From contig NZ_VTWT01000003.1 in NCBI RefSeq assembly GCF_008727925.1, positions 62,001 to 126,000 on the forward strand: a stretch of DNA of 64,000 nucleotides, given 5' to 3'. Both the position numbers and the translations under genes were made by a program. Under the pieces are notes generated by a model. It saw only the letters and a program-made list of their open reading frames with translations, had not been told where the DNA came from and ran no database searches. The DNA comes from Adhaeribacter soli. Lineage in GTDB: Bacteria; Bacteroidota; Bacteroidia; Cytophagales; Hymenobacteraceae. Of the stretch, positions 1-64,000 are shown piece by piece (within the stretch, counting starts at the first letter, position 1; the number at the start of each line of letters is the position of its first letter).

Positions 1-1410
1 GGTAAGTCCAACGGTCTCAAGCAGTTCGTTTACTTTCTCGCGCCGTTCCTTCCCGTTTTTCAGGATGTTGTGCACCTTCATCGGCTCCATAATGGTTTCG
101 CCCACGGTCAGCATCGGGTTAAGGCTCGCGTACGGATCCTGGAAAACCATCTGGAAATTTTTCCGGCTCTTGCGCAGCGCTTCCTGACTTAAACCGGCAA
201 TATCTACGTCGTTAAAAATAATGCGGCCCGAAGTAGGTTCTACTAGGCGTAAAAGCGTGCGCCCCAAGGTAGTTTTTCCACACCCCGATTCGCCTACCAA
301 ACCCACCGTTTCGCCGGGGAATATCTCGAAATTGACGCCGTCTACGGCCCGCACGTATTCTTTTACCTTCCCAAAGAAGTTCTTTTTAATCGGAAAATGT
401 ACTCGCAGGTCATCTACTTTAACCAACGGATTGGTGCTTTGCTGCATTGCCTGTTTCCGCTTCAGCTCGGCCATTGTATCGAGGTAATTGTTTACCACGA
501 CCGGCAAAGAAGTATCTTCCACAAAGGGTTTTTCCACAATTTCACCGCTCGGCAAAACCTCCATAAAATCGGAAACGGTAGGCAAAACGGCTTGAAAAGT
601 GTTGATTTTCGGCCGGCAAGCCAGCAGTGCTTTGGTGTACGGGTGCTGCGGTTTGGTAAAAATATCAAGCACGGTTCCCTGCTCCACCAGGTTGCCTTTG
701 TACATCACCAGCACGCGGTCAGCGATTTCGGCCACTACGCCCAAGTCGTGGGTAATGAAAATGATGGAAGTGCCTTTGCGTTCGCGCAGTTCGTTCAGCA
801 GTTCCAGGATGTGCTTCTGCACGGTAACGTCCAGCGCCGTAGTCGGTTCGTCGGCAATGAGTACGGAAGGTTCGCAGGCCATCGCCATGGCAATCATCAC
901 GCGCTGTTTTTGTCCGCCGGAAATTTCGTGTGGATAAGCCTTCAGCATTTTCTCCGGCCGCGGCAACTGCACCTGTTGAAAAAGCGCCAAGGTTCTGGCT
1001 TCGGCTTCTTTACGGCTCAGGTTTTCGTGTAACTGCAATACTTCCATCACCTGCCGTCCACAAGTATAAACAGGGTTCAGCGAGGTCATTGGCTCCTGAA
1101 AGATCATCGAAATTTCCGAACCGCGCAGCTTTTCCATCTGCTTTTCCGGTAGCTTCAGCAGATCCACTTCCCCAAACTTCTTCGACTGCAGTATAGCCGA
1201 ACCACCCGTAATTTTCCCCGGCGGATCGTTGATCAATTGCATCAAAGAAAGCGACGTCACCGATTTCCCCGAACCAGATTCACCCACAATTGCCACTGTT
1301 TCGCCGGCCATCAGGTCGAAGGAAATATTGTTCACCGCTTTTACAAAACCGTGCTGCGATCGGAATTGGGTTTCGAGGTTTCGGACGCTTAAAAGTGGCT
1401 TAAAGGACAC
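1..1410 (-). CDS. ABC transporter ATP-binding protein with two fused ATPase domains (DppD-DppF type), 3' end cut by window edge
   Basis: Energises uptake (or export) of peptides or similar solutes by an ABC transporter at the inner membrane. Reading the minus strand gives an open frame of 470 codons that leaves the window. The first ATPase has a Walker A GESGSGKS at residues 43-50, an ISGGQKQR signature near 165 and a DEPTTALD Walker B. After a linker, a second ATPase begins, with Walker [10 protein letters not shown] near residue 372; its signature lies outside the window. Oligopeptide transporters usually encode these as separate DppD and DppF proteins, but fused forms (GsiA/YejF-like) are common. 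An in-frame TGA lies upstream and no ATG follows it, so the GTG at 1408-1410 is the chosen start. Substrate is unknown because no permease is visible. Confidence 0.9.
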
Positions 1411-1476
1411 GGAATAAGGTATTATTGTATGTGGAAAAACTCAGGGCTAAATTATTATCTATTACTTAATCTTCTT

Positions 1477-1514
1477 CTATTCCAAGGTCTGTCAGGGGAC
1501 AGACCTTGGAATAG
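1477..1514. repeat. Perfect 17-bp hairpin with 4-base loop
   Basis: The arms 1477-1493 and 1498-1514 are exact reverse complements around the loop AGGG. The hairpin sits between two near-copies of the string GAAAAACTCAGGGCT, one at about 1434-1448 and one at about 1514-1528. It could serve as a terminator for the lipoprotein gene whose stop lies at 1528, although no clean T-run follows on that strand. Confidence 0.75.
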
Positions 1515-1527
1515 AAAAACTCAGGGC

Positions 1528-1938
1528 TTATTCTTCTTCAAGCTTGCGCAGTAGTATTTTAAAATCCTGCCGCTCGTACAGTAATTCAATCTCATTGTTC
1601 TCCATATGCCGGAGCTTAAACGTAAGCGGTTTGTAATTACCGGCATCTATCCACACCGATTTGCCATCTTTGGCAACCTTGTAACTGGCCCAGCCATAAT
1701 ACGTGCTGTCGCCGGTTCCTTTGCGATTTACGGTCAGTTCGCCGCCGGTAAAATCGAGTTTATTGCCAACCGTTAAATGTGGCAGCAATTGGCTCACGCT
1801 GTCTTTATCCACATCCATTTTCGGCTTGCTTACCTCAGCAATTTCCCACCGGCCTTCTAAATTAACTTTTTCGCGGTTACAGGCAAAGGTGAAAGTGGCT
1901 ATAAAAAGGATGAGGATTAGATAGGCTTGGTTGCGCAT
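1528..1938 (-). CDS. Small lipoprotein of unknown function
   Basis: A 136-residue protein with a lipoprotein signal: a hydrophobic stretch at about 7-19 (LILILFIATFTFA) ends at Cys20, which would be lipidated. The mature part is short and beta-rich in appearance, with the string LEGRWEI just after the lipobox, as in lipocalin-like periplasmic proteins of Bacteroidota; that likeness is weak and the function is unknown. The start is an ATG at 1936-1938. It stands alone, 128 bases downstream of a large repeat block and facing the same way as the ABC ATPase gene that starts at 1410. Confidence 0.75.
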   Translation of the reverse strand: MRNQAYLILILFIATFTFACNREKVNLEGRWEIAEVSKPKMDVDKDSVSQLLPHLTVGNKLDFTGGELTVNRKGTGDSTYYGWASYKVAKDGKSVWIDAGNYKPLTFKLRHMENNEIELLYERQDFKILLRKLEEE

Positions 1939-1969
1939 TGGCTGAGGTTTTGAAATTTAATATATCTGA

Positions 1970-2053
1970 TCATTTTGAGCGAAGCCGAGGGAACTTATTA
2001 GGCTTATTTATAAATAACGGTTTTATAAGTTCCCTCGGCTTCGCTCAAAATGA
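1970..2053. repeat. 29-bp perfect inverted repeat around a 26-base loop
   Basis: The left arm 1970-1998 (begins TCATTTTGAGCGAAGCCGAG) is the exact reverse complement of 2025-2053. Related strings occur at about 44055 and 57410 in this window, so it is one member of a dispersed intergenic family. No coding capacity. Confidence 0.85.
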
Positions 2054-2064
2054 CGCAATTTTTT

Positions 2065-2186
2065 GTCATTTCGACCAGCGGGAGAAATCTCCGGAATAAG
2101 GTAGAAAGCCAGATTTAGAAGCTACTCCCAACTTGATGAGATTTAGCTACGATGAACCTACGGTTTCTCCTGACGTCGAGATGGCG
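2065..2186. repeat. Diverged copy of the GTCATCTCGACG palindromic family
   Basis: This stretch starts GTCATTTCGACC and ends with CTGACGTCGAGATGG, with internal strings resembling CTCATCAAGTTGGTAGTA in reverse. It matches the better-preserved elements at 14445-14548 and 33161-33260, but in the opposite orientation and with more differences. Confidence 0.65.
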
Positions 2187-2236
2187 CAAAAAAACGCTAT
2201 GTTTTCCTATGGAAAAAGTCGCAAAATGCGTGCGGC

Positions 2237-2250
2237 CAGGTCGCGACCTG
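2237..2250. repeat. CAGGTCGCGACCTG palindrome
   Basis: A perfect 14-bp palindrome followed by TCCCTAC. The same core occurs at 53381-53394, where the palindrome extends to 20 bp. It is a short dispersed intergenic repeat. The rest of the 1939-2356 gap holds the two repeats listed before it and, at 2300-2355, copies of the AATCC..TTCAGACAA repeat that reach the lspA stop. Confidence 0.6.
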
Positions 2251-2356
2251 TCCCTACGTAATCCCAAAAATTAACGAATCCATAAATCTGACGAATCCGA
2301 ATTCAGACAAACAATCCTGAAAATCCATTAATCGTGAAAATCGTGTTCAGACAAAA

Positions 2357-2974
2357 TTACGCGGCTGGTTTCTCCGTATGGATGATCTCTACTTTCTTTT
2401 CATGGTCGAAGAACTTGTTCTGATTGAACAGGATCAGAAGAACCCCAATGAAAATGGCTGAATCTGCTACGTTGAAGATCGGCCATAGCGACATGGGTTT
2501 TCCACCGAGGATCGGAATCCAGTGCGGCAGGATGCCTTCCCAGATATCCACAAAGAACATATCTACTACCTGTCCATGAAACCAAGGCGAATGTGAGCCA
2601 TACGGCGCATTGTCGAACCAAACCCCGTAGAAGATACTGTCAATTAAGTTACCAATGGCTCCGCCTAAAATCAACGAGATGCACCAAATAAAGCCGGAAT
2701 GGGCACGGGTTTTCACCAGGTGGTACAGGTAATACCCGATCCCGAACATGGCCACCAAACGAAAAGTCGTCAGGATGATCTTGCCGTAATCGGAACCTAA
2801 TTCCACGCCAAAAGCCATGCCCGGATTTAATGTGTAATGCAGTTTCAGCCAGTCGCCGATCAGTTTTATCTCGCCGGGCAAACCCATTTCCATGTTGAAA
2901 TGCACAATGAACTTCACTGCTTGGTCGACAATAATAACTGCCAGGGCAGCCAGGTAATATTTCCAGTATTTCAT
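2357..2974 (-). CDS. lspA: Lipoprotein signal peptidase (signal peptidase II)
   Basis: Cleaves the signal peptide of lipidated prolipoproteins in the inner membrane, just before the modified Cys; it is the middle step between Lgt and Lnt (lnt is also in this window). The 205 residues carry four hydrophobic segments. The two catalytic aspartates are D112 in GNLID and D171 in FNVAD, and the conserved NPGMAFG loop is at 50-56. It is longer than the roughly 165 residues of enterobacterial LspA, as is common in Bacteroidota. It lies 156 bases downstream of ileS on the same strand, a classical ileS-lspA neighbourhood. Confidence 0.97.
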   Translation of the reverse strand: MKYWKYYLAALAVIIVDQAVKFIVHFNMEMGLPGEIKLIGDWLKLHYTLNPGMAFGVELGSDYGKIILTTFRLVAMFGIGYYLYHLVKTRAHSGFIWCISLILGGAIGNLIDSIFYGVWFDNAPYGSHSPWFHGQVVDMFFVDIWEGILPHWIPILGGKPMSLWPIFNVADSAIFIGVLLILFNQNKFFDHEKKVEIIHTEKPAA

Positions 2975-2988
2975 AATTTCTATTTTTT

Positions 2989-3131
2989 GTCTGAACTGTG
3001 ATCTTTATGATTTAATGAGTTGTGGATATATGCGGAAATTCAACGTTCTGAATTTATCCGTAGTGTGGGGTTTAAACCCTACGTACCTAGATCATCACAA
3101 TCATAAAAATCACAAAAATCATAGTTCAGAC
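2989..3131. repeat. Inverted GTCTGAAC repeats filling the ileS-lspA gap, with a GGGTTTAAACCC palindrome
   Basis: A TGTCTGAACTGTGATC string begins at 2989 and an inverted copy ending in CATAGTTCAGAC closes at 3131, touching the ileS stop codon. Between them lies the palindrome GGGTTTAAACCC at 3068-3079. The pair belongs to the dispersed GTCTGAAC/ATCAGGATT repeat family seen throughout the window. If transcribed, the whole ileS-lspA spacer could fold into one long hairpin. Confidence 0.7.
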
Positions 3132-6100
3132 TATTTCGCTACCGCTAACCCCAGTTTCAGCAACATGCCGTCGAGGTCAATTTCAGTAGCATTTTCGATT
3201 CCGGTTCTCACTTCAAAATTAACGGCCTGGGTTTCTTCGCAGATATAGTTCCTGAAGTATTCCACTGCCGCTTTTACATCAGTATTGTCCGTTTCGAGCT
3301 GTAGGTTAATTTTATCCTGCACTTCCAGACCGGCATCTTTCCGTAAGTTCTGAATCCGGTTTACCAGATCGCGGGCAATTCCTTCCTGCTTTAGTTCTTC
3401 GGTAATGGTAGTATCGAGCGCTACGGTTACTTTTCCTTCGGAAGCTACGAGCCAGCCCGGAATATCTTCGGAAGAGATCTCCACGTCTTCCGGCGAAATA
3501 ATTACCGGCTGTTCTTCGCCCAGATCAAAGGCAAAACCGTTTTCACGTTCTAAGGCAGCAATGTCTTCCTGGCTCATGCCCTGAATTGCGGCTGCTACTA
3601 CTTTCAATTTCGGACCAAAGATCTGGCCTAAGCGCTTAAAGTTCGGTTTGATCTTTTTCACTAGTACGCCGGAAGCATCGTCCATAAACTCGATATTCTT
3701 GATGTTTACTTCCGTCTGGATCAGGTCGGCTACAGCGGCAATTTGCTCACGCATTTTGTCGGTAAGTACCGGCATCATGATGCGGCTCAGCGGCTGGCGT
3801 ACTTTAATGGTATGCTTTTTCCGAAGCGAGTGTACCAGCGAAGAAATGGTTTGCGCCAAAGCCATCCGTTCTTCCAAATCGGCATCGATCAGGTTTTCCA
3901 CAACTTTCGGGTAGCGTTCCAGGTGCACCGATTGCGAGGCACTCTTACCAGAAACCTTGTTCAGATCCAGGAAAAGCTGATCCATGTAGAACGGTGCGAT
4001 TGGTGAAGCAATTTTAGCCACAGTTTCCAGACAGGTGTAAAGGGTCTGGTAAGCGGCCATTTTATCTTCGTTGTATTCGCCTTTCCAGAAACGTTTGCGG
4101 TTCAGGCGCACATACCAGTTACTCAGGTCATCGGTTACGAAATCCTGAATGGCGCGGGCCGCTTTGGTAGGGTCGTAATCGTTGAAGTAGTTTTCCACAA
4201 CTTTTACGAGCGAATTCAGCTTCGAAATGATCCAGCGATCGCTTTCGGTTCGGCGTTCTACCGGTACTTCGGCTTCGGCAAACGTGAAGTTATCAAGGTT
4301 GGCATACAGCGCGAAGAAGGAATACGTGTTCTGCAACGTGCCGAAGAAACGGCGCTGCACTTCGGTTACGCCATCGGTGTTGAATTTCAGGTTATCCCAA
4401 GGCGGCGCATTCACGATCATGTACCAACGCGTAGCATCCGGACCAAATTTTCCAATGGTTTCGAACGGATCTACGGCATTGCCCAAGCGTTTGCTCATCT
4501 TGTTGCCGTTCTTATCGAGCACCAGGCCGTTGGCAATTACGTTTTTGAAAGCCACGCTGTCTTCGAGCATTACGGCCAGCGCGTGCAGGGTAAAGAACCA
4601 ACCACGGGTCTGATCCACGCCTTCGGCAATGAAATCGGCCGGGAAGTTCTTCTGGAATTGCTCCTTATTCTCGATCGGGTAATGCCACTGGGCATACGGC
4701 ATCGCACCGGAATCGAACCACACGTCGATGAGGTCGGTTTCGCGGTACATTGGTTTGCCGTGCTTGCTTTTCAGGATGATATTATCCACAAACGGACGGT
4801 GCAGGTCGTAGGTCTCTGGCAGCGGCGCATCCATTAAACCGGCCTCTACGGCGCGGTCAATTTCTTCGGACAGTTGCTCGATGGAGCCAATGCAGATCTC
4901 TTCAGTACCATCTTCGGTACGCCAGATCGGGAGTGGCGTGCCCCAGTAGCGCGAACGCGACAAATTCCAGTCTACCAGGTTTTCGAGCCAGTTACCGAAA
5001 CGGCCGGAGCCGGTACTTTCCGGTTTCCAGTTGATGGTTTCGTTCAGCTCAATTAAGCGTTGCTTAACGGCCGTTGTCTTGATAAACCAGCTATCCAGCG
5101 GGTAATACAGGATCGGCTTATCGGTGCGCCAGCAATGTGGATACGTGTGCTCGTATTTCTCTACTTTGAAAGCTTTATTTTCTTCCTTCAGTTTGATAGC
5201 GATCTGAACGTCAACGGTTTTGTAATCCGCGTGGCTTTCATCCTGACCGTCGTAGTTCTTCACGTACTTACCCGCAAAGTCGGTAACTTCCGGCACGAAA
5301 CGGCCTTGTCTATCCACAAGCGGAACGGCTTTTCCCATATCATCCACTACCGTAATAGCCGGAATATTCTGCTGGGCTGCCGTTCTAAAGTCGTCGGCAC
5401 CAAAGGTTGGCGCAATGTGGACAATGCCGGTACCATCTTCGGTAGTAACGAAATCACCGATGATCACGCGGAAGGCCGGGGTATCGGGTTGCACGTACGG
5501 CATGAGCTGTTCATACTCGATTCCGTTCAGATCTGCGCCGGTATATTCAGCTACTATCTCAAAAGGAATCTGCTTGTCGCCGGGCTTGTAATCTTCGAAA
5601 CTTAAACCCTTACTTTTTTCGGAGAAAAACCTACCGATCAAGTCTTTCGCCAGAATTACCTGAACCGGTAAATGTGTATAAAGGTTAAAGGTTTTTACCT
5701 GCACATATTTAATTCCTTTGCCAACCGCTAAGGCAGAGTTGGAAGGAAGTGTCCAGGGCGTAGTGGTCCAGGCTAAAAAGTAAACTTCTCCCCCGTTCGC
5801 TGCTGTGAATAACTTCTCCGAAACATCGTTGCGCTTCGCTTTGAACTGAGCTACAATGGTGGTGTCTTTTACGTCTTTGTAGGTTCCAGGCTGGTTTAAT
5901 TCGTGGGAGCTTAAGCCCGTGCCAGCAGCCGGGGAAAACGGCTGAATGGTGTAGCCTTTATAAAGATAACCTTTGTCGTAGAGTTTTTTGAGCAGCGCCC
6001 ATACGCTTTCGATGTAGTCGTTTTCGAAGGTGATGTACGGATTATCGAGGTCCACCCAGTAACCCATTTTCTCGGTCAGGTCGTCCCACTGCGATTTAAA

Positions 6101-6478
6101 GCGCATTACCGTTTCGCGGCAACGAGCATTGTATTCTTCTACCGAAATTTTCTTACCGATGTCTTCCTTGGTGATTCCGAGTTCTTTTTCCACCTGAAGT
6201 TCTACCGGCAGCCCGTGCGTATCCCAGCCGCCCTTGCGGTTTACCTGGAAACCCTGCAGCGTTTTGTAGCGGCAGAAAATATCTTTCACGGCGCGGGCCA
6301 TTACGTGGTGAATGCCGGGCGTGCCGTTAGCCGAAGGCGGACCTTCGTAGAACACGAAAGTCGGCTGGCCTTCGCGGGTTTCCACCGATTGTTCGAAGAT
6401 CCGGTTCTCTTTCCAGTACTTCAGGATGTCTTCGCCCACGCGGGCGTAGTCGAGGTTTTTGTATTCGTTATACTTCAC
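3131..6478 (-). CDS. ileS: Isoleucyl-tRNA synthetase, long form with a GxHH active-site motif
   Basis: Charges tRNA-Ile with isoleucine in the cytoplasm. The 1115 residues match the long, eukaryote-like IleRS (type 2). The class I signature that usually reads HxGH reads G55-I-H-H58 here, inside GPPSANGTPGIHH; the KMSKR loop is intact near residue 660 (NKMSKRLGN). The editing domain lies between them, and the anticodon-binding and C-terminal regions fill the rest. The start is GTG at 6476-6478, inside the last codons of the upstream RND gene (11-base overlap), and the next residues KYNEYKNLD match the usual Bacteroidota N-terminus. Translation is therefore probably coupled to the RND gene. Confidence 0.97.
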   Translation of the reverse strand: MKYNEYKNLDYARVGEDILKYWKENRIFEQSVETREGQPTFVFYEGPPSANGTPGIHHVMARAVKDIFCRYKTLQGFQVNRKGGWDTHGLPVELQVEKELGITKEDIGKKISVEEYNARCRETVMRFKSQWDDLTEKMGYWVDLDNPYITFENDYIESVWALLKKLYDKGYLYKGYTIQPFSPAAGTGLSSHELNQPGTYKDVKDTTIVAQFKAKRNDVSEKLFTAANGGEVYFLAWTTTPWTLPSNSALAVGKGIKYVQVKTFNLYTHLPVQVILAKDLIGRFFSEKSKGLSFEDYKPGDKQIPFEIVAEYTGADLNGIEYEQLMPYVQPDTPAFRVIIGDFVTTEDGTGIVHIAPTFGADDFRTAAQQNIPAITVVDDMGKAVPLVDRQGRFVPEVTDFAGKYVKNYDGQDESHADYKTVDVQIAIKLKEENKAFKVEKYEHTYPHCWRTDKPILYYPLDSWFIKTTAVKQRLIELNETINWKPESTGSGRFGNWLENLVDWNLSRSRYWGTPLPIWRTEDGTEEICIGSIEQLSEEIDRAVEAGLMDAPLPETYDLHRPFVDNIILKSKHGKPMYRETDLIDVWFDSGAMPYAQWHYPIENKEQFQKNFPADFIAEGVDQTRGWFFTLHALAVMLEDSVAFKNVIANGLVLDKNGNKMSKRLGNAVDPFETIGKFGPDATRWYMIVNAPPWDNLKFNTDGVTEVQRRFFGTLQNTYSFFALYANLDNFTFAEAEVPVERRTESDRWIISKLNSLVKVVENYFNDYDPTKAARAIQDFVTDDLSNWYVRLNRKRFWKGEYNEDKMAAYQTLYTCLETVAKIASPIAPFYMDQLFLDLNKVSGKSASQSVHLERYPKVVENLIDADLEERMALAQTISSLVHSLRKKHTIKVRQPLSRIMMPVLTDKMREQIAAVADLIQTEVNIKNIEFMDDASGVLVKKIKPNFKRLGQIFGPKLKVVAAAIQGMSQEDIAALERENGFAFDLGEEQPVIISPEDVEISSEDIPGWLVASEGKVTVALDTTITEELKQEGIARDLVNRIQNLRKDAGLEVQDKINLQLETDNTDVKAAVEYFRNYICEETQAVNFEVRTGIENATEIDLDGMLLKLGLAVAK

Positions 6479-8960
6479 GGCTATTACTTACAGGCTCTAA
6501 TTCTTGTTTAATTTCCAGCATATCCAGGTCCACGTCGGCATCGTTTTCTTCGCTGTATTCGTCGTAATCCTGGATCGGGGCATTCGGTTCGTAGGTGTAT
6601 CGTCCTTTATCGAAGCTTACCAACAGGGCCGGCAGCACGATCAGGTTCGTAAATAAGGCAATGAGCAGAGTTAAACTCATTAATATTCCCAAAGCCTTCG
6701 TTCCGCCAAACTCCGAAAATGCGAAGATAACGAAACCAAAGAACAATGTAACGGTGGTGTAGATCATACTTGTACCGGCTTCGCCAATGGCTGAAATAAT
6801 GGCTTCGCGCACGTTGAACCCATTGGCGGCCAGATCCAGGCGGTACTTAGCCAGAAAATGCACCGTATTATCTACCGTTATCCCCAGGGCAATGGTAAAA
6901 ATGAGGGCGGTGCTTGGCTTGAGTGGAATTCCTAAAAAGCCCATTAAGCCGGCTACCATAATAAGCGGAATGATGTTGGGAATTAGGGTGATGATAACGG
7001 CGCTGGAGCTTCGGAACAGGAAAATGATGATGATCGTAACCATGATAAATGCCTGAATTAAGCTTTCGCCGAGGCTATCGATCAGGTATTCATTTCCTTT
7101 TATGAACAATAACGTGGTGCCTGTTAAACTTACAGACTGCTTATTATCAGCGCCTTCCCGCTGGAAATTCATGGTATTACCCTCCTCGGTTGCCTTTACG
7201 TTTTCCCCACCCCAGATCTTACGTATCTCCGGTTTTATTTTGTTGATAAGTAGCGTATCGAGTTCCCGGGAACCTACGTCAGCCACGCGCAGGGAAATGC
7301 GGGTGCGCTGGCCGGTGGAATCTACGAAGCTTCGCAACAGGCGCTTGTTTTCGCCGCCACCTTGCTTGGCCAGGTAACTGAAAATAAAATTCCGTTCGGT
7401 ATTATCAGGCAGGCGAAAGGAACTTGGGTCGCCGTTATAAAAGGCTTGGGTGGCAGTTTTCACCAGGCCTGCCACGGAAATTGGCGCTGAAAGTATGGGC
7501 TGGGTCCGGAGGAAATTTTCGAGCTGGTCGATCTTTTTCAGGTTGTTCAGCTTCATCACGCCCTGCTTTACGCCGGTATCGATCACGATCTCTAATGGCA
7601 TTACCCCGTTAAAATGACGTTCGAAAAATTTCAGGTCGGCGTTTACACTGCTTTCTTTCGGCAGATCGTCTACCATATACGATACGGTTTTGATCTTGAA
7701 AATTCCCCAGATCGATAAAGCCGAGATTAGGATGGTGAAAAAGTAGATCAGGTAGCGCTTTTGCAAAACAATGAATTCGAAGAACTCCAGCAGTTTGGTC
7801 AGCGGTTTCGCATCAAGGTGCCGCAACTGTTTTTCGGTTGGCGGCGGCAAATACGAGAACACCACCGGAATCAGGATCACGCACACCAGGTAGGTTACAA
7901 ACGTGTTGATACCGGCCACTACCCCGAATTCAAATAGGATCGCGATGTCGGTAAACATGAAAACGATGAAGCCGATAGCGGTGGTGGCATTGTTGATAAA
8001 CGTTACCAGACCGAGCTTGCTCAGTACCCGCGCCATGGCCAGCATTTTGTTGCCGTGCTTGCGGTAATCGAGGTGGTAATGCGCTAAGAGATAGGTACAA
8101 TTCGGAATCCCGATAACGACAATAATAGACGGAATTAAGCCGGTTAGCAGCGAAATTTTATAGCCTAAAAGCGCAATTGTTCCCAGGGTCCAGATCACGA
8201 CTACGCTGATTACCAACAGTGGAAAAATAACCGCCGACCAGCTCCGGAACGTCAGGAAAAGTGTAACTGCGGTAACCAGCATGGCCAGGGCCAGGAACAA
8301 TTTCATTTCGCCGGCTACTTTGGTAGTCATTACGGCGCGCACGAACGGCAGGCCGGCGTAGTGCATTTTGATGCCGGTTTTCCGGCCGAAAGCTTCGGTG
8401 TGCTGGGTAATGTGGTCCATCACTTCCACCCTTTTGGCCGAATTGAGGAATTTCGGATCTACGGTTATAGCCAGCAGCGTGGCGCCGGTGGTTTCGTTAA
8501 TAATTAAGCCTTCGTAGAATTTCTGGTCTTTAACGGTTTGCAGTAACGCGTGCAGTTCTTTCTGGCTTTGGGGAAAAGGCTCAAAAATTTTCTTCGGAGC
8601 AAAGGTCCTTTCGGTGGTATCTTTCTGAATACTCACCAGGCCCGGCAGAGAAATAACCGCTTTTACGCCTTCTACGTGGCTAACTGCATCGGAAAGTTTT
8701 TTGAGTTCGCGGAAATTCTGGAGTTGAAAAACGGCGCTGTCGTGCATGCCCACTACCAGCACATTGCCATCCTCGCCAAAGGTTTGTTTGAACCGCTGGA
8801 AGTAAACCATGTCGGTATCGTCTTTGGAAACGACGTTGGCAAAATCGTAAGACATTTCTACGTCTTTCGCTTTCCAGGCCATAAAGGCCGTGGTTACCGC
8901 CAGGGCAAGGATCAGTGCGATCCGGTTCTTAAGAATAAAAAGGGCAATGTTCTTCCACAT
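6468..8960 (-). CDS. RND-superfamily (MMPL-type) membrane transporter
   Basis: An 830-residue inner-membrane protein with the RND/MMPL plan repeated twice: an N-terminal membrane segment (about 7-28), a periplasmic loop (about 30-210), then a block of five or so membrane spans (about 215-380), and the same again after about residue 400. Such proteins use the proton gradient to export lipids or other hydrophobic compounds; the substrate cannot be read from sequence. The C-terminal tail is acidic (DEYSEENDADVDLDM). It is the first gene of a unit with ileS and lspA and overlaps ileS by 11 bases. A TACCTTTG promoter element lies 17 bases before its ATG. Confidence 0.88.
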   Translation of the reverse strand: MWKNIALFILKNRIALILALAVTTAFMAWKAKDVEMSYDFANVVSKDDTDMVYFQRFKQTFGEDGNVLVVGMHDSAVFQLQNFRELKKLSDAVSHVEGVKAVISLPGLVSIQKDTTERTFAPKKIFEPFPQSQKELHALLQTVKDQKFYEGLIINETTGATLLAITVDPKFLNSAKRVEVMDHITQHTEAFGRKTGIKMHYAGLPFVRAVMTTKVAGEMKLFLALAMLVTAVTLFLTFRSWSAVIFPLLVISVVVIWTLGTIALLGYKISLLTGLIPSIIVVIGIPNCTYLLAHYHLDYRKHGNKMLAMARVLSKLGLVTFINNATTAIGFIVFMFTDIAILFEFGVVAGINTFVTYLVCVILIPVVFSYLPPPTEKQLRHLDAKPLTKLLEFFEFIVLQKRYLIYFFTILISALSIWGIFKIKTVSYMVDDLPKESSVNADLKFFERHFNGVMPLEIVIDTGVKQGVMKLNNLKKIDQLENFLRTQPILSAPISVAGLVKTATQAFYNGDPSSFRLPDNTERNFIFSYLAKQGGGENKRLLRSFVDSTGQRTRISLRVADVGSRELDTLLINKIKPEIRKIWGGENVKATEEGNTMNFQREGADNKQSVSLTGTTLLFIKGNEYLIDSLGESLIQAFIMVTIIIIFLFRSSSAVIITLIPNIIPLIMVAGLMGFLGIPLKPSTALIFTIALGITVDNTVHFLAKYRLDLAANGFNVREAIISAIGEAGTSMIYTTVTLFFGFVIFAFSEFGGTKALGILMSLTLLIALFTNLIVLPALLVSFDKGRYTYEPNAPIQDYDEYSEENDADVDLDMLEIKQELEPVSNSREV

Positions 8961-8977
8961 GGGTTGCTACAATTGAG

Positions 8978-8985
8978 CAAAGGTA
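8978..8985 (-). promoter_or_regulatory. Probable -7 promoter element (TACCTTTG) of the RND-ileS-lspA unit
   Basis: On the minus strand the sequence reads TACCTTTG, matching the Bacteroidota TAnnTTTG -7 element, and ends 17 bases before the ATG of the RND gene. No clear -33 TTTG is visible. Confidence 0.55.
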
Positions 8986-9084
8986 AGGGGAATGGATTAG
9001 AAATTTTTTATTCTTTTTTGGGAAATTGAGGGGATATTTTTCTCTTTTTTGAGTTTTTTGGGGTGGAAGCATAATGATTTATTT

Positions 9085-9140
9085 CGTCATCTCGACGCTA
9101 GGAGAGATCTCATCTGGTTGGTAGTAATGTTTGCTATAGA
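9085..9140. repeat. Solo arm of the GTCATCTCGACG family
   Basis: CGTCATCTCGACGCTAGGAG followed by AGATCTCATCTGGTTGGTAG matches the left arm of the palindromes at 14445 and 33161, but no second arm follows. The arm continues into TGTTTGCTATAG, as does the solo arm at 53768-53822, and both solo arms lie beside a copy of the 190-200 bp structured repeat. Confidence 0.7.
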
Positions 9141-9222
9141 GTTTTTAAGTTACAAAGCTTACCGTTCTTATAGCAAGCTTTTTGCTTTAATCAATAACTT
9201 TTCACTTTCATAGTTTACTTTT

Positions 9223-9410
9223 CCCTCAAGCCGGGTGGCTTCGTTTCTATTCCAAAGCCGTGGATTCACCTGCCCTTCCGGGCTGCCTCCTACGTCGGCA
9301 CCGGTTAATCCAAAGTCTTTGGAACAGAAACTGGGATCAGTTTGCCTCCGATTAAACTATATTTTTCTTATCGACTAACGTGGTTTCAGGGGCGCTGCGC
9401 TGGCGATATT
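9223..9410 (-). ncRNA. Copy A of a dispersed structured repeat, possible noncoding RNA of unknown class
   Basis: Read on the minus strand, this copy begins TATCGCCAGCGCAGCGCCCC and ends GAAGCCACCCGGCTTGAGGG. Both ends are shared almost exactly with copies at 45809-46004 and 53498-53697. Between them lies a long stem closed by GTTTCT and AGAAAC. In this copy the stem continues as TTCCAAAG paired with CTTTGGAA. Its head holds a GCCC-GGAA-GGGC hairpin. The other copies pair the same positions with different bases, which is evidence for RNA structure. No open frame is conserved. Rfam class is unknown to me; promoter not identified. Confidence 0.55.
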
Positions 9411-9666
9411 GGGAAATCCGATAACGTGAAATCATGATAATCCTTTAATCCTTAAAATCGTGTTCAGACATAAACGTGAATCGATAATGTGAAAAGGCAC
9501 CCACAAGGGATGCCCCTACATTTTAATCCTGATTTTTAATTCTGAAAATTTTATAATTCTGAAAATTCAGATTCAAACGATTGAAAATCATGCACTTCTA
9601 AAAAATCCAGAAAATCTTGTTCAGACAAAAACGCTACCTTTACCACGTGAAAAACCATCCTCTTAC
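9411..9666. repeat. Intergenic tract of AATCC/GTTCAGACA repeats
   Basis: The tract contains AATCGTGTTCAGACA at about 9460 and AATCTTGTTCAGACA at about 9611, spaced by runs such as AATCCTTTAATCC and TAATTCTGAAAAT. A small hairpin GGCACCC-ACAA-GGGATGCC sits near 9497. This is the same repeat family as at 2300-2355, 33000-33042, 53268-53345 and 57500-57640. No gene is visible. Confidence 0.65.
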
Positions 9667-9698
9667 AAAAAAAAAGCACCGAACCAAAGACCGGTGCT
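9667..9698 (-). terminator. Rho-independent terminator of glyS
   Basis: On the minus strand, AGCACCG (9698-9692) pairs with CGGTGCT (9681-9675) across a ten-base loop and is followed by nine T. It lies about 50 bases after the glyS stop. A second hairpin, CCTCCCC/GGGGAGG at 9713-9733, lies between it and the gene and belongs to a GGGGAGG repeat family. Confidence 0.8.
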
Positions 9699-9745
9699 AC
9701 TGAAAAAGAAGTCCTCCCCTGAATTAGGGGAGGATTTAGGTGGGG

Positions 9746-11245
9746 TTACAGCTGCTCGAAAATCCGCTTCATGCTCACGGCATCGCCGATGTACTGGCGA
9801 AGCTCGGAAATGTTCATGCGTTTTTGTTCGCGAGAGTCGCGTTCACGGACGGTTACGGTGTTGTCTTCCATGGTCTGGTAATCTACGGCAATACAGAACG
9901 GCGTTCCGATCAGGTCCTGGCGGGTGTAGCGTTTACCGATGGCGTCGCGTTCTTCGTAGATCATGTTGAAATCGTATTTCAGGTCGTCGAAAATTTCCAT
10001 GGCTTTTTCCGGCAGACCGTCTTTGCGGACGAGCGGGAAAATGGCGGCTTTTACCGGGGCAATGGCTGGGTGGAATTTCAGGAAAGTACGGGTTTTGGTT
10101 TGCTCGTTTTCCGTAATTTCTTCTTCCTGGTAAGCATTGCAGAGCGTCATCAGGAACAGACGGTCGGCGCCTACGGAGGTTTCTACTACGTAAGGAATGT
10201 AGTTGCCGTACGGTTTGCCTTCTTCGTTCAGGTCGTTGTCGAAGTACTGCATTTTTTTGCGGCTCAGTTCCTGATGTTGTTTCAGGTCGAAATCAGTACG
10301 GGAGTGGATGCCTTCTACTTCTTTGAAACCAAACGGGAATTCGAACTCGATATCTACGGCGGCGTTGGCGTAATGGGCAAGTTTTTCGTGGTCGTGGAAA
10401 CGGAGTTTTTCAGAAGGAACGCCTACCACTTCGTGCCATTTCTTGCGGCTTTCGCGCCATTTGTTGTACCATTCCATTTCGGTGCCAGGGCGCACGAAGA
10501 ACTGCATTTCCATTTGTTCGAATTCGCGCATCCGGAAAATGAACTGGCGGGCTACAATTTCGTTCCGGAAGGCTTTACCAATTTGCGCAATACCGAACGG
10601 AATTTTCATGCGACCCGTTTTCTGCACGTTCAGGAAGTTCACAAAAATGCCCTGCGCGGTTTCCGGACGTAAGTAAATCGTAGTGCTGTCTTCGGCTACG
10701 GAACCAACCTGGGTAGAGAACATTAGATTGAACTGACGTACTTCTGTCCAGTTGCTGGTGCCCGAGATCGGGCATTTAATACCTTCGGCAATAATTAACT
10801 CCTGTACGCCGGTCAGGTCTTCCTTTTCCAGCAGGTGGCCCATGAGTTTTAATAACGCGTCGGCTTTTTCTTTGTCGCCGGCTTTTTCGTATTCCGCAGC
10901 TTTGTCTTCAATCAAAACGTCGGCGCGGTAGCGTTTTTTCGAATCTTTGTTGTCGATCATCGGATCGTTGAAAGAATCGATGTGGCCGGAAGCTTTCCAA
11001 GTATCGGGCTGCATGAAAATGGCCGAATCAATGCCCACAATATTCTGATGCAGCTGGGTCATGGATTTCCACCAAACCTGCTTCAGGTTATTCTTTAATT
11101 CCACGCCCATCTGGCCGTAGTCGTAAACCGCCTGCAGGCCGTCGTAGATTTCGGAGCTCGGAAACACAAAACCGTATTCCTTGGCGTGCGAAATAATATC
11201 TTTTAACTGGGTATTTTCGAGGGTATTTTTTTCTTCTTTTGCCAT
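9746..11245 (-). CDS. glyS: Glycyl-tRNA synthetase, dimeric single-chain type
   Basis: Charges tRNA-Gly in the cytoplasm. It is the single-chain class II form related to archaeal and eukaryotic GlyRS, not the alpha2beta2 GlyQ/GlyS form. The protein of 499 residues contains the class II motif 2 region (FRNEIVARQFIFRMREFEQM), a motif 3 region (VGADRLFLMTL) and a C-terminal anticodon-binding domain (LVRKDGLPEKA onward). An in-frame ATG exists 15 codons further upstream, but it overlaps the promoter-like TTTG/TATATTTG pair at 11251-11284, so the ATG at 11243-11245 is preferred. That leaves about five bases between the -7 element and the start codon. Confidence 0.96.
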   Translation of the reverse strand: MAKEEKNTLENTQLKDIISHAKEYGFVFPSSEIYDGLQAVYDYGQMGVELKNNLKQVWWKSMTQLHQNIVGIDSAIFMQPDTWKASGHIDSFNDPMIDNKDSKKRYRADVLIEDKAAEYEKAGDKEKADALLKLMGHLLEKEDLTGVQELIIAEGIKCPISGTSNWTEVRQFNLMFSTQVGSVAEDSTTIYLRPETAQGIFVNFLNVQKTGRMKIPFGIAQIGKAFRNEIVARQFIFRMREFEQMEMQFFVRPGTEMEWYNKWRESRKKWHEVVGVPSEKLRFHDHEKLAHYANAAVDIEFEFPFGFKEVEGIHSRTDFDLKQHQELSRKKMQYFDNDLNEEGKPYGNYIPYVVETSVGADRLFLMTLCNAYQEEEITENEQTKTRTFLKFHPAIAPVKAAIFPLVRKDGLPEKAMEIFDDLKYDFNMIYEERDAIGKRYTRQDLIGTPFCIAVDYQTMEDNTVTVRERDSREQKRMNISELRQYIGDAVSMKRIFEQL

Positions 11246-11250
11246 GGGTG

Positions 11251-11284
11251 CAAATATAGCTATAGCTTTGAAATTTCGGGCAAA
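11251..11284 (-). promoter_or_regulatory. Bacteroidota-type promoter of glyS
   Basis: On the minus strand TTTG (11284-11281) is followed after 22 bases by TATATTTG (11258-11251), matching the -33 TTTG and -7 TAnnTTTG elements. The glyS ATG starts five bases later, so the transcript would have almost no leader. Confidence 0.65.
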
Positions 11285-11531
11285 GGGCATTTTTAGTTTT
11301 ACCCGGTTTTTAGTAGCGTTTTGGGTTTTCAGCTTATCGGAAGGCTTATGATTTTACAGCATTAAAGGTCTTAATCGAAGGTGGGTATCTCCAAGTTTCT
11401 TTGGGTTCGTGCTGTGGAAAAACTTCTGCTACTTTTTAACAAAATACCTTTAGAGAAAGTACAGGAGCATTTTTTATATGCTTTCTACGTCAGTCAGGCT
11501 TCCTTTTTCAACAGTTAAACGAATTCAGATT

Positions 11532-12749
11532 TCAGGAAAATAAATGCCACAAAAAGCCCGCCAACCCGGAACCGAGAATTACCAGTACTACCGTTCCTTT
11601 GCCTTTAACTGTGTATAGCAAAAGCCAGGAACCGGCAAAAATCAGGACAGCCTGCCAACTGGTGATCGTGGTACGGAAAAGCTCCAGGGCTGTTACGGCT
11701 ATCAGGCCTACCACGCCGGCAGTCATGCCGTCCAGGAAATGGTGGGTGCCTTTATTCTGAATAATGCGCTCCAGATAATTATGCCCGATCAGGGTAAAAG
11801 AAAAGGCCGGCAGGAAAACCCCGATCGTCATTAAGATGGCGCCGAGCCAGCCTCCGGCCAGAAAGCCCACAAACGTGGAAAAAATAATGAGCGGCGCCGG
11901 CAAAATACCGGAAAGCGCAATGCCGTCCAGAAACTGTTCGTTCGAAAGCCAGCCGTTTCGTTCTACTGCATCTTCCTGCACAAACGGAATGGCCGTGTAC
12001 GCGCCGCCAAAAGTGAGCAGTCCGGCTTTCAGGCCGCTGCCTAATAATTTAGCAGCTTCGGTTTTAACCGGACGGCTGATTTGCCGGTTTGCAGGAACGT
12101 TATCCGCTTTCTTCAGACTCCGGTTAGTTTGCGAAAAGGTATAGATCGAAAATGCTATTAAAATGGCTCCCAAAAGTATGGCTAAAATTCGCTTCCCTTT
12201 CGCGGCCAAAACATACAGCAGGCTGGCCACCGGCAGCACCAGGTAAAAAGGGGCCTTTAACAAACTGGCAAAAGCCGATAGTATTGCTATTGCTAATAGC
12301 GCTTTGTTAGAGAGCGCATGTTTCCCGATCCGGTGTACGGCAAAGAAAATGAGCGCAATTACGGCCGCCTGAAATCCTTTAAATACGGCGTTAAAGGTTG
12401 GGTCTGAAATTCCGAACTGCAGGTAGATCCAGGAAAAAAGGAGCATGAGCAGGAAACCGGGAAGCATAAAGCCCAGGCCGGCCAGAAAACCTCCCCACCT
12501 GCCGCCGGCCACCATGCCAAAAAATACGCAAAGTTCGTGCGCTTCCGGTCCGGGCAAGGCCTGGTAAATGGCCAACGTACGGTTAAAGTGTTCGCCGGTA
12601 ACCCATTTTTCCTGTTCTACCAGTTCTTCTCTTATCATGGCAATTTGCGCTACCGGTCCGCCCCAGGCTAAAAAACCAAATTTTAAAAAGCGTAGAAAGA
12701 TCTTTAAGTAACTTTGCTTCAAATTGTTACTTTCCGGGTTATTTACCAT
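11532..12749 (-). CDS. chrA: Chromate transporter family protein (ChrA, two-domain)
   Basis: An integral inner-membrane protein of the CHR family, whose characterised members export chromate; some may carry other anions. The 405 residues hold two tandem chromate-transport domains. The first has FGFLAWGGPVAQIAMI at about 28-43 and the conserved LPGPEAHELCVFFG near 66-79. The second, after about residue 235, has LTFGGAYTAIPFVQEDAV and GILPAPLIIFSTFVG. The length fits the two-domain class. It is transcribed divergently from the phosphate transporter gene, sharing a 143-base upstream region. No regulator (ChrB) is visible. Confidence 0.93.
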   Translation of the reverse strand: MVNNPESNNLKQSYLKIFLRFLKFGFLAWGGPVAQIAMIREELVEQEKWVTGEHFNRTLAIYQALPGPEAHELCVFFGMVAGGRWGGFLAGLGFMLPGFLLMLLFSWIYLQFGISDPTFNAVFKGFQAAVIALIFFAVHRIGKHALSNKALLAIAILSAFASLLKAPFYLVLPVASLLYVLAAKGKRILAILLGAILIAFSIYTFSQTNRSLKKADNVPANRQISRPVKTEAAKLLGSGLKAGLLTFGGAYTAIPFVQEDAVERNGWLSNEQFLDGIALSGILPAPLIIFSTFVGFLAGGWLGAILMTIGVFLPAFSFTLIGHNYLERIIQNKGTHHFLDGMTAGVVGLIAVTALELFRTTITSWQAVLIFAGSWLLLYTVKGKGTVVLVILGSGLAGFLWHLFS

Positions 12750-12852
12750 AAACTAATTTTATAAAATACGTTTATAAACGCAATTCCGGATTTCCGTTTA
12801 CTTTGCACTACTTTCTTAACAATTCCTTAACATTGACACCGGGTAATAGGCT

Positions 12853-12860
12853 TAATTTTG
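12853..12860 (+). promoter_or_regulatory. Probable -7 element (TAATTTTG) of the phosphate transporter gene
   Basis: TAATTTTG followed by C matches the TAnnTTTG consensus and ends 32 bases before the ATG at 12893. ATTG at 12832-12835, 17 bases upstream, is a weak -33 candidate. Confidence 0.55.
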
Positions 12861-12892
12861 CACGATTTTTTTAATTTTTACTAAAAACTTTT

Positions 12893-14296
12893 ATGTTTGG
12901 ACTAGATCCACAACTGTTATTTCTGCTCATTCTGTGCTTGCTCGCCGCCTGTGCATTTGAGTTCGTGAACGGCTTTCACGATACCGCGAACGCCGTGGCC
13001 ACGGTAATTTACACCAACACGCTCCGGCCCTGGATTGCCGTAATATGGTCGGCATTCTGGAATTTCATCGGCGTTTTTGCCGGCGGTATCGGGGTGGCTA
13101 TGGGTATTGTTTACCTCTTACCTATCGAGGCTCTCATTGACCAGGACGTCTACCACGGCATTGCCATGATCGGGGCTTTGCTTTTAAGCGCCATTATCTG
13201 GAACCTGGGAACCTGGTATTATGGTTTGCCTTCTTCCAGCTCGCATACGCTTATCGGCGCCATTCTGGGCGTTGGCATCGCTTTTTCGGCCTTGCCCGAA
13301 ACCGGTGGCGCGGCCGTGAACTGGGGCGAAGCCGGCAAAACCGGAATGTCGCTGATCGTTTCGCCTTTACTGGGTTTCACGCTTACCGTAATGCTTATGT
13401 TTATTCTGAAGCGTTTCGTGAAAAGCAAAACGATCTTTAAAGAGCCGCACAAACGCAAACCACCTCCCCTCTGGATCCGCTTAATTCTGATCTTTACCTG
13501 TACGGCGGTTAGCTTTTTCCACGGTTCGAACGATGGTCAGAAAGGCGTTGGTTTAATAATGCTGATCCTGATCGGAATTGTGCCGGTTTATTTTGCTTTA
13601 GACCATACCAAAGATCCTTTCGAAATTCAAAACTCACTGGCCCGCACCGAGCAGGTTATGAACCGCATAGATGTTTCCGTATTATCTAAAACCGATACTG
13701 AAACCGTAAGCCGGATCAAAGCTGAAGCGGCTGATATGCGCCGGATCTTCCAGAGCGCGGAAACGCTGCACCAGTTGGAAGACAAAAGCAAATTCCAGCT
13801 CCGGAAAGATATTCTGTTGCTTAATAAAGATACCGAAGCTTTGTTGAAAAGCCCGGATGTTTCGTTGAGCCAGAACGACCGCGACGAAATTCATTCCAGC
13901 ATTGCCACGATGCGTAGCTATACCGATTATGCCCCGGACTGGGTAGTCATGATCGTAGCGCTTTCGCTGGGCGTTGGTACCATGATCGGGTGGAAAAGAA
14001 TTGTAAAAACCATTGGTGAAAAGATCGGTAAAGAGCATTTAACGTACGCGCAAGGTGCTTCTGCCGAATTAATGGCTGCCGGTGTAATCGGTTTCTCCAC
14101 ATTCGTTTTCAAGCTTCCGGTAAGTACTACCCACATTTTATCGTCGGGTATTGCAGGTTCTATGGTAGCTAACCGCGGCATTAAAAACCTGAATGCCGGA
14201 ACGATCCGAAACATTGCGCTGGCTTGGGTGCTTACCCTGCCGGTTTCCATGTTTCTATCCGGTTCACTGTTCCTGCTTTTCCGCTGGATGCTCTAA
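12893..14296 (+). CDS. Inorganic phosphate transporter, PiT family
   Basis: Imports inorganic phosphate, probably as a metal complex with protons or sodium, across the inner membrane. The 467-residue protein has the two inverted halves of the family. The N-terminal half contains GFHDTANAVATVIYTNTLRP near 27-46 and SSSHTLIGA; FFHGSNDGQKGVGL near 205-218 follows. The C-terminal half has STTHILSSGIAGSM near 408-421. Between the halves, at about 240-340, is a hydrophilic insert with charged helices, typical of the longer Bacteroidota members. The gene has its own promoter and terminator. A decayed copy of its 3' end lies at 14861-14926. Confidence 0.95.
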   Translation: MFGLDPQLLFLLILCLLAACAFEFVNGFHDTANAVATVIYTNTLRPWIAVIWSAFWNFIGVFAGGIGVAMGIVYLLPIEALIDQDVYHGIAMIGALLLSAIIWNLGTWYYGLPSSSSHTLIGAILGVGIAFSALPETGGAAVNWGEAGKTGMSLIVSPLLGFTLTVMLMFILKRFVKSKTIFKEPHKRKPPPLWIRLILIFTCTAVSFFHGSNDGQKGVGLIMLILIGIVPVYFALDHTKDPFEIQNSLARTEQVMNRIDVSVLSKTDTETVSRIKAEAADMRRIFQSAETLHQLEDKSKFQLRKDILLLNKDTEALLKSPDVSLSQNDRDEIHSSIATMRSYTDYAPDWVVMIVALSLGVGTMIGWKRIVKTIGEKIGKEHLTYAQGASAELMAAGVIGFSTFVFKLPVSTTHILSSGIAGSMVANRGIKNLNAGTIRNIALAWVLTLPVSMFLSGSLFLLFRWML

Positions 14297-14317
14297 ACCT
14301 TTAAATAAGCTGACTCA

Positions 14318-14351
14318 CAAAAAAAGCCCCGTATTGCTACGGGGCTTTTTT
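14318..14351 (+). terminator. Terminator of the phosphate transporter gene
   Basis: AGCCCCGTA (14325-14333), loop TTGC, TACGGGGCT (14338-14346), then a T-run; an A-run precedes it, so it could work in both directions. A near-identical terminator recurs at 14936-14968. Confidence 0.9.
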
Positions 14352-14444
14352 ATTGGGTTTTTAATTGTATTTAGGTTCTTTTTTTAAAATTCCGCTTTCA
14401 TTTAAAGGTTTAAATCCTGATTTTACAGTAGTTTCCGCCCCTTC

Positions 14445-14548
14445 CCGGTCATCTCGACGCCAGGAGAGATCCCATCAAGTTGGTAGTACCTTTTATTCTG
14501 GCTTTACTACCTCATTCCGGTCATCTCTCTTGGCGTCGAGATGACCGG
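14445..14548. repeat. Imperfect palindrome, GTCATCTCGACG family
   Basis: The left end CCGGTCATCTCGACGCCAGG and the right end CTTGGCGTCGAGATGACCGG are inverted copies. The middle carries ATCAAGTTGGTAGTACC and a short second GTCATCTCTC. The related, better-paired element is at 33161-33260. No coding capacity. Confidence 0.85.
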
Positions 14549-14689
14549 ATTATTGTTTCGTACTAAGTTAGCCTCCAAAGGATGGACTTTTTTCCATAGC
14601 CGTACCTAAACCGTAGTTTCAGAATAGTTATGAGTCAGGTTTAGGTACAATGCCGGCAACTTAAGCATTTCTATTAATTAGTATCGCTG

Positions 14690-14803
14690 TTTCGGACATC
14701 TATGTCCGAAACGAAATCTGATGCTGACATCCTTGCCCGCGTGTATGGATACGGGGACAAGGATGTCCCCGGCAGTTTACTTTCAGACATAGATGTCTGA
14801 AAG
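14690..14803. repeat. Cluster of three consecutive hairpins sharing a GACAT..ATGTC core
   Basis: Hairpin 1 is TTTCGGACAT/ATGTCCGAAA at 14690-14711. Hairpin 2 is GACATCCTTG/CAAGGATGTC at 14726-14767, with CCCG/CGGG inside. Hairpin 3 is CTTTCAGACAT/ATGTCTGAAAG at 14780-14803. They follow one another with short spacers in the noncoding stretch between the two look-alike terminators. It looks like a REP-type cluster; no RAYT transposase gene is in the window. Confidence 0.75.
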
Positions 14804-14860
14804 AGCAATAATTCCTTAAGTTGACGGTATTGGGTTTAGGTGTCCCCTTGCGGTAGAAAT

Positions 14861-14926
14861 TGCCCGTTCCTTTTCGGTGCGCTGTTCCTACTGTTCTGCG
14901 GGATGATCTATTCATACTCCAAATAA
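14861..14926 (+). pseudogene. Decayed 3' end of a second PiT phosphate transporter gene
   Basis: In one frame this reads CPFLFGALFLLFCGMIYSYSK and then TAA. It resembles the last residues of the intact transporter upstream (SMFLSGSLFLLFRWML, then stop). The resemblance continues past the stop: AAATAAACTGACTCACAAAA and a GCCCCGTA-loop-TACGGGGC terminator match the 3' flank of the intact gene. No further transporter sequence is visible upstream of 14861, where repeats take over. It is best read as the remnant of a tandem duplication whose body was lost. Confidence 0.65.
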
Positions 14927-14935
14927 ACTGACTCA

Positions 14936-14968
14936 CAAAAAAGCCCCGTACTGCTACGGGGCTTTTTA
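14936..14968 (+). terminator. Second copy of the phosphate-transporter terminator
   Basis: AGCCCCGTA (14942-14950), loop CTGC, TACGGGGCT (14955-14963), then T. It differs from 14325-14346 in the loop. It now lies between the decayed fragment and the converging gene at 15010, and with flanking A and T runs it may terminate both strands. Confidence 0.85.
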
Positions 14969-15009
14969 TTGGTTTTTAGTACTGTTTTGGCAGCGTTTTT
15001 ACCATTTCA

Positions 15010-15465
15010 TTAAGAAGGCCATTTAACTTCCAGGTCGTCGTTAATGAATACGCCGAAATTAATGCTCACCAGCGCGTTTTTATCGAAGTACATGTCGATC
15101 ATCTCCTTCTCGTAAGAAACGCGCGTCTCGCCCGTCTCAAGCGTCTCCCGCTCCGGATTTACGATGCCCTTGCTCTTCATCATCTCCTCGATCTCTTTCT
15201 GGGTCATGCCGAAGATCTTCTGGCCGAAGAGTTTTACTTCCGGATCGGCGGTTTCAATGCAGCTCAGGCGGTAATCATCTTCGTGGTCGAAATAAAAGGA
15301 ATAACCTTCTTCCCAGTAATTCCAGACCTTATGCTCAAATTCGTCTTCTTCGTCCGATTCTTCTATTTCTTCCGGTTCGCCCAAGGCCGCTTCTACGTCT
15401 TCCATGGTTAAACCGAACTTTATCTGTCCGATTCCTTCCCCTAATTTAATTTCGTTGTCCTGCAT
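15010..15465 (-). CDS. Acidic conserved hypothetical protein
   Basis: A soluble, very acidic protein of 151 residues with no signal peptide. It begins MQDNEIKLGEGIGQIKFGLT, followed by MEDVEAALGEPEEIEESDEE; the GLTMEDVEAALGEP string resembles the SmpA/OmlA-like pattern in which a short helix precedes a gly-glu-pro turn, seen in small beta-alpha domains that measure assembly or binding. Function is unknown. The frame extends 17 codons further upstream (start codon near 15516), but the ATG at 15463-15465 begins the well-composed part and is preferred. It stands alone, converging with the phosphate transporter region. Confidence 0.75.
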   Translation of the reverse strand: MQDNEIKLGEGIGQIKFGLTMEDVEAALGEPEEIEESDEEDEFEHKVWNYWEEGYSFYFDHEDDYRLSCIETADPEVKLFGQKIFGMTQKEIEEMMKSKGIVNPERETLETGETRVSYEKEMIDMYFDKNALVSINFGVFINDDLEVKWPS

Positions 15466-15516
15466 AGTGTTTTCGTTAGGTTTTAATCGTGTTTGTCTGA
15501 AAGCAATATTAAGCAA

Positions 15517-15995
15517 TTATCGGCTCTTCTTTTCAGCGTCTTTTTTCTTGTCCTTCCTGAAAGCTGATTTTTTAAATTTTTTTCCGCTTCGCGGTTTTCT
15601 TCACATTTCCACACACCCTAAAAATAAAATTAAAAAAAATTTAAAGTTTAAATATTTTATTCTCTTTGTTAGGCCTGTTCATAAGTGTATAAGTCGGTTT
15701 TTTTATGCTGAAAGTTTATTTCTTGTGCATTTGTTCAGGTTTCATACACAGTTTTCCCCGACGCTGTTGATTTTTCTTTTTTGAATTTCAATTCTTTAGG
15801 TCGGTTTTCCACTTTTCTTTATAACTCGTGCTTTTTCTTCTGCACTTCGTGGATAAGCTAAATTCCGTTGTTGGTTTTGAACCGGTTCCCACAATTGGCG
15901 GTGCGTTTTTCGTGTCCGGAGCTGAAATTTCAAAAGCTGCCAAAACTTTTGAACGGGAATTCAGAATTTTCCCCCAGTTTTCCACCGTTCAAATG
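15517..15995. other. AT-rich gap without recognised gene
   Basis: This stretch holds long T and A runs (about 15560-15670) and several TTTTCCAC strings. Short frames exist on both strands but have phenylalanine-rich, low-quality composition and no family likeness, so none is called. It lies between the 3' end of the Ig-like lipoprotein gene and the 5' end of the acidic protein gene, so a promoter for the latter is expected here, but I cannot point to one. Confidence 0.5.
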
Positions 15996-17600
15996 TTAAA
16001 AAACCAGCATCAAGTCTGAAATTTCCCAATTCGAACGCACGCTTATCGTTTTTGGATATAAATAGATCTTTTCGGGCATAGTTTTCAACTTTTTATCCCC
16101 GGTTTGCCATTTTCCGTCGTTATTTTCGTCAATTTTTACCCGGAGCTGGTAATTTCCGGGATGCTGGTTTTCCATCCGGAAGGTTTTAGGATTGGTTAAC
16201 CTACGGATCACTTTTCCTTTTTCGTTCAGTACTTCGAGCCAGTAACTTTTGTAATTGGTCTTAATGCTTCCTGAGAAACCTCCTGTTGCCGCTTTATTAT
16301 TTATGCCGAAGCTTAGGACCTGGCTCCGAAAATGAGTGCCATTTATGGCCGCAAACTGGGTGGTATCCGGGATCAGTTCTACCGTTTTCTTAGCCTTGGT
16401 TGTATAATACAGCTTCAGGTTGGTATTGTTTTCGGTTAAGGTGTAGTCTTTTGGATAAGCCGGTGTAATACTTCGCACGGTGTCTTCCCGAATTGTGAAA
16501 GGCTGATTACCTGTTATTGTTATAGGTACCGGAAAAATAAGCTCTATTTCGTTACGGGTATTGGTAGGAAGATCGGTGCGGGTACTGGTGAAGGTCAATA
16601 CCTCCGGAATGGCCTTTTTACCCGTCAGGGCGAACTTTACCGTATCTACGCCTGCATTGTTGCTGCTATCGGTAGAAAGGGCCAGCAAACGCTGTGGCAA
16701 CGTTCCGTTTTGCGGATACACCACAATTCGTTTACCGTCTTCGCTTGGCTTCACCAGTAATTTTTCCTCTCTTGGAGCAGCGCCTAAGGTCTGGAATTTC
16801 AGGATGCTTATGCCTTCGTTATACACTAGGGTATTCTGATCGAGGTTATTTTCTACCGATACTACAAACGGCTTCCGGAAATCCATGACGATCGTTTTCA
16901 GGATAACCGAATCGGTTCTTCCTTGTACCTGCAGGGATTGAGCCAGGTAACCGATCTTCTCTTTTTCCTGGTCGTAGAACTCGTTGTTGTTTCTGTCGCC
17001 TAAGGCGAAGATCTGGTAATTGCCGGCTTTGATGTTGCGTAAGGCAAAAGAGCCGTCGGCGCCGGTTTTGGTGAAATAAAACGGTTTGTGGTCTCGGATA
17101 TTATTGGTATCGCTTTCCGGGTATAAACCTACGGTAATGTTGTTTTCGGGAGCGGAGGTTATGTAGTCTATTACTTTTCCGGCCACATACGCGGTATCGA
17201 TGAAATTGCCGGTACTAAAAGATATCCGCACATTTTCCGCTGTGTTGCCTTCGGTAATGTCGCCTATCCCCTGCCGGAAGTCAAGTAGGTAGGTGGTATT
17301 TTCCTCCAGATCTTTGTCGAAGATCAGGTTGATGGTTTTGCGGTCGTTCCGTACGGTGTAAGTATTGCCGGTATTTGGCGAAATAATAAGCTCCTTATTC
17401 AGGTCTTTAGGTTGAACATCTTCGTTGAAAATTAGTGAAATGGTTTTGCCTTTGAAATTGGTGCTGCCATTGGCCGGACTGGTTTCTTTCAGTACGGGTT
17501 TGGTTTCGTCCCGGGGGCCTCCTTCCGGCGCGTTTACGGCGGCACAGCCGCTTATGGTAAGGATAGAAGCTACGGCAAAAAATCTATTTAGAACGGACAT
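15996..17600 (-). CDS. Ig-like-domain lipoprotein (conserved Bacteroidota surface/periplasmic protein)
   Basis: A 534-residue lipoprotein: hydrophobic signal, then the lipobox with Cys19 (ILTISGCAA). The next part, starting PEGGPRDETKPVL, is a Big_5/SbsA-type Ig-like fold used as a structural module in cell-surface proteins (about residues 25-130). A carboxypeptidase-regulatory-like beta sandwich follows (about 145-215; GSFALRNIKAGNYQIFALGD), and further beta-rich domains fill the rest. This arrangement is widespread in Bacteroidota, but no precise role is known. It is the last gene of the mnmG operon, and its ATG at 17598-17600 overlaps the previous gene by 17 bases. Confidence 0.85.
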   Translation of the reverse strand: MSVLNRFFAVASILTISGCAAVNAPEGGPRDETKPVLKETSPANGSTNFKGKTISLIFNEDVQPKDLNKELIISPNTGNTYTVRNDRKTINLIFDKDLEENTTYLLDFRQGIGDITEGNTAENVRISFSTGNFIDTAYVAGKVIDYITSAPENNITVGLYPESDTNNIRDHKPFYFTKTGADGSFALRNIKAGNYQIFALGDRNNNEFYDQEKEKIGYLAQSLQVQGRTDSVILKTIVMDFRKPFVVSVENNLDQNTLVYNEGISILKFQTLGAAPREEKLLVKPSEDGKRIVVYPQNGTLPQRLLALSTDSSNNAGVDTVKFALTGKKAIPEVLTFTSTRTDLPTNTRNEIELIFPVPITITGNQPFTIREDTVRSITPAYPKDYTLTENNTNLKLYYTTKAKKTVELIPDTTQFAAINGTHFRSQVLSFGINNKAATGGFSGSIKTNYKSYWLEVLNEKGKVIRRLTNPKTFRMENQHPGNYQLRVKIDENNDGKWQTGDKKLKTMPEKIYLYPKTISVRSNWEISDLMLVF

Positions 17601-17829
17601 TGTAGATCAGGATTGTAGTTAAAACAATTAAGAGGCAGGAAACAAAAACCTTGCGTTCGGTTTTGTTTCGCTGCCTCTTTGTTTCGGGGTCTAATTTAAG
17701 TTCCGGAGTAGCGGTTGCTAATACGGCTGAATTTACTTTTTGGGTACTATCTATTTGAGCCTTAAGGGTTTGTGTTTCCAAAGCCAGCGATAAACCTACT
17801 AAAAGCACCAGCCTTTTACTCCAGGTCAT
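17584..17829 (-). CDS. Small membrane protein
   Basis: An 81-residue protein with an N-terminal hydrophobic segment (about 6-18) that looks like a signal peptide ending near TLKAQ, a polar middle rich in Lys and Arg, and a C-terminal membrane span (about 62-76, VFVSCLLIVLTTILIYN). It would sit in the inner membrane with a short periplasmic stretch. It lies in an operon: three bases after the methyltransferase stop and overlapping the start of the lipoprotein gene by 17 bases. That tight packing is the main reason to accept it. Function unknown. Confidence 0.7.
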   Translation of the reverse strand: MTWSKRLVLLVGLSLALETQTLKAQIDSTQKVNSAVLATATPELKLDPETKRQRNKTERKVFVSCLLIVLTTILIYNVRSK

Positions 17830-17832
17830 ACG

Positions 17833-18720
17833 TTATTTTTTTCGTGCAATATAAATAAGGCTGGAGTAATCTTTATTGTTTTTGCTCGCATATTTATTCG
17901 ACTTGTAACCGGTTAATACGCTGCTCAGCATTTTGCTTTTGCCGGCTTTGTATTTTTCGCTCAGCATACTCACGTAATAGGCATCGTATTTCATCGGTTT
18001 CACGTCCTGCAGTTCCAGTTTATGCTTTTTCATAAAGCGTTTCATGGTTGCCTGGTTGAAGTGGTACAGGTGGCGCGGAACGTCGTAAGCTGCCCAGTTT
18101 TCCTTGTACTTTTGGGCATCAAGGGAATCGGCATTCGGAACGGCTACCACGATTACGCCGTTAGGCTTCAGCAATGAAAGCAGTTTCTGGAAGGTTTCGT
18201 TAAGCGTATGAACGTGCTCCAGAACGTGCCATAAGGTAATCACCTCAAAGCTTTGCGGCGTGAATTTATCGAGCGATACTTTTTCGACCGGTTTTCCTAA
18301 CGTTTCAGCCGCTTGTTGGTTAGCCAGTCCGTTTGGCTCGAAGCCTTCTACCTCCCACCCGTCTTTCTGGCAAGCCGCCAGAAAGTAGCCGGTACCGCAA
18401 CCATAATCCAGCATTTTGCCTTTCGGCGACAGGTTGTTTACCAACTCCACCTTATCTTTTACGGCAATGGACCGAACGATCTGGTAGGCTTTATTGATAA
18501 TGCCTTTGTTGGTATTGCTGTGCGAAATATATTCTTCCGATTCGTAGTACTTGCCAATACTTTCCGGATCGGGCCGGGGATTGGTGAATTTAAAGCCACA
18601 GTTTTCACAGGAAACAATTACGAAGCTTTCCTGGGAAACCGATTTATCCTGGACTACTAAAAAATTCTTATGTTCTGTTTTCCCGCAAACCGGGCAATTT
18701 TCGAGGCGTTCGTAGGCCAT
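17833..18720 (-). CDS. Class I SAM-dependent methyltransferase with N-terminal zinc-ribbon
   Basis: Transfers a methyl group from SAM to an unknown substrate in the cytoplasm. The 295 residues begin with a four-Cys zinc ribbon (CPVC at 9-12, CENC near 39-42) followed by GFKFTNPRPDPESIGKYY. The Rossmann methyltransferase core starts with the SAM-binding motif GKMLDYGCGTGYFLAA near 99-114, and an acidic end-of-strand motif (WEVEGFEPN) follows. The architecture is that of Methyltransf_23 family proteins often linked to surface glycan or methoxy modification. Its ATG at 18718-18720 directly abuts the mnmG stop, so it is co-transcribed with mnmG. Confidence 0.9.
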   Translation of the reverse strand: MAYERLENCPVCGKTEHKNFLVVQDKSVSQESFVIVSCENCGFKFTNPRPDPESIGKYYESEEYISHSNTNKGIINKAYQIVRSIAVKDKVELVNNLSPKGKMLDYGCGTGYFLAACQKDGWEVEGFEPNGLANQQAAETLGKPVEKVSLDKFTPQSFEVITLWHVLEHVHTLNETFQKLLSLLKPNGVIVVAVPNADSLDAQKYKENWAAYDVPRHLYHFNQATMKRFMKKHKLELQDVKPMKYDAYYVSMLSEKYKAGKSKMLSSVLTGYKSNKYASKNNKDYSSLIYIARKK

Positions 18721-20583
18721 TTATTTTCCGAGGTATACCATTAAGATCGAAATATCGGCCGGAGATACACCGCTGATGCGCGATGCCTGGCCAATAGTTT
18801 CCGGGTTTATTTTAAGTAATTTCTGACGGGCTTCGTGCGAAAGGGCCGGAATCTTATTGTAATCGAGGCGTTCCTTGATCACGTAGTTTTCCAGTTCTTT
18901 CATGCGGGCTGCTTGTTGGTTTTCTTTTTCGATGTAGCTTTCGTACTTGATCCCAATACTGGCCTGCTCGCAATATTCCTGATCGTACTGTTCCAAGAAA
19001 GCGGCAAGTTCCTGATCGGCTTTGGCTAAATATTCAAGTTCGATATTTGGCCTCCTTAATAGGTTGGTTGCTTTTGCTTTCTCAGAGATCGGGGCTGATT
19101 CCAAAGCCAGTAAAGTAGTATTCACTATCTCCGGCTCCATGCTTTTTTTGTTCAGGTAAGTCGTGATTTCGGCTGCTGCTTTTATCTTCTCCTCTACTTT
19201 TCGCAAACGGCTTTCATCAGCTAGGCCCAGGTCGTAGCCAAGTTTGGTTAGGCGGATGTCGGCGTTATCCTGACGAAGCAGGATGCGGTGCTCGGCCCGG
19301 GAGGTGAACATGCGGTAAGGTTCATCAGTACCTTTGTTTACCAAATCATCGATCAGTACGCCAATGTATGCTTCTGAACGTTTCAGAATTAAAGCTTCTT
19401 TTCCCCGGGTTTTTTGGTGGGCGTTTATACCGGCCATTAATCCCTGGCAAGCCGCTTCTTCGTAACCGGTGGTGCCGTTTATTTGTCCGGCAAAGTACAG
19501 GTTCTCGATCAGCTTGGTTTCAAGAGTATGGTTTAGCTGGGTTGGCGGGAAGAAATCGTATTCAATGGCGTAACCCGGGCGGAACATTTTGGCGTTCTCG
19601 AAACCTACGATCTTCCTCAAAGCTTGGTACTGTACTTCTTCCGGCAGTGAGCTCGAGAAACCGTTTACGTAAATTTCCACCGTGCTCCACCCTTCCGGTT
19701 CTACAAAGATCTGGTGACGGTCTTTATCGGCGAAACGGTTGATCTTGTCTTCGATGGATGGGCAATAGCGCGGACCCAAGCCCTGAATTCTTCCCTGGAA
19801 CATCGGCGATTTTTCAAAGCCGGTTTTCAGGATCTCGTGTACTTCGGAATTGGTATAGGTAATGTAGCAGCTCCGTTGTTTGGTTAAAGGCTCGGTGTCG
19901 GTATAGGAGAATTTAGAAGGCTTCTCATCGCCGAACTGCTCTTCCATTTTGGTGTAATCCAAGGAACGACCGTCTACCCGTGGCGGGGTTCCGGTTTTCA
20001 TGCGGCCGCTTTCAAAACCTAATTGCACTAGTTGCTCCGTAATTCCCTTGGCCGATTTCTCGGCAGCGCGGCCCCCGCCCAGTTGCTTCTCCCCTATGTG
20101 GATGATGCCGTTCAGGAATGTCCCGTTTGTGAGAATAACTGCCTTAGCCCGAATCTCGATTCCTAAACTGGTTTTTACGCCGCAAACCTTATCGTTTTCT
20201 ACGATAATGCCGGAAACCATGTCCTGCCAGAAATCGATATTCAGATTGTTTTCTAAAGCGGTTCGCCATTCTTCCGAAAAACGCATCCGGTCGCTTTGGG
20301 CGCGTGGACTCCACATGGCCGGGCCTTTCGAGCGGTTCAGCATGCGGAATTGGATCATGGTTTTATCCGTGATAATCCCGCTCATGCCGCCTAAGGCATC
20401 TACTTCGCGTACGATCTGGCCTTTAGCCACCCCTCCCATTGCCGGGTTGCAAGACATTTGCGCAATGGTGTTCATGTTCATGGTTACTAATAAAACCTTC
20501 GAACCCATTGTGGCTACTGTATGAGCAGCTTCGCATCCTGCATGGCCGGCGCCAACTACAATAATATCGTATTCTGTAAACAT
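18721..20583 (-). CDS. mnmG: tRNA uridine-34 5-carboxymethylaminomethyl modification enzyme
   Basis: With MnmE, this FAD enzyme installs the cmnm5 group on the wobble uridine of several tRNAs. The 620-residue protein has the FAD-binding GAGHAGCEAA at 11-20, the family string GPRYCPSIEDK near 270, a second signature near 365 (GQINGTTGYEEAA) and a C-terminal helical domain that binds MnmE and tRNA. The frame opens with TTG at 20586, but the adjacent ATG at 20581-20583 is the likelier start. It sits within the operon after ybeY. Nineteen bases upstream of the start codon is a perfect parS palindrome; mnmG (gidA) is a common origin-proximal gene in bacteria. Confidence 0.98.
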   Translation of the reverse strand: MFTEYDIIVVGAGHAGCEAAHTVATMGSKVLLVTMNMNTIAQMSCNPAMGGVAKGQIVREVDALGGMSGIITDKTMIQFRMLNRSKGPAMWSPRAQSDRMRFSEEWRTALENNLNIDFWQDMVSGIIVENDKVCGVKTSLGIEIRAKAVILTNGTFLNGIIHIGEKQLGGGRAAEKSAKGITEQLVQLGFESGRMKTGTPPRVDGRSLDYTKMEEQFGDEKPSKFSYTDTEPLTKQRSCYITYTNSEVHEILKTGFEKSPMFQGRIQGLGPRYCPSIEDKINRFADKDRHQIFVEPEGWSTVEIYVNGFSSSLPEEVQYQALRKIVGFENAKMFRPGYAIEYDFFPPTQLNHTLETKLIENLYFAGQINGTTGYEEAACQGLMAGINAHQKTRGKEALILKRSEAYIGVLIDDLVNKGTDEPYRMFTSRAEHRILLRQDNADIRLTKLGYDLGLADESRLRKVEEKIKAAAEITTYLNKKSMEPEIVNTTLLALESAPISEKAKATNLLRRPNIELEYLAKADQELAAFLEQYDQEYCEQASIGIKYESYIEKENQQAARMKELENYVIKERLDYNKIPALSHEARQKLLKINPETIGQASRISGVSPADISILMVYLGK

Positions 20584-20601
20584 CAAACTAAATTACTAAA
20601 G

Positions 20602-20617
20602 TGTTTCACGTGAAACA
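20602..20617. promoter_or_regulatory. parS centromere site (ParB binding)
   Basis: The sequence TGTTTCACGTGAAACA is a perfect 16-bp palindrome identical to the consensus chromosomal parS bound by ParB (Spo0J). It lies in the 47-base gap between the ybeY stop (20631) and the mnmG start (20583). parS sites cluster near oriC in most bacteria, so this window is probably origin-proximal. No parA or parB gene and no DnaA-box cluster is in the window. Confidence 0.93.
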
Positions 20618-20630
20618 TTTTTAAGCTCCC

Positions 20631-21062
20631 TTAAAAACTCCGCAAAGATAAGCATTTGTCTTCTTCTGCCCGCATAGCAACTTTTAATTCCGGCGTAGAA
20701 TCATCGAAACCAAGCAGGTGAAGGATACCATGGATCATTACCCGGTGAAGTTCATCTTCGAAAGCAATTCCCAAGTCAGCAGCATTATCTTTTACGCGTT
20801 CCACGCTAACAAAAATATCACCCTCAATAGTGCCATCATCGTCAGCATTATCGAAGGTGATAATATCGGTTAAGGTATCGTGGTCGAGGTACTCTACATT
20901 GATCTGGTGCAGGTAATTGTCGGAGCAGAAAATATAGGTAAGCGCACCAAGGTTTTTTTTATAGTTGTGGATAACTTGTTTTATCCACGCGGAAACCTGT
21001 TGATAATTCGTTAATTCGAAGTGGATATCTTCGGTTTCAACATCAATAGTTTCCTCAGTCAT
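20631..21062 (-). CDS. ybeY: Endoribonuclease YbeY (rRNA maturation factor)
   Basis: A metal-dependent single-strand endoribonuclease for 16S rRNA 3'-end maturation and ribosome quality control. The 143 residues include the zinc-site region HGILHLLGFDD (about 110-120). The two helix histidines are present, but the third ligand, usually His in HGxLHLxGxDH, appears as Asp, a variation I believe is common in Bacteroidota. The upstream pattern YLDHDTLTDIITFDN is also typical. The ATG at 21060-21062 overlaps the end of the RsbW-like gene by eight bases, indicating an operon. Confidence 0.95.
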   Translation of the reverse strand: MTEETIDVETEDIHFELTNYQQVSAWIKQVIHNYKKNLGALTYIFCSDNYLHQINVEYLDHDTLTDIITFDNADDDGTIEGDIFVSVERVKDNAADLGIAFEDELHRVMIHGILHLLGFDDSTPELKVAMRAEEDKCLSLRSF

Positions 21063-21462
21063 TTTTAATGAAAAACGTTAATTGTACGTTCCTGCCGTTA
21101 TTTGTGAACTTCACTTCGTCGCAAAGATTACGCATTAAAAAGATACCGCGGCCTCCGGGATTTTCTAAGTTTTCAACAGATGTAGGATCCGGTAAAGACT
21201 CCGTGTCGAAGCCGCTTCCTTCATCTTCCACTTCGAATTTTAAATGGTCTTCGGCCACTTGTAAAGACAGGTACACATTCTTGTCTTTGTCGAATTTATT
21301 GCCGTGCCGGATAGCGTTATTTACAGATTCCGTTACGGCTACCATAATATTGCCGTAGATGTCGTCTTCGATCTGGAACTTATCCTTGGAATTGTCGATG
21401 AAGCTTTCCACGATCCGGATGTTCTCGATAATGGAAGGAATCTGAATTTTAACTTGATTCAT
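21055..21462 (-). CDS. RsbW-like ATP-binding anti-sigma factor / serine kinase
   Basis: A 135-residue HATPase_c_2 protein of the RsbW/SpoIIAB type. Such proteins bind or phosphorylate anti-sigma antagonists in stress-sigma switches. The N-box reads TESVNNAIRHGN near 48-59, the G1 box DEGSGFD near 80-86 and the G2 box NPGGRGIFLMRNLCDEV near 101-117. No antagonist (RsbV) or sigma factor gene is nearby; instead it lies between DUF4175 and ybeY, an arrangement that seems conserved in related genomes. Its partner is unknown. It ends eight bases into ybeY. Confidence 0.9.
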   Translation of the reverse strand: MNQVKIQIPSIIENIRIVESFIDNSKDKFQIEDDIYGNIMVAVTESVNNAIRHGNKFDKDKNVYLSLQVAEDHLKFEVEDEGSGFDTESLPDPTSVENLENPGGRGIFLMRNLCDEVKFTNNGRNVQLTFFIKND

Positions 21463-21505
21463 AGTTATAAGTGAATGTACTAATTGAAAGCAGTTTTAAT
21501 TAAAA

Positions 21506-24500
21506 TTAATTACGACCCAATTTCTGAAAATATTCGTTCACTTCCTGCTTGTAATAAGGAGAAAATGCAGGCGAAACAGTTTTCAGCAATTCAGTTTGTT
21601 TTTGTTTCATTTTTAAATACTTCTCGAAAGAAGGTGGAACCGGGGTTTGTTTTTCCGCCGCCGTCTGGGCTTCCCGTTTGTTGTCGAGCTCCCGTTCTTT
21701 GGCGGCTTTCTCCGCTTCCAGCAAGCGCGTCAGGATTTCCCGCTGCCGCATGATGGTTTGTTCTGTAAGTCGTTTATTAACGAGATCGGTTTCGGATTGT
21801 TCCATCATTTTCGCCAGATCGCCCAATTTTCCGTTCCCTTCTTTCTGGCCTTTCTCCTGCCCCTGCTTCTGCAATTCTTTTAAGGCCTGCCGAAGCGCTT
21901 CCTGTTGAGCTGCCAATTTAGCTAATTCTTCGGACATGCCTTTACCGGACTGCTGACCTTTTTTCAATTCTTCCATTTTTTGGTTCAGCGCCTGCTGCAT
22001 CTGGGCCATATTTCCGCTCTTCGGCTTCTTGCCGCCGGGCTTGCTGCAGGTCTGGTCGCCTTTAATTTGCTGGGCCATTTGCTGCTGCATCTGCTTTAAG
22101 GCATCGTTCAGCATCAGGGCAAGGTTGTTTATGGAAGTCATGGCCATTTGCTGGTGGCCGGTAGCTTTGCCCACGTTGCGGTCTTTAATCTCCTGCAAAC
22201 TGGAATTAATGTGCTGGTTCATATTGCCCACTTCGCGGGTAACGAACGACTGGATCTGGAATACGCGTTTGGCAAGCGCATAAAGGCTGTCCTGGATCAT
22301 TTTGGCATCGTCCTTCAGCTTTAACTGCTGCTGGCCAAGGGCCACAAAGCGCGGATCGGATTGGTTTACGGTGCGGAACGATTTCATCAGGTCTTCCTGA
22401 TCGAAGGAAAGCTTTAGGAGGTTTTCCAGAATGGCGCGCAGGTCATCGAGGTTTTCCTGAGCTTCTTCCATGTCGGAATTCTTTTGGCTCTGCTCCATTT
22501 TCTTGGAAAGCTTTTCCATTTTCTGGGCAGCGCTTTTCTGGGATTTCCCGGCTTTTTTGTTCTGATCCTTCGATAAAGATTCCTTGGAATCCTTCATATC
22601 CTTTTCAATGTCCTGCTGATCAGAATCGGACTGGTCCATTTGGTTCTGGTTGTCGAGTTCTTTATCCAGCTTTTGCAGGTCGTCTATTTCTTTCTTCAGG
22701 TTCTCGAATTCCTGGTTCAGTTTCTCCTGCTCTTTCTGCAGTTGTTCGTTATTGGCTTTCTTGTCTTCGGTTTTATTAGCCAGTTGCTCCTGCTCCTTGG
22801 CCATTTTGTCGAGCTGCTTCATGGTGCTTTCCAGTTTCTGCTCGAACTGCAGTTGCTTGAAAAGCTCCAGAGCACGTTCCAGTTCTTTCTCTAAGGTATT
22901 CTCCTTATTGTTGAGTTTGTCGAGTAATTTCTGAAGTTCCGGGTCGTTTTGGCGTTTTTCCTGCAGCAGTTTTTCAAGCTGTTCGTAGAGCTTTTTGGTT
23001 TCCGGATCCAATAGTTCGTTCATGAGTTTCTGGAGCTCCTGACTTTTTTGGGCCAATTCCATACTCTTTTCATCGAAACGGTTTTCCTGCTGGGTAAGCT
23101 GCTCGTGCATTTGCTTTAGGGCCTGCAGGTCGCTTTCCAGTTGTTTTTTCTTGTCTACCAGTTCCTGCAGCTGTTTTTTATCCTGCCAGGTAAGTTCTTT
23201 CTTCAGCTTGAATTTGTCTTCGGTCTTGTTCAGTTCTTCTTTCTGCTTCAGCGTTTTTTCCAGGGTCTGGCTTAACTGGCTTTGCACCGATTTCGCACTG
23301 GAAGCAATTTCATCCTTCATATCCTGGCGGCTTGGCAGCTTGAATTCCTGCACGCGCGTTTTGGCCGATTTGCTGCCCCGTATGCCGTCGTTGTCCCAAA
23401 CCTGCACAAAGTACTCTAATTGGTCGCCGGGCTGCAGCTGCAGGTTCGTAATGTCCCATTTGTGGTAGTACGTCTGGCTCACCTGCCCGCGGTCGAAATG
23501 GATCGGAATGGCTTTGAATTGCGATGCTCTGGCTGGATTATGCGGATTGGTAACCCGGTAGTTCAGGGCAAGGCGCGTTAAGCCGTAATCGTCAGAAATG
23601 CTACCGCCCACTACTAAAAACTGGTAAAGCGTGGTGTCGTTGAAATTCTCTAAGGATATATCCGGCACGCGGTCCGGAATGGTGGTTAACTGGTAGCTGA
23701 TCTCGTCTTTATTGCGGCCGAACTGGTTCAATAGCTGCACCTGATACGCCTGGCTTTGCATGATCTTTCTGGAAACCTGGAACCGGTTCCCATTCGCTTC
23801 GGCCGTTAATTCCTGGGTCGGGTTCTGGAAAGCTAAGGTCAGGTTTTTGGTTTCGGCTGCATCGAAGTTCCACTGCAGCACGCTGCCTTCCGGAACGGTT
23901 AAGTTGCCGGAGTTATCCACGGTTTCGGCTTTCTTGCGGAGGTATTCCGGGTAGTTAATAACCACCGAGAAGTTCTTCAGATTTGGCCGCGCAAGTAGCT
24001 CTAATTCATAATTATCAGAGTAAAAGCCGGAGCCGGATAACTGGAAATCCACCGGCTTCTGCAGGTTCCGGAATTCGAACACGTATTCATTAGCGCTAAC
24101 CTTCCGAAGGAGCTGTTCCCGGCCGTTATACACAATCGAAACCTGGTTCGGCAGGGTCTTGCCCTTCACTCCTACTTTGAGCTGATAATCTTCGTTTTTA
24201 TAGGCTTTCAGTTCATCATTTTTGATCTCGAATTCGAAGGGCGCCGGTGGCGCATAGAATTGCTTGAAGTTAATAATGCGTTCGGTTCCCTGTACAAAGA
24301 TGCTCGGGTAGATCATCAGAATACCAAACACAATGGCCATCGGTACGAGCACGTATTTCAGCAAAGGACGATTTTCGCTTAGCTTAATGCTTTCTTTGAA
24401 CTGAACGCCGGTAAACTGGGAAGCTTTCTGGTTTAAACTGGCCGCAATAAGGTCGTTGGTACGGCTCAGGTCGCGGAGCTGGATGGTATTAAGCAGTTTG

Positions 24501-24826
24501 TCGCGGATCTCCGGATAGAAGCCGCCGATCTTACGGGCCGCTTCTTCGTCGGAAAGCACTTTGCGCAAATTGGCAATAGCCAGTGCCGGCACCCAGAGCC
24601 AGCGCCAGGCCGCATAAACCGTTATGCCAATGAAAGAGAAAAGTAAAAACGCCCGGACGTACTGTGGAAAATACAGGAAATATTCGAGCAGGTTATACAG
24701 CAGGAAAAAGGTAGACAGCAGGCCAACCGAAAAAATTACCCCCTTTATCAACAGATTCAGGTAAAATTTCTTCTTGAATTCCTGCAGCTGGGCCAGCAGG
24801 TGGTTTAAACTTTCTTCAGGTTGCAT
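21506..24826 (-). CDS. DUF4175 family large membrane/coiled-coil protein
   Basis: An 1106-residue protein typical of Bacteroidota. Two membrane spans at about 25-48 and 55-75 and another near 155-175 anchor it; a beta-rich periplasmic region follows (about 200-490, with YFVQVWDNDG near 465). The second half, about 500-1090, is a very long coiled coil rich in Gln, Glu and Lys (repeats such as KQLQELVDKKKQLESDL), including a stretch with many QQ and KK pairs. The C-terminus is a short tail ending EYFQKLGRN. Function is unknown; the shape suggests a scaffold at the inner membrane. It is the first gene of the mnmG operon and starts with ATG at 24824-24826. Confidence 0.9.
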   Translation of the reverse strand: MQPEESLNHLLAQLQEFKKKFYLNLLIKGVIFSVGLLSTFFLLYNLLEYFLYFPQYVRAFLLFSFIGITVYAAWRWLWVPALAIANLRKVLSDEEAARKIGGFYPEIRDKLLNTIQLRDLSRTNDLIAASLNQKASQFTGVQFKESIKLSENRPLLKYVLVPMAIVFGILMIYPSIFVQGTERIINFKQFYAPPAPFEFEIKNDELKAYKNEDYQLKVGVKGKTLPNQVSIVYNGREQLLRKVSANEYVFEFRNLQKPVDFQLSGSGFYSDNYELELLARPNLKNFSVVINYPEYLRKKAETVDNSGNLTVPEGSVLQWNFDAAETKNLTLAFQNPTQELTAEANGNRFQVSRKIMQSQAYQVQLLNQFGRNKDEISYQLTTIPDRVPDISLENFNDTTLYQFLVVGGSISDDYGLTRLALNYRVTNPHNPARASQFKAIPIHFDRGQVSQTYYHKWDITNLQLQPGDQLEYFVQVWDNDGIRGSKSAKTRVQEFKLPSRQDMKDEIASSAKSVQSQLSQTLEKTLKQKEELNKTEDKFKLKKELTWQDKKQLQELVDKKKQLESDLQALKQMHEQLTQQENRFDEKSMELAQKSQELQKLMNELLDPETKKLYEQLEKLLQEKRQNDPELQKLLDKLNNKENTLEKELERALELFKQLQFEQKLESTMKQLDKMAKEQEQLANKTEDKKANNEQLQKEQEKLNQEFENLKKEIDDLQKLDKELDNQNQMDQSDSDQQDIEKDMKDSKESLSKDQNKKAGKSQKSAAQKMEKLSKKMEQSQKNSDMEEAQENLDDLRAILENLLKLSFDQEDLMKSFRTVNQSDPRFVALGQQQLKLKDDAKMIQDSLYALAKRVFQIQSFVTREVGNMNQHINSSLQEIKDRNVGKATGHQQMAMTSINNLALMLNDALKQMQQQMAQQIKGDQTCSKPGGKKPKSGNMAQMQQALNQKMEELKKGQQSGKGMSEELAKLAAQQEALRQALKELQKQGQEKGQKEGNGKLGDLAKMMEQSETDLVNKRLTEQTIMRQREILTRLLEAEKAAKERELDNKREAQTAAEKQTPVPPSFEKYLKMKQKQTELLKTVSPAFSPYYKQEVNEYFQKLGRN

Positions 24827-24969
24827 AACTATCGTCGGTCAGAAATTAATTCGTATCATTTCTTTTTGAGTGTCAGGGAATTGCGACTTTTTAAAAGTGC
24901 GGCCTAAAGCCAATTTCCCACACCGTTATTAACGGCTTTTTTGCCGTAAAAGTATAGCGTTGTTAAGCC

Positions 24970-25734
24970 TTAGTGCGCTACTTCCACCATTACCGGGCAA
25001 TGGTCCGAATGTTTGGCTTCGCTTAAAATGGCGGCGCGTTTCAGTTTTGGTTTCAGGTTTTCGGTGGCCAGCAGGTAATCGATGCGCCAGCCCAGGTTCT
25101 TGTTTCGGGCACCGGCCCGGTAGCTCCACCAGGTATAATTGTGCGGCTCCGGGTTAAAATGCCGGAAGGTATCGGTAAAGCCGCGGTCTAAAAATTGCGT
25201 GAACCATTCCCGTTCTTCCGGTAAAAAGCCCGAGCTCTTAGCGTTCGACTTCGGATTATGGATATCGATGGCCTGGTGGCAGATATTGTAATCGCCGCAA
25301 ATGATCAGACCCGGTAATTCAGCTTTCAGTTTTTCGGCGTAATGGTTGAAATCTGCCAGCCACTGCATTTTAAAATCCTGGCGGGTATCGCCGCTGGAGC
25401 CCGATGGCATGTATACGTTCAAAACCGAAAATTCATCGAAATCGATCCGTAAAACCCGGCCTTCGTTGTCGTACACTTCCATACCGCAACCAACTTCCAC
25501 ATTTTTCGGCTGGGTTTTCGAAAGAATAGCCACGCCACTGTAGCCTTTCTTTACCGCAGGGTGCCAGTAAACCTGGTAGCCCAGGTCGTAGAAAAGCTGT
25601 TTGTCTATTTTGTCTTCACAGCATTTAATTTCCTGCAGGCAAACCACATCGGCGTTCGTAGCCTGCAGCCATTCCAGAAATCCTTTGCTCAGCGCGGAGC
25701 GGATCCCGTTAACGTTGTAACTGATTATCTTCAT
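24970..25734 (-). CDS. xth: Exodeoxyribonuclease III (AP endonuclease)
   Basis: Incises DNA at abasic sites and removes 3' blocks in base excision repair. The 254 residues have the ExoIII/EEP fold motifs: MKIISYNVNGIRSA at the N-terminus, the metal-binding Glu35 in LQEIK, GDYN near 151, and the catalytic SDHCPVMVEV at the C-terminus. The ATG at 25732-25734 directly abuts the stop of the 117-residue gene upstream, so the two are co-transcribed. The length and motifs are those of the ExoA/XthA family. Confidence 0.95.
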   Translation of the reverse strand: MKIISYNVNGIRSALSKGFLEWLQATNADVVCLQEIKCCEDKIDKQLFYDLGYQVYWHPAVKKGYSGVAILSKTQPKNVEVGCGMEVYDNEGRVLRIDFDEFSVLNVYMPSGSSGDTRQDFKMQWLADFNHYAEKLKAELPGLIICGDYNICHQAIDIHNPKSNAKSSGFLPEEREWFTQFLDRGFTDTFRHFNPEPHNYTWWSYRAGARNKNLGWRIDYLLATENLKPKLKRAAILSEAKHSDHCPVMVEVAH

Positions 25735-26088
25735 TTATAACTGATCGAAATATTCTAAAATATGCCATTTAAGCATGCGCTCCTGGGCTTTCAGGTGCCC
25801 GGCCGGCAAAGGCTTCACCGAGCGGTAATGCGGCCAGCCTTCGGCATCGGTATGCGTTAATTCGTAAAAACCCGAAAGGCTGAAAACCTTGCAGGTAGCT
25901 ATGTGCATAAGGTCCTGTTTTTGTTCTTTGGTGAACTCGGTTATCCCCTGCCCCAGTTCCTGGATGCCAATGAGGAAAAGTATCGCGTTCAGGTCGGGAC
26001 GTTTGCCGAATTTTTTCTGCAGATCGAGCCGCAAATCGGTCCAGCGTACATCCAGATCCAGTTCATTTTCAGCTTCGTAGTAAGCCAT
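25735..26088 (-). CDS. Conserved hypothetical protein, upstream partner of xth
   Basis: A soluble 117-residue protein with no signal peptide or membrane span. Notable strings are LDLDVRWTDLRLDLQKKFGKRPDLNAILFLIGIQELG (helical, charged) and HIATCKVFSLSGFYELT; the end, RMLKWHILEYFDQL, is helical. I do not recognise a named family beyond its look as a conserved Bacteroidota protein. Its stop touches the xth start, suggesting co-expression. The ATG is at 26086-26088. Confidence 0.75.
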   Translation of the reverse strand: MAYYEAENELDLDVRWTDLRLDLQKKFGKRPDLNAILFLIGIQELGQGITEFTKEQKQDLMHIATCKVFSLSGFYELTHTDAEGWPHYRSVKPLPAGHLKAQERMLKWHILEYFDQL

Positions 26089-26124
26089 GGTTCGTTTTAT
26101 TTAGTGTGGAGAGGTGGAAATCTT

Positions 26125-26217
26125 AAAGCCTCTTTTTAAAGCCGGAAACTTCCGGAGCCTGGGTTTTCCGCCTGAAAATCATACTGATTTCAGGCGGAAA
26201 ACTAATTTTAAAGGCTT
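26125..26217. repeat. Nested hairpins between two minus-strand genes
   Basis: A strong stem pairs 26163-26180 (GTTTTCCGCCTGAAAATC) with 26186-26202 (GATTTCAGGCGGAAAAC), with one unpaired A. Just upstream is CCGGAA-AC-TTCCGG (26142-26155), and the strings TTTAAAGCC/GGCTTT near the ends could close an outer stem. It lies in the gap after the AhpD-like gene and may terminate it; no long T-run is present. Confidence 0.6.
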
Positions 26218-26225
26218 CTGTTTGG

Positions 26226-26576
26226 TTAATGCTTTTCCACCGTTTTTAATTCCTCCCAGTATTCTACTGCTCTCCGGAAATGCGGAATTACAATAGAGCC
26301 ACCAATTAGATTGGCAATGGCAAATACCTCGTAAACTTCTTCATCCGTGAGGCCGCATTCCATGCATTTGCCTAAATGGTATTTCACGCAATCGTCGCAA
26401 CGCAAAACCAGTGAGCACGCCAGACCCAGCATTTCCTTGGTCTTTACATCCACGGCGCCTTCGGCGTAAGCGTTTGTATCTAAGTTGAAAAATCGTTTAA
26501 TAACTTTATTGTCGGCTGCCATGATTTTTTCGTTCATTTTCTGCCGGTAGTCGTTAAATTCCTGAACCTTGCTCAT
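26226..26576 (-). CDS. Carboxymuconolactone decarboxylase / AhpD-like protein
   Basis: A 116-residue all-helical protein of the CMD family. The active-site-like motif CDDCVKYHL (about 58-66) has the CxxC...H pattern of AhpD-type alkylhydroperoxidases, and EMLGLACSLVLR precedes it. Members are thiol peroxidases, or gamma-carboxymuconolactone decarboxylases; the CxxC points to redox chemistry. A further CxEC lies downstream (KCMECGLTDEEVYEVF). The ATG is at 26574-26576. It diverges from comF, with a 103-base shared upstream region containing the string TATCTTTA, near the -7 consensus, on its strand. Confidence 0.88.
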   Translation of the reverse strand: MSKVQEFNDYRQKMNEKIMAADNKVIKRFFNLDTNAYAEGAVDVKTKEMLGLACSLVLRCDDCVKYHLGKCMECGLTDEEVYEVFAIANLIGGSIVIPHFRRAVEYWEELKTVEKH

Positions 26577-26679
26577 AAAAAATGTTAATAATAAATAAAA
26601 GCGAATGCTATTTCGCTAACTAATAAAGATACGGTAAAAAAATAGTTTTTAGAAACTTAAATGCTTAAGGAAGAACGGT

Positions 26680-27369
26680 ATGAAAGCTTTTTCTGATCTG
26701 TTGGCGCTGGTTTATCCCGAAATCTGCTACGCCTGTAACGAAACCCTGGCTGATGGAGAATCCATGGTCTGTACCTCCTGCCGCGCGAAGCTTCCTTATA
26801 CCAATTCCCACCTGCTACCTACCGAACACAATCCTTTGAATAATCGTTTTCTGGGAAGAATTAATGTAGAAAACGCCTTATCGTTCCTCACCTTTGTGCG
26901 GGCCGGCCGGGTACAGAACCTTTTGCATAACCTGAAATACAAAAACGTATCGGAGATTGGGGATTTGTTGGGGAAATGGTATGGTTATGAACTTGAAAAG
27001 GCTGGTTATAAAGATAAATTCGATTTGATCCTGGGCGTGCCGCTGCATACCCGGAAACAAAAACAAAGAGGCTACAACCAGGCCGATAAATTCGCTCAGG
27101 GCCTGAGTGAAGCGCTTCAGGTTCCGTGGAGCGACCAGGTTATTGCCCGTATTGCGGCTAGTACCACTCAAACCCGGAAAAGCCGTTTAGCTCGCTGGGA
27201 AAACGTTGAAAAAATATTTGAAGTAAAACAGCCCGAAAAGGTAAGAGAAAAACGGATCCTGCTGGTAGATGATGTGCTTACGACCGGAGCCACTTTAGAA
27301 GCCTGCGGCCATGAATTGCTTAATAGTGGTTGTAAAAGTATTACGGTCGCCACCATTGCAGCTGCCTGA
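26680..27369 (+). CDS. comF: ComF family phosphoribosyltransferase-like protein
   Basis: A 229-residue ComF homologue; ComF is needed for DNA uptake in naturally competent bacteria, and the fold is that of a phosphoribosyltransferase. The N-terminus has a four-Cys zinc site (CYAC at 16-19, CTSC near 31-34). The middle has HNLKYKN and the typical VPLHTRKQKQRGYNQA; the PRPP loop reads ILLVDDVLTTGATLEACG near 200-217. The start is ATG at 26680, preceded by AAGGAAGAACGGT, a weak SD-like run. It ends before a strong bidirectional terminator shared with gldJ. Confidence 0.93.
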   Translation: MKAFSDLLALVYPEICYACNETLADGESMVCTSCRAKLPYTNSHLLPTEHNPLNNRFLGRINVENALSFLTFVRAGRVQNLLHNLKYKNVSEIGDLLGKWYGYELEKAGYKDKFDLILGVPLHTRKQKQRGYNQADKFAQGLSEALQVPWSDQVIARIAASTTQTRKSRLARWENVEKIFEVKQPEKVREKRILLVDDVLTTGATLEACGHELLNSGCKSITVATIAAA

Positions 27370-27387
27370 TAGGGATTAATTGAAAAC

Positions 27388-27421
27388 AAAAAAGCCCTGT
27401 ATTGCTACAGGGCTTTTTTTA
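27388..27421. terminator. Bidirectional terminator between comF and gldJ
   Basis: AGCCCTGTA (27393-27401), loop TTGC, TACAGGGCT (27406-27414), with an A-run before and a T-run after. It lies between the converging ends of comF and gldJ. Confidence 0.9.
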
Positions 27422-27437
27422 TAATACTTGGTAATGC

Positions 27438-28619
27438 TTATCTGTTAGAACCAGCGTTGATCATGGCGCAACGGAAACCGATTGTTGCAGTAGCGGAGTC
27501 CTGAGCCAGGAAGCGGCGGGTACCAGGAGATAACCAGTAAGCAACATCTTTCCAGGAACCACCTTTGTAAACGCGAACTTTATCGGTGATCAGGGACTGG
27601 AAGCCTTTTGCGTCGTAACCGGTTTCTTCATCCAGAAAACCGTTCCGGCGGAAAGGGTTAAGGTCTTCCACATCCTGGAATGAACCAGGACGGTAAATGT
27701 CCTGCACCCACTCATTCACGTTACCAGCCATGTTGTACAGACCGTAATCGTTTGGCGGATAATTGTAGATATATTCTGTGATCATCGCACCATCGTTCAG
27801 GGCACCGGCAATACCGGCGTAGTCACCACGGCCGCGCTTGAAGTTAGCCAGGAACTGACCCATGTTCTTGCCGTAAGGGTTACGCACCTGGTGGCCATCC
27901 CAAGGATAGATACGCTTGTTCATCTGGTTTTCGTCGTCGGTTAACTGCGTACCGATCAAAGCCTGGGCAGCATATTCCCACTCAGCTTCTGTCGGGAGAC
28001 GGTAGTTCGGAAGCACAACGCCAGACTCCAATGGAATGCGGCCTGTTCCTTCCGGAATCTCTACACCAGCTTCTTTGGCTAAGTTCTGGTTAACTTTCTG
28101 GGTTCTCCAGGTACAGTAATCGTTGGCCTGCTCCCAGCTTACACCCACAACCGGGAAGAAACGGAAACCAGGGTAACGCAGGTAATGGTCTACGTAAGGG
28201 TCGTTGAAGGAAAGCTGACGAGCCCAAACGGTAGTGTCCGGCAAAGCAGACTTATAGAATTCTTCCGAAGAGTCCTTCTTAATATAGAACAAATATTCTA
28301 ACCAGTGGATGTTGGCAACTTCAGCCTCGTCCATATAGAAGGAAGCTACCGTTACCGTTCTTTCCAGGTTATCGCGGGTCATCGCCAAATCTTCTTCCGT
28401 AGAACCCAGCGTGGTACGGCCGCCTTCTATGAAGATCAGACCCGGACCCTCCGGCTGCCCGGAATAATCGGCTACTTTAAATCCATCGTCCTGGTTAAAC
28501 GCAATACCGGTAGTGGTACTAGCATCACCTGGATTGGTGCTGGTCGGGTTGCCTTTGTTGCAGGACGACAACAGTACTAAGCCGGTCGCTGCATAGGTTA
28601 GATACTTGAAAAGATTCAT
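27438..28619 (-). CDS. gldJ: Gliding motility / type IX secretion lipoprotein GldJ
   Basis: A 393-residue outer-membrane-associated lipoprotein with Cys20 in the lipobox VLLSSC. The body is a formylglycine-generating-enzyme-like (SUMF1/FGE-sulfatase) fold that has no known catalysis in Gld proteins. Diagnostic strings are GPGLIFIEGG near 59-68, SFYMDEAEVAN, ALPDTTVWARQL and GVSWEQANDYCTWR, which match GldJ better than GldK. GldJ is required for stable assembly of the T9SS core and gliding. Its start (ATG at 28617-28619) is 66 bases after the porP/sprF-like stop on the same strand, so the two may be co-transcribed, and they are functionally linked. Confidence 0.9.
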   Translation of the reverse strand: MNLFKYLTYAATGLVLLSSCNKGNPTSTNPGDASTTTGIAFNQDDGFKVADYSGQPEGPGLIFIEGGRTTLGSTEEDLAMTRDNLERTVTVASFYMDEAEVANIHWLEYLFYIKKDSSEEFYKSALPDTTVWARQLSFNDPYVDHYLRYPGFRFFPVVGVSWEQANDYCTWRTQKVNQNLAKEAGVEIPEGTGRIPLESGVVLPNYRLPTEAEWEYAAQALIGTQLTDDENQMNKRIYPWDGHQVRNPYGKNMGQFLANFKRGRGDYAGIAGALNDGAMITEYIYNYPPNDYGLYNMAGNVNEWVQDIYRPGSFQDVEDLNPFRRNGFLDEETGYDAKGFQSLITDKVRVYKGGSWKDVAYWLSPGTRRFLAQDSATATIGFRCAMINAGSNR

Positions 28620-28685
28620 AAAATTAAATGTACCTGATAATGTATGGGTTTTCTAACAGAGATTAATTTGCAATGATACTAAAAA

Positions 28686-29702
28686 TCAGAACGCCGGGCA
28701 AGCAATTTCGAGGGAATTTTTGTTCCGGGCCCTATTCTTAAAGATTTTGGTATAATCTACCAGGTGAAAGGCCAGAGAAACTTCGTGAGCGCCTCCGGTT
28801 GAGGCACTTAAACCGCTTAATCCCAAGTCATAACTATAGGCCATCCGGAAGGCATTTAACTGAATTCCGCCAATAAAAACCAGCGATTGTTCCGTCTTGG
28901 TTCCCCCTACCGGAACACCCCGGTACAGAATACCAACGGTTACCGGCGTATATAAAGTATACAGGCCCACATCTGTTCTCGAAAAAGGTCCGTGTTTTAT
29001 GTAAGTTGCTGTAGGCGTGAAACTTAATTCGTAAAATTTGTTTTCTGAATAATGGGTATAGGCATAGAATTTGTAACCGGTGTTCAGAATTACTTTTAAC
29101 GGCAGCCGGCTTTCGGTGGTATTTCCTAGGTCCGGTTGGTTCAGGTGGTTAGCGCTGATGCTTAGCCAGAGCTGGTCGGAATATAAAATGCCGCCGGTGC
29201 CCAAAGTTATGTAACGGACCGGATCGAAATTGTTAGTTTCAGCTGAAACTTCGTTTTGCAGGCCGTCGTCGGTAAACTGGTCGCCGAAAGTTAAATTGGT
29301 AAAATCTACTTTTTGCGAGCCGTAGCCGGCCTGTAAACCCGCGCTTACCGCCAGGTTCTTGGAAATTCTGGTACGATAACTGTAAATGCCGTTAAATCCG
29401 AACTGGGTAAATCCGGCGCTTCCGGACTGGTCCAGGAGCATTTGCACCCCCACGCTGCTTTTGCTTTCGCCCAGCCGAATGTCGCCGGAAAGGTAATTTG
29501 TAACGAAAGCGCCGCTAAGCGAAGGCCATTGGTTGCGGTAAGCGGCACTGGCACTTGCTTCGGCCGTAAGCCCTGCAAAAGCCGGGTTTAAGAGCAGGCG
29601 GGTGGCATATTGTTGGGAAAAGTGGGCATCCTGGGCAAAAACTTCACTGCCTAAGGCAAGAAAGCAACCCATTAAAAATTTTACTTTTCCCGACCACCGC
29701 AT
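28686..29702 (-). CDS. PorP/SprF family type IX secretion outer-membrane protein
   Basis: A 338-residue outer-membrane barrel protein. A signal peptide (about 1-22, FLMGCFLALGSEVFAQ) is followed by the family start DAHFSQQYATRLLLNPAFAG and beta strands ending in a typical outer-membrane C-terminus region. PorP/SprF proteins help T9SS cargo (often with PorE/SprB-type partners) reach the cell surface. The longer frame starts at a TTG (29720), but the ATG at 29700-29702 gives a proper signal peptide and is chosen. A TACTGTTTG-like element lies upstream. It precedes gldJ on the same strand. Confidence 0.93.
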   Translation of the reverse strand: MRWSGKVKFLMGCFLALGSEVFAQDAHFSQQYATRLLLNPAFAGLTAEASASAAYRNQWPSLSGAFVTNYLSGDIRLGESKSSVGVQMLLDQSGSAGFTQFGFNGIYSYRTRISKNLAVSAGLQAGYGSQKVDFTNLTFGDQFTDDGLQNEVSAETNNFDPVRYITLGTGGILYSDQLWLSISANHLNQPDLGNTTESRLPLKVILNTGYKFYAYTHYSENKFYELSFTPTATYIKHGPFSRTDVGLYTLYTPVTVGILYRGVPVGGTKTEQSLVFIGGIQLNAFRMAYSYDLGLSGLSASTGGAHEVSLAFHLVDYTKIFKNRARNKNSLEIACPAF

Positions 29703-29933
29703 ACTAAAACCAGCTTTCAAACAGTATATTAATGAGTTAAAAAAGTAAAATCAGCGTTATGGCTTTAGCCAGCAACCGGAAAACAATATCAAAACGAAGC
29801 GAAAAAGTACTTTCGTATGAAATTGCAGCATACAAATTTACTTTTTTTCGTAAGGGCTTCCGGCAACTTGCCGGGAAAATTTTTTAAGTAAATTCACGCT
29901 TTCATAAGGATAGCAAAAACAGTATATAAAAAA

Positions 29934-32912
29934 ATGAAAAAAGTATTCATCGGCTTTGCCGTCTTCCTCGTCATTCTTATAGCCGCGGCCGCTTTGGTGC
30001 CCGTGCTTTTTAAGGATAAAATTAAGGAACTGGTAGATAAGGAAATTGCCAAGAACGTAGATGCCAAAGTGCTTTACGCCGCCAACGATGTGGACGTAAG
30101 TATCTTTTCCACTTTCCCGAACCTGGGCCTGGGCATCGATAACCTGACCGTGATCGGGGTAGATTCTTTTCAGCGCGATACGCTGGCTTCCCTGCCGAAA
30201 TTCCGCATGGGCCTCGACCTGATGAGCGTAATTTCGGGAGACAAAATGAAAATTAAATCCATTACGCTTACCGAGCCCCGCCTGAAATTAAAAGTGTTGA
30301 AAAGTGGAAAAGCGAACTGGGATATTTACAAAGCAATTCCCGAAGAAGGCGCCCCGGATACCACCCAGACCAACTTTAAGATGGGGATAAACAAGTGGGA
30401 GATCAAGAACGGCCACATCGTGTATGAGGACCTGACGATCCCGTTTGGTGTGCTGGCCAAGAATGTGAACCACACTGGTAGCGGCGACTTCGAGCAGAAC
30501 GTTTTCGACATGGTTTCCCACACCACTTCTGATGCTTTCACCATGACTTACGATGGTATAAACTACATCGAGAACAAGCGTCTGGAAGGCGATATGACCA
30601 TGGCGATGGACCTGGATAAATTCCAGTTCACGTTTAAAGACAATAAATTCAAACTGAACGATTTTGCCTTTGATTTTGCCGGTTCCATTTTAATGCCGGC
30701 CGAAGACATCGACATGGACCTGACCTTTAAAGCGCTGGATACCGATTTTAAAACGATCCTCTCTTTAGTGCCGGGCATGTACACCGAATCTTTCAAGGAT
30801 GTGAAAACCGATGGCAAGCTGGCTTTTGACGGCTACGTAAAAGGCCGCTTCAACGAAACTTCCCTCCCGGGCTTCGGCACGAACCTGAAAGTTACCAATG
30901 CCATGTTTAAGTATCCGGATCTGCCTCAGGCGGCTACCAATATTAACGTAGATATGTCCGTGGATAATAAGGATGGCAATATCGACCATACCAACGTGGA
31001 AGTGCGTCAGTTTCACTTAGATCTGGGTAAAAACCCGGTAGATGCCAAAGCGATTATCAACGGCCTGAACCCGATGAAACTGGACGGTAACCTGAAAGCC
31101 AACATCGACCTGAATGAAATTACCAAAGTTTTCCCGGTAGAAGGCATGACCTTGCGCGGCTTGCTGAAAGTGGATGCCAACGCCAAGGGTACCTACTCCG
31201 AAAAACAGATGCCGGTGGTGAAAGCCAACCTGAACCTGACGAACGGCTACGTGAAATCGAAAGACTTCCCCGCTCCTATCGAAAACCTGAACGCGTTGGT
31301 AAACGTGCTGAACGCCACCGGCAATACCGAAGACACTGATATCCGGATCGAGAATTTCCGGATGATGCTGGAAGGCGAGCCGCTGGCCGGCCGCGTGTAC
31401 GTGAAAGGCATTGACAAACCGGCTTTCGACGCCGATGTAAACGGAACGATAGACCTGACCAAGATCACGAAGATCTTCCCGCTGGAAGGCATGAAGCTGG
31501 CTGGCCGCATTCAGGGTGCTATTAAAACCAAAGGTAACATGGCCGACATCGAAGCCGGTAAGTACGCCAACATCACTTCCAGCGGTACGGTGAATGTGAA
31601 TAACCTGAACTTCGTAAGCCAGGATCTGCCTCAGGGTATGAAGATTACGAATGCCAAAGCTACTTTCAACAACGAGAAAATAAACCTGCAGAACATGAGC
31701 GGCTACCTGGGTAAAAGCGACATTCAGGTAGATGGCACGATCTCGAATTACATGGGTTATCTATTTGCCGAAAACCAGCCGTTGCGCGGTACCATGTCCT
31801 TAAATTCGAACCGTTTCGATGTGAATGAATGGATGGTTGATAATTATACCGGCCAGCCGGTAGCCCAGCAGCCGCAAACGCAACAGGCGCAAGGCGTAGT
31901 GGAAGTTCCGGCCAACATCGACTTTACGCTGAATGCCAACGTGAAGCAGGTGCTTTATGACAACCTGGATCTGCAGAATATGAAAGGTACCGTGCTTATT
32001 AAAGACAAGACCGCGAAACTGCAGAACCTGGCCTTTAATACGCTGGGCGGCGCTTTCGTTACCAGCGGTACTTACAACACCCAGAGCCTGCAGCACCCGA
32101 AATTCACCTTCGACCTGGATATCAAGAACCTGGAATTCAAAGAAGCTTTCAAGGCTTTTAATACCGTTCAGAAAATTGCCCCGATTGCCAAAGTGCTGGA
32201 CGGTAAGTTCTCTACCAACTTTGCTTTTGCCGGCGAAATGGGTCAGGACATGATGCCGGTAATGGGAACGCTAAGCGGTAAAGGAGTAATTGAAGTGGTA
32301 AAAGCCGCCGTGAAAAACGTGAAGGTAGTACAAAGCATCAGCAACGTTACCCAGTTCAAAGAGATTGAAAACCTAATCATTGAGCATAAAGATATTGCAG
32401 CCGAGATCCTGAACGGTAACCTGGTGGTGAAGCCCTTTGATATTACCGCCGGCAAAATGAAAATGACCGTTGGCGGTACCAATAACCTGAGCGGCCTTAT
32501 CGATTATGGCGTAGCGCTGGACGTGCCTACCGGTCAGGTGGGAGCTGCCTTAAACAACAAGCTCGCCTCTTTTGCCGGTATGAAAGATTACAAAGCCTCC
32601 GACCGCGTAACGCTGAACCTGAAAGTAGGCGGCACGGCAGAGGATCCGAAAGTAAGCTTAGCCGGTGGCGCTGCTAAAGGCGCTGCCAAAGAGATGGTAA
32701 CCAACGTGGTAAAAGCTCGCTTGGATGTGGAAAAAGACAAGCTAGCCGAAAAACGGAAAGTAGCCGAAGACAGTGTCCGCAACGAGCTGAACCGCCGCAA
32801 GCAGGAAGCCGAAGAAAAGGCTCGTTTGGAAATGGAGAAAAAGCGGAAAGAAGCTGAGCAACAGCTTCAGAATAAGGCTAAAGACCAATTGAAAGGCATA
32901 TTCAAAAAATAA
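29934..32912 (+). CDS. AsmA-like / DUF748-type large periplasmic protein
   Basis: A 992-residue protein with an N-terminal membrane anchor (about 5-24, VFIGFAVFLVILIAAAALV) and a huge periplasmic region. The start of the mature part resembles AsmA (DKEIAKNVDAKVLYAANDVDVSIFSTFPNLGLGIDNLTV). The body repeats units such as GNLKANIDLNEITKVFPVEGMTLRG and GTIDLTKITKIFPLEGMKLAGR, as in bridge-like lipid-transfer proteins (AsmA/TamB/YhdP). The C-terminal 80 residues form a charged coiled coil. Such proteins are thought to move or regulate phospholipids between membranes. The ATG is at 29934, and a strong terminator follows. Confidence 0.87.
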   Translation: MKKVFIGFAVFLVILIAAAALVPVLFKDKIKELVDKEIAKNVDAKVLYAANDVDVSIFSTFPNLGLGIDNLTVIGVDSFQRDTLASLPKFRMGLDLMSVISGDKMKIKSITLTEPRLKLKVLKSGKANWDIYKAIPEEGAPDTTQTNFKMGINKWEIKNGHIVYEDLTIPFGVLAKNVNHTGSGDFEQNVFDMVSHTTSDAFTMTYDGINYIENKRLEGDMTMAMDLDKFQFTFKDNKFKLNDFAFDFAGSILMPAEDIDMDLTFKALDTDFKTILSLVPGMYTESFKDVKTDGKLAFDGYVKGRFNETSLPGFGTNLKVTNAMFKYPDLPQAATNINVDMSVDNKDGNIDHTNVEVRQFHLDLGKNPVDAKAIINGLNPMKLDGNLKANIDLNEITKVFPVEGMTLRGLLKVDANAKGTYSEKQMPVVKANLNLTNGYVKSKDFPAPIENLNALVNVLNATGNTEDTDIRIENFRMMLEGEPLAGRVYVKGIDKPAFDADVNGTIDLTKITKIFPLEGMKLAGRIQGAIKTKGNMADIEAGKYANITSSGTVNVNNLNFVSQDLPQGMKITNAKATFNNEKINLQNMSGYLGKSDIQVDGTISNYMGYLFAENQPLRGTMSLNSNRFDVNEWMVDNYTGQPVAQQPQTQQAQGVVEVPANIDFTLNANVKQVLYDNLDLQNMKGTVLIKDKTAKLQNLAFNTLGGAFVTSGTYNTQSLQHPKFTFDLDIKNLEFKEAFKAFNTVQKIAPIAKVLDGKFSTNFAFAGEMGQDMMPVMGTLSGKGVIEVVKAAVKNVKVVQSISNVTQFKEIENLIIEHKDIAAEILNGNLVVKPFDITAGKMKMTVGGTNNLSGLIDYGVALDVPTGQVGAALNNKLASFAGMKDYKASDRVTLNLKVGGTAEDPKVSLAGGAAKGAAKEMVTNVVKARLDVEKDKLAEKRKVAEDSVRNELNRRKQEAEEKARLEMEKKRKEAEQQLQNKAKDQLKGIFKK

Positions 32913-32965
32913 CGCCAACAGTAGTTTTCCACCCGGAAACGCTACGGTTTTAACCTGAAAAGCAA

Positions 32966-32998
32966 AAGCCTTATCCACATCGGATAAGGCTTTTTTAT
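32966..32998 (+). terminator. Terminator of the AsmA-like gene
   Basis: AAGCCTTATCC (32966-32976), loop ACATC, GGATAAGGCTT (32982-32992), then T-run. It includes TTATCCACA, the DnaA-box consensus, but as part of the stem. Confidence 0.9.
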
Positions 32999-32999
32999 T

Positions 33000-33042
33000 G
33001 GCTCAGGATCAGGATTCTCAGGACTATAGTCTGAATATAGGT
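33000..33042. repeat. ATCAGGATT..GTCTGAA repeat
   Basis: GCTCAGGATCAGGATTCTCA then GGACTATAGTCTGAA is a copy of the dispersed family seen at 53268-53345, here following the AsmA-gene terminator. Confidence 0.6.
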
Positions 33043-33160
33043 TTTGAGGGTTGCTACTCAAATAGTACAGGTGGTCAAATGTGGAGTTTATTCTAAGTAG
33101 GATTATTAAACAACTACAGGTAAAACCTTCGCCTACGGCAGGCACCGAATCTTCTGAACC

Positions 33161-33260
33161 CGTCATCTCGACGTCAGGAGAGATCTCATCAAGATGGTAG
33201 TACCTTTTATTCTGGCTATTCTACTTTATTCCGGAGATCTCTCCTGACGTCGAGATGACG
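33161..33260. repeat. Best-preserved GTCATCTCGACG palindromic element (27-bp perfect arms)
   Basis: The left arm 33161-33187 and the right arm 33234-33260 are perfect reverse complements, starting CGTCATCTCGACGTCAGGAG, with a 46-base middle holding ATCAAGATGGTAGTACC. Other members are at 14445 (two arms), 2065 (diverged) and the solo arms at 9085 and 53768. No coding capacity. Confidence 0.9.
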
Positions 33261-33263
33261 CAA

Positions 33264-33711
33264 TAATAATTGTGTGTCCTAGTTATAGCCTTTTTTAAGC
33301 GGAGAATGTGGTGGTTTTGCCTCGGGTGGAACACTCCAACAAATTGTCGAAAAGAATACAGGAGTAAGCTATTAATGAATTCAGCCAGGTGATAAAAGGC
33401 AGAAAGCTATTTACGAAAAACACTATTCTTAAAAGGAAGTAGCTTTTCCATTCCCTTTTTAAGGAATGCTGGACAGGATCATTACACTGATAACAAAATC
33501 ACTCCTTTTCTGCTCTTTCTCTGTTAAGAAAAAATCCTATAATCCTTTAAAGAAAGATTAAGCTAAAATCACTTTTAAAGTTTTCCGGAAAGGTTTTTGC
33601 AAGCCGCCATTTAGCTATGCGAAAAATAAAATGCTAAAAGAGCGTAATCTTTTTTCTGAATTTCCGTATAGCTGTTAATTTTTATTCACCCTAATTCTTA
33701 ACTACCCAAAA
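33264..33711. other. Intergenic region upstream of the DUF4382 gene
   Basis: About 450 bases without a recognisable gene. A short inverted repeat CATTCC/GGAATG lies near 33450. The last 80 bases are A/T rich and must contain the promoter of the gene at 33712, but no exact TAnnTTTG is visible. Confidence 0.5.
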
Positions 33712-34527
33712 ATGAAAACAAGCAGATTCGTGCTTCCGGCCATGTTGTTGGGATTAACGCTGGGCTTAGGCGCCTGCAGCAAAGACGATGATAAAACAAC
33801 CACCGGCACCGGTACCTCCCGCATGGAAGTCCGCCTGACCGATGCGCCCGGCGATTATAAAGAAGTGAATATCGATATCCGTTCGGTGCAGGTACACAAA
33901 GATGCCAGCGACAACGGCACTACTGGTTGGGTAACCCTGGATAATATTAAACCGGGCATCTACAACTTGCTTGATTTTTCGAACGGAAAAGATACCCTTT
34001 TAGCAGCTTCCAACCTGCCGGTAGGCCATATCTCCCAGATCCGTTTGGTATTAGGCAATGATAACTCCCTGGTGCTGAAAGACGGTACTACCAAAGCCTT
34101 AAAAACCCCTAGTGGACAGACTTCCGGCTTAAAAGTACAGATCCATGCCGATCTGAAAGAAGATGTAACCTATGTAGTTTTGCTCGACTTCGATGCGGCT
34201 AAATCTATTGTGGCCAGAGGTAACGGCGAATACAACCTGAAACCAGTAATCCGCGCCATTACCCAAGCGGTTGGCGGTGGTATAAAAGGAACTGTAACGC
34301 CAGCCGAAGCCGGCAACGAGATCCACGCTATTGAAACCGCCCCGGGTGCGAATGCTAAAATCGATACTTTTGGCGGCTTTACTAACAGCAACGGCGCCTA
34401 TATGATAAAAGGGTTGACCGGCGGTACTTACAAGGTCGATTTTTATGCACCAAATAAGAAGAAAACTGTAAATACTGTGGTAGTTACCAACGATAAACTT
34501 ACCACCTTAGATATGAAAATGGACTAA
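33712..34527 (+). CDS. DUF4382 domain lipoprotein with carboxypeptidase-regulatory-like C-terminus
   Basis: A 271-residue lipoprotein (Cys22 in LGLGACSKD). The DUF4382 domain occupies about 37-185, starting MEVRLTDAPGDYKEVNIDIR, with DKDAS-like loops and PVGHISQIRLVLG. The C-terminal part (about 195-271; GGIKGTVTPAEAGNEIHAI and TNSNGAYMIKGLTGGTYKV) is a CarboxypepD_reg-like beta sandwich. The protein would be exposed at the outer membrane or periplasm; function is unknown, and DUF4382 is common in marine and soil Bacteroidota. The ATG is at 33712, with a strong terminator right after the stop. No operon partner. Confidence 0.9.
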   Translation: MKTSRFVLPAMLLGLTLGLGACSKDDDKTTTGTGTSRMEVRLTDAPGDYKEVNIDIRSVQVHKDASDNGTTGWVTLDNIKPGIYNLLDFSNGKDTLLAASNLPVGHISQIRLVLGNDNSLVLKDGTTKALKTPSGQTSGLKVQIHADLKEDVTYVVLLDFDAAKSIVARGNGEYNLKPVIRAITQAVGGGIKGTVTPAEAGNEIHAIETAPGANAKIDTFGGFTNSNGAYMIKGLTGGTYKVDFYAPNKKKTVNTVVVTNDKLTTLDMKMD

Positions 34528-34550
34528 GAAAACGATAGGTTTATCCACAA

Positions 34551-34592
34551 AAAAGTGCCGCCCTGATACTCTCACCAGGGCGGCACTTTTTA
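34551..34592. terminator. Strong bidirectional terminator
   Basis: AAAAGTGCCGCCCTG (34551-34565), ten-base loop, CAGGGCGGCACTTTT (34576-34590), flanked by A and T. It closes the DUF4382 gene and can also stop the converging DinB gene. Confidence 0.92.
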
Positions 34593-34642
34593 TTTAAAAT
34601 TATACGAACCTACGAATCCCGAAAATTCGAACATTCGATCCT

Positions 34643-35116
34643 TTAAACCGGTTGTCCGGTCTTGATGCGCACGTAGGTAATATAATCGGTATTAATGGGC
34701 TCGAAGCCGTTGTTGCGTAGTTCTTTGGCTACCTGAGCCCGGTGGTAGGTACAGTGGTTGAAAACGTGCGTAAAGATGTCGCAAACCCGGTTGGTGTACG
34801 CCATGCCCTGGGAGTTGGTGTATTTTATTTCCCGGTTAAATTCTTCCAGATCGGCATCCTTTAAGAGGTCGTAAAGCCTTGGTGAAGTTTCTTCGTGTAG
34901 CTTTCTTAACTCCTTCAGGCTGTGCTCCTGCCAAACCGTTACCGGACAAACCGTATCCGTCATCCGGGAGATCCAGATGTATTGCGCATTTAGCACGTGG
35001 CTGAACAGTTTTAAAGCTCCGGCCGGCGCTTCGCCGGGAAGGTTTTCTAAATGCGTCAGGAGCCGGTCGTTGGCCCAGATATTATATTCCGCGTATTTTT
35101 TTAACGTACTCCACAT
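34643..35116 (-). CDS. DinB family protein
   Basis: A 157-residue four-helix protein of the DinB superfamily (YfiT/DUF664-like), which usually binds a divalent metal through three histidines and includes bacillithiol or similar thiol transferases. Candidate ligands are the His in LFSHVLNAQYIW near 42 and the two in HVFNHCTYHRAQV near 118-127. The N-terminus (YAEYNIWANDRLLTHLENL) is the usual first helix. The start is ATG at 35114-35116. Specific function is unknown. It precedes no partner but lies five bases after the DUF6970 gene on the same strand, so they may share a transcript. Confidence 0.85.
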   Translation of the reverse strand: MWSTLKKYAEYNIWANDRLLTHLENLPGEAPAGALKLFSHVLNAQYIWISRMTDTVCPVTVWQEHSLKELRKLHEETSPRLYDLLKDADLEEFNREIKYTNSQGMAYTNRVCDIFTHVFNHCTYHRAQVAKELRNNGFEPINTDYITYVRIKTGQPV

Positions 35117-35121
35117 AGCTT

Positions 35122-35511
35122 CTATTTTCTTAAGTCTTCCCAGACCAGCTTTTCCTGGGTTCTGGTTTCAAAAAAGTCGGGGCATTTGCCATCGCCGCGA
35201 CCGGTTATACCGCCATCCGGCTCACAAAGTTGCTCTCCCTGCGCATTCAGCACTTTGCCCGGAATATCGCAACAGCGGCCGCTTACATAATAAACCGGCT
35301 GATCCTGATATTGATACCGGAAGATCTTTACCGGCGGGTTTGTTGGCGCTTCATTTTTAAATTCCACGATCAGCTCGTTCAGCCATTCCGGGTTCGTTTC
35401 CGAAACGCCGGCGCTGCTGCTCTGCACCGCCACGGGTTTCTGACAAGCGCCCAGAAACGTTAAGCTTATTACAGAAAAAAGTACCAGGGTGTTTTTGTAT
35501 GCAAGCATCAT
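35122..35511 (-). CDS. DUF6970 lipoprotein
   Basis: A small lipoprotein of about 129 residues. From the ATG at 35509-35511, Cys23 falls in SLTFLGAC. The mature part has NPEWLNELIVEFKNE and the fold-defining YVSGRCCDIPGKVLN, then a Gly/Cys-rich end (CEPDGGITGRGDGKCPDFF), typical of DUF6970 (a small beta-rich domain with several cysteines). The frame also contains a TTG start four codons upstream, which is not preferred. Function unknown. The stop lies five bases before the DinB start. Confidence 0.8.
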   Translation of the reverse strand: MMLAYKNTLVLFSVISLTFLGACQKPVAVQSSSAGVSETNPEWLNELIVEFKNEAPTNPPVKIFRYQYQDQPVYYVSGRCCDIPGKVLNAQGEQLCEPDGGITGRGDGKCPDFFETRTQEKLVWEDLRK

Positions 35512-35554
35512 AAGCGGGTGCAAAAGTATGAAAGCCGGGAGATTTTCAAATTGT

Positions 35555-35956
35555 TCAGGAAAGATTTTTTAACCACTCCGCTACTACCGGAAGCGCTGCC
35601 ACGTAAGGCCAGAAAATTAAAATGCCAATAGCCAGCGCCGTAAAGGCAGCCATCAGCACTGCCCCGGCTGCCAGGTCTTTGGCCTGCCCCGCCAACTCGT
35701 GGTAATCAGGCGAAACCAGGTCCGTAAGTTTTTCCAGAGCAGTATTAAAAATCTCGGCCATCCACACCAGCCCGATTGCCAGTATAATCCAGCACCATTC
35801 CGAAGGTTTAATGTGGAAAAACCAGCCCAGGAAAATTGCTTCAATGGCTGCCAGTACGTGGAGCTTCATGTTCGGCTCGTAGCGGAAAGCGGCTCCCATA
35901 CCCCTCAGGGCATAACCAAAACTGTTTAAACGTTTCTTAATGTACTTCCGGGGCAT
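35555..35956 (-). CDS. dgkA: Diacylglycerol / undecaprenol kinase (DgkA family)
   Basis: A 133-residue trimeric inner-membrane kinase that phosphorylates diacylglycerol or undecaprenol; which one cannot be told, but Gram-positive-like branch members use undecaprenol. The key acidic residues are in WMAEIFNTALEKLTDLV (about 65-81) and in AKDLAAGAV (about 92-100). Three membrane spans fit the family. The N-terminus (RLNSFGYALRGMGAAFRYEPNMKLH) is also characteristic. The ATG is at 35954-35956. It faces the same way as the phosphatidyltransferase gene, which ends 73 bases upstream. Confidence 0.93.
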   Translation of the reverse strand: MPRKYIKKRLNSFGYALRGMGAAFRYEPNMKLHVLAAIEAIFLGWFFHIKPSEWCWIILAIGLVWMAEIFNTALEKLTDLVSPDYHELAGQAKDLAAGAVLMAAFTALAIGILIFWPYVAALPVVAEWLKNLS

Positions 35957-36028
35957 CAGGCTTTAGGTTGGTTATTAGTGTAATTGAAGTTGAATTAACA
36001 CATTTATTTCAGCATTGAGAACGGTAGC

Positions 36029-36601
36029 TTACTTTCTTTTGTCTCCACTTTTCCACACCCAAAGCATACCCTTTACATCTTCTTTAGGCACCGGTAATCT
36101 GAGTACCAGCATAATTTCCTCTGCCAGCGAAAGCATACCAACCACCATTGCCGGATAAAACAACCAGGAAGCAAACCGGTAAAAGAACAGCGCCAGCACG
36201 AACATGCCCAGCAACAGAAAAGCCATTTTAGAAAGGTACGTATGAAAGCTCGTCAGTTTCCGGTATTTTACCAGCGCGCACAAAACTTGTAGCAAATAAA
36301 GGCCAAGCAGCACCAGAAACCAAACCACATACTCCTGCAAAACTTCCGGCCGGAAACGGAATAATCCCGCCACCATTAATACTTGCGTGAGCAGGTCGCC
36401 TACCGAATCCAAGCTGCTGCCCAATCCGGAAGTTTGTTTTAACCGGCGCGCTACCGGTCCATCTATGAAGTCGGAGAAAAGGCTAAGAAGCAGCAGGTAC
36501 TTAAACCAGTTTTCCTGCATCAGTACCAGCGCTAGCAAAAGAAACGGTACGGCTATGATCCGGTAAAGGGAAATCCAGTCGGCTGTGCTGAGCTTATTCA
36601 T
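36029..36601 (-). CDS. CDP-alcohol phosphatidyltransferase family protein
   Basis: A 190-residue inner-membrane enzyme that joins a CDP-activated lipid to an alcohol (for example PgsA or Pss chemistry). The signature D-x2-D-G-x2-A-R-x8-G-x3-D-x3-D is complete: D44, D47, G48, A51, R52, G61, D65 and D69. Five to six hydrophobic segments follow. The acceptor (glycerol phosphate, serine or inositol) cannot be deduced. The ATG is at 36599-36601. With dgkA downstream it forms a small lipid-metabolism pair. Confidence 0.93.
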   Translation of the reverse strand: MNKLSTADWISLYRIIAVPFLLLALVLMQENWFKYLLLLSLFSDFIDGPVARRLKQTSGLGSSLDSVGDLLTQVLMVAGLFRFRPEVLQEYVVWFLVLLGLYLLQVLCALVKYRKLTSFHTYLSKMAFLLLGMFVLALFFYRFASWLFYPAMVVGMLSLAEEIMLVLRLPVPKEDVKGMLWVWKSGDKRK

Positions 36602-36794
36602 TTGCAGCAGATACGTATTAAATTATGGAAGTGATGAAAGCTATTGTTTGTGCTTGGTCAAGTTCCTTCCTCTGCTGTTGCAAATAGGGTTGACCGTTTT
36701 CATAATTAGCTGATGTTTTAAAGATTAGGTTTAGTTTAAATCCATAAGCTAAATACAATTTTGAATATATTGCATTACCAGCTCCAGAAAGACT

Positions 36795-37214
36795 ATGCTT
36801 TATTTTAATCTGCTTCTATATTTCGTTTTGACTTTCCTGAATAGCTCTTCGCCGGTTAAAATTAAAACTGGAAGGTACAGCGCAAGTTCCGGAACAATGA
36901 TGGAAAAAGTTAGCTGGTATCTGAAAGGGAAAAGGCATATCGGCGTAAGTTCTTCCTTAATGCTTCAGGATAACGGTACATTTAATTTTTCCACGTGTGG
37001 CTGCTCTTCCAAAGGAAACTGGGTTCAGAAAACCGATACCCTTTATCTGGCCGAAACGATAGCTGAATTTAAATTCGCCAATCAAACTGGTACGGCTGAA
37101 GCTACAGCCAAGAAGTGCCTTAAGAGCAACTATCGTATTGATAAGGAACGGTTGTTCCGGATAACCTATGATGAAGGGGACTGGATTGAATGCCTGAAGC
37201 CTGAACAGAACTAA
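36795..37214 (+). CDS. Hypothetical secreted protein
   Basis: A 139-residue protein with a hydrophobic N-terminus (about 3-16, YFNLLLYFVLTFL) acting as a signal peptide or anchor. The mature part has STCGCSSKGNWVQKTDTLYL, whose Gly-x-Trp pattern resembles lipocalin-like small proteins that measure an environmental signal; no family is recognised. There are three cysteines near the middle and one near position 107. The ATG is at 36795. It stands alone between divergent units, with a weak hairpin after it. Confidence 0.65.
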   Translation: MLYFNLLLYFVLTFLNSSSPVKIKTGRYSASSGTMMEKVSWYLKGKRHIGVSSSLMLQDNGTFNFSTCGCSSKGNWVQKTDTLYLAETIAEFKFANQTGTAEATAKKCLKSNYRIDKERLFRITYDEGDWIECLKPEQN

Positions 37215-37263
37215 TTAGCTTATCTGTTCCAATAAGGCCGGTAAACAATACAACTTATAAATA

Positions 37264-37299
37264 AAAAGGCAGCCCCGAAATCCGAAGCTGCTTTTCTTT
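37264..37299. terminator. Weak hairpin, probable terminator
   Basis: AAGGCAGC and GCTGCTTTT flank a 13-base loop (CCCGAAATCCGAA). It lies between the converging hypothetical gene and the ELWxxDGT gene. It resembles the AAAGCAGCTCCGG terminator at 39204 but is less paired. Confidence 0.5.
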
Positions 37300-37320
37300 T
37301 TAATTAAGCAGGCTATAAAA

Positions 37321-39123
37321 TCACTGTTTTACAAAGGTTTTCTGATAGGCTGTTCCACGCTGGTTATCAGTTACAACCAGGTAATAGATACCGGGCGCCA
37401 ATAGTTGAACGTCTATTGCCTTCTCAGACAGATTACTTTTTAAAACAGTTTGACCCGTAGCATTAATGATGGTTGCCGTCAGGTGTTTTGTTGTACTGGA
37501 TTCCGGTAAGTTAAGGTGAAGTTTTTCGGTTACAGGATTCGGGTAAATTGTAATTGCCTGGTCGTTAACCGGTTTGCCTGTGCTGCTTACGGTTCCGCCA
37601 ATTTTGTATAATTCAAAACCGGCATTTGTGTAATTAGCGCTAAAGTAAAGATTATTATTGGCTACCTTCATAACTCCCGGACGGCCTCCAAAAGAGGTTG
37701 GCGCTAAGGGGCTCATCGTTACGGTAGCATTGGCAGGACTTACAATGCGGGTGCCGGCTGTTGTTCCATCTGTTTCGAAAAGCTGAAAATCGGTCTGGCT
37801 CTGGCGGGCGGTAAAATATAGCTTATTGTTGAAGTAATTCAGGTTCTGTACAATGGCACCATTGGTTCCGGGGTTTATGTCTTTAACCAGTTGGGTACCT
37901 GGACCTGTTCCGTCCGAAACCCAAAGCTCTACCCCATTGGTAGCCGTAATAGCAGAAAAAAAGAGCTTATTGCCTGCTACCGTAATATTCTCTATTCCGC
38001 TGGTGCTGCTGCCCGGGTTAATGTCTTTGATCATGTACGTTCCGGCCGCCGTTCCATCAGTTACGTACAACTCCCGATTACCCTGCGTAGCACTTCCTTC
38101 AAAATAAAGCTTGCCGTTCCAGGGTGTCCAATTCTCTTTTGCTCCCAGCACATCCAGGGGAGTAATCACAACGGTGCCGGCTGCGATTCCATCGGAAGAC
38201 ATTAACACCCTATAGGTAGATGTGTAGGTTAGAGAAAGAAACAGAAGTTTATTATTGAAAATATGGAAGTGAGAGGGCCAGCCACTACTTGAACCGGGAG
38301 CCAGATCTTTAAAAAGCTGGGTGCCTGCCACAGTTCCATCCGTAACCCAAAGCTCAACATCATCCGTCTGAAACGGAGCCGAGGTATGAAAGGTAAAGTA
38401 GAGTTTATTATTGAATACGATCATGTCGTAATCAATTAAGGTATTATTGTTGTTCGCCGTTGGCGGCGTTAGCATTATAGTACCGGCAGTGGTGCCATCC
38501 GTAACCCATAATTGTCTTTTCAGGGTAGCATCGTAGCCATAAAAGTAGAATTTGTTCTGGTAGGCAATGCCCTTCACGCTGGCTTCCTGCCCTCCTGCTC
38601 CGGGATTTATATCCTTGATCATTTTCGTGCCGGCAGACGTGCCATCTGTAACCCAGTATTCATCTCCATTTACCCCGTTGTCGGCCCGGAAGTACAGTTT
38701 ATTTCCGGCAATAAAGAAAGAATGCATGCTGCTGCTGCCGTTACCAGGTTTAATATCGGCAAGCATCTGGGTTCCGGCCGCGGTTCCGTCGGTATACCAT
38801 AATTCTCTGCCTGCCGAAGTGGAAGCACTGAAATAAAGTTTTCCGTTAAAAACGATTATCGGGACCACGAGAGCATGGGAAGCGCCCGGATTAACGTCTT
38901 TTACCATCATGGTACCGGCAGTAGTGCCGTCGGTTACCCAAAGCTCCTCGCCATTAATTCCATCATCAGCACTGAAATAGGTTTTGCCATTATATTCTAT
39001 AAATGAACCTGGGTCAGAATCTGAAAAAAAACTTGTCGTATTGATGTCTTTTACCAGAACCGGCATTTGGGCCATGGCCGGGAAAACAATGCAGGTCATT
39101 AAGCCTAGTAGTAGTTTTTTCAT
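37321..39123 (-). CDS. T9SS-sorted protein with ELWxxDGTxxGT repeats
   Basis: A 600-residue secreted protein: signal peptide (about 1-18, LLLGLMTCIVFPAMA), then about nine repeats of roughly 48-55 residues with a motif such as ELWVTDGTTAGT followed by KDINPG and a strand like NGKLYFSA. The repeat class is known for propeller-like secreted proteins. The C-terminal 80 residues (from about 520, ITIYPNPVTEKLHL) form a type A T9SS sorting domain ending YYLVVTDNQRGTAYQKTFVKQ. It would be exported by the Por/Gld machine, whose components are encoded nearby. The role may be surface binding or adhesion. The ATG is at 39121-39123. Confidence 0.88.
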   Translation of the reverse strand: MKKLLLGLMTCIVFPAMAQMPVLVKDINTTSFFSDSDPGSFIEYNGKTYFSADDGINGEELWVTDGTTAGTMMVKDVNPGASHALVVPIIVFNGKLYFSASTSAGRELWYTDGTAAGTQMLADIKPGNGSSSMHSFFIAGNKLYFRADNGVNGDEYWVTDGTSAGTKMIKDINPGAGGQEASVKGIAYQNKFYFYGYDATLKRQLWVTDGTTAGTIMLTPPTANNNNTLIDYDMIVFNNKLYFTFHTSAPFQTDDVELWVTDGTVAGTQLFKDLAPGSSSGWPSHFHIFNNKLLFLSLTYTSTYRVLMSSDGIAAGTVVITPLDVLGAKENWTPWNGKLYFEGSATQGNRELYVTDGTAAGTYMIKDINPGSSTSGIENITVAGNKLFFSAITATNGVELWVSDGTGPGTQLVKDINPGTNGAIVQNLNYFNNKLYFTARQSQTDFQLFETDGTTAGTRIVSPANATVTMSPLAPTSFGGRPGVMKVANNNLYFSANYTNAGFELYKIGGTVSSTGKPVNDQAITIYPNPVTEKLHLNLPESSTTKHLTATIINATGQTVLKSNLSEKAIDVQLLAPGIYYLVVTDNQRGTAYQKTFVKQ

Positions 39124-39203
39124 ACAAATGGTTCGTTAGAAGATAAAAAACTATTTTAACCTGCTTAAGTACACGATTATTTGTTACAAATACAACATAA
39201 AAC

Positions 39204-39234
39204 AAAAGCAGCTCCGGAACCCGGAGCTGCTTTT
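39204..39234 (-). terminator. Terminator of fumC
   Basis: AAAAGCAGCTCCGG (39204-39217), loop AAC, CCGGAGCTGCTTTT (39221-39234). On the minus strand it is followed by TTTTGTTTTATG, a T-rich run. It lies 46 bases after the fumC stop. Confidence 0.88.
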
Positions 39235-39279
39235 CCAAATAAAGGTAAGTCTTGTGTCTTAAGTCTTGCTACTTATGTC

Positions 39280-40674
39280 TTACTTCAAAGACCCGATCAT
39301 ATCTTCCGGCTTCACCCACTCAGTGAATTGCTCATCGGTCAGTAAACCAAGTTCCAAAGCGGCCTGACGCAAGGTAGTGCCTTCTTTGTGCGCTTTCTTT
39401 GCAATTTTAGCGGCATTGTCGTAACCAACGTGTGGGTTCAGAGCCGTTACCAGCATCAAAGAGTTTTCCAGCTGACGTTTGATCACTTCGTAGTTCGGCT
39501 CGATACCAACCGCACAATGCTTATCGAAAGAGTCACAGGCGTCGCCTAACAATCGGGCGCTCATCAGCAGGTTGAAGATCATTACCGGTTTGAACACGTT
39601 TAGCTCGAAATGGCCGTTCATGCCGCCTACCGAAACGGCTACGTCGTTACCCATTACCTGGGCACAAACCATGGTCATGGCTTCGGCCTGGGTTGGGTTT
39701 ACTTTGCCCGGCATAATAGAAGAACCCGGTTCGTTTTCCGGAATAATGATCTCGCCAATACCCGAACGCGGACCGGAAGCCAGCAAACGGATATCGTTAG
39801 CAATTTTCATTAAGCTAACCGCCAGTTGTTTTAAAGCGCCATGGGTTTCTACAATGGCGTCGTGGGCGGCTAAGCTTTCGAATTTGTTTTCGGCCGTGCG
39901 CATTGGCAAACCGGAGAATTCAGAAATCTTCTTCGCTACCAGTACATCGTAGCCTTTCGGCGTGTTCAGGCCGGTACCTACCGCCGAGCCACCTAAAGCC
40001 AATTCGCTTAAGTGGTCTAAGGTGTTTTTAATGGCCTTCATAGCGTGATCCAGCTGGCTTACATAACCGGAAAGCTCCTGACCGAGGGTAAGCGGCGTGG
40101 CATCCATTAAGTGCGTACGGCCGATCTTTACCACGTTCATGTACTCCTGGCTTTTGGCGTGCAGCGTGTCGCGCAGCTTTTTCACCATTGGCAAAGTGGT
40201 TTCAGTTACGGCTTTGTAAGCCGCAATGTGCATCGCCGTCGGGAAGGTATCGTTCGAGGATTGTGACTTATTTACGTCGTCGTTCGGGTGGATCTTTTTC
40301 TTCTCGTCCATCAGGTCGCCGCCCAGCAGTACGTGCGCGCGGTTTGCCACCACTTCGTTCACGTTCATGTTGCTTTGCGTGCCCGAACCGGTTTGCCAAA
40401 CCACCAACGGGAACTCATCGTCCAGGTAACCGGCCGAAATTTCGTCGCAAACCTTACCGATGATCTCGGCTTTTTCCATCGGCAATACGCCTAATTCCGC
40501 GTTGGCAAACGCCGCGGCTTTTTTCAGAATGGCAAAAGCCGAAATAACTTCTTTGGGCATCAGCTGACCGCCGATGGTGAAATTGTCTTTAGAACGTTGG
40601 GTCTGTGCGCCCCAGTAACGATGCGCTGGAACCTCAACCGGCCCCATGGTGTCTTTTTCGATCCGGATACTCAT
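39280..40674 (-). CDS. fumC: Class II fumarate hydratase
   Basis: Converts fumarate to malate in the TCA cycle; the class II enzyme is iron-independent and tetrameric. The 464 residues have the superfamily signature [11 protein letters not shown] near 316-326, the N-terminal [27 protein letters not shown] region (residues 2 on) with a substrate-contact [11 protein letters not shown], and the lyase SGSQ-type pattern [13 protein letters not shown] near 96-108. The start is ATG at 40672-40674. It stands alone with its own terminator. Confidence 0.97.
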
Positions 40675-40794
40675 AATTTTAATGTGCTAATTTATGAATG
40701 TGCTAATGTGATAATGTTCTGGTGAAAATCCGGTTGGTAAAAGGGTAGGATTTTCGGGCGTAAAACTAAACAATTATTTAGAAAACGGCGGAAA

Positions 40795-40833
40795 AAGCAA
40801 AAGCTTCGCCCCGTTCTGAAGCAAAGCTTTTAT
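40795..40833 (-). terminator. Probable terminator of the outer-membrane barrel gene
   Basis: On the minus strand AAAGCTTTGCTTC pairs imperfectly with GAAGCTTTT across AGAACGGGGC, then comes a T-rich run. It lies 43 bases after the barrel gene stop. Confidence 0.65.
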
Positions 40834-40876
40834 TATTTTTTCACGTGGAAAAGCGGTAGGGTTTGGGTAGGAAAAG

Positions 40877-41725
40877 TTAAAAATTATATTTTAAGCCGAT
40901 ATTCAGACCTACTGTGCTGAAATTAAATGGGTGTTTAACATTTACCCAATCAACCTCTTTTATTGTTGTGTTTGTAAATGAGTTTTCAAGAGAAATCTCC
41001 TTTTGTTCTGCTGGGTACAAATCGTCATGTCCATTATGAATTTGCTTTGTTAGCTGGTACTTATTAGGTGCATACGATAAGTTGCTCATTTTTATTTCAG
41101 AAAATACAGCGTACTTATCGTTAATTTTATAGTCAAGCCCCAAAGCCCCCTGTACGCCAAATCCCCAGCCGCCTTTGTACTCCGCTTCTTGAATTACTTC
41201 ATTCCAATTGTCTGAAAGATAATCGTTTATAAAAATGGTTCCAGTACCCGTTGCAATCCCGAATTTGCCATGCAAGTTCAGGTGCTCGGAAAGTTTGGTT
41301 ATCATTACAAATGAAGGCTGGAATATTATCATTCGTGCATGCATTTCTGTTTTGTTAATAAAGGGGCTGATCGAATCTTGGCTAGCGTTTCGTTGAAACG
41401 ATGTATTGTTTTTTCCACCAGCTAGATAATTAACCTCTACTTCGACACCCAATTGCTCAGAAAACATAAAGCCAAATGCTATATTGCCGGTAAACCCTTT
41501 ACCGAAATTTACTCGCACCCGTTCTATTTTTTCTGTGCTCTGAATCAAATTATTATCTTGGTTTATTGTGCTTGTTATTAATGTTTTTTGGCCGAACTGC
41601 GATCCAATTCCCAGATTATACCCACCCCCAATTTTTACATAATTACTTTGAGCGAAGGCGGAAACAGAATAGAAAGAAGCAGCAGCGACCAAAGCCACGG
41701 CGGGAAATAATTTAGAAAAATTCAT
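40877..41725 (-). CDS. Outer-membrane beta-barrel protein
   Basis: A 282-residue protein with a signal peptide (about 1-25, VALVAAASFYSVSAFAQ) and alternating hydrophobic strands typical of an outer-membrane barrel (OMP_b-brl family), ending in LKYNF, a C-terminal strand with a terminal aromatic residue. Strings such as GFMFSEQLGVEVEVNYLAGG and GFGVQGALGLDYKINDKYAVFSEIKMSNL are barrel-like. Small barrels of this type are common in Bacteroidota and function is unknown. The ATG is at 41723-41725. The base composition of 40900-41700 is more AT-rich than the neighbouring genes. Confidence 0.8.
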   Translation of the reverse strand: MNFSKLFPAVALVAAASFYSVSAFAQSNYVKIGGGYNLGIGSQFGQKTLITSTINQDNNLIQSTEKIERVRVNFGKGFTGNIAFGFMFSEQLGVEVEVNYLAGGKNNTSFQRNASQDSISPFINKTEMHARMIIFQPSFVMITKLSEHLNLHGKFGIATGTGTIFINDYLSDNWNEVIQEAEYKGGWGFGVQGALGLDYKINDKYAVFSEIKMSNLSYAPNKYQLTKQIHNGHDDLYPAEQKEISLENSFTNTTIKEVDWVNVKHPFNFSTVGLNIGLKYNF

Positions 41726-41868
41726 GAGTGTAGTTTAAGCAATAACTGGATTATGGGCTAAAGTCGTAACAAAAACCTGGAAAAACAACCTGAAGATGTT
41801 ACATTAAAGAAGATGGTTTCGGGGCTTTACCGAATGCTATCCTTTAAACCAGAAAAATAAAACTTCTG

Positions 41869-42795
41869 CTATAGCTCCTCTAAGCGGGCAGCGTATAAAA
41901 AGTCGCGGCCTTGCCTGCTCACGTCTCGGTAAATAAAATAAACCCGCCCGTTATAAACTCTTATTTTCCGCGCAAAGGAGAAAGCAATTTTATAAGCCGG
42001 GCCGGTGCTGCCGGTAGTAAAATCGATTTCCTCCAGCAGGGCAATTCCGTTCTTATCGAATCTGCCGTATGCCCGTTGCAGCACCGGATCAATAATTACC
42101 TCCTGCCCCCAGTCCTTTCGTTGTGGATAAGTAATGGGAATTGTTCTGGTAAGCGTATCCCGCTGGTAAAAGCTGATGTTTCCCTGCAAATGGTTGAAAA
42201 TAGCAACTTCTTTCCCGATCTTAAACAAGGGCGCATAGGGTGGTTGGTAAAGTACTTTCCGGGCAAATTCCTGTTTTCGGGCCGCACTCTGAGCGGTACG
42301 GTCCAGTTCGGCCACAGCCCGTCTTTTCCGGTATCGGGCCTCATCCTGCTGCATAGCCGTTATTACCGGGTCCTGAATTTGGCTAAGCAGCTTTGACCTA
42401 TTAGTTACTTTATTCACATAGAAAAAGGCTTTGCTGCCGCCGGAAACTAATGGCCGCTCCAGGTAAAAATCGTTGCCGTTGGCAGCGGCACAGGGCTTTA
42501 TTAGTGTGGAAAACGCGTTAATAGATTGAAGCGGAAAGAGGCCCAGGCTTAAGGAGTCCGGTTGCAACTGGTAGGCATCCGTTTCGGTGAGTACATGCAG
42601 GTTATCCACACAGTCGCGGTAAAGGCTTTGGGCGTGAAAAGGCAGTTTAAAAGCGATCAGCACCGAATCCGAACTTTCCTGCAGCACTTTTAAAACCGGC
42701 ATTTTCGTACCGGCTTGCCAGCCCAGCACGAACATTTTATCTCCCAATAACTCATAATCCAGCACCGAACCCGAGCTCACCTTTTCCGGCTTCAA
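41869..42795 (-). CDS. 3' part of a secreted protein, frameshifted from the ORF upstream
   Basis: A 308-residue frame with no ATG at its start: it opens at TTG (42793-42795), overlapping the TGA of the previous frame, and has no signal peptide. The protein looks beta-propeller-like (LGDKMFVLGWQAGTKMPVLK; YGRFDKNGIALLEEIDF). An AAAAA run lies at 42796-42800 at the junction; one more A would fuse this frame to the 42792-43148 frame as a single protein of about 427 residues that begins with a signal peptide and regulatory-like domain. I therefore regard it as the second part of one broken gene. Function unknown. Confidence 0.6.
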   Translation of the reverse strand: MKPEKVSSGSVLDYELLGDKMFVLGWQAGTKMPVLKVLQESSDSVLIAFKLPFHAQSLYRDCVDNLHVLTETDAYQLQPDSLSLGLFPLQSINAFSTLIKPCAAANGNDFYLERPLVSGGSKAFFYVNKVTNRSKLLSQIQDPVITAMQQDEARYRKRRAVAELDRTAQSAARKQEFARKVLYQPPYAPLFKIGKEVAIFNHLQGNISFYQRDTLTRTIPITYPQRKDWGQEVIIDPVLQRAYGRFDKNGIALLEEIDFTTGSTGPAYKIAFSFARKIRVYNGRVYFIYRDVSRQGRDFLYAARLEEL

Positions 42796-43148
42796 TTTTT
42801 AACCGTGGCAATTTCAACTTCTTCCAGCAGGAGCGCTTTAGGCTTTAGTTGTACCTCCACATAAGTCTGGCCGGGTTTCAATTTTACCTGAACCGGCTGA
42901 TAAGCTACGTGCGTGAACACAAGCGTAACTTCTGCCGGAACAGTAGGGAATTGCAGAGAAAAAGTGCCGTCTTTCGCCGATGTTGTGCCGGATTTGGTAC
43001 CCGCAACCTTTACGCTTACTTCTGCCAGATTTTGCCCCGTTTCCTGGTCGGTAACCTTACCATTTACCTGCAGCGCGTTCTGCTGAGCAAAAGCCGTTAA
43101 GCTGTGCAGGAACAGGATGGTAAAAAGAACCCGGAAGCAGTGGCGCAT
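42792..43148 (-). CDS. 5' part of the same secreted protein: signal peptide and carboxypeptidase-regulatory-like domain
   Basis: A 118-residue frame: signal peptide (about 1-21, VLFTILFLHSLTAFAQ) and a CarboxypepD_reg-like beta sandwich (QVNGKVTDQETGQNLAEVSV, TSAKDGTFSLQFP, VTLVFTHVAYQPVQVKL, ending LLLEEVEIATVKN). Such a domain normally leads into a longer protein, in TonB-linked or secreted proteins; here it stops after 118 residues at a TGA that overlaps the next frame. The ATG is at 43146-43148. See the 41869-42795 entry for the likely one-base frameshift. Confidence 0.75.
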   Translation of the reverse strand: MRHCFRVLFTILFLHSLTAFAQQNALQVNGKVTDQETGQNLAEVSVKVAGTKSGTTSAKDGTFSLQFPTVPAEVTLVFTHVAYQPVQVKLKPGQTYVEVQLKPKALLLEEVEIATVKN

Positions 43149-43255
43149 CGTGCAGCTAAATTAAACAGAAGCTGCAATTTACACGAAAACACGGGATCGT
43201 AAAATTACTGTTGAGCAGGAGCGCATTAACCTTTATTTCCCGCAAGAAAGCAAAC

Positions 43256-43283
43256 AAAAAGCCCCATCATTGATGGGGCTTTT
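43256..43283 (-). terminator. Terminator after the small lipoprotein gene
   Basis: AAAAAGCCCCATCA followed by TTGATGGGGCTTTT forms a tight hairpin. It lies 24 bases after the lipoprotein gene stop on the minus strand; flanking A and T runs make it bidirectional. Confidence 0.85.
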
Positions 43284-43306
43284 GCAGGTTTATAAACCGT
43301 AAAATC

Positions 43307-43843
43307 TTACAACATATTCATCAGTAGCAATACCAGACCAATTACTAACAAGATTAAACCGATCACATAAAGTACCGGTAGAAGCAAGCCCAGGATAATA
43401 AATATCAGACCCAGGATGATAAGCAGCTTTACATTGCTGTCGATAGCCGTTCTGTTTTCTTCCTTGATCGACTTCTTAAGTTGTTTAAGGTTTTTGCGAA
43501 GCTGCTTCAGGTTTTCTTTGCTAGCTTTTTCGTTTTGGCTGGTATTTTCAGCTAACTGGTTGCGGGTTGTAGAAAGCGACTTGGCCAGGGCGGCAGCGGC
43601 AGTTTTATGTTCCGGCGCAATTTCAGCCGGGGCAGTTGCATCATCGGAAGCAGTTAAAACCGGATCGGCTGCAGCAGCGGTTTCAGCAACTTCAGGTGCA
43701 GAAGCCATTTCAGCAGGCTTTGCCTTAGTTTCGTGGTAGCTGCCGGAAGCCGGCGCAAACGTGTAAAGATTGCTGGAGCAGGAGCTTAAAAGTGCCAGGG
43801 AAAGTGAGGCGACAGCCAGTTTCAGGCGGAAAAGTTTGTTCAT
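43307..43843 (-). CDS. Lipoprotein with Ala-rich linker, coiled coil and C-terminal membrane helix
   Basis: A 178-residue protein: lipobox with Cys22 (LALLSSCSS), an Ala/Glu-rich linker (about 45-85), a Lys-rich coiled coil (about 95-135, KENLKQLRKNLKQLKKSI) and two adjoining hydrophobic stretches at the C-terminus (about 142-178). The combination suggests a spacer anchored in the outer membrane at one end and inserted in another membrane at the other, or a small stress protein; I recognise no family. The ATG is at 43841-43843. Confidence 0.75.
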   Translation of the reverse strand: MNKLFRLKLAVASLSLALLSSCSSNLYTFAPASGSYHETKAKPAEMASAPEVAETAAAADPVLTASDDATAPAEIAPEHKTAAAALAKSLSTTRNQLAENTSQNEKASKENLKQLRKNLKQLKKSIKEENRTAIDSNVKLLIILGLIFIILGLLLPVLYVIGLILLVIGLVLLLMNML

Positions 43844-44410
43844 ATTTTATTTAAGTAGAATTGTTTACGTACTGTTTTTAACCCCTATACTCTATTCAGG
43901 CGCTCCGGTTTCCGGAATTTATTCAGCGATTAGAAATCGTAGGCAAGATTAAGAAATTCAGCTCATGTCTGCCAAAAACTTCCGGGAATTTTCTTTGTCT
44001 CATTACAAAATAAAGATGTCATGTAGCGAGACCAAATCCATCAGGCTAGAGAAATGTAGGTCATTCCGAGCGAAGCCGAGGAAACTTATACATACTACTA
44101 TGGCATTTGAGTGTAGCAACGAAATGCCTTTCTTTCGTGATTGGTATGCGATAGTTTCCTCAGAGCGCCGCTCACAAGTTTCGCTTCTCCTCGCGCTCAC
44201 TTGTGTTCGGGATGACGCGATGAAGTAGCTTCGCCGGAAGGCTATGGCATCAGGAAGTAGGTATCAGGACACAAGTATCGAGACAGAAATGTTGGGAAAC
44301 TTCGCCGTTTTAGCTGCTTAAGAAAAAAGCCTCTATGAATTTTCCAAATAGCTCTAACCGCTCTTTCCTTTTTTTAGGCTATAGTATCTAAGGAAAAAAG
44401 TACGAAAAGC
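43844..44410. other. Gap with a divergent GAGCGAAGCCGAG repeat
   Basis: From 44055 to 44222 runs a repeat beginning GGTCATTCCGAGCGAAGCCG then AGGAAACTTATAC and ending ACTTGTGTTCGGGATGACG; the ends are inverted versions of each other and belong with 1970-2053 and 57390-57450. Near 44245-44285, AAGTAGGTATCAGGACACAAG resembles a string near 39245. No gene is visible. Confidence 0.65.
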
Positions 44411-45502
44411 TTATTCGCCGAATACCGGAATGCGCGTTTGGGTAACCTTCTGGATCTTTTTCACCCGGCGGGTTTCATAAACCTCCTCAGGCGCTACGGC
44501 CACGATCCGCACGTTCACGTCCAGGCCGGTAACGGTATTTTTGTTTTCCACACCCAGGTACAACATCCCGTCCGAAGTTTTAGGAGTCTGGGCTGCTGTA
44601 ATCTTTCCGTAATCGCTTACCACCGCATTTCCCTGTGCAAAACTGAAGGGCTTTCTTACTCCATCTTTCTCAAAACCAGGCACTGCCGTTTTGTTCATGA
44701 ATAAGTAATCCACATACCCGCTCGATTTTACCTGAGGTAATTGCGGCAGCAAACCCATGCCGAAAGCCGCCACCGGACTCAGTCCGCCCAATACAACCGC
44801 GCCGCCTTTCGAGATCGTTTTGGTCATTTCTTCCAGTTCTTTCACGCTCTCCTGCCCCACCCCGATCCAGTAAACCCAGTGCTTGGTTTTTGCCGGCAGC
44901 TTAAACGGAACCGTTACCCGGCTCGGGTTGCCGATGCTGGCCTGGGAGAACACCCGGAACGTTTTATCCACCACCACTTGCGGCTGCAATCCCGTTTTCA
45001 CCAGCACCTTTTCATTCACATAAGTAAAGGTAGTATCCGGTTTCATTTGCCAGGTCACGTTGGTATTGAATTCCTTCGGCTGCCCCGCCCCCGGAATGCG
45101 CTGCAGCGTAAATTTGCAGGAACTCGGCTCCTCCTCTTCCGACTGAATCGTAAACTCATATACCGTTTTCTTCGATACCGGCAGCTTCAGCTTTCTTAGT
45201 TTGGTCAGGTTGTGCGTCGAATAAATAACCGAACCCGAACCGTATTCTTTTACCTCCAGAAAGTACGTTGCCCGGTTTTCCGTCTTCAGGTCAATTAATA
45301 CCTCATCGCCCTTCTGAAAGCCATAATAAAATACCGGCCACTTAAAGGCTTCATTCGGATGCGTTTTTGCCCAGTTTTCCGCTTCCGCTGTACCCGGAAC
45401 CTTTACCACCAGATCAGCCACCGGCACCGGCTCGTGCTGTGAAAAAACCGGACCCGAAATGAGTAAAAAGCACCAGAAAATATGTTTAAAAATAGGCTTC
45501 AA
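44411..45502 (-). CDS. Secreted hypothetical protein
   Basis: A protein of about 363 residues, starting at a TTG (45500-45502) that gives a signal peptide KPIFKHIFWCFLLISGPVFSQ. A longer frame starts at another TTG (45550), but a TATCTTTG promoter element overlaps it, so the shorter start is preferred. The mature part is beta-rich (e.g. KVLVKTGLQPQVVVDKTFRVF) and includes a Gly-rich hydrophobic stretch (KGGAVVLGGLSPVAAFGMGLL, about 240-260). No family recognised. Transcribed alone. Confidence 0.65.
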   Translation of the reverse strand: MKPIFKHIFWCFLLISGPVFSQHEPVPVADLVVKVPGTAEAENWAKTHPNEAFKWPVFYYGFQKGDEVLIDLKTENRATYFLEVKEYGSGSVIYSTHNLTKLRKLKLPVSKKTVYEFTIQSEEEEPSSCKFTLQRIPGAGQPKEFNTNVTWQMKPDTTFTYVNEKVLVKTGLQPQVVVDKTFRVFSQASIGNPSRVTVPFKLPAKTKHWVYWIGVGQESVKELEEMTKTISKGGAVVLGGLSPVAAFGMGLLPQLPQVKSSGYVDYLFMNKTAVPGFEKDGVRKPFSFAQGNAVVSDYGKITAAQTPKTSDGMLYLGVENKNTVTGLDVNVRIVAVAPEEVYETRRVKKIQKVTQTRIPVFGE

Positions 45503-45547
45503 AACAGTATCAGAAATGAGTAAAAAGTATAACGACCCTTTGTGCCA

Positions 45548-45555
45548 CAAAGATA
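45548..45555 (-). promoter_or_regulatory. Probable -7 element (TATCTTTG) of the secreted hypothetical gene
   Basis: On the minus strand TATCTTTG is followed by TGGCACAAAG. It matches the Bacteroidota -7 element, and the proposed TTG start lies 45 bases downstream. Confidence 0.5.
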
Positions 45556-45670
45556 CAATTTCAGAATTTGAATCAGGATTTACAGGATTAACAAAATTTT
45601 CAGGATTTCCCGGCGGAATCTAAATACCAGGAAGGGCTTTCGGTATGTGGAAAACTGAGGTTGCAAAAGA

Positions 45671-45710
45671 ACAACCACCCCCAACCCCTCCTTTGTAAGG
45701 CGGGGAGCTT
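45671..45710. repeat. ACAACCACCCCC / GGGGAGCT repeat (single arm)
   Basis: ACAACCACCCCCAACCCCTC followed by CTTTGTAAGGCGGGGAGCTT is one arm of the element found intact at 49303-49484. GCAGGCGGCAATGAAATTGT and a GTCTGAACTGTGATTTTTTT copy follow at 45725-45765. Confidence 0.7.
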
Positions 45711-45808
45711 TACCGTTAGCTGAAGCAGGCGGCAATGAAATTGTCTGAACTGTGATTTTTTTTGATTGCTTTGATTCCTGTGATTTTCTTTAGTAGAGCT
45801 TTCACGCA

Positions 45809-46004
45809 TATCGCCAGCGCAGCGCCCCTGAAAACCACGTTAGCAAAAAACTAAACTAAAAGAAAGCCAGCCACGAAGGAAAGCTGACACCAGTTTCTAA
45901 GGAGAAAGACTTTGGATTCACCGGTGCCGAGGCACGAGGCAGCCCGGAAGGGCAGGTGAATCCACGGCTTTCGAGTTAGAAACGAAGCCACCCGGCTTGA
46001 GGGG
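45809..46004 (+). ncRNA. Copy B of the dispersed structured repeat
   Basis: It begins TATCGCCAGCGCAGCGCCCC and ends GAAGCCACCCGGCTTGAGGG. In this copy the outer stem is GTTTCTAA/TTAGAAAC, then GAAAG/CTTTC, then GGATTCACC/GGTGAATCC, capped by GCCC-GGAA-GGGC. The bases differ from copies A and C while the pairing is retained. A GTCTGAAC repeat precedes it. It ends 105 bases before the radA promoter element. No conserved open frame. Confidence 0.55.
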
Positions 46005-46108
46005 GAAAGCTAACCAAAAGCTGAAAAGCCACTGATGAAGCAGCAAACAACAATCAAAGCACAAAACCCAAACAAAAAATCAAATAAAAACAAACCCTCA
46101 TATATCCT

Positions 46109-46116
46109 TACATTTG
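46109..46116 (+). promoter_or_regulatory. -7 element (TACATTTG) of radA, nearly leaderless
   Basis: TACATTTG ends three bases before the radA ATG at 46120, so the transcription start would fall at or near the start codon. No -33 TTTG is seen at the usual distance. Confidence 0.5.
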
Positions 46117-46119
46117 TAA

Positions 46120-47499
46120 ATGGCAAAAATAAAAACCTCCTACTTCTGCCAGAACTGTGGCGCCCAATCGGCTAAATGGATCGGCCGGTGCCCGGCTTGC
46201 GGCGAGTGGAACACCTACGTAGAAGAAGTAATTCAGCGCGAAGAAGCAAACACCGTAGCCGCCTGGAAACCCGTTTCCACCTCCCGGCAGGTAGCCAGCA
46301 AACCCAAACCGCTTTCCGAGATCAGCTTCGAGGCCGAATCGCGGATCGTAACCAACGACCAGGAACTGAACCGGGTGTTGGGCGGCGGCATCGTGCCCGG
46401 CTCCCTGATCCTGATCGGCGGCGAACCCGGCATCGGGAAATCGACTTTGATGCTGCAGATTGCCATGTCGCTGAAAAACCAGCGCGTGCTTTACGTTTCC
46501 GGAGAAGAAAGCGAACTCCAGATTAAAATGCGGGCCGAGCGTTTAGGTACGAACCACAACAATTGCTTCATCTTAACCGAAACCGGCACCCAGAATATCT
46601 TCAAACAAATAGAGCAACTGCAACCAGAACTGTTGGTGGTCGATTCTATTCAAACCCTGCATTCAGCTTTTATCGAAAGCGGCGCCGGCAGCATTTCGCA
46701 GGTGCGCGAGTGTACCGCCGAACTGCTGAAATACGCCAAGGAAAGCGGCACCCCGGTTTTCCTCATCGGACATATCACCAAAGAAGGAAACCTGGCCGGC
46801 CCGAAGATTCTGGAGCACATGGTAGATACCGTATTGCAGTTCGAAGGCGACCGCCACATGACCTACCGCATTCTCCGCACCACCAAAAATCGTTTCGGCT
46901 CCACTTCCGAACTCGGTATTTACGAAATGCAGGGCTCCGGCTTGCGGCAGGTAAACAACCCTTCCGAAATCCTGATCTCGCAGCGCGAAGAACATTTGAG
47001 CGGCATTTCCATTGGGGCTACCCTGGAAGGAAACCGTCCTTTACTAATCGAAGTGCAAAGCTTGGTAAGCCCGGCCACGTATGGCACGCCGCAGCGCTCC
47101 AGTACCGGCTACGATGCCAAACGCCTGAACATGCTCTTAGCCGTTCTGGAAAAACGCGGCGGCTTTAAACTGGGCACGCAAGACGTGTTCCTCAACATTG
47201 CCGGCGGCCTGAAAGTAGAAGACCCGGCCATCGATTTAGCTGTTTGCGCTTCCATCCTTTCTTCTTTCGATGATCTGGCCATACCAAGTACTACCTGCTT
47301 TGCCGCCGAAGTTGGACTTAGCGGCGAGATCCGCGCGGTGAACCGGATCGAGAACCGGATCAGCGAAGCAGAGAAACTGGGCTTTAAAGAAATTTATATT
47401 TCGAAGTTCAACGTGAAAGGGCTCGATCTGAAAGGCCGGGGTATTAAGATTCACACAGTTAGTAAGCTGGAAGAAGTGCTGAGCGGGTTGTTTGGCTAA
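46120..47499 (+). CDS. radA: DNA repair protein RadA (branch-migration ATPase)
   Basis: A RecA-like ATPase that processes recombination intermediates. The 459 residues have a four-Cys zinc finger (C10, C13, C24, C27), Walker A GGEPGIGKST near 100-109, the RadA-specific KNRFGS near 256-261 and a C-terminal Lon-protease-like domain (DVFLNIAGGLKVEDPAIDLA). Length and order are those of standard RadA/Sms. The ATG is only three bases after a TACATTTG promoter element, with no SD. It is transcribed alone. Confidence 0.97.
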   Translation: MAKIKTSYFCQNCGAQSAKWIGRCPACGEWNTYVEEVIQREEANTVAAWKPVSTSRQVASKPKPLSEISFEAESRIVTNDQELNRVLGGGIVPGSLILIGGEPGIGKSTLMLQIAMSLKNQRVLYVSGEESELQIKMRAERLGTNHNNCFILTETGTQNIFKQIEQLQPELLVVDSIQTLHSAFIESGAGSISQVRECTAELLKYAKESGTPVFLIGHITKEGNLAGPKILEHMVDTVLQFEGDRHMTYRILRTTKNRFGSTSELGIYEMQGSGLRQVNNPSEILISQREEHLSGISIGATLEGNRPLLIEVQSLVSPATYGTPQRSSTGYDAKRLNMLLAVLEKRGGFKLGTQDVFLNIAGGLKVEDPAIDLAVCASILSSFDDLAIPSTTCFAAEVGLSGEIRAVNRIENRISEAEKLGFKEIYISKFNVKGLDLKGRGIKIHTVSKLEEVLSGLFG

Positions 47500-47749
47500 G
47501 GTAAGTTTCTTTTTACAATACAATAAGTTCCTTCTATTCTGCCGGAAAAGGACTTGCTACTTAAAATAATTAAAAAAGTTACGCCGTTTGGGACCTTTTT
47601 TTAGTTTTTTTTGTCTGCAGGTAGTAATTTAGGTACGGAATAGTGGCAGAAGCCGCTAATTATCTGAAACATAAAGCCGTTTGGCAGGTTTCTTTTCCGG
47701 CCTGAACAGGATCGCTCTTTTGTAGTTAATTAAAATCAATATCTCCCGT
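47500..47749. other. Gap between radA and the thioredoxin-like gene
   Basis: No gene or strong hairpin is visible here. A T-rich run (47585-47612, CCTTTTTTTAGTTTTTTTTG) may act as a weak terminator of radA. The promoter of the next gene must lie near 47700, but no clear TAnnTTTG is present. Confidence 0.4.
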
Positions 47750-49180
47750 ATGAAGAAATTTATACTCCTTACCTTTTTCGCCGCTTCCTGCTACCAGGCT
47801 TCCGCGCAGCAAACAGTTTCCATTTCCGGTAAAGTATCCAATCCGCAGAGCGACAGCGTGCTGCTGGCCATTCCGGAAAACGTTTTCGATTCCAGAGAAC
47901 ATGCCACTTACGCTATTCTGAACGATAAAAAGGAATTCAGCCTGAATGTACAATTAAAGCACCCGGTACTGGCCGACCTGGTGAACGGCGATGAAGTAAT
48001 TACGCTTTTCCTGCAGCCCGGCGATAACCTGAACGTAAAGTTTAACGCCGACGACATTGTAAAAACGATCAAGTTCCAGGGACAGGGTGCCGCCGAAAAT
48101 ACCTACTTGCGCGAGCAGGAAAAGAAGTTCGAACTGAACGAAGATTACCAGGTACTGCCGGAAAATATCAAATCGCGCGAAGATCAGTTCTCTAAATTCC
48201 TCGATTACCGCAAAGAAGACCAGCTGAATTTCCTGAAGAAGTACGTTGCCAAAAGCCCGCTTTCCGAAGAATTCCAGAAATATGCCAAAGCGCAAATTGA
48301 ATTTACCTGGGCCAACGACCGCCTGACTTATGCCGACCTCCGCGAGCAGATTGTGCATACCGAGCGCCGCCTGGTGCTTACGCCCGGCTACTACAATTTC
48401 CTGAAAACCCTCGACCTGAACAATCCTGCCGCTTACATCAGCCCGGTTTACAACGAATTCGCCATGAACTACGTGGAATTCCTGGCCGCCGAAGCAAAAG
48501 TGAAAAAGACCGACCAGGAATACTACTACACCTGCTTTGAACTGGCTAAAACCAAAATGACCGGCCGCGCCCTGAACCTGGTGCAAGCCCGCATTATTTA
48601 CCAGTCCTGCAAAAACGGTCACCTCGGTTTCACCGACCGCATGTTAGCCGATTTCAGCAAAACCAACACCGACCAGCAATTAGCCACCATTCTGCAGCAA
48701 ACCTACGATGCCCATAAAGCCTATGCCATGGGTGCCCTGGCTCCGGAATTCGAACTGACCAACGTGAAAGGCGAAACCGTACGCTTAAGCGACTACAAAG
48801 GCAAACTGGTTTACCTCAGCTTCTGGCAAACCGAATGTGGCCTGTGCCTCATGGATATGCCTTATGCCCAGGAATTAGCCAAAACCATGACCGGTAAAGA
48901 CATCGTTTTCCTGAACGTGAACATGGACAAAGACGAAAAAGCCTGGCGCAACATGGTTACCAAAAAGAACCTTTTAGGCGTGCACGTGTACGGCAAAACC
49001 CCAGCCGCCGACCTGATGAAATTATATAACCTGAAGGAAACCCCATCTTACTTCCTGATCGCCGAAGACGGTACTTTCCTGAGCACCAAACCAAAACGCC
49101 CAAGCAGCCACGGCGCCACCGAAGAAATCGCCCAGGCCTTCGGCAAAGCCGCCAACATTACCGCTGCTTTGAAGAAATAG
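47750..49180 (+). CDS. TlpA-like disulfide reductase with large N-terminal domain
   Basis: A 476-residue periplasmic protein: signal peptide (about 1-19, LLTFFAASCYQASAQ), a DUF4369-like beta domain (about 20-130, SISGKVSNPQSDSVLLA), a helical middle (about 130-330), and a C-terminal thioredoxin fold. The redox motif is C363-G-L-C366 in SFWQTECGLCLMDMPY, the cis-proline region ETPSYFLI follows. Typical TlpA roles are reducing periplasmic or c-type-cytochrome disulfides; the precise substrate is unknown. The ATG is at 47750. A terminator follows at 49220. Confidence 0.9.
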   Translation: MKKFILLTFFAASCYQASAQQTVSISGKVSNPQSDSVLLAIPENVFDSREHATYAILNDKKEFSLNVQLKHPVLADLVNGDEVITLFLQPGDNLNVKFNADDIVKTIKFQGQGAAENTYLREQEKKFELNEDYQVLPENIKSREDQFSKFLDYRKEDQLNFLKKYVAKSPLSEEFQKYAKAQIEFTWANDRLTYADLREQIVHTERRLVLTPGYYNFLKTLDLNNPAAYISPVYNEFAMNYVEFLAAEAKVKKTDQEYYYTCFELAKTKMTGRALNLVQARIIYQSCKNGHLGFTDRMLADFSKTNTDQQLATILQQTYDAHKAYAMGALAPEFELTNVKGETVRLSDYKGKLVYLSFWQTECGLCLMDMPYAQELAKTMTGKDIVFLNVNMDKDEKAWRNMVTKKNLLGVHVYGKTPAADLMKLYNLKETPSYFLIAEDGTFLSTKPKRPSSHGATEEIAQAFGKAANITAALKK

Positions 49181-49219
49181 TTTAATGGTTAAATAGTTAA
49201 ATTGTTGGATCATTAAGAA

Positions 49220-49253
49220 CACAAAAGCCTGCCGTATATGGTAGGCTTTTGTG
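49220..49253 (+). terminator. Terminator of the TlpA-like gene
   Basis: CACAAAAGCCTGCC (49220-49233) pairs with GGTAGGCTTTTGTG (49240-49253), one G-T pair, six-base loop. The flanking A and T runs suit both directions. Confidence 0.8.
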
Positions 49254-49302
49254 CTTTTAAAAACATCTGGAGATAATAGCCGGTTGCTCTGTTGGGAAAA
49301 AA

Positions 49303-49484
49303 ACAACCACCCCCGAACCCCTCCTTGAAAAAAGGAGGGGAGCTGCAGTCAACTAAATTTATTATGTAGTGTTTTGTAGCAGGCGGCAGAAAATGCTATC
49401 CTTTCAGGCGCAAAAAGTTAAAATGAAGCAGGAAAGAAAAAAAAGCTCCCCTCCTTTTTTCAAGGAGGGGCCGGGGGTGGTTGT
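49303..49484. repeat. Inverted-repeat element (MITE-like), 42/41-bp arms
   Basis: The left arm 49303-49344 (ACAACCACCCCCGAACCCCT...) and the right arm 49444-49484 are reverse complements apart from one substitution and one indel near the middle. Each arm also contains its own smaller hairpin (CCCCTCCTT/AAGGAGGGG). The 99-base centre is AT-rich with no gene. A solo arm is at 45671-45710. No transposase-coding frame. The remaining gap to 49719 shows nothing else. Confidence 0.85.
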
Positions 49485-49719
49485 GTCTGCTGAAAGAACG
49501 AAAGTTTGCTATGAAAGAAAACATTACTTCAGCCCTGATAAAAATCCCTTCCTGCCTCGGTTAAGTTCTTATTGCAACCTTCGAACTAAAAGCCAGGCTA
49601 TACCATGAACGAAAGAGCCCCTTCCCAGTTATTCTAAAAAACCGAATCATTAGCTAGGGTATTCAATCAAAAATTTCTTTTCCCGCTACTTCCGCGTACA
49701 TTTACGTACAAAGCTCCCG

Positions 49720-50742
49720 ATGAACCCGAAGATCAAAGACGGCCTGAATTTCCTTTCCAAACTAACCCTGAAGCGTTCAGTAAACGCCGCGCAGGTAGTG
49801 GGAAGTTATGTGCTATCCAAGATCACCGGCAAAGCCCGGCATTGGGGAACGCCGCTAAGCATTTCCTTCGAGCCTACTACCAGCTGTAATTTGCGCTGCC
49901 CGGAATGCCCGAGCGGTTTGCGTTCCTTTACCCGCCCCACCGGCATGCTGCAGGATGACCTCTTCAAAAAAACGATAGACGAACTGCACCAAAAACTGCT
50001 TTACTTGATCTTCTACTTTCAAGGCGAACCTTACCTGCATCCGCGCTTTTTAGAGCTGGCCAAGTACGCTTCTTCGAAAGGCATTTACACCGCCACTTCT
50101 ACCAACGCGCATTATTTAAACGACGCCAACGCCCGCAAAACGGTAGAATCAGGCTTGGACCGGATCATCATTTCCATAGACGGCACTACGCAGGAAGTGT
50201 ATCAGAACTACCGCGTAGGCGGCAAGCTGGACAAAGTACTGGAAGGAACGCGCAACCTGGTGAAGTGGAAGAAAGAGCTGAAGTCCCAGACGCCCTTCAT
50301 TATTTTCCAGTTCCTGGTAGTAAAACCGAACGAGCACCAGATAGAGGAAGTGAAGCAACTGGGCAAAGAAATTGGCGTAGACGACGTGTGGCTGAAAACG
50401 GCCCAGATCTACGAATACGAAAACGGCTCGCCGCTTATTCCCACCATCGATTATTATTCGCGGTACCAGAACAATGGCAATGGCACGTATTCGTTAAAGA
50501 ATAAGCTGATAGACCATTGCTGGAAAATGTGGCACAGTTGCGTCATTACCTGGGACGGCCTGGTAGTGCCCTGCTGTTTCGATAAAGACGCCGAATACCG
50601 GCAGGGCGACCTGAAAACCGAAACCTTCAAACAGCTCTGGCACGGCGAAAAATACCGGCAGTTCCGCAGTACCTTGCTCAAAGGCCGTTCCGAAATAGAA
50701 ATGTGTAAGAACTGCACCGAAGGCACTAAAGTCTGGGGCTGA
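49720..50742 (+). CDS. Radical SAM enzyme with SPASM domain
   Basis: A 340-residue iron-sulfur enzyme. The radical SAM cluster motif is C56-x3-C60-x2-C63 in SFEPTTSCNLRCPECPSG. The C-terminal SPASM-like cluster shows HSCVITWDGLVVPCCFDKDA and later MCKNC (about 325-335), which would hold auxiliary Fe-S clusters. SPASM enzymes often modify peptides or proteins or process sugars or cofactors; the small peptide or substrate here is not identified, and no obvious precursor gene is adjacent. The ATG is at 49720; TACATTTA upstream is a near-match of the -7 element. Confidence 0.93.
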   Translation: MNPKIKDGLNFLSKLTLKRSVNAAQVVGSYVLSKITGKARHWGTPLSISFEPTTSCNLRCPECPSGLRSFTRPTGMLQDDLFKKTIDELHQKLLYLIFYFQGEPYLHPRFLELAKYASSKGIYTATSTNAHYLNDANARKTVESGLDRIIISIDGTTQEVYQNYRVGGKLDKVLEGTRNLVKWKKELKSQTPFIIFQFLVVKPNEHQIEEVKQLGKEIGVDDVWLKTAQIYEYENGSPLIPTIDYYSRYQNNGNGTYSLKNKLIDHCWKMWHSCVITWDGLVVPCCFDKDAEYRQGDLKTETFKQLWHGEKYRQFRSTLLKGRSEIEMCKNCTEGTKVWG

Positions 50743-50746
50743 ATTA

Positions 50747-50911
50747 ATTGTTGATTGTTAATTGCTAATTGTTAATTGATTCAGCAATATGACCGGAAGC
50801 TTGTTTTGACTTTGGCTCTTCTTGTCGGGAGGCTGCCATTTTCTTAATATACCTTATCAGTTAACAATTTACCCATTCGAAATTAACAATTAACAATCAG
50901 CAATCAACAAT
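50747..50911. repeat. AT-rich 31-bp inverted repeat
   Basis: Left 50747-50777 (ATTGTTGATTGTTAATTGCT...) and right 50881-50911 match as reverse complements in 28 of 31 positions, around a 103-base centre. It is a separate MITE-like family of AATTAACAAT strings. Confidence 0.8.
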
Positions 50912-50925
50912 TCAATAATTAAAGA

Positions 50926-51162
50926 ATGCAAGTAGAACTCGTTACTGTTGCCAAGTTTTTTTCCCCTACCGAAGCGCACGTTTACCGGGCCAAGCTTGAA
51001 TCGGAAGGAATTCCGGCCTTTGTGTTCGATGAAAACCTGGCTACTTTTTATCCTTTTGCTTCCAGCCTGACCGGCGGCGCCAAACTCAAAGTAAGGGCCG
51101 AAGACCTGGAACGGGCCCAGGAAATTCTGGCTGAAGGCCCGCGGCTGGCTTCCGAAGAATAA
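50926..51162 (+). CDS. DUF2007 domain protein
   Basis: A 78-residue soluble protein: VTVAKFFSPTEAHVYRAKLESEGIPAFVFDENLA (about 6-40) and a second strand-helix unit (GGAKLKVRAEDLERAQEIL, about 49-67), typical of the DUF2007 (GlnB-like ferredoxin-fold) signal-transducing family. Function unknown. The ATG is at 50926, directly after the inverted repeat. No SD. Confidence 0.88.
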   Translation: MQVELVTVAKFFSPTEAHVYRAKLESEGIPAFVFDENLATFYPFASSLTGGAKLKVRAEDLERAQEILAEGPRLASEE

Positions 51163-51296
51163 AAAAGTTTTCAAGTCCAAACGCTACCTTTAAGGCAGTA
51201 AAAAGTCGAAAACCAGCCCGTAACGGCAGGAAGCCCGGGAAGTATAAAACCTCTTTGGGTTCTGCCGTATAGGGAAGATAGTATTACTCCTTCGAA

Positions 51297-52298
51297 ATGA
51301 ATCAATTTAACGATGCCTTCTACCTGCTGACTGAGAAACTTCGGGCCTGGGGGCAGCACCTGATCGTGATGTTACCGAATCTGGTAATTGCCATCCTGGT
51401 GCTCATAATTACCTTCATTTTTGCCCGCTTATCGCGCAAAGCTGCCGAGAACCTGTTACCGCGCATCTCGCACAGCGTAGCCCTGAACAACCTGGCTGCC
51501 ACCATGGTTTATGCCGGGGTGGTGCTCATGGGGCTTTTCTTTACCCTCGGCATCCTGAATTTAGATAAAACGGTAACCTCTTTACTGGCCGGGGTTGGTA
51601 TTATTGGTCTTGCCCTGGGTTTTGCCTTTCAGGACATTGCCGCCAACTTTATTTCCGGGGTTATTATTGCCGTGCGCAAGCCCTTTGGCGTAGGCGATGT
51701 AATTGAAACAAATGAACATTTCGGCACCATCGAGCGCATAAACCTCCGTACCATCGATATCCGGCGGCAAACCGGCGAACTGGTGAAAGTGCCCAACCGG
51801 AAAGTTTTCGAAAGCCCTACCATTAACTTTACCTATTACGGTTTACGGCGCATAGACCTGAACCTTCGGGTTTCTTATAACGAAGACCTCGAGAAAGTGG
51901 TAGCCGTTACCCTGGAAGCCATGCAGGGCATTACCGGGCAGATAGAATCGAAGGAAGTGGAAGTGTATTTCGAGGAATTCGCCGAAAGCACGATCATTGT
52001 GCTGGTGCGCTTCTGGATCCATTATGCCCGTCAGACCGATTATGTAAACGCCCGGAGCGAAGCCATCATGAAGATCAAAAAAGCCTTCGACGTGCACCAT
52101 ATCCGCTTTCCGTACCCGGCCCGTGCCCTGCATTTCGACGGCAGCAAAGGGCAGCCGCTTTTCCCGTTCATTGCCGAAATGCCGCCGGTGCCACCTACCA
52201 TCGAGCCCTTCCCTACGCCGCACACCGGACCGGGAGAAGCAAAACCATCCACTACCAAGACCTTCGAAGAAGAAACCGATAAACCCAACGGCGATTAA
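51297..52298 (+). CDS. Small-conductance mechanosensitive channel, MscS family
   Basis: A 333-residue inner-membrane channel that opens under membrane tension and protects cells in osmotic downshock. Three membrane spans lie at about 22-42, 65-85 and 92-110; the pore-lining helix runs VGIIGLALGFAFQDIAANFISG near 99-120. The MscS beta domain (about 125-195; NEHFGTIERINLRTIDIRRQTG) and a mixed C-terminal domain follow. The last 50 residues are Pro/Thr-rich. The ATG is at 51297; a perfect terminator follows. Confidence 0.95.
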   Translation: MNQFNDAFYLLTEKLRAWGQHLIVMLPNLVIAILVLIITFIFARLSRKAAENLLPRISHSVALNNLAATMVYAGVVLMGLFFTLGILNLDKTVTSLLAGVGIIGLALGFAFQDIAANFISGVIIAVRKPFGVGDVIETNEHFGTIERINLRTIDIRRQTGELVKVPNRKVFESPTINFTYYGLRRIDLNLRVSYNEDLEKVVAVTLEAMQGITGQIESKEVEVYFEEFAESTIIVLVRFWIHYARQTDYVNARSEAIMKIKKAFDVHHIRFPYPARALHFDGSKGQPLFPFIAEMPPVPPTIEPFPTPHTGPGEAKPSTTKTFEEETDKPNGD

Positions 52299-52393
52299 AG
52301 CAGGGATGTCCTTAAGTATGAGACTATTATAATTGCAGGTTCAACAGAAAAGCCAGCTACTTTCCGGCCTGCTTTCCATAGCGATTCTGAAAT

Positions 52394-52430
52394 AAAAAAC
52401 CGGTTCAGCAGGTAGCTGAACCGGTTTTTT
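52394..52430. terminator. Strong terminator after the MscS gene
   Basis: AAAAAACCGGTTCAGC (52394-52409), five-base loop, GCTGAACCGGTTTTTT (52415-52430). It is bidirectional between the converging MscS gene and the 52481 gene. Confidence 0.92.
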
Positions 52431-52480
52431 ATTTCCTGCTATTGCAAAATAGCACATTTACACATTAAATAATCAGCACA

Positions 52481-52816
52481 TTACTTATCGGACTTGTCCA
52501 GATTTTTGCCGATGTCTTCAATCCTTCTCAGGAATTCATCCACCCCGCTATCGGCGTAAGGGCCATACGAATTCGCAATGGTGCCTTTCATGCCATCGTT
52601 GGTTTCAATGGCATACAGAATAGCCATGTCATCCGGGTTGGTTTCGCCCTCGAAGCGATAGAAGTCCACGATTTTCACCTCGTGCTCGCCGTAAGTTTTA
52701 TCCGAACCAATAACGCATAAACGGCCATTATCGACTTTAAAATCGGTGGTATAACCGTCTTTGTTCAGGCGGTTTTCTACGTTCACCATAGATCTTTCTT
52801 CTTCTTTGTCTTGCAT
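52481..52816 (-). CDS. Small conserved hypothetical protein
   Basis: A 111-residue soluble protein, conserved in Bacteroidota and often annotated without evidence as a phosphoribosylpyrophosphate synthetase fragment; it is far too short for that enzyme. Strings seen are NRLNKDGYTTDFKVDNGRLCVIG, VKIVDFYRFEGETNPDDMAILYAIE and NDGMKGTIANSYGPYAD. Charged ends suggest a soluble protein that binds a partner. The ATG is at 52814-52816; a second ATG nine codons in (MVNVENRL) is possible. Function unknown. Confidence 0.8.
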   Translation of the reverse strand: MQDKEEERSMVNVENRLNKDGYTTDFKVDNGRLCVIGSDKTYGEHEVKIVDFYRFEGETNPDDMAILYAIETNDGMKGTIANSYGPYADSGVDEFLRRIEDIGKNLDKSDK

Positions 52817-52987
52817 AGTTTTATGTATTTTAGTTTTTACAGCTCAGAATATAGTATGAAAGCTATACGTAAAAACCCACAGAAGTTGCCGGAACGGGAA
52901 GCAAAAAAATAAAAATTAAGCCGGCTTCAGGAAGAGAAATCGGTAAGGAAATACCGGAAAAAGCCGAGGAATTAACGGGAAAAGCAA

Positions 52988-53161
52988 TTACTTACGATTC
53001 GCCGCTTTTATTTGCTTTTCGATCAGATCGGGGTTAAGGGTGGAGCAGCCGCCGCAACCTTTGGCGCAACCCGGCTCGTTGCTTTTCGCCTGCCGCCAGA
53101 ACATACGCACCAGGTAAGCCACCGCCGCCAGAAAAATAAGAAGTATCAGAATCTCCTGCAT
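52988..53161 (-). CDS. FeoB-associated Cys-rich small membrane protein
   Basis: A 57-residue frame on the minus strand, read as MQEILILLIFLAAVAYLVRM then FWRQAKSNEPGCAKGCGGCS and a polar tail. One membrane helix at about 4-18 is followed by the Cys motif GCAKGCGGC (31-39). This is the plan of the FeoB-associated Cys-rich membrane proteins, thought to accompany ferrous-iron uptake. No feoA or feoB gene is in the window. The start is ATG at 53159-53161 and the stop TAA at 52988-52990. Confidence 0.8.
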   Translation of the reverse strand: MQEILILLIFLAAVAYLVRMFWRQAKSNEPGCAKGCGGCSTLNPDLIEKQIKAANRK

Positions 53162-53267
53162 CACAAATACTTAACGCCCACAAAGGTACGAAAAGTTTAG
53201 CAGAAGAAATTTAAACCGGAATAAGTTTCCAATAATCAGTTTATCACCATCTTTCACTTTATCTGAA

Positions 53268-53397
53268 TCAGAATCAGGATTTTCAGGATTAAAGGATTTT
53301 CAGGACAATTGTCTGAACTATGATTTTTTTGATTTTATATGATTTTCGTGATGAGGCCTGGCGTATTCAAATTGTAGGGACAGGTCGCGACCTGTCC
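53268..53397. repeat. AGAATCAGGATT..GTCTGAAC repeat plus 20-bp palindrome
   Basis: From 53268, GAATCAGAATCAGGATTTTC, then AGGATTAAAGGATTTTCAGG and GTCTGAACTATGATTTTTTT, is a full copy of the family. It is followed by a perfect 20-bp palindrome, GGACAGGTCGCGACCTGTCC, at 53378-53397, the extended form of 2237-2250. Confidence 0.75.
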
Positions 53398-53497
53398 GCA
53401 CATTATCCGATCAATTCAATATTTGATTGGAATAGTCTGAATCAGAATTCTCAGAATTATAGAATTAGCAGAATTTCTCTAAATCAGATTTCACGCA

Positions 53498-53697
53498 TAT
53501 CGCCAGCGCAGCGCCCCTGAAAACCACGTTAGTTGATAAAAACTAAATAAAAAGAAAGCCTGCAACGGAGGAATGCTGACACCAGTTTCTGTGAGAGCGG
53601 CCTCCAAGCTTATCGGTGCCGACGCAGGAGGCAGCCCGGTAGGGCAGGTAAGGTTGCAGCCGCGAACGCAGAAACGAAGCCACCCGGCTTGAGGGAG
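53498..53697 (+). ncRNA. Copy C of the dispersed structured repeat
   Basis: The ends match the other two copies (TATCGCCAGCGCAGCGCCCC; GAAGCCACCCGGCTTGAGGG). In this copy the inner stems are GTTTCTG/CAGAAAC, GCGGC/GCCGC, and AAGCTTA with TAAGGTT (one mismatch); the cap reads GCCC-GGTA-GGGC. The arms differ from copies A and B while pairing remains. A solo GTCATCTCGACG arm follows about 70 bases later, as it does beside copy A. Confidence 0.55.
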
Positions 53698-53767
53698 AAG
53701 CTAAATTAAAAGCAGAAAGCCGTGAGTTAAGAGTTGAAGCTTGTTTGAAATCGAAATAAAAAAATAG

Positions 53768-53822
53768 CTATAGCAAACCAGACTACCAACTTGATGGGAT
53801 CTCTCCTATCGTCGAGATAACC
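53768..53822. repeat. Solo arm of the GTCATCTCGACG family
   Basis: CTATAGCAAACCAGACTACC then AACTTGATGGGATCTCTCCT ATCGTCGAGATAACC is the reverse complement of the arm at 9085-9140, including the TTTGCTATAG edge. Confidence 0.7.
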
Positions 53823-53859
53823 GTGAAAAAATAAAAGGCACCTCTATCAACAAAAAGCT

Positions 53860-54648
53860 TTACCAATTCTCTCCAATAACCGCCAGCATCTCCGCATGCA
53901 CCGCCGTATTACTCGCTACAATCTCCCGCCCGAAAACCGGATCACCGCCCTCTTTAAACGTAGTAACCTTCCCGCCCGCTTCCTGCACAATTAAAACCCC
54001 GGCCGCTACATCCCAAGCATTCAGATTAAACTCGAAAAAGCTTTCAAAACGTCCGCAAGCCACATATGCCAGATCAACCGCGGCAGAACCCAAACGCCGT
54101 ACGCCATGCGATTTGGCCATGAAGGCGCCCAGCACTTTCAGGTAATCATTCGTTTTGCCGAAATCGGTGTAAGGAAAGCCGGTGGCAACCAAAGAATTAG
54201 CCAGTTTGGGCGCTTTGGAAACAGAGATCTTCTTATCGTTCAGGAAAGCGCCGCCGTTTTTCCAGGCATAGAACGCTTCGTCTTTGTTTATTTCGTAGAT
54301 CATGCCCAATACCAGTTCCTGCTTTTGCATGAGCGCAATGCTGATGGAAAAAACCGGCAAACCGTGCATGAAATTAGTGGTGCCGTCCAATGGGTCTATG
54401 ATCCAGTTGAATTCTTCGGCTTTGGTGGAATCGGTACCTTCTTCGGTAATAAAACCCGCCTCCGGCAAGAGCGTTTTCAGGGCATCCACCAACTGCTTTT
54501 CGGCTTCCTTATCTACGTAAGAAACCAAGTCGTTAAAGCCTTTGTGCTCGATTTTAGAAGCATCGAATTCCTGGCCTTCCTTCCGGATAAAAGCGCCGGT
54601 GCAACGGGCCTCGGCCACTACCTGCTTACAAAGATTCTCTAAATTCAT
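53860..54648 (-). CDS. Inositol monophosphatase family protein
   Basis: A 262-residue soluble Mg-dependent phosphatase. The metal-binding motif reads IIDPLDGTTNFMHG (about 83-96) and the second WDVAAGVLIVQEAGG near 206-220; an upstream Glu (EEGT) completes the site. Family members act on inositol phosphates, fructose bisphosphate or PAP, and in bacteria SuhB also works on rRNA transcription; which applies here is not decidable. The listed frame extends 54 codons upstream into low-quality sequence, but the ATG at 54646-54648 begins MNLENLCKQ and overlaps the lnt stop as ATGA, so it is chosen. Confidence 0.9.
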   Translation of the reverse strand: MNLENLCKQVVAEARCTGAFIRKEGQEFDASKIEHKGFNDLVSYVDKEAEKQLVDALKTLLPEAGFITEEGTDSTKAEEFNWIIDPLDGTTNFMHGLPVFSISIALMQKQELVLGMIYEINKDEAFYAWKNGGAFLNDKKISVSKAPKLANSLVATGFPYTDFGKTNDYLKVLGAFMAKSHGVRRLGSAAVDLAYVACGRFESFFEFNLNAWDVAAGVLIVQEAGGKVTTFKEGGDPVFGREIVASNTAVHAEMLAVIGENW

Positions 54649-56279
54649 ACGGTTCGTTTGCGGTAAATAAGTTTGTGAATAATGAGCGCCAGCAACAGCA
54701 GCCCGGCCAGTATTTGCGCCGCCGGACCGATCAGTTCGCCGGTGCGGCTGTAAAGGGTAAGGTCGGTATTCAGGAGCACGGTATCGCGCAAAGCCGCCTG
54801 TTTCCACCATTCCGATTTTTGCACGAAGTCGCCGCGCTGGCTTATAAAGCCCGAAATACCGGTATTAGCGGCCCGGGCCACGCTCCGGCGGTTTTCAATG
54901 GCGCGAAGCACGGCGTACTGCAAATGCTGCTTGTAGCCCGGCGAATCGCTCCACCAGCCGTCGTTCGTAATAATGCAGATCAGCGAAGCGCCGTTCCGGA
55001 CATACTCACTTACGTAGCCGCCATAAATTGATTCGTAGCAGATCACGGGGGCGGAAGCCGGTTGTTTATCGCCGCTGTGAAAGAATACCGTACGTTCTTC
55101 CTGGGTGCCGTGCGTGCCCACCATGCCGCCTAAGTCAATTGCCAAGGGGCCTAAAAACTTGAAGAACTGTGGATACGGCAATTTTTCCACCCCCGGCACC
55201 AGTTTCGATTTATGGTAAAGCTCGATCTGGCCCTGATTGGTCAGGTACATGCCCGTATTGAAAACATCGTAATAACCCAGGTCTTCCCGAAAACGCGCCG
55301 AAACGGTAGCTGCTTCTTTATTCGGGTAAAGCTGGTAGGAGTTGATGCCGGTAAGTAAGTCCAGGCCCGGATGCTTCGCTACAAAGGCCTTCAGTTGCGC
55401 AATGTCCGGGTAAAGATGAATCTGGTCTTCCTGGTAATTCGAGCCGATCGCCGTTTCCGGCCACACTACCAGTTTGGTTTTCGGCGTGATCTGACTTTCG
55501 GAAAGCACCAGTAAACGGGCCAGCTGCTGCTCGATGGGAATGTAATTTTCGCCGTCGCGGAATTTTTCTTTGTACGGATCGATGTTCGGCTGCACCACCA
55601 CTACTTCCGCCGGCTGGCCTTTTTCCTCATAACTGAAATACATGCCGTAGGAAATTGCTATCGGAATTACGATCAAAAGTACCGGTGCCAGGTAAGGTTT
55701 CCAGTTTTTTGTGGGGTTGTCGGCAAGGGCTTTAAAGAACAGGATATTCACCAGAATGAGCCACACGGAGCCGCCCATAAAACCGGTAAATTCATACCAC
55801 TGCACCCATTCCGGACGTTGGGCAAAACCGTTTCCGAAGGTGAGCCACGGCCAGGTCAGGTCCCAACCCAAATGGAAATGCTCGAAAGCAAGCCAGTAAA
55901 CCAGGAACGACGGATACCCGATCTTCGGCCCGAAGCGGCGCTTGGTGAAAAAGAACAGCATGGCCGGAATACACATCAGCAGCGCATTGCAAAGCACGGC
56001 CGCAATGCCGCCCGGCAAGGTAGAATACGATACCCAGTAGGTGGTAAAAGCATTCCAGAGCAGAAACGTAAAGTAGGAATACTTAAAGAACGTAGCTGCC
56101 GGGCGGGTAAATGAAGGGTGCTCGATGATGCGTTCCGTTAAAAACAGCGGCACCAGCCCCACGAACAGAAACAACGGAATGGGTTTGGTCGGCCAACCGA
56201 GCCACAGCAGAAACGCCGCAACGATGGCCAGTAACGGTAAATACTTGCGGTTATTTGCGGCCTTCCACAACAAGAACAA
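54645..56279 (-). CDS. lnt: Apolipoprotein N-acyltransferase
   Basis: Adds the third acyl chain to the N-terminal Cys of lipoproteins, the last step after Lgt and LspA. The 544 residues have a set of N-terminal membrane spans and a nitrilase-like domain with the catalytic triad Glu (VVWPETAIGSN, near 272), Lys (KLVPGVEKLPY, near 355) and Cys (ICYESIYGGYVSEY, near 414). No ATG begins the frame: the start must be a non-ATG codon (TTG at 56277-56279 or nearby), inside the end of rsmI, a 29-base overlap that suggests translational coupling. The stop overlaps the phosphatase start (ATGA). Confidence 0.93.
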   Translation of the reverse strand: MFLLWKAANNRKYLPLLAIVAAFLLWLGWPTKPIPLFLFVGLVPLFLTERIIEHPSFTRPAATFFKYSYFTFLLWNAFTTYWVSYSTLPGGIAAVLCNALLMCIPAMLFFFTKRRFGPKIGYPSFLVYWLAFEHFHLGWDLTWPWLTFGNGFAQRPEWVQWYEFTGFMGGSVWLILVNILFFKALADNPTKNWKPYLAPVLLIVIPIAISYGMYFSYEEKGQPAEVVVVQPNIDPYKEKFRDGENYIPIEQQLARLLVLSESQITPKTKLVVWPETAIGSNYQEDQIHLYPDIAQLKAFVAKHPGLDLLTGINSYQLYPNKEAATVSARFREDLGYYDVFNTGMYLTNQGQIELYHKSKLVPGVEKLPYPQFFKFLGPLAIDLGGMVGTHGTQEERTVFFHSGDKQPASAPVICYESIYGGYVSEYVRNGASLICIITNDGWWSDSPGYKQHLQYAVLRAIENRRSVARAANTGISGFISQRGDFVQKSEWWKQAALRDTVLLNTDLTLYSRTGELIGPAAQILAGLLLLALIIHKLIYRKRTV

Positions 56280-56931
56280 ATTCTCCTTTTATAGCTTTGG
56301 TGGTAAATATTTTAACCAGTTCTTCCAGCGAACCATTAATTGTTTCCTCGAACATTTTGGTTAGTTCCCGCGAAACGGATGCCTGGCGTTCCGGGCCGAA
56401 GTATTCGGCAAACTGGGTCAGGGTTTTTAAAATGCGGTGCGGCGATTCGTAAAAGATCATCGTTCGTTCTTCCTCTTTCAGACTTTCCAGGCGCGTTTGC
56501 CGGCCTTTTTTTACCGGCAGAAACCCTTCGAACGTAAACCTTTCGGAACTGAACCCGGACTTTACCAAGGCTGGCACAAACGCCGTTGCGCCCGGCAGAC
56601 ATTCCACTTTAATGCCTTCCTGCAAACAAGCCCGCACGAGTAAAAAACCCGGATCGGAAATGCCCGGCGTACCTGCATCGGAAACCAACGCCATTTTCTC
56701 GCCGCCTTTTAACCGTTCTACCAGATGCCCCACGGCTTTGTGTTCGTTGTGCAAATGGTGACTGTGCATCCGTTTATCGATGCCCAGGTGGTGCAAAAGT
56801 TTGCCGCTGGTGCGCGTATCTTCGGCCAGCACCACATCCACTTCCTTTAAAACGCGGATTGCCCGTAAGGTAATATCCTCGAGGTTGCCGATGGGCGTTG
56901 GCACTAAAAAAAGGCTGGTTTCTTCCTGCAT
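56251..56931 (-). CDS. rsmI: 16S rRNA (cytidine-1402 2'-O)-methyltransferase
   Basis: Methylates the ribose of C1402 of 16S rRNA. The 226 residues have the SAM-binding strings FLVPTPIGNLEDITLRAIRVL (about 8-28) and ALVSDAGTPGISDPGFLLV (near 85-103), typical of the RsmI/tetrapyrrole-methylase fold. The frame opens at TTG (56940), which lies in a TAACTTTG promoter element, so the ATG at 56929-56931 is chosen. Its stop lies inside the start of lnt. It is the first gene of the rsmI-lnt-phosphatase unit. Confidence 0.95.
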   Translation of the reverse strand: MQEETSLFLVPTPIGNLEDITLRAIRVLKEVDVVLAEDTRTSGKLLHHLGIDKRMHSHHLHNEHKAVGHLVERLKGGEKMALVSDAGTPGISDPGFLLVRACLQEGIKVECLPGATAFVPALVKSGFSSERFTFEGFLPVKKGRQTRLESLKEEERTMIFYESPHRILKTLTQFAEYFGPERQASVSRELTKMFEETINGSLEELVKIFTTKAIKGEFVLVVEGRK

Positions 56932-56937
56932 AATGGC

Positions 56938-56945
56938 CAAAGTTA
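56938..56945 (-). promoter_or_regulatory. -7 element (TAACTTTG) of rsmI, nearly leaderless
   Basis: On the minus strand TAACTTTG is followed by GCCATT and the rsmI ATG. Six bases separate the element and the start codon, so the transcript would have at most a very short leader. No -33 TTTG is visible at the usual distance. Confidence 0.55.
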
Positions 56946-57675
56946 CGCAAAATGATTTAACTCCGTTGGGTGGTTTTTATTGCAGGAATTATAGCGTTTG
57001 CCGCCTTCTTTAATCCCGTCATTTTATACCATTTTGTCATCCTGAGCGACAGCGAAGGACCTCGTCGGCTCTAAGTAGTTTTTCAGCCTGAATTGCTACT
57101 GTTTTAATTGTTTCAAAAGTAAACCCTCTTTTGTTTTAGCTGTAGAAAAGAGCACCACCTTTGCTCCTTTCAAGGTTAGTTCTAACCATCAGTAATTTCT
57201 TATTCAAATTTCATTGCCGTCTGGTTTAGCTGACGGAAAAGTGGTTGCTCAAATAGAGGCTTGAGGCAAAGCATCTAATTTAATAAGATAGAAATTTGGC
57301 TAAAGCCGGAATACAGGCTGCTTTAAACCGTCAGCTAAAGCAGACGGCAATGAAACCGCATATTTCAAATTTAACCTGTAAGCCAAATTTCGCTACGCTC
57401 GCTTTGCCATAGAAGTATGAATAAGTTTCCTCGGCGTTGCTCGGAATGACGCAAATTGTATGGCTGGTTTCCCTAAGTTGACGGCATTGGGGTAAGCCCT
57501 GTCCGCACATTTTCATAGAAATCAGAAAAATCAAATAAATCATAGTTCCGACAAATGTCCTGTAAATCCTTAAATCCCGTAAATCCTGATTCTGAAAACA
57601 CCCTGCCCGAAGCTTCGTATAGCAGAATTCTGATCCGAACAACGATTAATGAACAACGATTAACAAAACAAAATC
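56946..57675. other. 730-bp gap filled with several repeats
   Basis: Contents: TCATCCTGAGCGACAGCGAA near 57037; the 28-bp inverted repeat 57209-57355; a GAGCAACGCCGAGGAAACTT string near 57420; TTAAGTTGACGGCATTGGGG near 57475 (also near 14815); and AATCC/GTTCCGACAAA repeats at 57530-57640. No gene is visible. The promoter of the SDR gene at 57676 is expected near 57640 but not identified. Confidence 0.6.
57209..57355. repeat. 28-bp inverted repeat around a 91-base centre
   Basis: Left arm 57209-57236 (TTTCATTGCCGTCTGGTTTA...) and right arm 57328-57355 are reverse complements with one mismatch in 28. A related string GGCGGCAATGAAATTGTC is near 45730. No coding capacity. Confidence 0.85.
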
Positions 57676-58536
57676 ATGGCCGAAAAACCAAAGAACCTTC
57701 CTCCGCAATCCCAGAAAAAGCAGCCAGGCGATGAGCATCGAATGACCCCGGAACCGGAAGTGATTCGCAAGAACTATCGCGGCAGCGGCAAACTGCAAAA
57801 CAAAGTGGCTTTGATAACGGGCGGCGACAGTGGTATTGGCCGGGCCGTGGCCGTACATTTTGCCCGCGAAGGTGCCGATGTGGCCATTGTGTACCTGAAC
57901 GAAGACACCGATGCCGAAGATACAAAGCAAATGATCGAGGCGGAAGGCCGGGAGTGTATCCTGATTAAAGGCGATGTAGGCAAGGAGGATTTTTGTAAAA
58001 AAGCGGTACAGCGCACCGTAAAAGCCCTTGGCCGGATAAATGTGCTGGTAAACAATGCGGCCGAACAGCACGAGCAGGAAAGCGTGGAAGATATTTCGGA
58101 AGAACAGCTGGAAAAAACCTTCCGTACGAATATTTTCGGCTATTTCTTCCTGACCAAAGCCGTAATGGAACACCTCAAAAAAGGCGATTCTATTATCAAT
58201 ACCACATCCGTAACATCTTTTCGGGGCTCCGACCATTTAATGGATTATTCGGCTACTAAAGGCGCCATTACTACGTTTACCCGTTCCCTCTCCCAAAACC
58301 TGGCCGAAAAAGGCATTCGCGTAAACGGTGTGGCTCCCGGCCCGATCTGGACGCCCCTGATTCCGGCTTCTTTTGGCCCGCGGCAGGTAAGTAAATTCGG
58401 GAAGAGTACGCCCATGAAACGTGCCGGTCAGCCTTCGGAAGTAGCCCCGGCCTATGTATTTCTGGCATGTGAAGACGCTTCTTACATTACCGGACAAATA
58501 ATTCATGTAAACGGCGGCGAAATGGTGGCCGGTTAA
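57676..58536 (+). CDS. SDR family oxidoreductase (general-stress type)
   Basis: A 286-residue Rossmann-fold dehydrogenase. The cofactor motif is TGGDSGIG at 48-55, NNAA (near 123) and the catalytic YxxxK in DYSATKGA near 192-199; the preceding Ser in NTTSVTSF supplies the third catalytic residue. The N-terminal 35 residues are hydrophilic (PKNLPPQSQKKQPGDEHRM), the mark of the glucose/ribitol-dehydrogenase-like stress proteins (YdaD/YhdF group). The substrate is unknown. The ATG is at 57676. It is followed by a hydrophilic stress-like protein gene. Confidence 0.92.
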   Translation: MAEKPKNLPPQSQKKQPGDEHRMTPEPEVIRKNYRGSGKLQNKVALITGGDSGIGRAVAVHFAREGADVAIVYLNEDTDAEDTKQMIEAEGRECILIKGDVGKEDFCKKAVQRTVKALGRINVLVNNAAEQHEQESVEDISEEQLEKTFRTNIFGYFFLTKAVMEHLKKGDSIINTTSVTSFRGSDHLMDYSATKGAITTFTRSLSQNLAEKGIRVNGVAPGPIWTPLIPASFGPRQVSKFGKSTPMKRAGQPSEVAPAYVFLACEDASYITGQIIHVNGGEMVAG

Positions 58537-58623
58537 ACCTTAACATGCTGAAATCAGTACAAGTGAAGTATACAGTTGCCGGTTGCAGTGCCAGCCGGTA
58601 AGGTTTAATTAAAGAATAGCATT

Positions 58624-59010
58624 ATGGCAACCGATAAGAAAAATAATAACCACAACGGCAACGACCGCCCGGTAAGGGTGATCGACAGTACGGGCGAAGA
58701 TATGACCGAAATGCAGGCCGGACACCTGGTACCGGGCGCTGATCCGCCAAAGAATGAACAGGCCCGCGGCGGCTTTGGCGACCGCGACGGCCGCACCGGC
58801 TACGGCAGCGACAGCAGCGAAGGCTCAACCGCCACCACCACGAATGAAAATTCCGAAGAAAGCGGCCACATTATTCCCGACGGGATTCCTACCGCGGCGC
58901 ACGCCGATATTGTAGACGACCCGATCGTGGAATTGCCTTCTACCGATCACATGCAACAGGATGTATCCCAAATCCCGCCGGAAGCGTTGGAAGAAGATAA
59001 CGAACGTTAG
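58624..59010 (+). CDS. Very hydrophilic small protein
   Basis: A 128-residue protein almost without hydrophobic residues: Asn, Asp, Gly and Ser dominate (MATDKKNNNHNGNDRPVRVI), with a Gly/Ser/Thr-rich middle (DRDGRTGYGSDSSEGSTATT) and an acidic end (VDDPIVELPSTDH). It is likely disordered, and by composition resembles hydrophilins of desiccation or general stress. The ATG is at 58624, 87 bases after the SDR stop, and a terminator follows. Its role is inferred from composition and neighbourhood only. Confidence 0.75.
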   Translation: MATDKKNNNHNGNDRPVRVIDSTGEDMTEMQAGHLVPGADPPKNEQARGGFGDRDGRTGYGSDSSEGSTATTTNENSEESGHIIPDGIPTAAHADIVDDPIVELPSTDHMQQDVSQIPPEALEEDNER

Positions 59011-59025
59011 CAGTAAATTCAAACT

Positions 59026-59056
59026 AAAAAGGTCTTCCCCCCGGAAGACCTTTTTT
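59026..59056. terminator. Terminator between the hydrophilic-protein gene and the converging LigD gene
   Basis: AAAAAGGTCTTCC (59026-59038), loop CCCC, GGAAGACC (59043-59050) and T-run; bidirectional. Confidence 0.92.
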
Positions 59057-59078
59057 GGTGCTTTTTTATCTCTTTTTC

Positions 59079-59987
59079 CTAGCCTTTTGCCTTTTCCTCC
59101 TCCTGAATATTAAGTGCTTTCTTCAGGCTTTTAGCCATTTTCCGGAAATCCGCCCAGGGGTTGCCAACCTCCTGAAGCCGTTTCGGCATGGTTTCGATGG
59201 TGTACATTTGTGCTTTCAGGTTTTTGTCTTTTAGTTCTTCCCAGAAAAGCGGTGCGGCAACCGGTGCGCCCGGTAAAGCCCGAACAGCATAAGGCGCCAC
59301 GGCAGTCTGGGCGTAGGAATTCCGCATATAATCCACGAATAAACGCCCTTTCCGGTCTTCAATGCGCTGCTCGGTGGTAAATTCCTCCGGGTGTTGCACC
59401 GATAGTTCCTGCCCTACTGCCAGCGCAAAGGGTCTTACTTCGTCGAAGGTTTGTTCAGCTTTTATGGGAATGGTAACGTGCAACCCGCTGGAGCCCGTAG
59501 TCATTACAAAGCAGTTCAGGCCGTATTTTTTCTCCAGTAATTCGCGCAAAAGCAAAGCACCCTTTACCGCCGTTTTAAATTGCCCTTCTGCCGGATCCAG
59601 GTCGAAGATCAGTTTATCAGGCTTGTGCAGATCCTCTACCGTGCTGAGCCAGGGATGCAGCACAATGGTATTCTGGTTGATGGTATAAAGCAGCGCCGCC
59701 TTGTTGTTTATTACGGCCTGATCGATGGGCTCTTGTTTTTCGCGTTCTACCGAAACCCTGTCGATCCACTCCGGAAAAGAGGCTCCGACATCTTTCTGGT
59801 AGAAGCCATGGTGGCCGATGCCTTGCGGGAATCGATGTAGCATCAGTGGCCGGTTTTTCAGGAAAGGTAAAAGGTGGGGAGAAACCTCGCTGTAATAATT
59901 TACCAGGTCCTGTTTGGTGTATTGCTGTTCCGGGAAAAGCACTTTCTCCGGATGGGAAATTTCTACTGTTTGCGTACCGATCTTCAT
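59079..59987 (-). CDS. ligD: LigD-type polymerase/primase domain protein, stand-alone
   Basis: A 302-residue LigD polymerase domain (archaeo-eukaryotic primase fold), which adds nucleotides during non-homologous end joining. The catalytic aspartates are D129 and D131 in KLIFDLDPAEG, followed by the SSGLHVTIPI nucleotide-binding motif (near 164-173). HRFPQGIGHHGFYQKD (51-66) and GAPVAAPLFWEEL are also conserved. No ligase or phosphoesterase domain is present and no ku gene is nearby. The frame extends 59 codons upstream, but the ATG at 59985-59987 (MKIGTQTVEISHPEKVLFPE) is the proper start. Transcribed away from the small SD-bearing gene. Confidence 0.92.
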   Translation of the reverse strand: MKIGTQTVEISHPEKVLFPEQQYTKQDLVNYYSEVSPHLLPFLKNRPLMLHRFPQGIGHHGFYQKDVGASFPEWIDRVSVEREKQEPIDQAVINNKAALLYTINQNTIVLHPWLSTVEDLHKPDKLIFDLDPAEGQFKTAVKGALLLRELLEKKYGLNCFVMTTGSSGLHVTIPIKAEQTFDEVRPFALAVGQELSVQHPEEFTTEQRIEDRKGRLFVDYMRNSYAQTAVAPYAVRALPGAPVAAPLFWEELKDKNLKAQMYTIETMPKRLQEVGNPWADFRKMAKSLKKALNIQEEEKAKG

Positions 59988-60172
59988 AGCTGAATTTTTG
60001 CTGCTGTTTACGCACCCTTGTACATTCCGGTTAATAACGCTATAATTTTTGAAGAGAAAAGTATTTCGGCTGAAATATAGAAAACTTAAAATGCAGAGAA
60101 TGAGTATGTAATAAGCCCTGCGGACAGGTAATGGCCGGAAAACGGGGGTGAAAATAATTATCACTTAAACAA

Positions 60173-60180
60173 AAAGGAGG
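60173..60180 (+). promoter_or_regulatory. Canonical Shine-Dalgarno site AAAGGAGG
   Basis: AAAGGAGG then TTGTT precedes the ATG at 60186. It is a perfect SD at optimal spacing, whereas the other genes in this window have none, as is usual in Bacteroidota. Confidence 0.8.
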
Positions 60181-60185
60181 TTGTT

Positions 60186-60422
60186 ATGCCGTACAAAAGC
60201 AATTCCACCAACAAACAGTCGAGAGGTCATTTAGGCGACCCAGCCGGTAAAGGTATTGGGGGTATGAAAGATGCCAACATCGAAAATTTCGACGATCAGT
60301 ACAATGAGCTGGAGGCCCGTTATACCGACGATGTGGATGAACCGACAATTGATACCCGTTTGGGAAGTCACCCAAACCGGAACACGAATAAACCAAATAT
60401 CGATAAACCGAGATACAGCTAA
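60186..60422 (+). CDS. Small hydrophilic protein with strong Shine-Dalgarno
   Basis: A 78-residue very polar protein (MPYKSNSTNKQSRGHLGDPA then GKGIGGMKDANIENFDD) with no hydrophobic segment. It resembles the hydrophilic protein at 58624 in composition, not sequence; likely disordered and stress-related, by inference. The gene has the only full Shine-Dalgarno noticed in the window (60173-60180) and a tidy terminator (60443-60468). It diverges from ligD. Confidence 0.8.
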   Translation: MPYKSNSTNKQSRGHLGDPAGKGIGGMKDANIENFDDQYNELEARYTDDVDEPTIDTRLGSHPNRNTNKPNIDKPRYS

Positions 60423-60442
60423 TGGCTGAATTGTATAGATAA

Positions 60443-60468
60443 AAAGGCGCTTTTAAGGCGCCTTTTTT
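60443..60468 (+). terminator. Terminator of the small hydrophilic gene
   Basis: AAAGGCGC (60443-60450) pairs with GCGCCTTT (60458-60465) across TTTTAAG, then T-run. Confidence 0.88.
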
Positions 60469-60911
60469 TATGCCTGTCAGCGAAGCTCTTTAAAGCCACA
60501 ATCATATACAGAACGCTATATAGGAACAGGTAAAAAGTGCATTTTTCACCCACCCCTCTTCGGGTTTAACCCCTTGGTCGGTGCCCTTCACAGATTAATC
60601 CGAATACAAGTCCTTGGGGAAGCAACAAAAGCGAATCTTAGCCCTTGTTGCATTGTATCTCTGCTAATAAATCGCTGTAAATAAAAAATGAAAGATCGAC
60701 CAATATTTACCTGAACACCTGACCATTTTCCTGGCATAAGTAATTTATAACGCCTGATTCAGGGCCCGGACAGGCGTTATGAATTCTCTAAAAAAGGCTT
60801 AAAAAATTAGCCCTGGTACCCTATTGCCTATTGCTTTCTGCTTTAGGCCTGAAACCCTGAAAATTTTTCCTGTTTAACCGCTCAGCCAATTACGTTCTAA
60901 ACTATTGCTAA
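60469..60911. other. Gap upstream of the large adhesin gene
   Basis: A hairpin of ATAACGCCTG (60747-60756) and CAGGCGTTAT (60771-60780) is the only clear structure. It may be the leftover of a terminator. No gene is visible; the adhesin promoter must lie here, but no exact TAnnTTTG was found near the start. Confidence 0.5.
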
Positions 60912-63900
60912 ATGAAAAACATAAACGTGAACCCTATCTCTGAACTTTTGCTAAAATTATGTTGTGTCGTCAGAAGCACTTCGGTTGAAGCTTATAAACC
61001 CAGGCCGCTGCCTGTCTTTCTTCTGCTCCTGCTTTTACTTGCCGGAAACCAAAGCTTTGCCGATAGCTTTACTTCAGCTAGTGGCGGTACTTGGAACGGC
61101 AGCACCGGAACGGCAACTTGGAGCAAAACGGCTGGCACGAGTATCCGTACTTTTCCGAACTCGACGGATGCCGTTGAAATTGCTGCGGGGCATACTATCA
61201 CCATCACAACAAGTATAGCCTGGCAATCCGTATCTGTTCCGACAGGCGTATCAAATTCAACATTGGCTGTTAATAGTGGCGTTACGTTAACCGTTGGGAC
61301 TATTACTGTAACTGGTGCCAGTAATGGGAACAGTGTAACCCAGTTAAAAACGGAGGGGCCCGGAACCATTTCAGCCGGTGCTATTTCTATTACCGGTGGT
61401 GGCGGGGGGAGAACAGCTACTCTGCTGCTTAATACAGGTATATTGAATCTGACTGGCGCAATAACGTATGGAGGTACTGTTACCAACGCTTTTTTTACAG
61501 TGGAAACCGCTACTTTAGGTGTTAATACTGCTACCCTAACTACTCACGCTTCAAATACTCAAAGATTAACCCTGAATGCCGGAAGCACGGTGAATTTCAA
61601 CGGGGCAAATCAAACTATTCCGGCTATAACGTACAGTAATTTACGGATAAGCGGTACCGGAATCAAAACTCTGGGCGGCAATGTTACAGCCACTAATATA
61701 ACGCTTAGCAATACCAGCAGTCTGAATGTGACTTCGGGACAGACAGTGGCCGTTAGCGGAAGCCTGGGTACGGGCATTTTAACGTTGGATCAGGCCAGTA
61801 CGGTAAACTTTAACGGGGCGGCGCAAACCATTCCGATTTTCAACTATGGAACTTTGCTGGTTAGCAGCTCCGGCACCAAAACCTTAGCCGGCAATGTGGC
61901 TGCCAAAGATGTAACGGTAAGCGCCGGTTCTTTAACAGTTACTAGTGGCCAGACGTTGAGCGTAAGCGGCGTTTTAAGCGGAGCCGGAGCAACAAACTTT
62001 AATACGGGCAGCACGGTGAATTTCAACGGCACATCTGCGCAAACCATTCCAAACCGGACTTACAGTAATATAAAAATAAACAACGTATCTGCTGCCGGAG
62101 CCACCTTCGGAATGAGTGTGACCGCCAGCAACGTTACCGGTAACATAACTGTGGAAAGCGGTACTCTTACACTTAGCAATGCCACCACCCTTACCGGAGC
62201 TCCGCTCACGGTCAATAATAATGCTTCGCTGGTGGTAGGCGGCGCTTTCCCGGCATCTGCTGCCACGTTTCAGGCGGGCAGTAATTTGGTTCTGAATGGT
62301 ACGGCTTTGCAAACGCTGCCTGCCAATACCTACGGAAATATCCGCATAACCAATGCTGCCGGCGCTATTTTATTCGGCCCGGTAACGGTTGCAGGCAATT
62401 TGCTGGTTGAAGGAGGAATTCTGAACAACGGCGGGTATACCATTACGGGAAGCACCGGCAAAGTTTTTCAGGTAAATAACGGCGCTTCCTTCAGTTTAAC
62501 CGGAGCTACTGCTTTCCCAACCGGATTCAGTACCTACACTTTTTCGCCGGGCAGCACGGTTTCTTTCGGGCAAACCATTGCGCCTGCTATTCCGGGCTAT
62601 ACCTTTGGTAATTTAGCGATTAACCTGTCCACCAGCAACCTTACGGCCACTGCTTCCGGCGCCTTAACCTTAGCCGGCGACCTGCTCATTCAAAAAGGAA
62701 CGTTAGATAATAACGGTTTTGCCATTACCGGTGCGGCCGGCAAAATGCTGCAGATAGGAAACGAGGCGGCGCTGGCCTTAGGCGGAGCTTCTTCATTTCC
62801 GGACGGCTTTAGTGCGGTTTCCCTGGCAGGCACCAGTAAAGTCATTTATAAAGGTACCGATCAGGTTATTGCCGCTTTAGATTATCCCCAGTTACAGATT
62901 CTAAGCACCGGTACTAAAACGCTGGCAGGTAACGCCAGTATTTCATCGCTGCTCGATCTTTCCGGTGGCAGTATTTCTATTGGGGCTAATGCGCTTACCA
63001 TTAAATCTACCGGGGTTATAACCAATGCTTCTGCCGGAAACTACATTGTTCAATCGGGAAGCGGCAAGCTGATCGTGGAAAATATCGGTTTGGGCGGATT
63101 AACTTCCGAAGTTGCTTTCCCGGTGGGGACGGCTACTTCTTACACCCCGGCTTATATTACCAATTCCGGTGCGGCCAATTCCTTTTCTGTAAACGTAACC
63201 GATGGCGTGCGCGATTCCTGGAATAACCCGGTTTTCTCGAACGTAGTAAAGAAAACCTGGAATGTGCATAACGAAACCGCAAACGGAACCCCAATGGTAA
63301 CGCTACGCTTAAGCTGGAACGCTGCCGACGAAGCTGTTGTGCCGGAAGATGCCACTAAAAACTTCGACCGTTCCCGAAGCACGATCAGCCATTACGAGAA
63401 CGGCCTCTGGAACCGGACCGGCACCTTTGAAGCAGCAGCCGGCAACGGTCCTTACAGCGTATCCCGTTCCGGAATCAGCAGTTTTTCGCCTTTTGGCGTT
63501 GGCGATGCCGGCAGTCCTTTACCGGTAGCGCTGCTGCACTTTACGGTAGCCCGGGAAAGCAAGAGTACCCGTTTGAAATGGGCGACTGCCACCGAAAGAA
63601 ACAACCAGGGCTTCGATGTGCAGGTTTCCAGGAACGGAAAAACGTTTGAAACCATCAGCCATGTGTCCAGCAAAAATCCTCATTCCAGCACCCGCCTCGA
63701 TTATGAATTTACCGATACCCAGATCCGCACCGGCGTATGGTACTACCGCCTGAAACAGCTCGATTTCGACGGATCGGTTAATTACAGCAACGTACGGGCT
63801 ATAAGCCTGGAAAAAGAAAAGGAAGCCTCTGCAACAGCCTGGCCCAATCCGTTTACAAACCATTTTACGGTTTCTATGCAGCCGGAGAAAGGGCAGCAGG

Positions 63901-64000
63901 CTTTTTATGAACTTACTGATCTTTCCGGGAAAACGGTATGCAAGGGCGCCCTGAAAGAAAACGCAGACGGTAAAACGGTAGCCATAGCCACCGAAAAACT
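60912..64000 (+). CDS. Large T9SS-sorted adhesin-like protein, cut by window end
   Basis: An open frame of over 1029 codons starting at ATG 60912. The N-terminus is positively charged and then hydrophobic (RPLPVFLLLLLLLAGNQSFA, about residues 36-55), a signal peptide with an unusually long leading region. The mature part has about ten degenerate repeats with strings like STVNFNGANQTIPAITYSNL and KTLGGNVTATN, giving a beta-helix-like fold of a surface adhesin. Near 800-860 comes a different beta domain (SFSVNVTDGVRDSWNNPVFS), and residues from about 975 begin the T9SS type A sorting domain (AWPNPFTNHFTVSM), whose last residues lie outside the window. Confidence 0.85.
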   Translation, partial: MKNINVNPISELLLKLCCVVRSTSVEAYKPRPLPVFLLLLLLLAGNQSFADSFTSASGGTWNGSTGTATWSKTAGTSIRTFPNSTDAVEIAAGHTITITTSIAWQSVSVPTGVSNSTLAVNSGVTLTVGTITVTGASNGNSVTQLKTEGPGTISAGAISITGGGGGRTATLLLNTGILNLTGAITYGGTVTNAFFTVETATLGVNTATLTTHASNTQRLTLNAGSTVNFNGANQTIPAITYSNLRISGTGIKTLGGNVTATNITLSNTSSLNVTSGQTVAVSGSLGTGILTLDQASTVNFNGAAQTIPIFNYGTLLVSSSGTKTLAGNVAAKDVTVSAGSLTVTSGQTLSVSGVLSGAGATNFNTGSTVNFNGTSAQTIPNRTYSNIKINNVSAAGATFGMSVTASNVTGNITVESGTLTLSNATTLTGAPLTVNNNASLVVGGAFPASAATFQAGSNLVLNGTALQTLPANTYGNIRITNAAGAILFGPVTVAGNLLVEGGILNNGGYTITGSTGKVFQVNNGASFSLTGATAFPTGFSTYTFSPGSTVSFGQTIAPAIPGYTFGNLAINLSTSNLTATASGALTLAGDLLIQKGTLDNNGFAITGAAGKMLQIGNEAALALGGASSFPDGFSAVSLAGTSKVIYKGTDQVIAALDYPQLQILSTGTKTLAGNASISSLLDLSGGSISIGANALTIKSTGVITNASAGNYIVQSGSGKLIVENIGLGGLTSEVAFPVGTATSYTPAYITNSGAANSFSVNVTDGVRDSWNNPVFSNVVKKTWNVHNETANGTPMVTLRLSWNAADEAVVPEDATKNFDRSRSTISHYENGLWNRTGTFEAAAGNGPYSVSRSGISSFSPFGVGDAGSPLPVALLHFTVARESKSTRLKWATATERNNQGFDVQVSRNGKTFETISHVSSKNPHSSTRLDYEFTDTQIRTGVWYYRLKQLDFDGSVNYSNVRAISLEKEKEASATAWPNPFTNHFTVSMQPEKGQQAFYELTDLSGKTVCKGALKENADGKTVAIATEK

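What the first reader, a model, noticed from the sequence alone, without database searches (positions are those of the whole stretch)
9085..9410. Composite architecture: structured repeat plus a GTCATCTCGACG arm at a fixed side
In both copies A and C, about 70-90 bases beyond the 3' hairpin lies a solo arm of the GTCATCTCGACG family with the same TTTGCTATAG edge (9085-9140 and 53768-53822), and GTCTGAAC/AATCC repeats precede the 5' block of all three. Copy A and C therefore look like parts of one composite element of about 350-450 bp, which moves without encoding a protein. Copy B lacks the arm, and radA starts there instead.
Basis: seen in the sequence. Interest (0 to 1): 0.6.

Follow-up and report, generated by a model that had tools for sequence, protein, structure and literature searches.

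The report
Multi-copy structured RNA repeat with arm

Summary
Copies A, B and C belong to a ~205-bp repeat with 33 hits in this genome (a relative of Adhaeribacter terrigena) and at least 40 in A. terrigena. In this genome the 3' arm accompanies only 3 of 29 cores. In A. terrigena 25 of 30 cores have it, mode 118 bp downstream, always in sense and never upstream or inverted. In two genomes of a second genus it mostly sits at 114-116 bp. The composite is therefore old and has decayed here.

The core is a strand-specific structured RNA: a long branched hairpin plus a 3' pseudoknot. 97.5% of 1,135 pair cells are paired, 19 of 27 pairs show compensatory change, and G-U outnumbers A-C 37 to 4. It occurs in multiple copies in several families of the order, mostly among ordinary genes, and matches no Rfam family.

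Movement is inferred, not shown. Five of six alignable copies sit at orthologous places in A. terrigena; three of eight A. terrigena copies are absent here. I found no target-site duplication and no clean empty site. Best reading: a new family of protein-less structured RNA repeats.

The parts
9085..9127 (-). Copy A: 3' arm (REP-like hairpin, GATCTCTCCTAGCGTCGAGATGAC)
   Evidence: an arm is shared by the orthologue in A. terrigena
9128..9222 (-). Copy A: A/T-rich linker with CTATAGCAAAC edge
   Evidence: homologous linker in 25+ A. terrigena copies
9223..9242 (-). Copy A: 3' hairpin and pseudoknot (GAAGCCACCCGGCTTGAGGG)
   Evidence: loop/downstream triplet covaries, 40 of 43
9243..9334 (-). 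Copy A: long branched hairpin (stem type 4)
   Evidence: covariation
9376..9410 (-). Copy A: conserved 5' block (ATATCGCCAGCGCAGCGCC...), genus-specific
9420..9640 (.). Copy A: AATCC/GTCTGAAC-type tract 5' of the core
   Evidence: 27 of 29 cores have one
45804..46010 (+). Copy B: core (hairpin 45890-45983, pseudoknot hairpin 45984-46003); no arm; radA frame starts 46120
   Evidence: at a synteny breakpoint
53492..53705 (+). Copy C: core (hairpin 53583-53675, pseudoknot hairpin 53676-53695; stem type 1)
53696..53781 (+). Copy C: linker
53782..53823 (+). Copy C: 3' arm
   Evidence: an arm is shared by the orthologue
14445..14548 (.). Palindromic pair of arms without a core
33159..33260 (.). Palindromic pair of arms without a core

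Best explanation
Copies A, B and C are members of a dispersed, protein-less composite repeat built around a structured RNA. SHOWN: the 3' ~115 nt of the core encodes, on one strand, a long branched hairpin followed by a short hairpin whose loop pairs with the bases just downstream (a pseudoknot). This RNA recurs in multiple copies per genome across several families of one order. In Adhaeribacter it is extended by a 5' block and an AATCC-type tract, and at its 3' side by an A/T-rich linker and a REP-like hairpin arm at a fixed spacing; an arm at nearly that spacing also occurs in a second genus. In this genome most arms have eroded. INFERRED: the RNA is transcribed, mainly by read-through from the upstream gene, and its fold is recognised by a trans-acting factor that copied, or still copies, the element. 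Copies are now mostly inherited in place, and some stems are exchanged as whole units between copies, probably by gene conversion.
For: Arm 3'-sense in 25 of 30 A. terrigena cores, 0 antisense, 0 upstream; arm-type hairpin at 114-116 bp in a second genus; arms shared at orthologous A and C. RNA: 97.5% of cells paired, 19 of 27 pairs compensatory, 0 of 500 shuffles as high; pseudoknot 40 of 43 against 17.6 shuffled; G-U 37 against A-C 4. Order-wide and multi-copy: up to 43 in one genome. Variable copy number and site presence. Different stem types with both sides changed at orthologous sites 42k and 203k. Co-directional with flanking genes 61 against 31 in tandem contexts.
Against: No target-site duplication, no clean empty site, no mobilising enzyme identified. 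Most alignable copies are orthologous, which fits a fixed host RNA as well. Transcription was not measured. Two genomes of the second genus lack the arm in all 19 copies. The 30 A. terrigena copies were chosen by similarity to copy C.
Confidence: 0.6

Rival explanations
1. A REP/BIME/REPIN-type DNA repeat: hairpins recognised as single-stranded DNA by a Y1 (RAYT-type) transposase, with the core a large variant and the arm a REP.
For: Arms form inverted pairs 73-74 bp apart like REPINs. Y1 transposase domains occur in 112 of 150 family genomes. A single-strand DNA fold would also favour G-T over A-C.
Against: A. terrigena, with the most copies seen, has no Y1_Tnp match at E <= 1e-5. The core is far larger and more branched than a REP and has a 3-bp pseudoknot. 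Y1 presence does not track the element.
Confidence: 0.2
2. A host-functional multi-copy RNA, for example a 3'-UTR element that shapes transcript ends or recruits a protein, kept by selection at each site and not mobile.
For: Five of six alignable copies are orthologous. The hairpin is 87-92% identical at A, C and 189k while 5' flanks are 22-62%. Elements run with flanking genes 61 against 31. At one site a congener has a terminator-like hairpin where the RNA is in two others.
Against: No shared neighbour family. Both orientations occur, 50 of 147 against the upstream gene. Copy number differs greatly between relatives.
Confidence: 0.25
3. A guide- or template-type RNA (omega RNA of TnpB/IscB, IS110 bridge RNA, retron or similar) that has lost its protein.
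For: Branched hairpin with 3' pseudoknot and unique sequence directly beside it.
Against: No Rfam match, including HEARO. No such protein among the 25 commonest families of 148 neighbouring frames (singletons not listed).
Confidence: 0.06
4. Core and arm are independent repeats that land together by chance in repeat-rich intergenic DNA.
For: In this genome only 3 of 29 cores have the arm, and 59 arm matches exist.
Against: Fixed spacing, side and orientation in 25 of 30 A. terrigena cores and in two genomes of another genus; shared at orthologous sites.
Confidence: 0.03

Closest known systems
REP / BIME / REPIN palindromic repeats (RAYT-associated)
   Same: Short hairpin arms, solo or as inverted pairs, dispersed between genes, no coding capacity
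   Different: The core is a ~115-nt branched RNA with pseudoknot and order-wide compensatory change; no RAYT-type match above threshold in A. terrigena
MITEs and other non-autonomous repeats (ERIC, NEMIS, RUP type; from memory)
   Same: Intergenic, multi-copy, a few hundred bp, protein-less
   Different: No terminal inverted repeats and no target-site duplication found; the core fold is conserved between families of an order
Orphan structured RNA motifs found by comparative genomics
   Same: Conserved fold supported by compensatory change, no known function
   Different: Dozens of copies per genome, random neighbours. No Rfam family reaches its gathering score; the one structured bacterial-type hit for copy C, IMES-1, scored 18.7 bits against a cut-off of 81

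Membership tests
REP/REPIN with RAYT | Short palindromic units, solo and in inverted pairs | tested here: met
   True for the arm, not for the core
REP/REPIN with RAYT | A RAYT (Y1 transposase) in carrier genomes | tested here: inconclusive
   7 Y1_Tnp matches in this genome, 0 in A. terrigena at E <= 1e-5; RAYTs were not told apart from other Y1 enzymes
MITE | Terminal inverted repeats | tested here: not met
   Only one 3' arm; 0 arms upstream in either orientation in 30 A. terrigena copies
MITE | Target-site duplication | tested here: inconclusive
   Four presence/absence sites inspected, none clean
Structured RNA family | Compensatory base changes beyond shuffled and slid controls | tested here: met
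   pseudoknot
Structured RNA family | Transcribed | not testable with these tools
   No expression data; only G-U over A-C asymmetry and co-directional bias
Any Rfam 15 family | Score at or above gathering cut-off | tested here: not met
   Window at gathering: 0; relatives at E <= 1: nothing at cut-off
TnpB/IscB omega RNA, IS110 bridge RNA or retron RNA | Adjacent nuclease, transposase or reverse transcriptase gene | tested here: inconclusive
   None among the 25 commonest Pfam families of 148 neighbouring frames; singletons were not listed

The most novel reading that the evidence does not exclude
A new class of bacterial RNA-based repeat: a folded RNA with a pseudoknot that multiplies through its own transcript by borrowing a trans-acting enzyme, comparable in logic to eukaryotic SINEs, with a docked hairpin arm near its 3' end, present across a bacterial order.
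Probability: 0.25. Interest if true: 0.88.

Novelty: new variant of a known kind. Interest (0 to 1): 0.72.

Why it matters
A covarying, pseudoknotted RNA present in dozens of copies per genome across an order, yet absent from Rfam, is an unusual object: most structured RNAs are single-copy, and most bacterial dispersed repeats have no fold conserved between families. It allows a direct test of whether bacteria have protein-less repeats that spread, or are kept, as RNA. The models, coordinates and orthologous sites given here make that test possible.

Tried and rejected
Known RNA families: no Rfam match. tRNA or tmRNA: none. Plasmid-borne: no match in PLSDB. An exact search for the 19-base 5' motif gave, besides A. 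terrigena, only single hits in unrelated bacteria, read as chance; one viral-contig hit was not followed up. 'Arms independent of cores' looked right from this genome alone (3 of 29) and was reversed by A. terrigena and the second genus. Stem types in 30 A. terrigena copies (all type 1) were not used as evidence of homogenisation, because those copies were picked by similarity to a type 1 query. Y1 transposase presence does not track the element. Neighbour genes show no shared function. The literature library gave nothing that describes the family (titles and abstracts only were looked at). One viral-contig protein scan was an idle query without result. The class-level search found the RNA only inside the order, but few candidates per genome were scored.

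Full report
THE OBSERVATION. Copies A (9223-9410, minus strand), B (45804-46010, plus) and C (53492-53705, plus) are members of one repeat. A and C are followed, on the same side, by a linker and an arm of the GTCATCTCGACG family with the TTTGCTATAG edge. The arm motif occurs 7 times in the window with at most one mismatch, against 0.12 expected. An AATCC/GTCTGAAC-type tract precedes 27 of 29 cores genome-wide, and 1 of 29 in a downstream control. Copy B lacks the arm.

COPIES AND ORGANISM. The core has 33 hits in the window's own genome.

IS THE COMPOSITE REAL? From this genome alone one would say no: 3 of 29 cores have the arm, while 59 arm matches exist, many as inverted pairs 73-74 bp apart. 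In A. terrigena 25 of 30 cores have the arm downstream in sense orientation, most of them 117-121 bp after the start of GAGGG, and none upstream or antisense. In two genomes of a second genus, 7 of 8 and 9 of 10 copies have an arm-type hairpin within 300 bp; in most it starts 114-116 bp after the pseudoknot GAG, in several it lies further on. Two other genomes of that genus have none in 19 copies. The short arm stem itself varies as TTTC/GAAA, TCTC/GAGA and TCCC/GGGA. A and C have orthologues that also carry an arm, and at two further orthologous sites (42k, 189k) the A. terrigena arm lies opposite eroded sequence here. The composite therefore predates the split of these two species, probably the genus, and has decayed in this genome.

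WHAT THE CORE IS. RNAalifold on 24 copies gave 16 of 41 pairs with compensatory change, but these reflect about four stem types. A covariance model found the core in 57 of 150 family genomes. A refined model of the 3' ~125 nt found it in further families of the order, with up to 43 matches in one genome at E <= 1e-3. A class-wide sample of 395 genomes gave none outside the order. On a 43-sequence alignment 97.5% of cells pair and 19 of 27 pairs have compensatory change; none of 500 shuffles reaches the paired percentage or covariation score, and slid controls fall far below. The loop of the 3' hairpin pairs with the triplet after GA in 40 of 43 sequences, as CCC/GGG, CGC/GCG, GCC/GGC or CTC/GAG, against 17.6 when shuffled. 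G-U pairs outnumber A-C mismatches 37 to 4, so the modelled strand is the one under selection. That points to RNA; a single-strand DNA fold is not excluded. No Rfam family matches. The 5' block, AATCC tract, linker and arm are additions around this RNA.

MOVEMENT. Over ~200 kb of synteny, five of the six alignable copies here are at orthologous positions in A. terrigena in consistent orientation. B, the sixth, sits at a synteny breakpoint and has no counterpart. Three of eight A. terrigena copies are absent here. The presence/absence sites and one congener site in another family are not clean, and no target-site duplication could be read. At A, C and 189k the hairpin region is 87-92% identical between species while the 5' flank is 22-62%. 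At 42k and 203k the two species carry different stem types with both sides changed, which suggests exchange between copies.

CONTEXT. Among 148 neighbouring frames no family is enriched; ordinary metabolic and transport genes lead the list. Elements run with the flanking genes 61 to 31 in tandem contexts; the count includes related genomes and a rough reading-frame caller, so its p-value of 0.002 is optimistic.

MECHANISM. Best supported: a transcribed, folded, protein-less repeat that spread in the past with an unidentified trans-acting factor and is now mostly inherited. Structure, distribution and composite architecture are shown; transcription, partner and copying are inferred.

Noticed in passing
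window 45804-46120 (copy B and radA): Copy B lies at a synteny breakpoint between this genome and A. terrigena: its left neighbour maps to C20:207 kb and radA to C20:297 kb, with the blocks beyond inverted. Recombination between inverted copies is possible.
   Followed up: partly
L084, L085, L093, L022: Several loci hold two cores in head-to-head orientation a few hundred bp apart or less, echoing the inverted pairs of arms.
   Followed up: no
L026, L028, L020 (G000): Some cores carry extra GC-rich hairpins (CCCCGAAAGC..GGGG type) inserted at loops of the fold, leaving the stems intact.
   Followed up: no
L104 and L118 (G001): Two copies share a nearly identical 5' flank of more than 100 bp, suggesting a recent duplication that included flank.
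   Followed up: no
window 1970-2053, 44053-44105, 57405-57457: Another repeat family (TCATTCCGAGCGAAGCCGAGG...) resembles the arm-type hairpins of the second genus.
   Followed up: no
window 14320-14351, 14937-14967, 27388-27439: Repeated GCCCCGTA(T/C)TGCTACGGGGC hairpins with T-runs, probably intrinsic terminators.
   Followed up: no
L270 (G222) against L198 and L271: Where two congeners have the RNA downstream of a stop codon, a third has a terminator-like hairpin (ATCGCGGC..GCCGCGATCTCTTTTT).
   Followed up: partly
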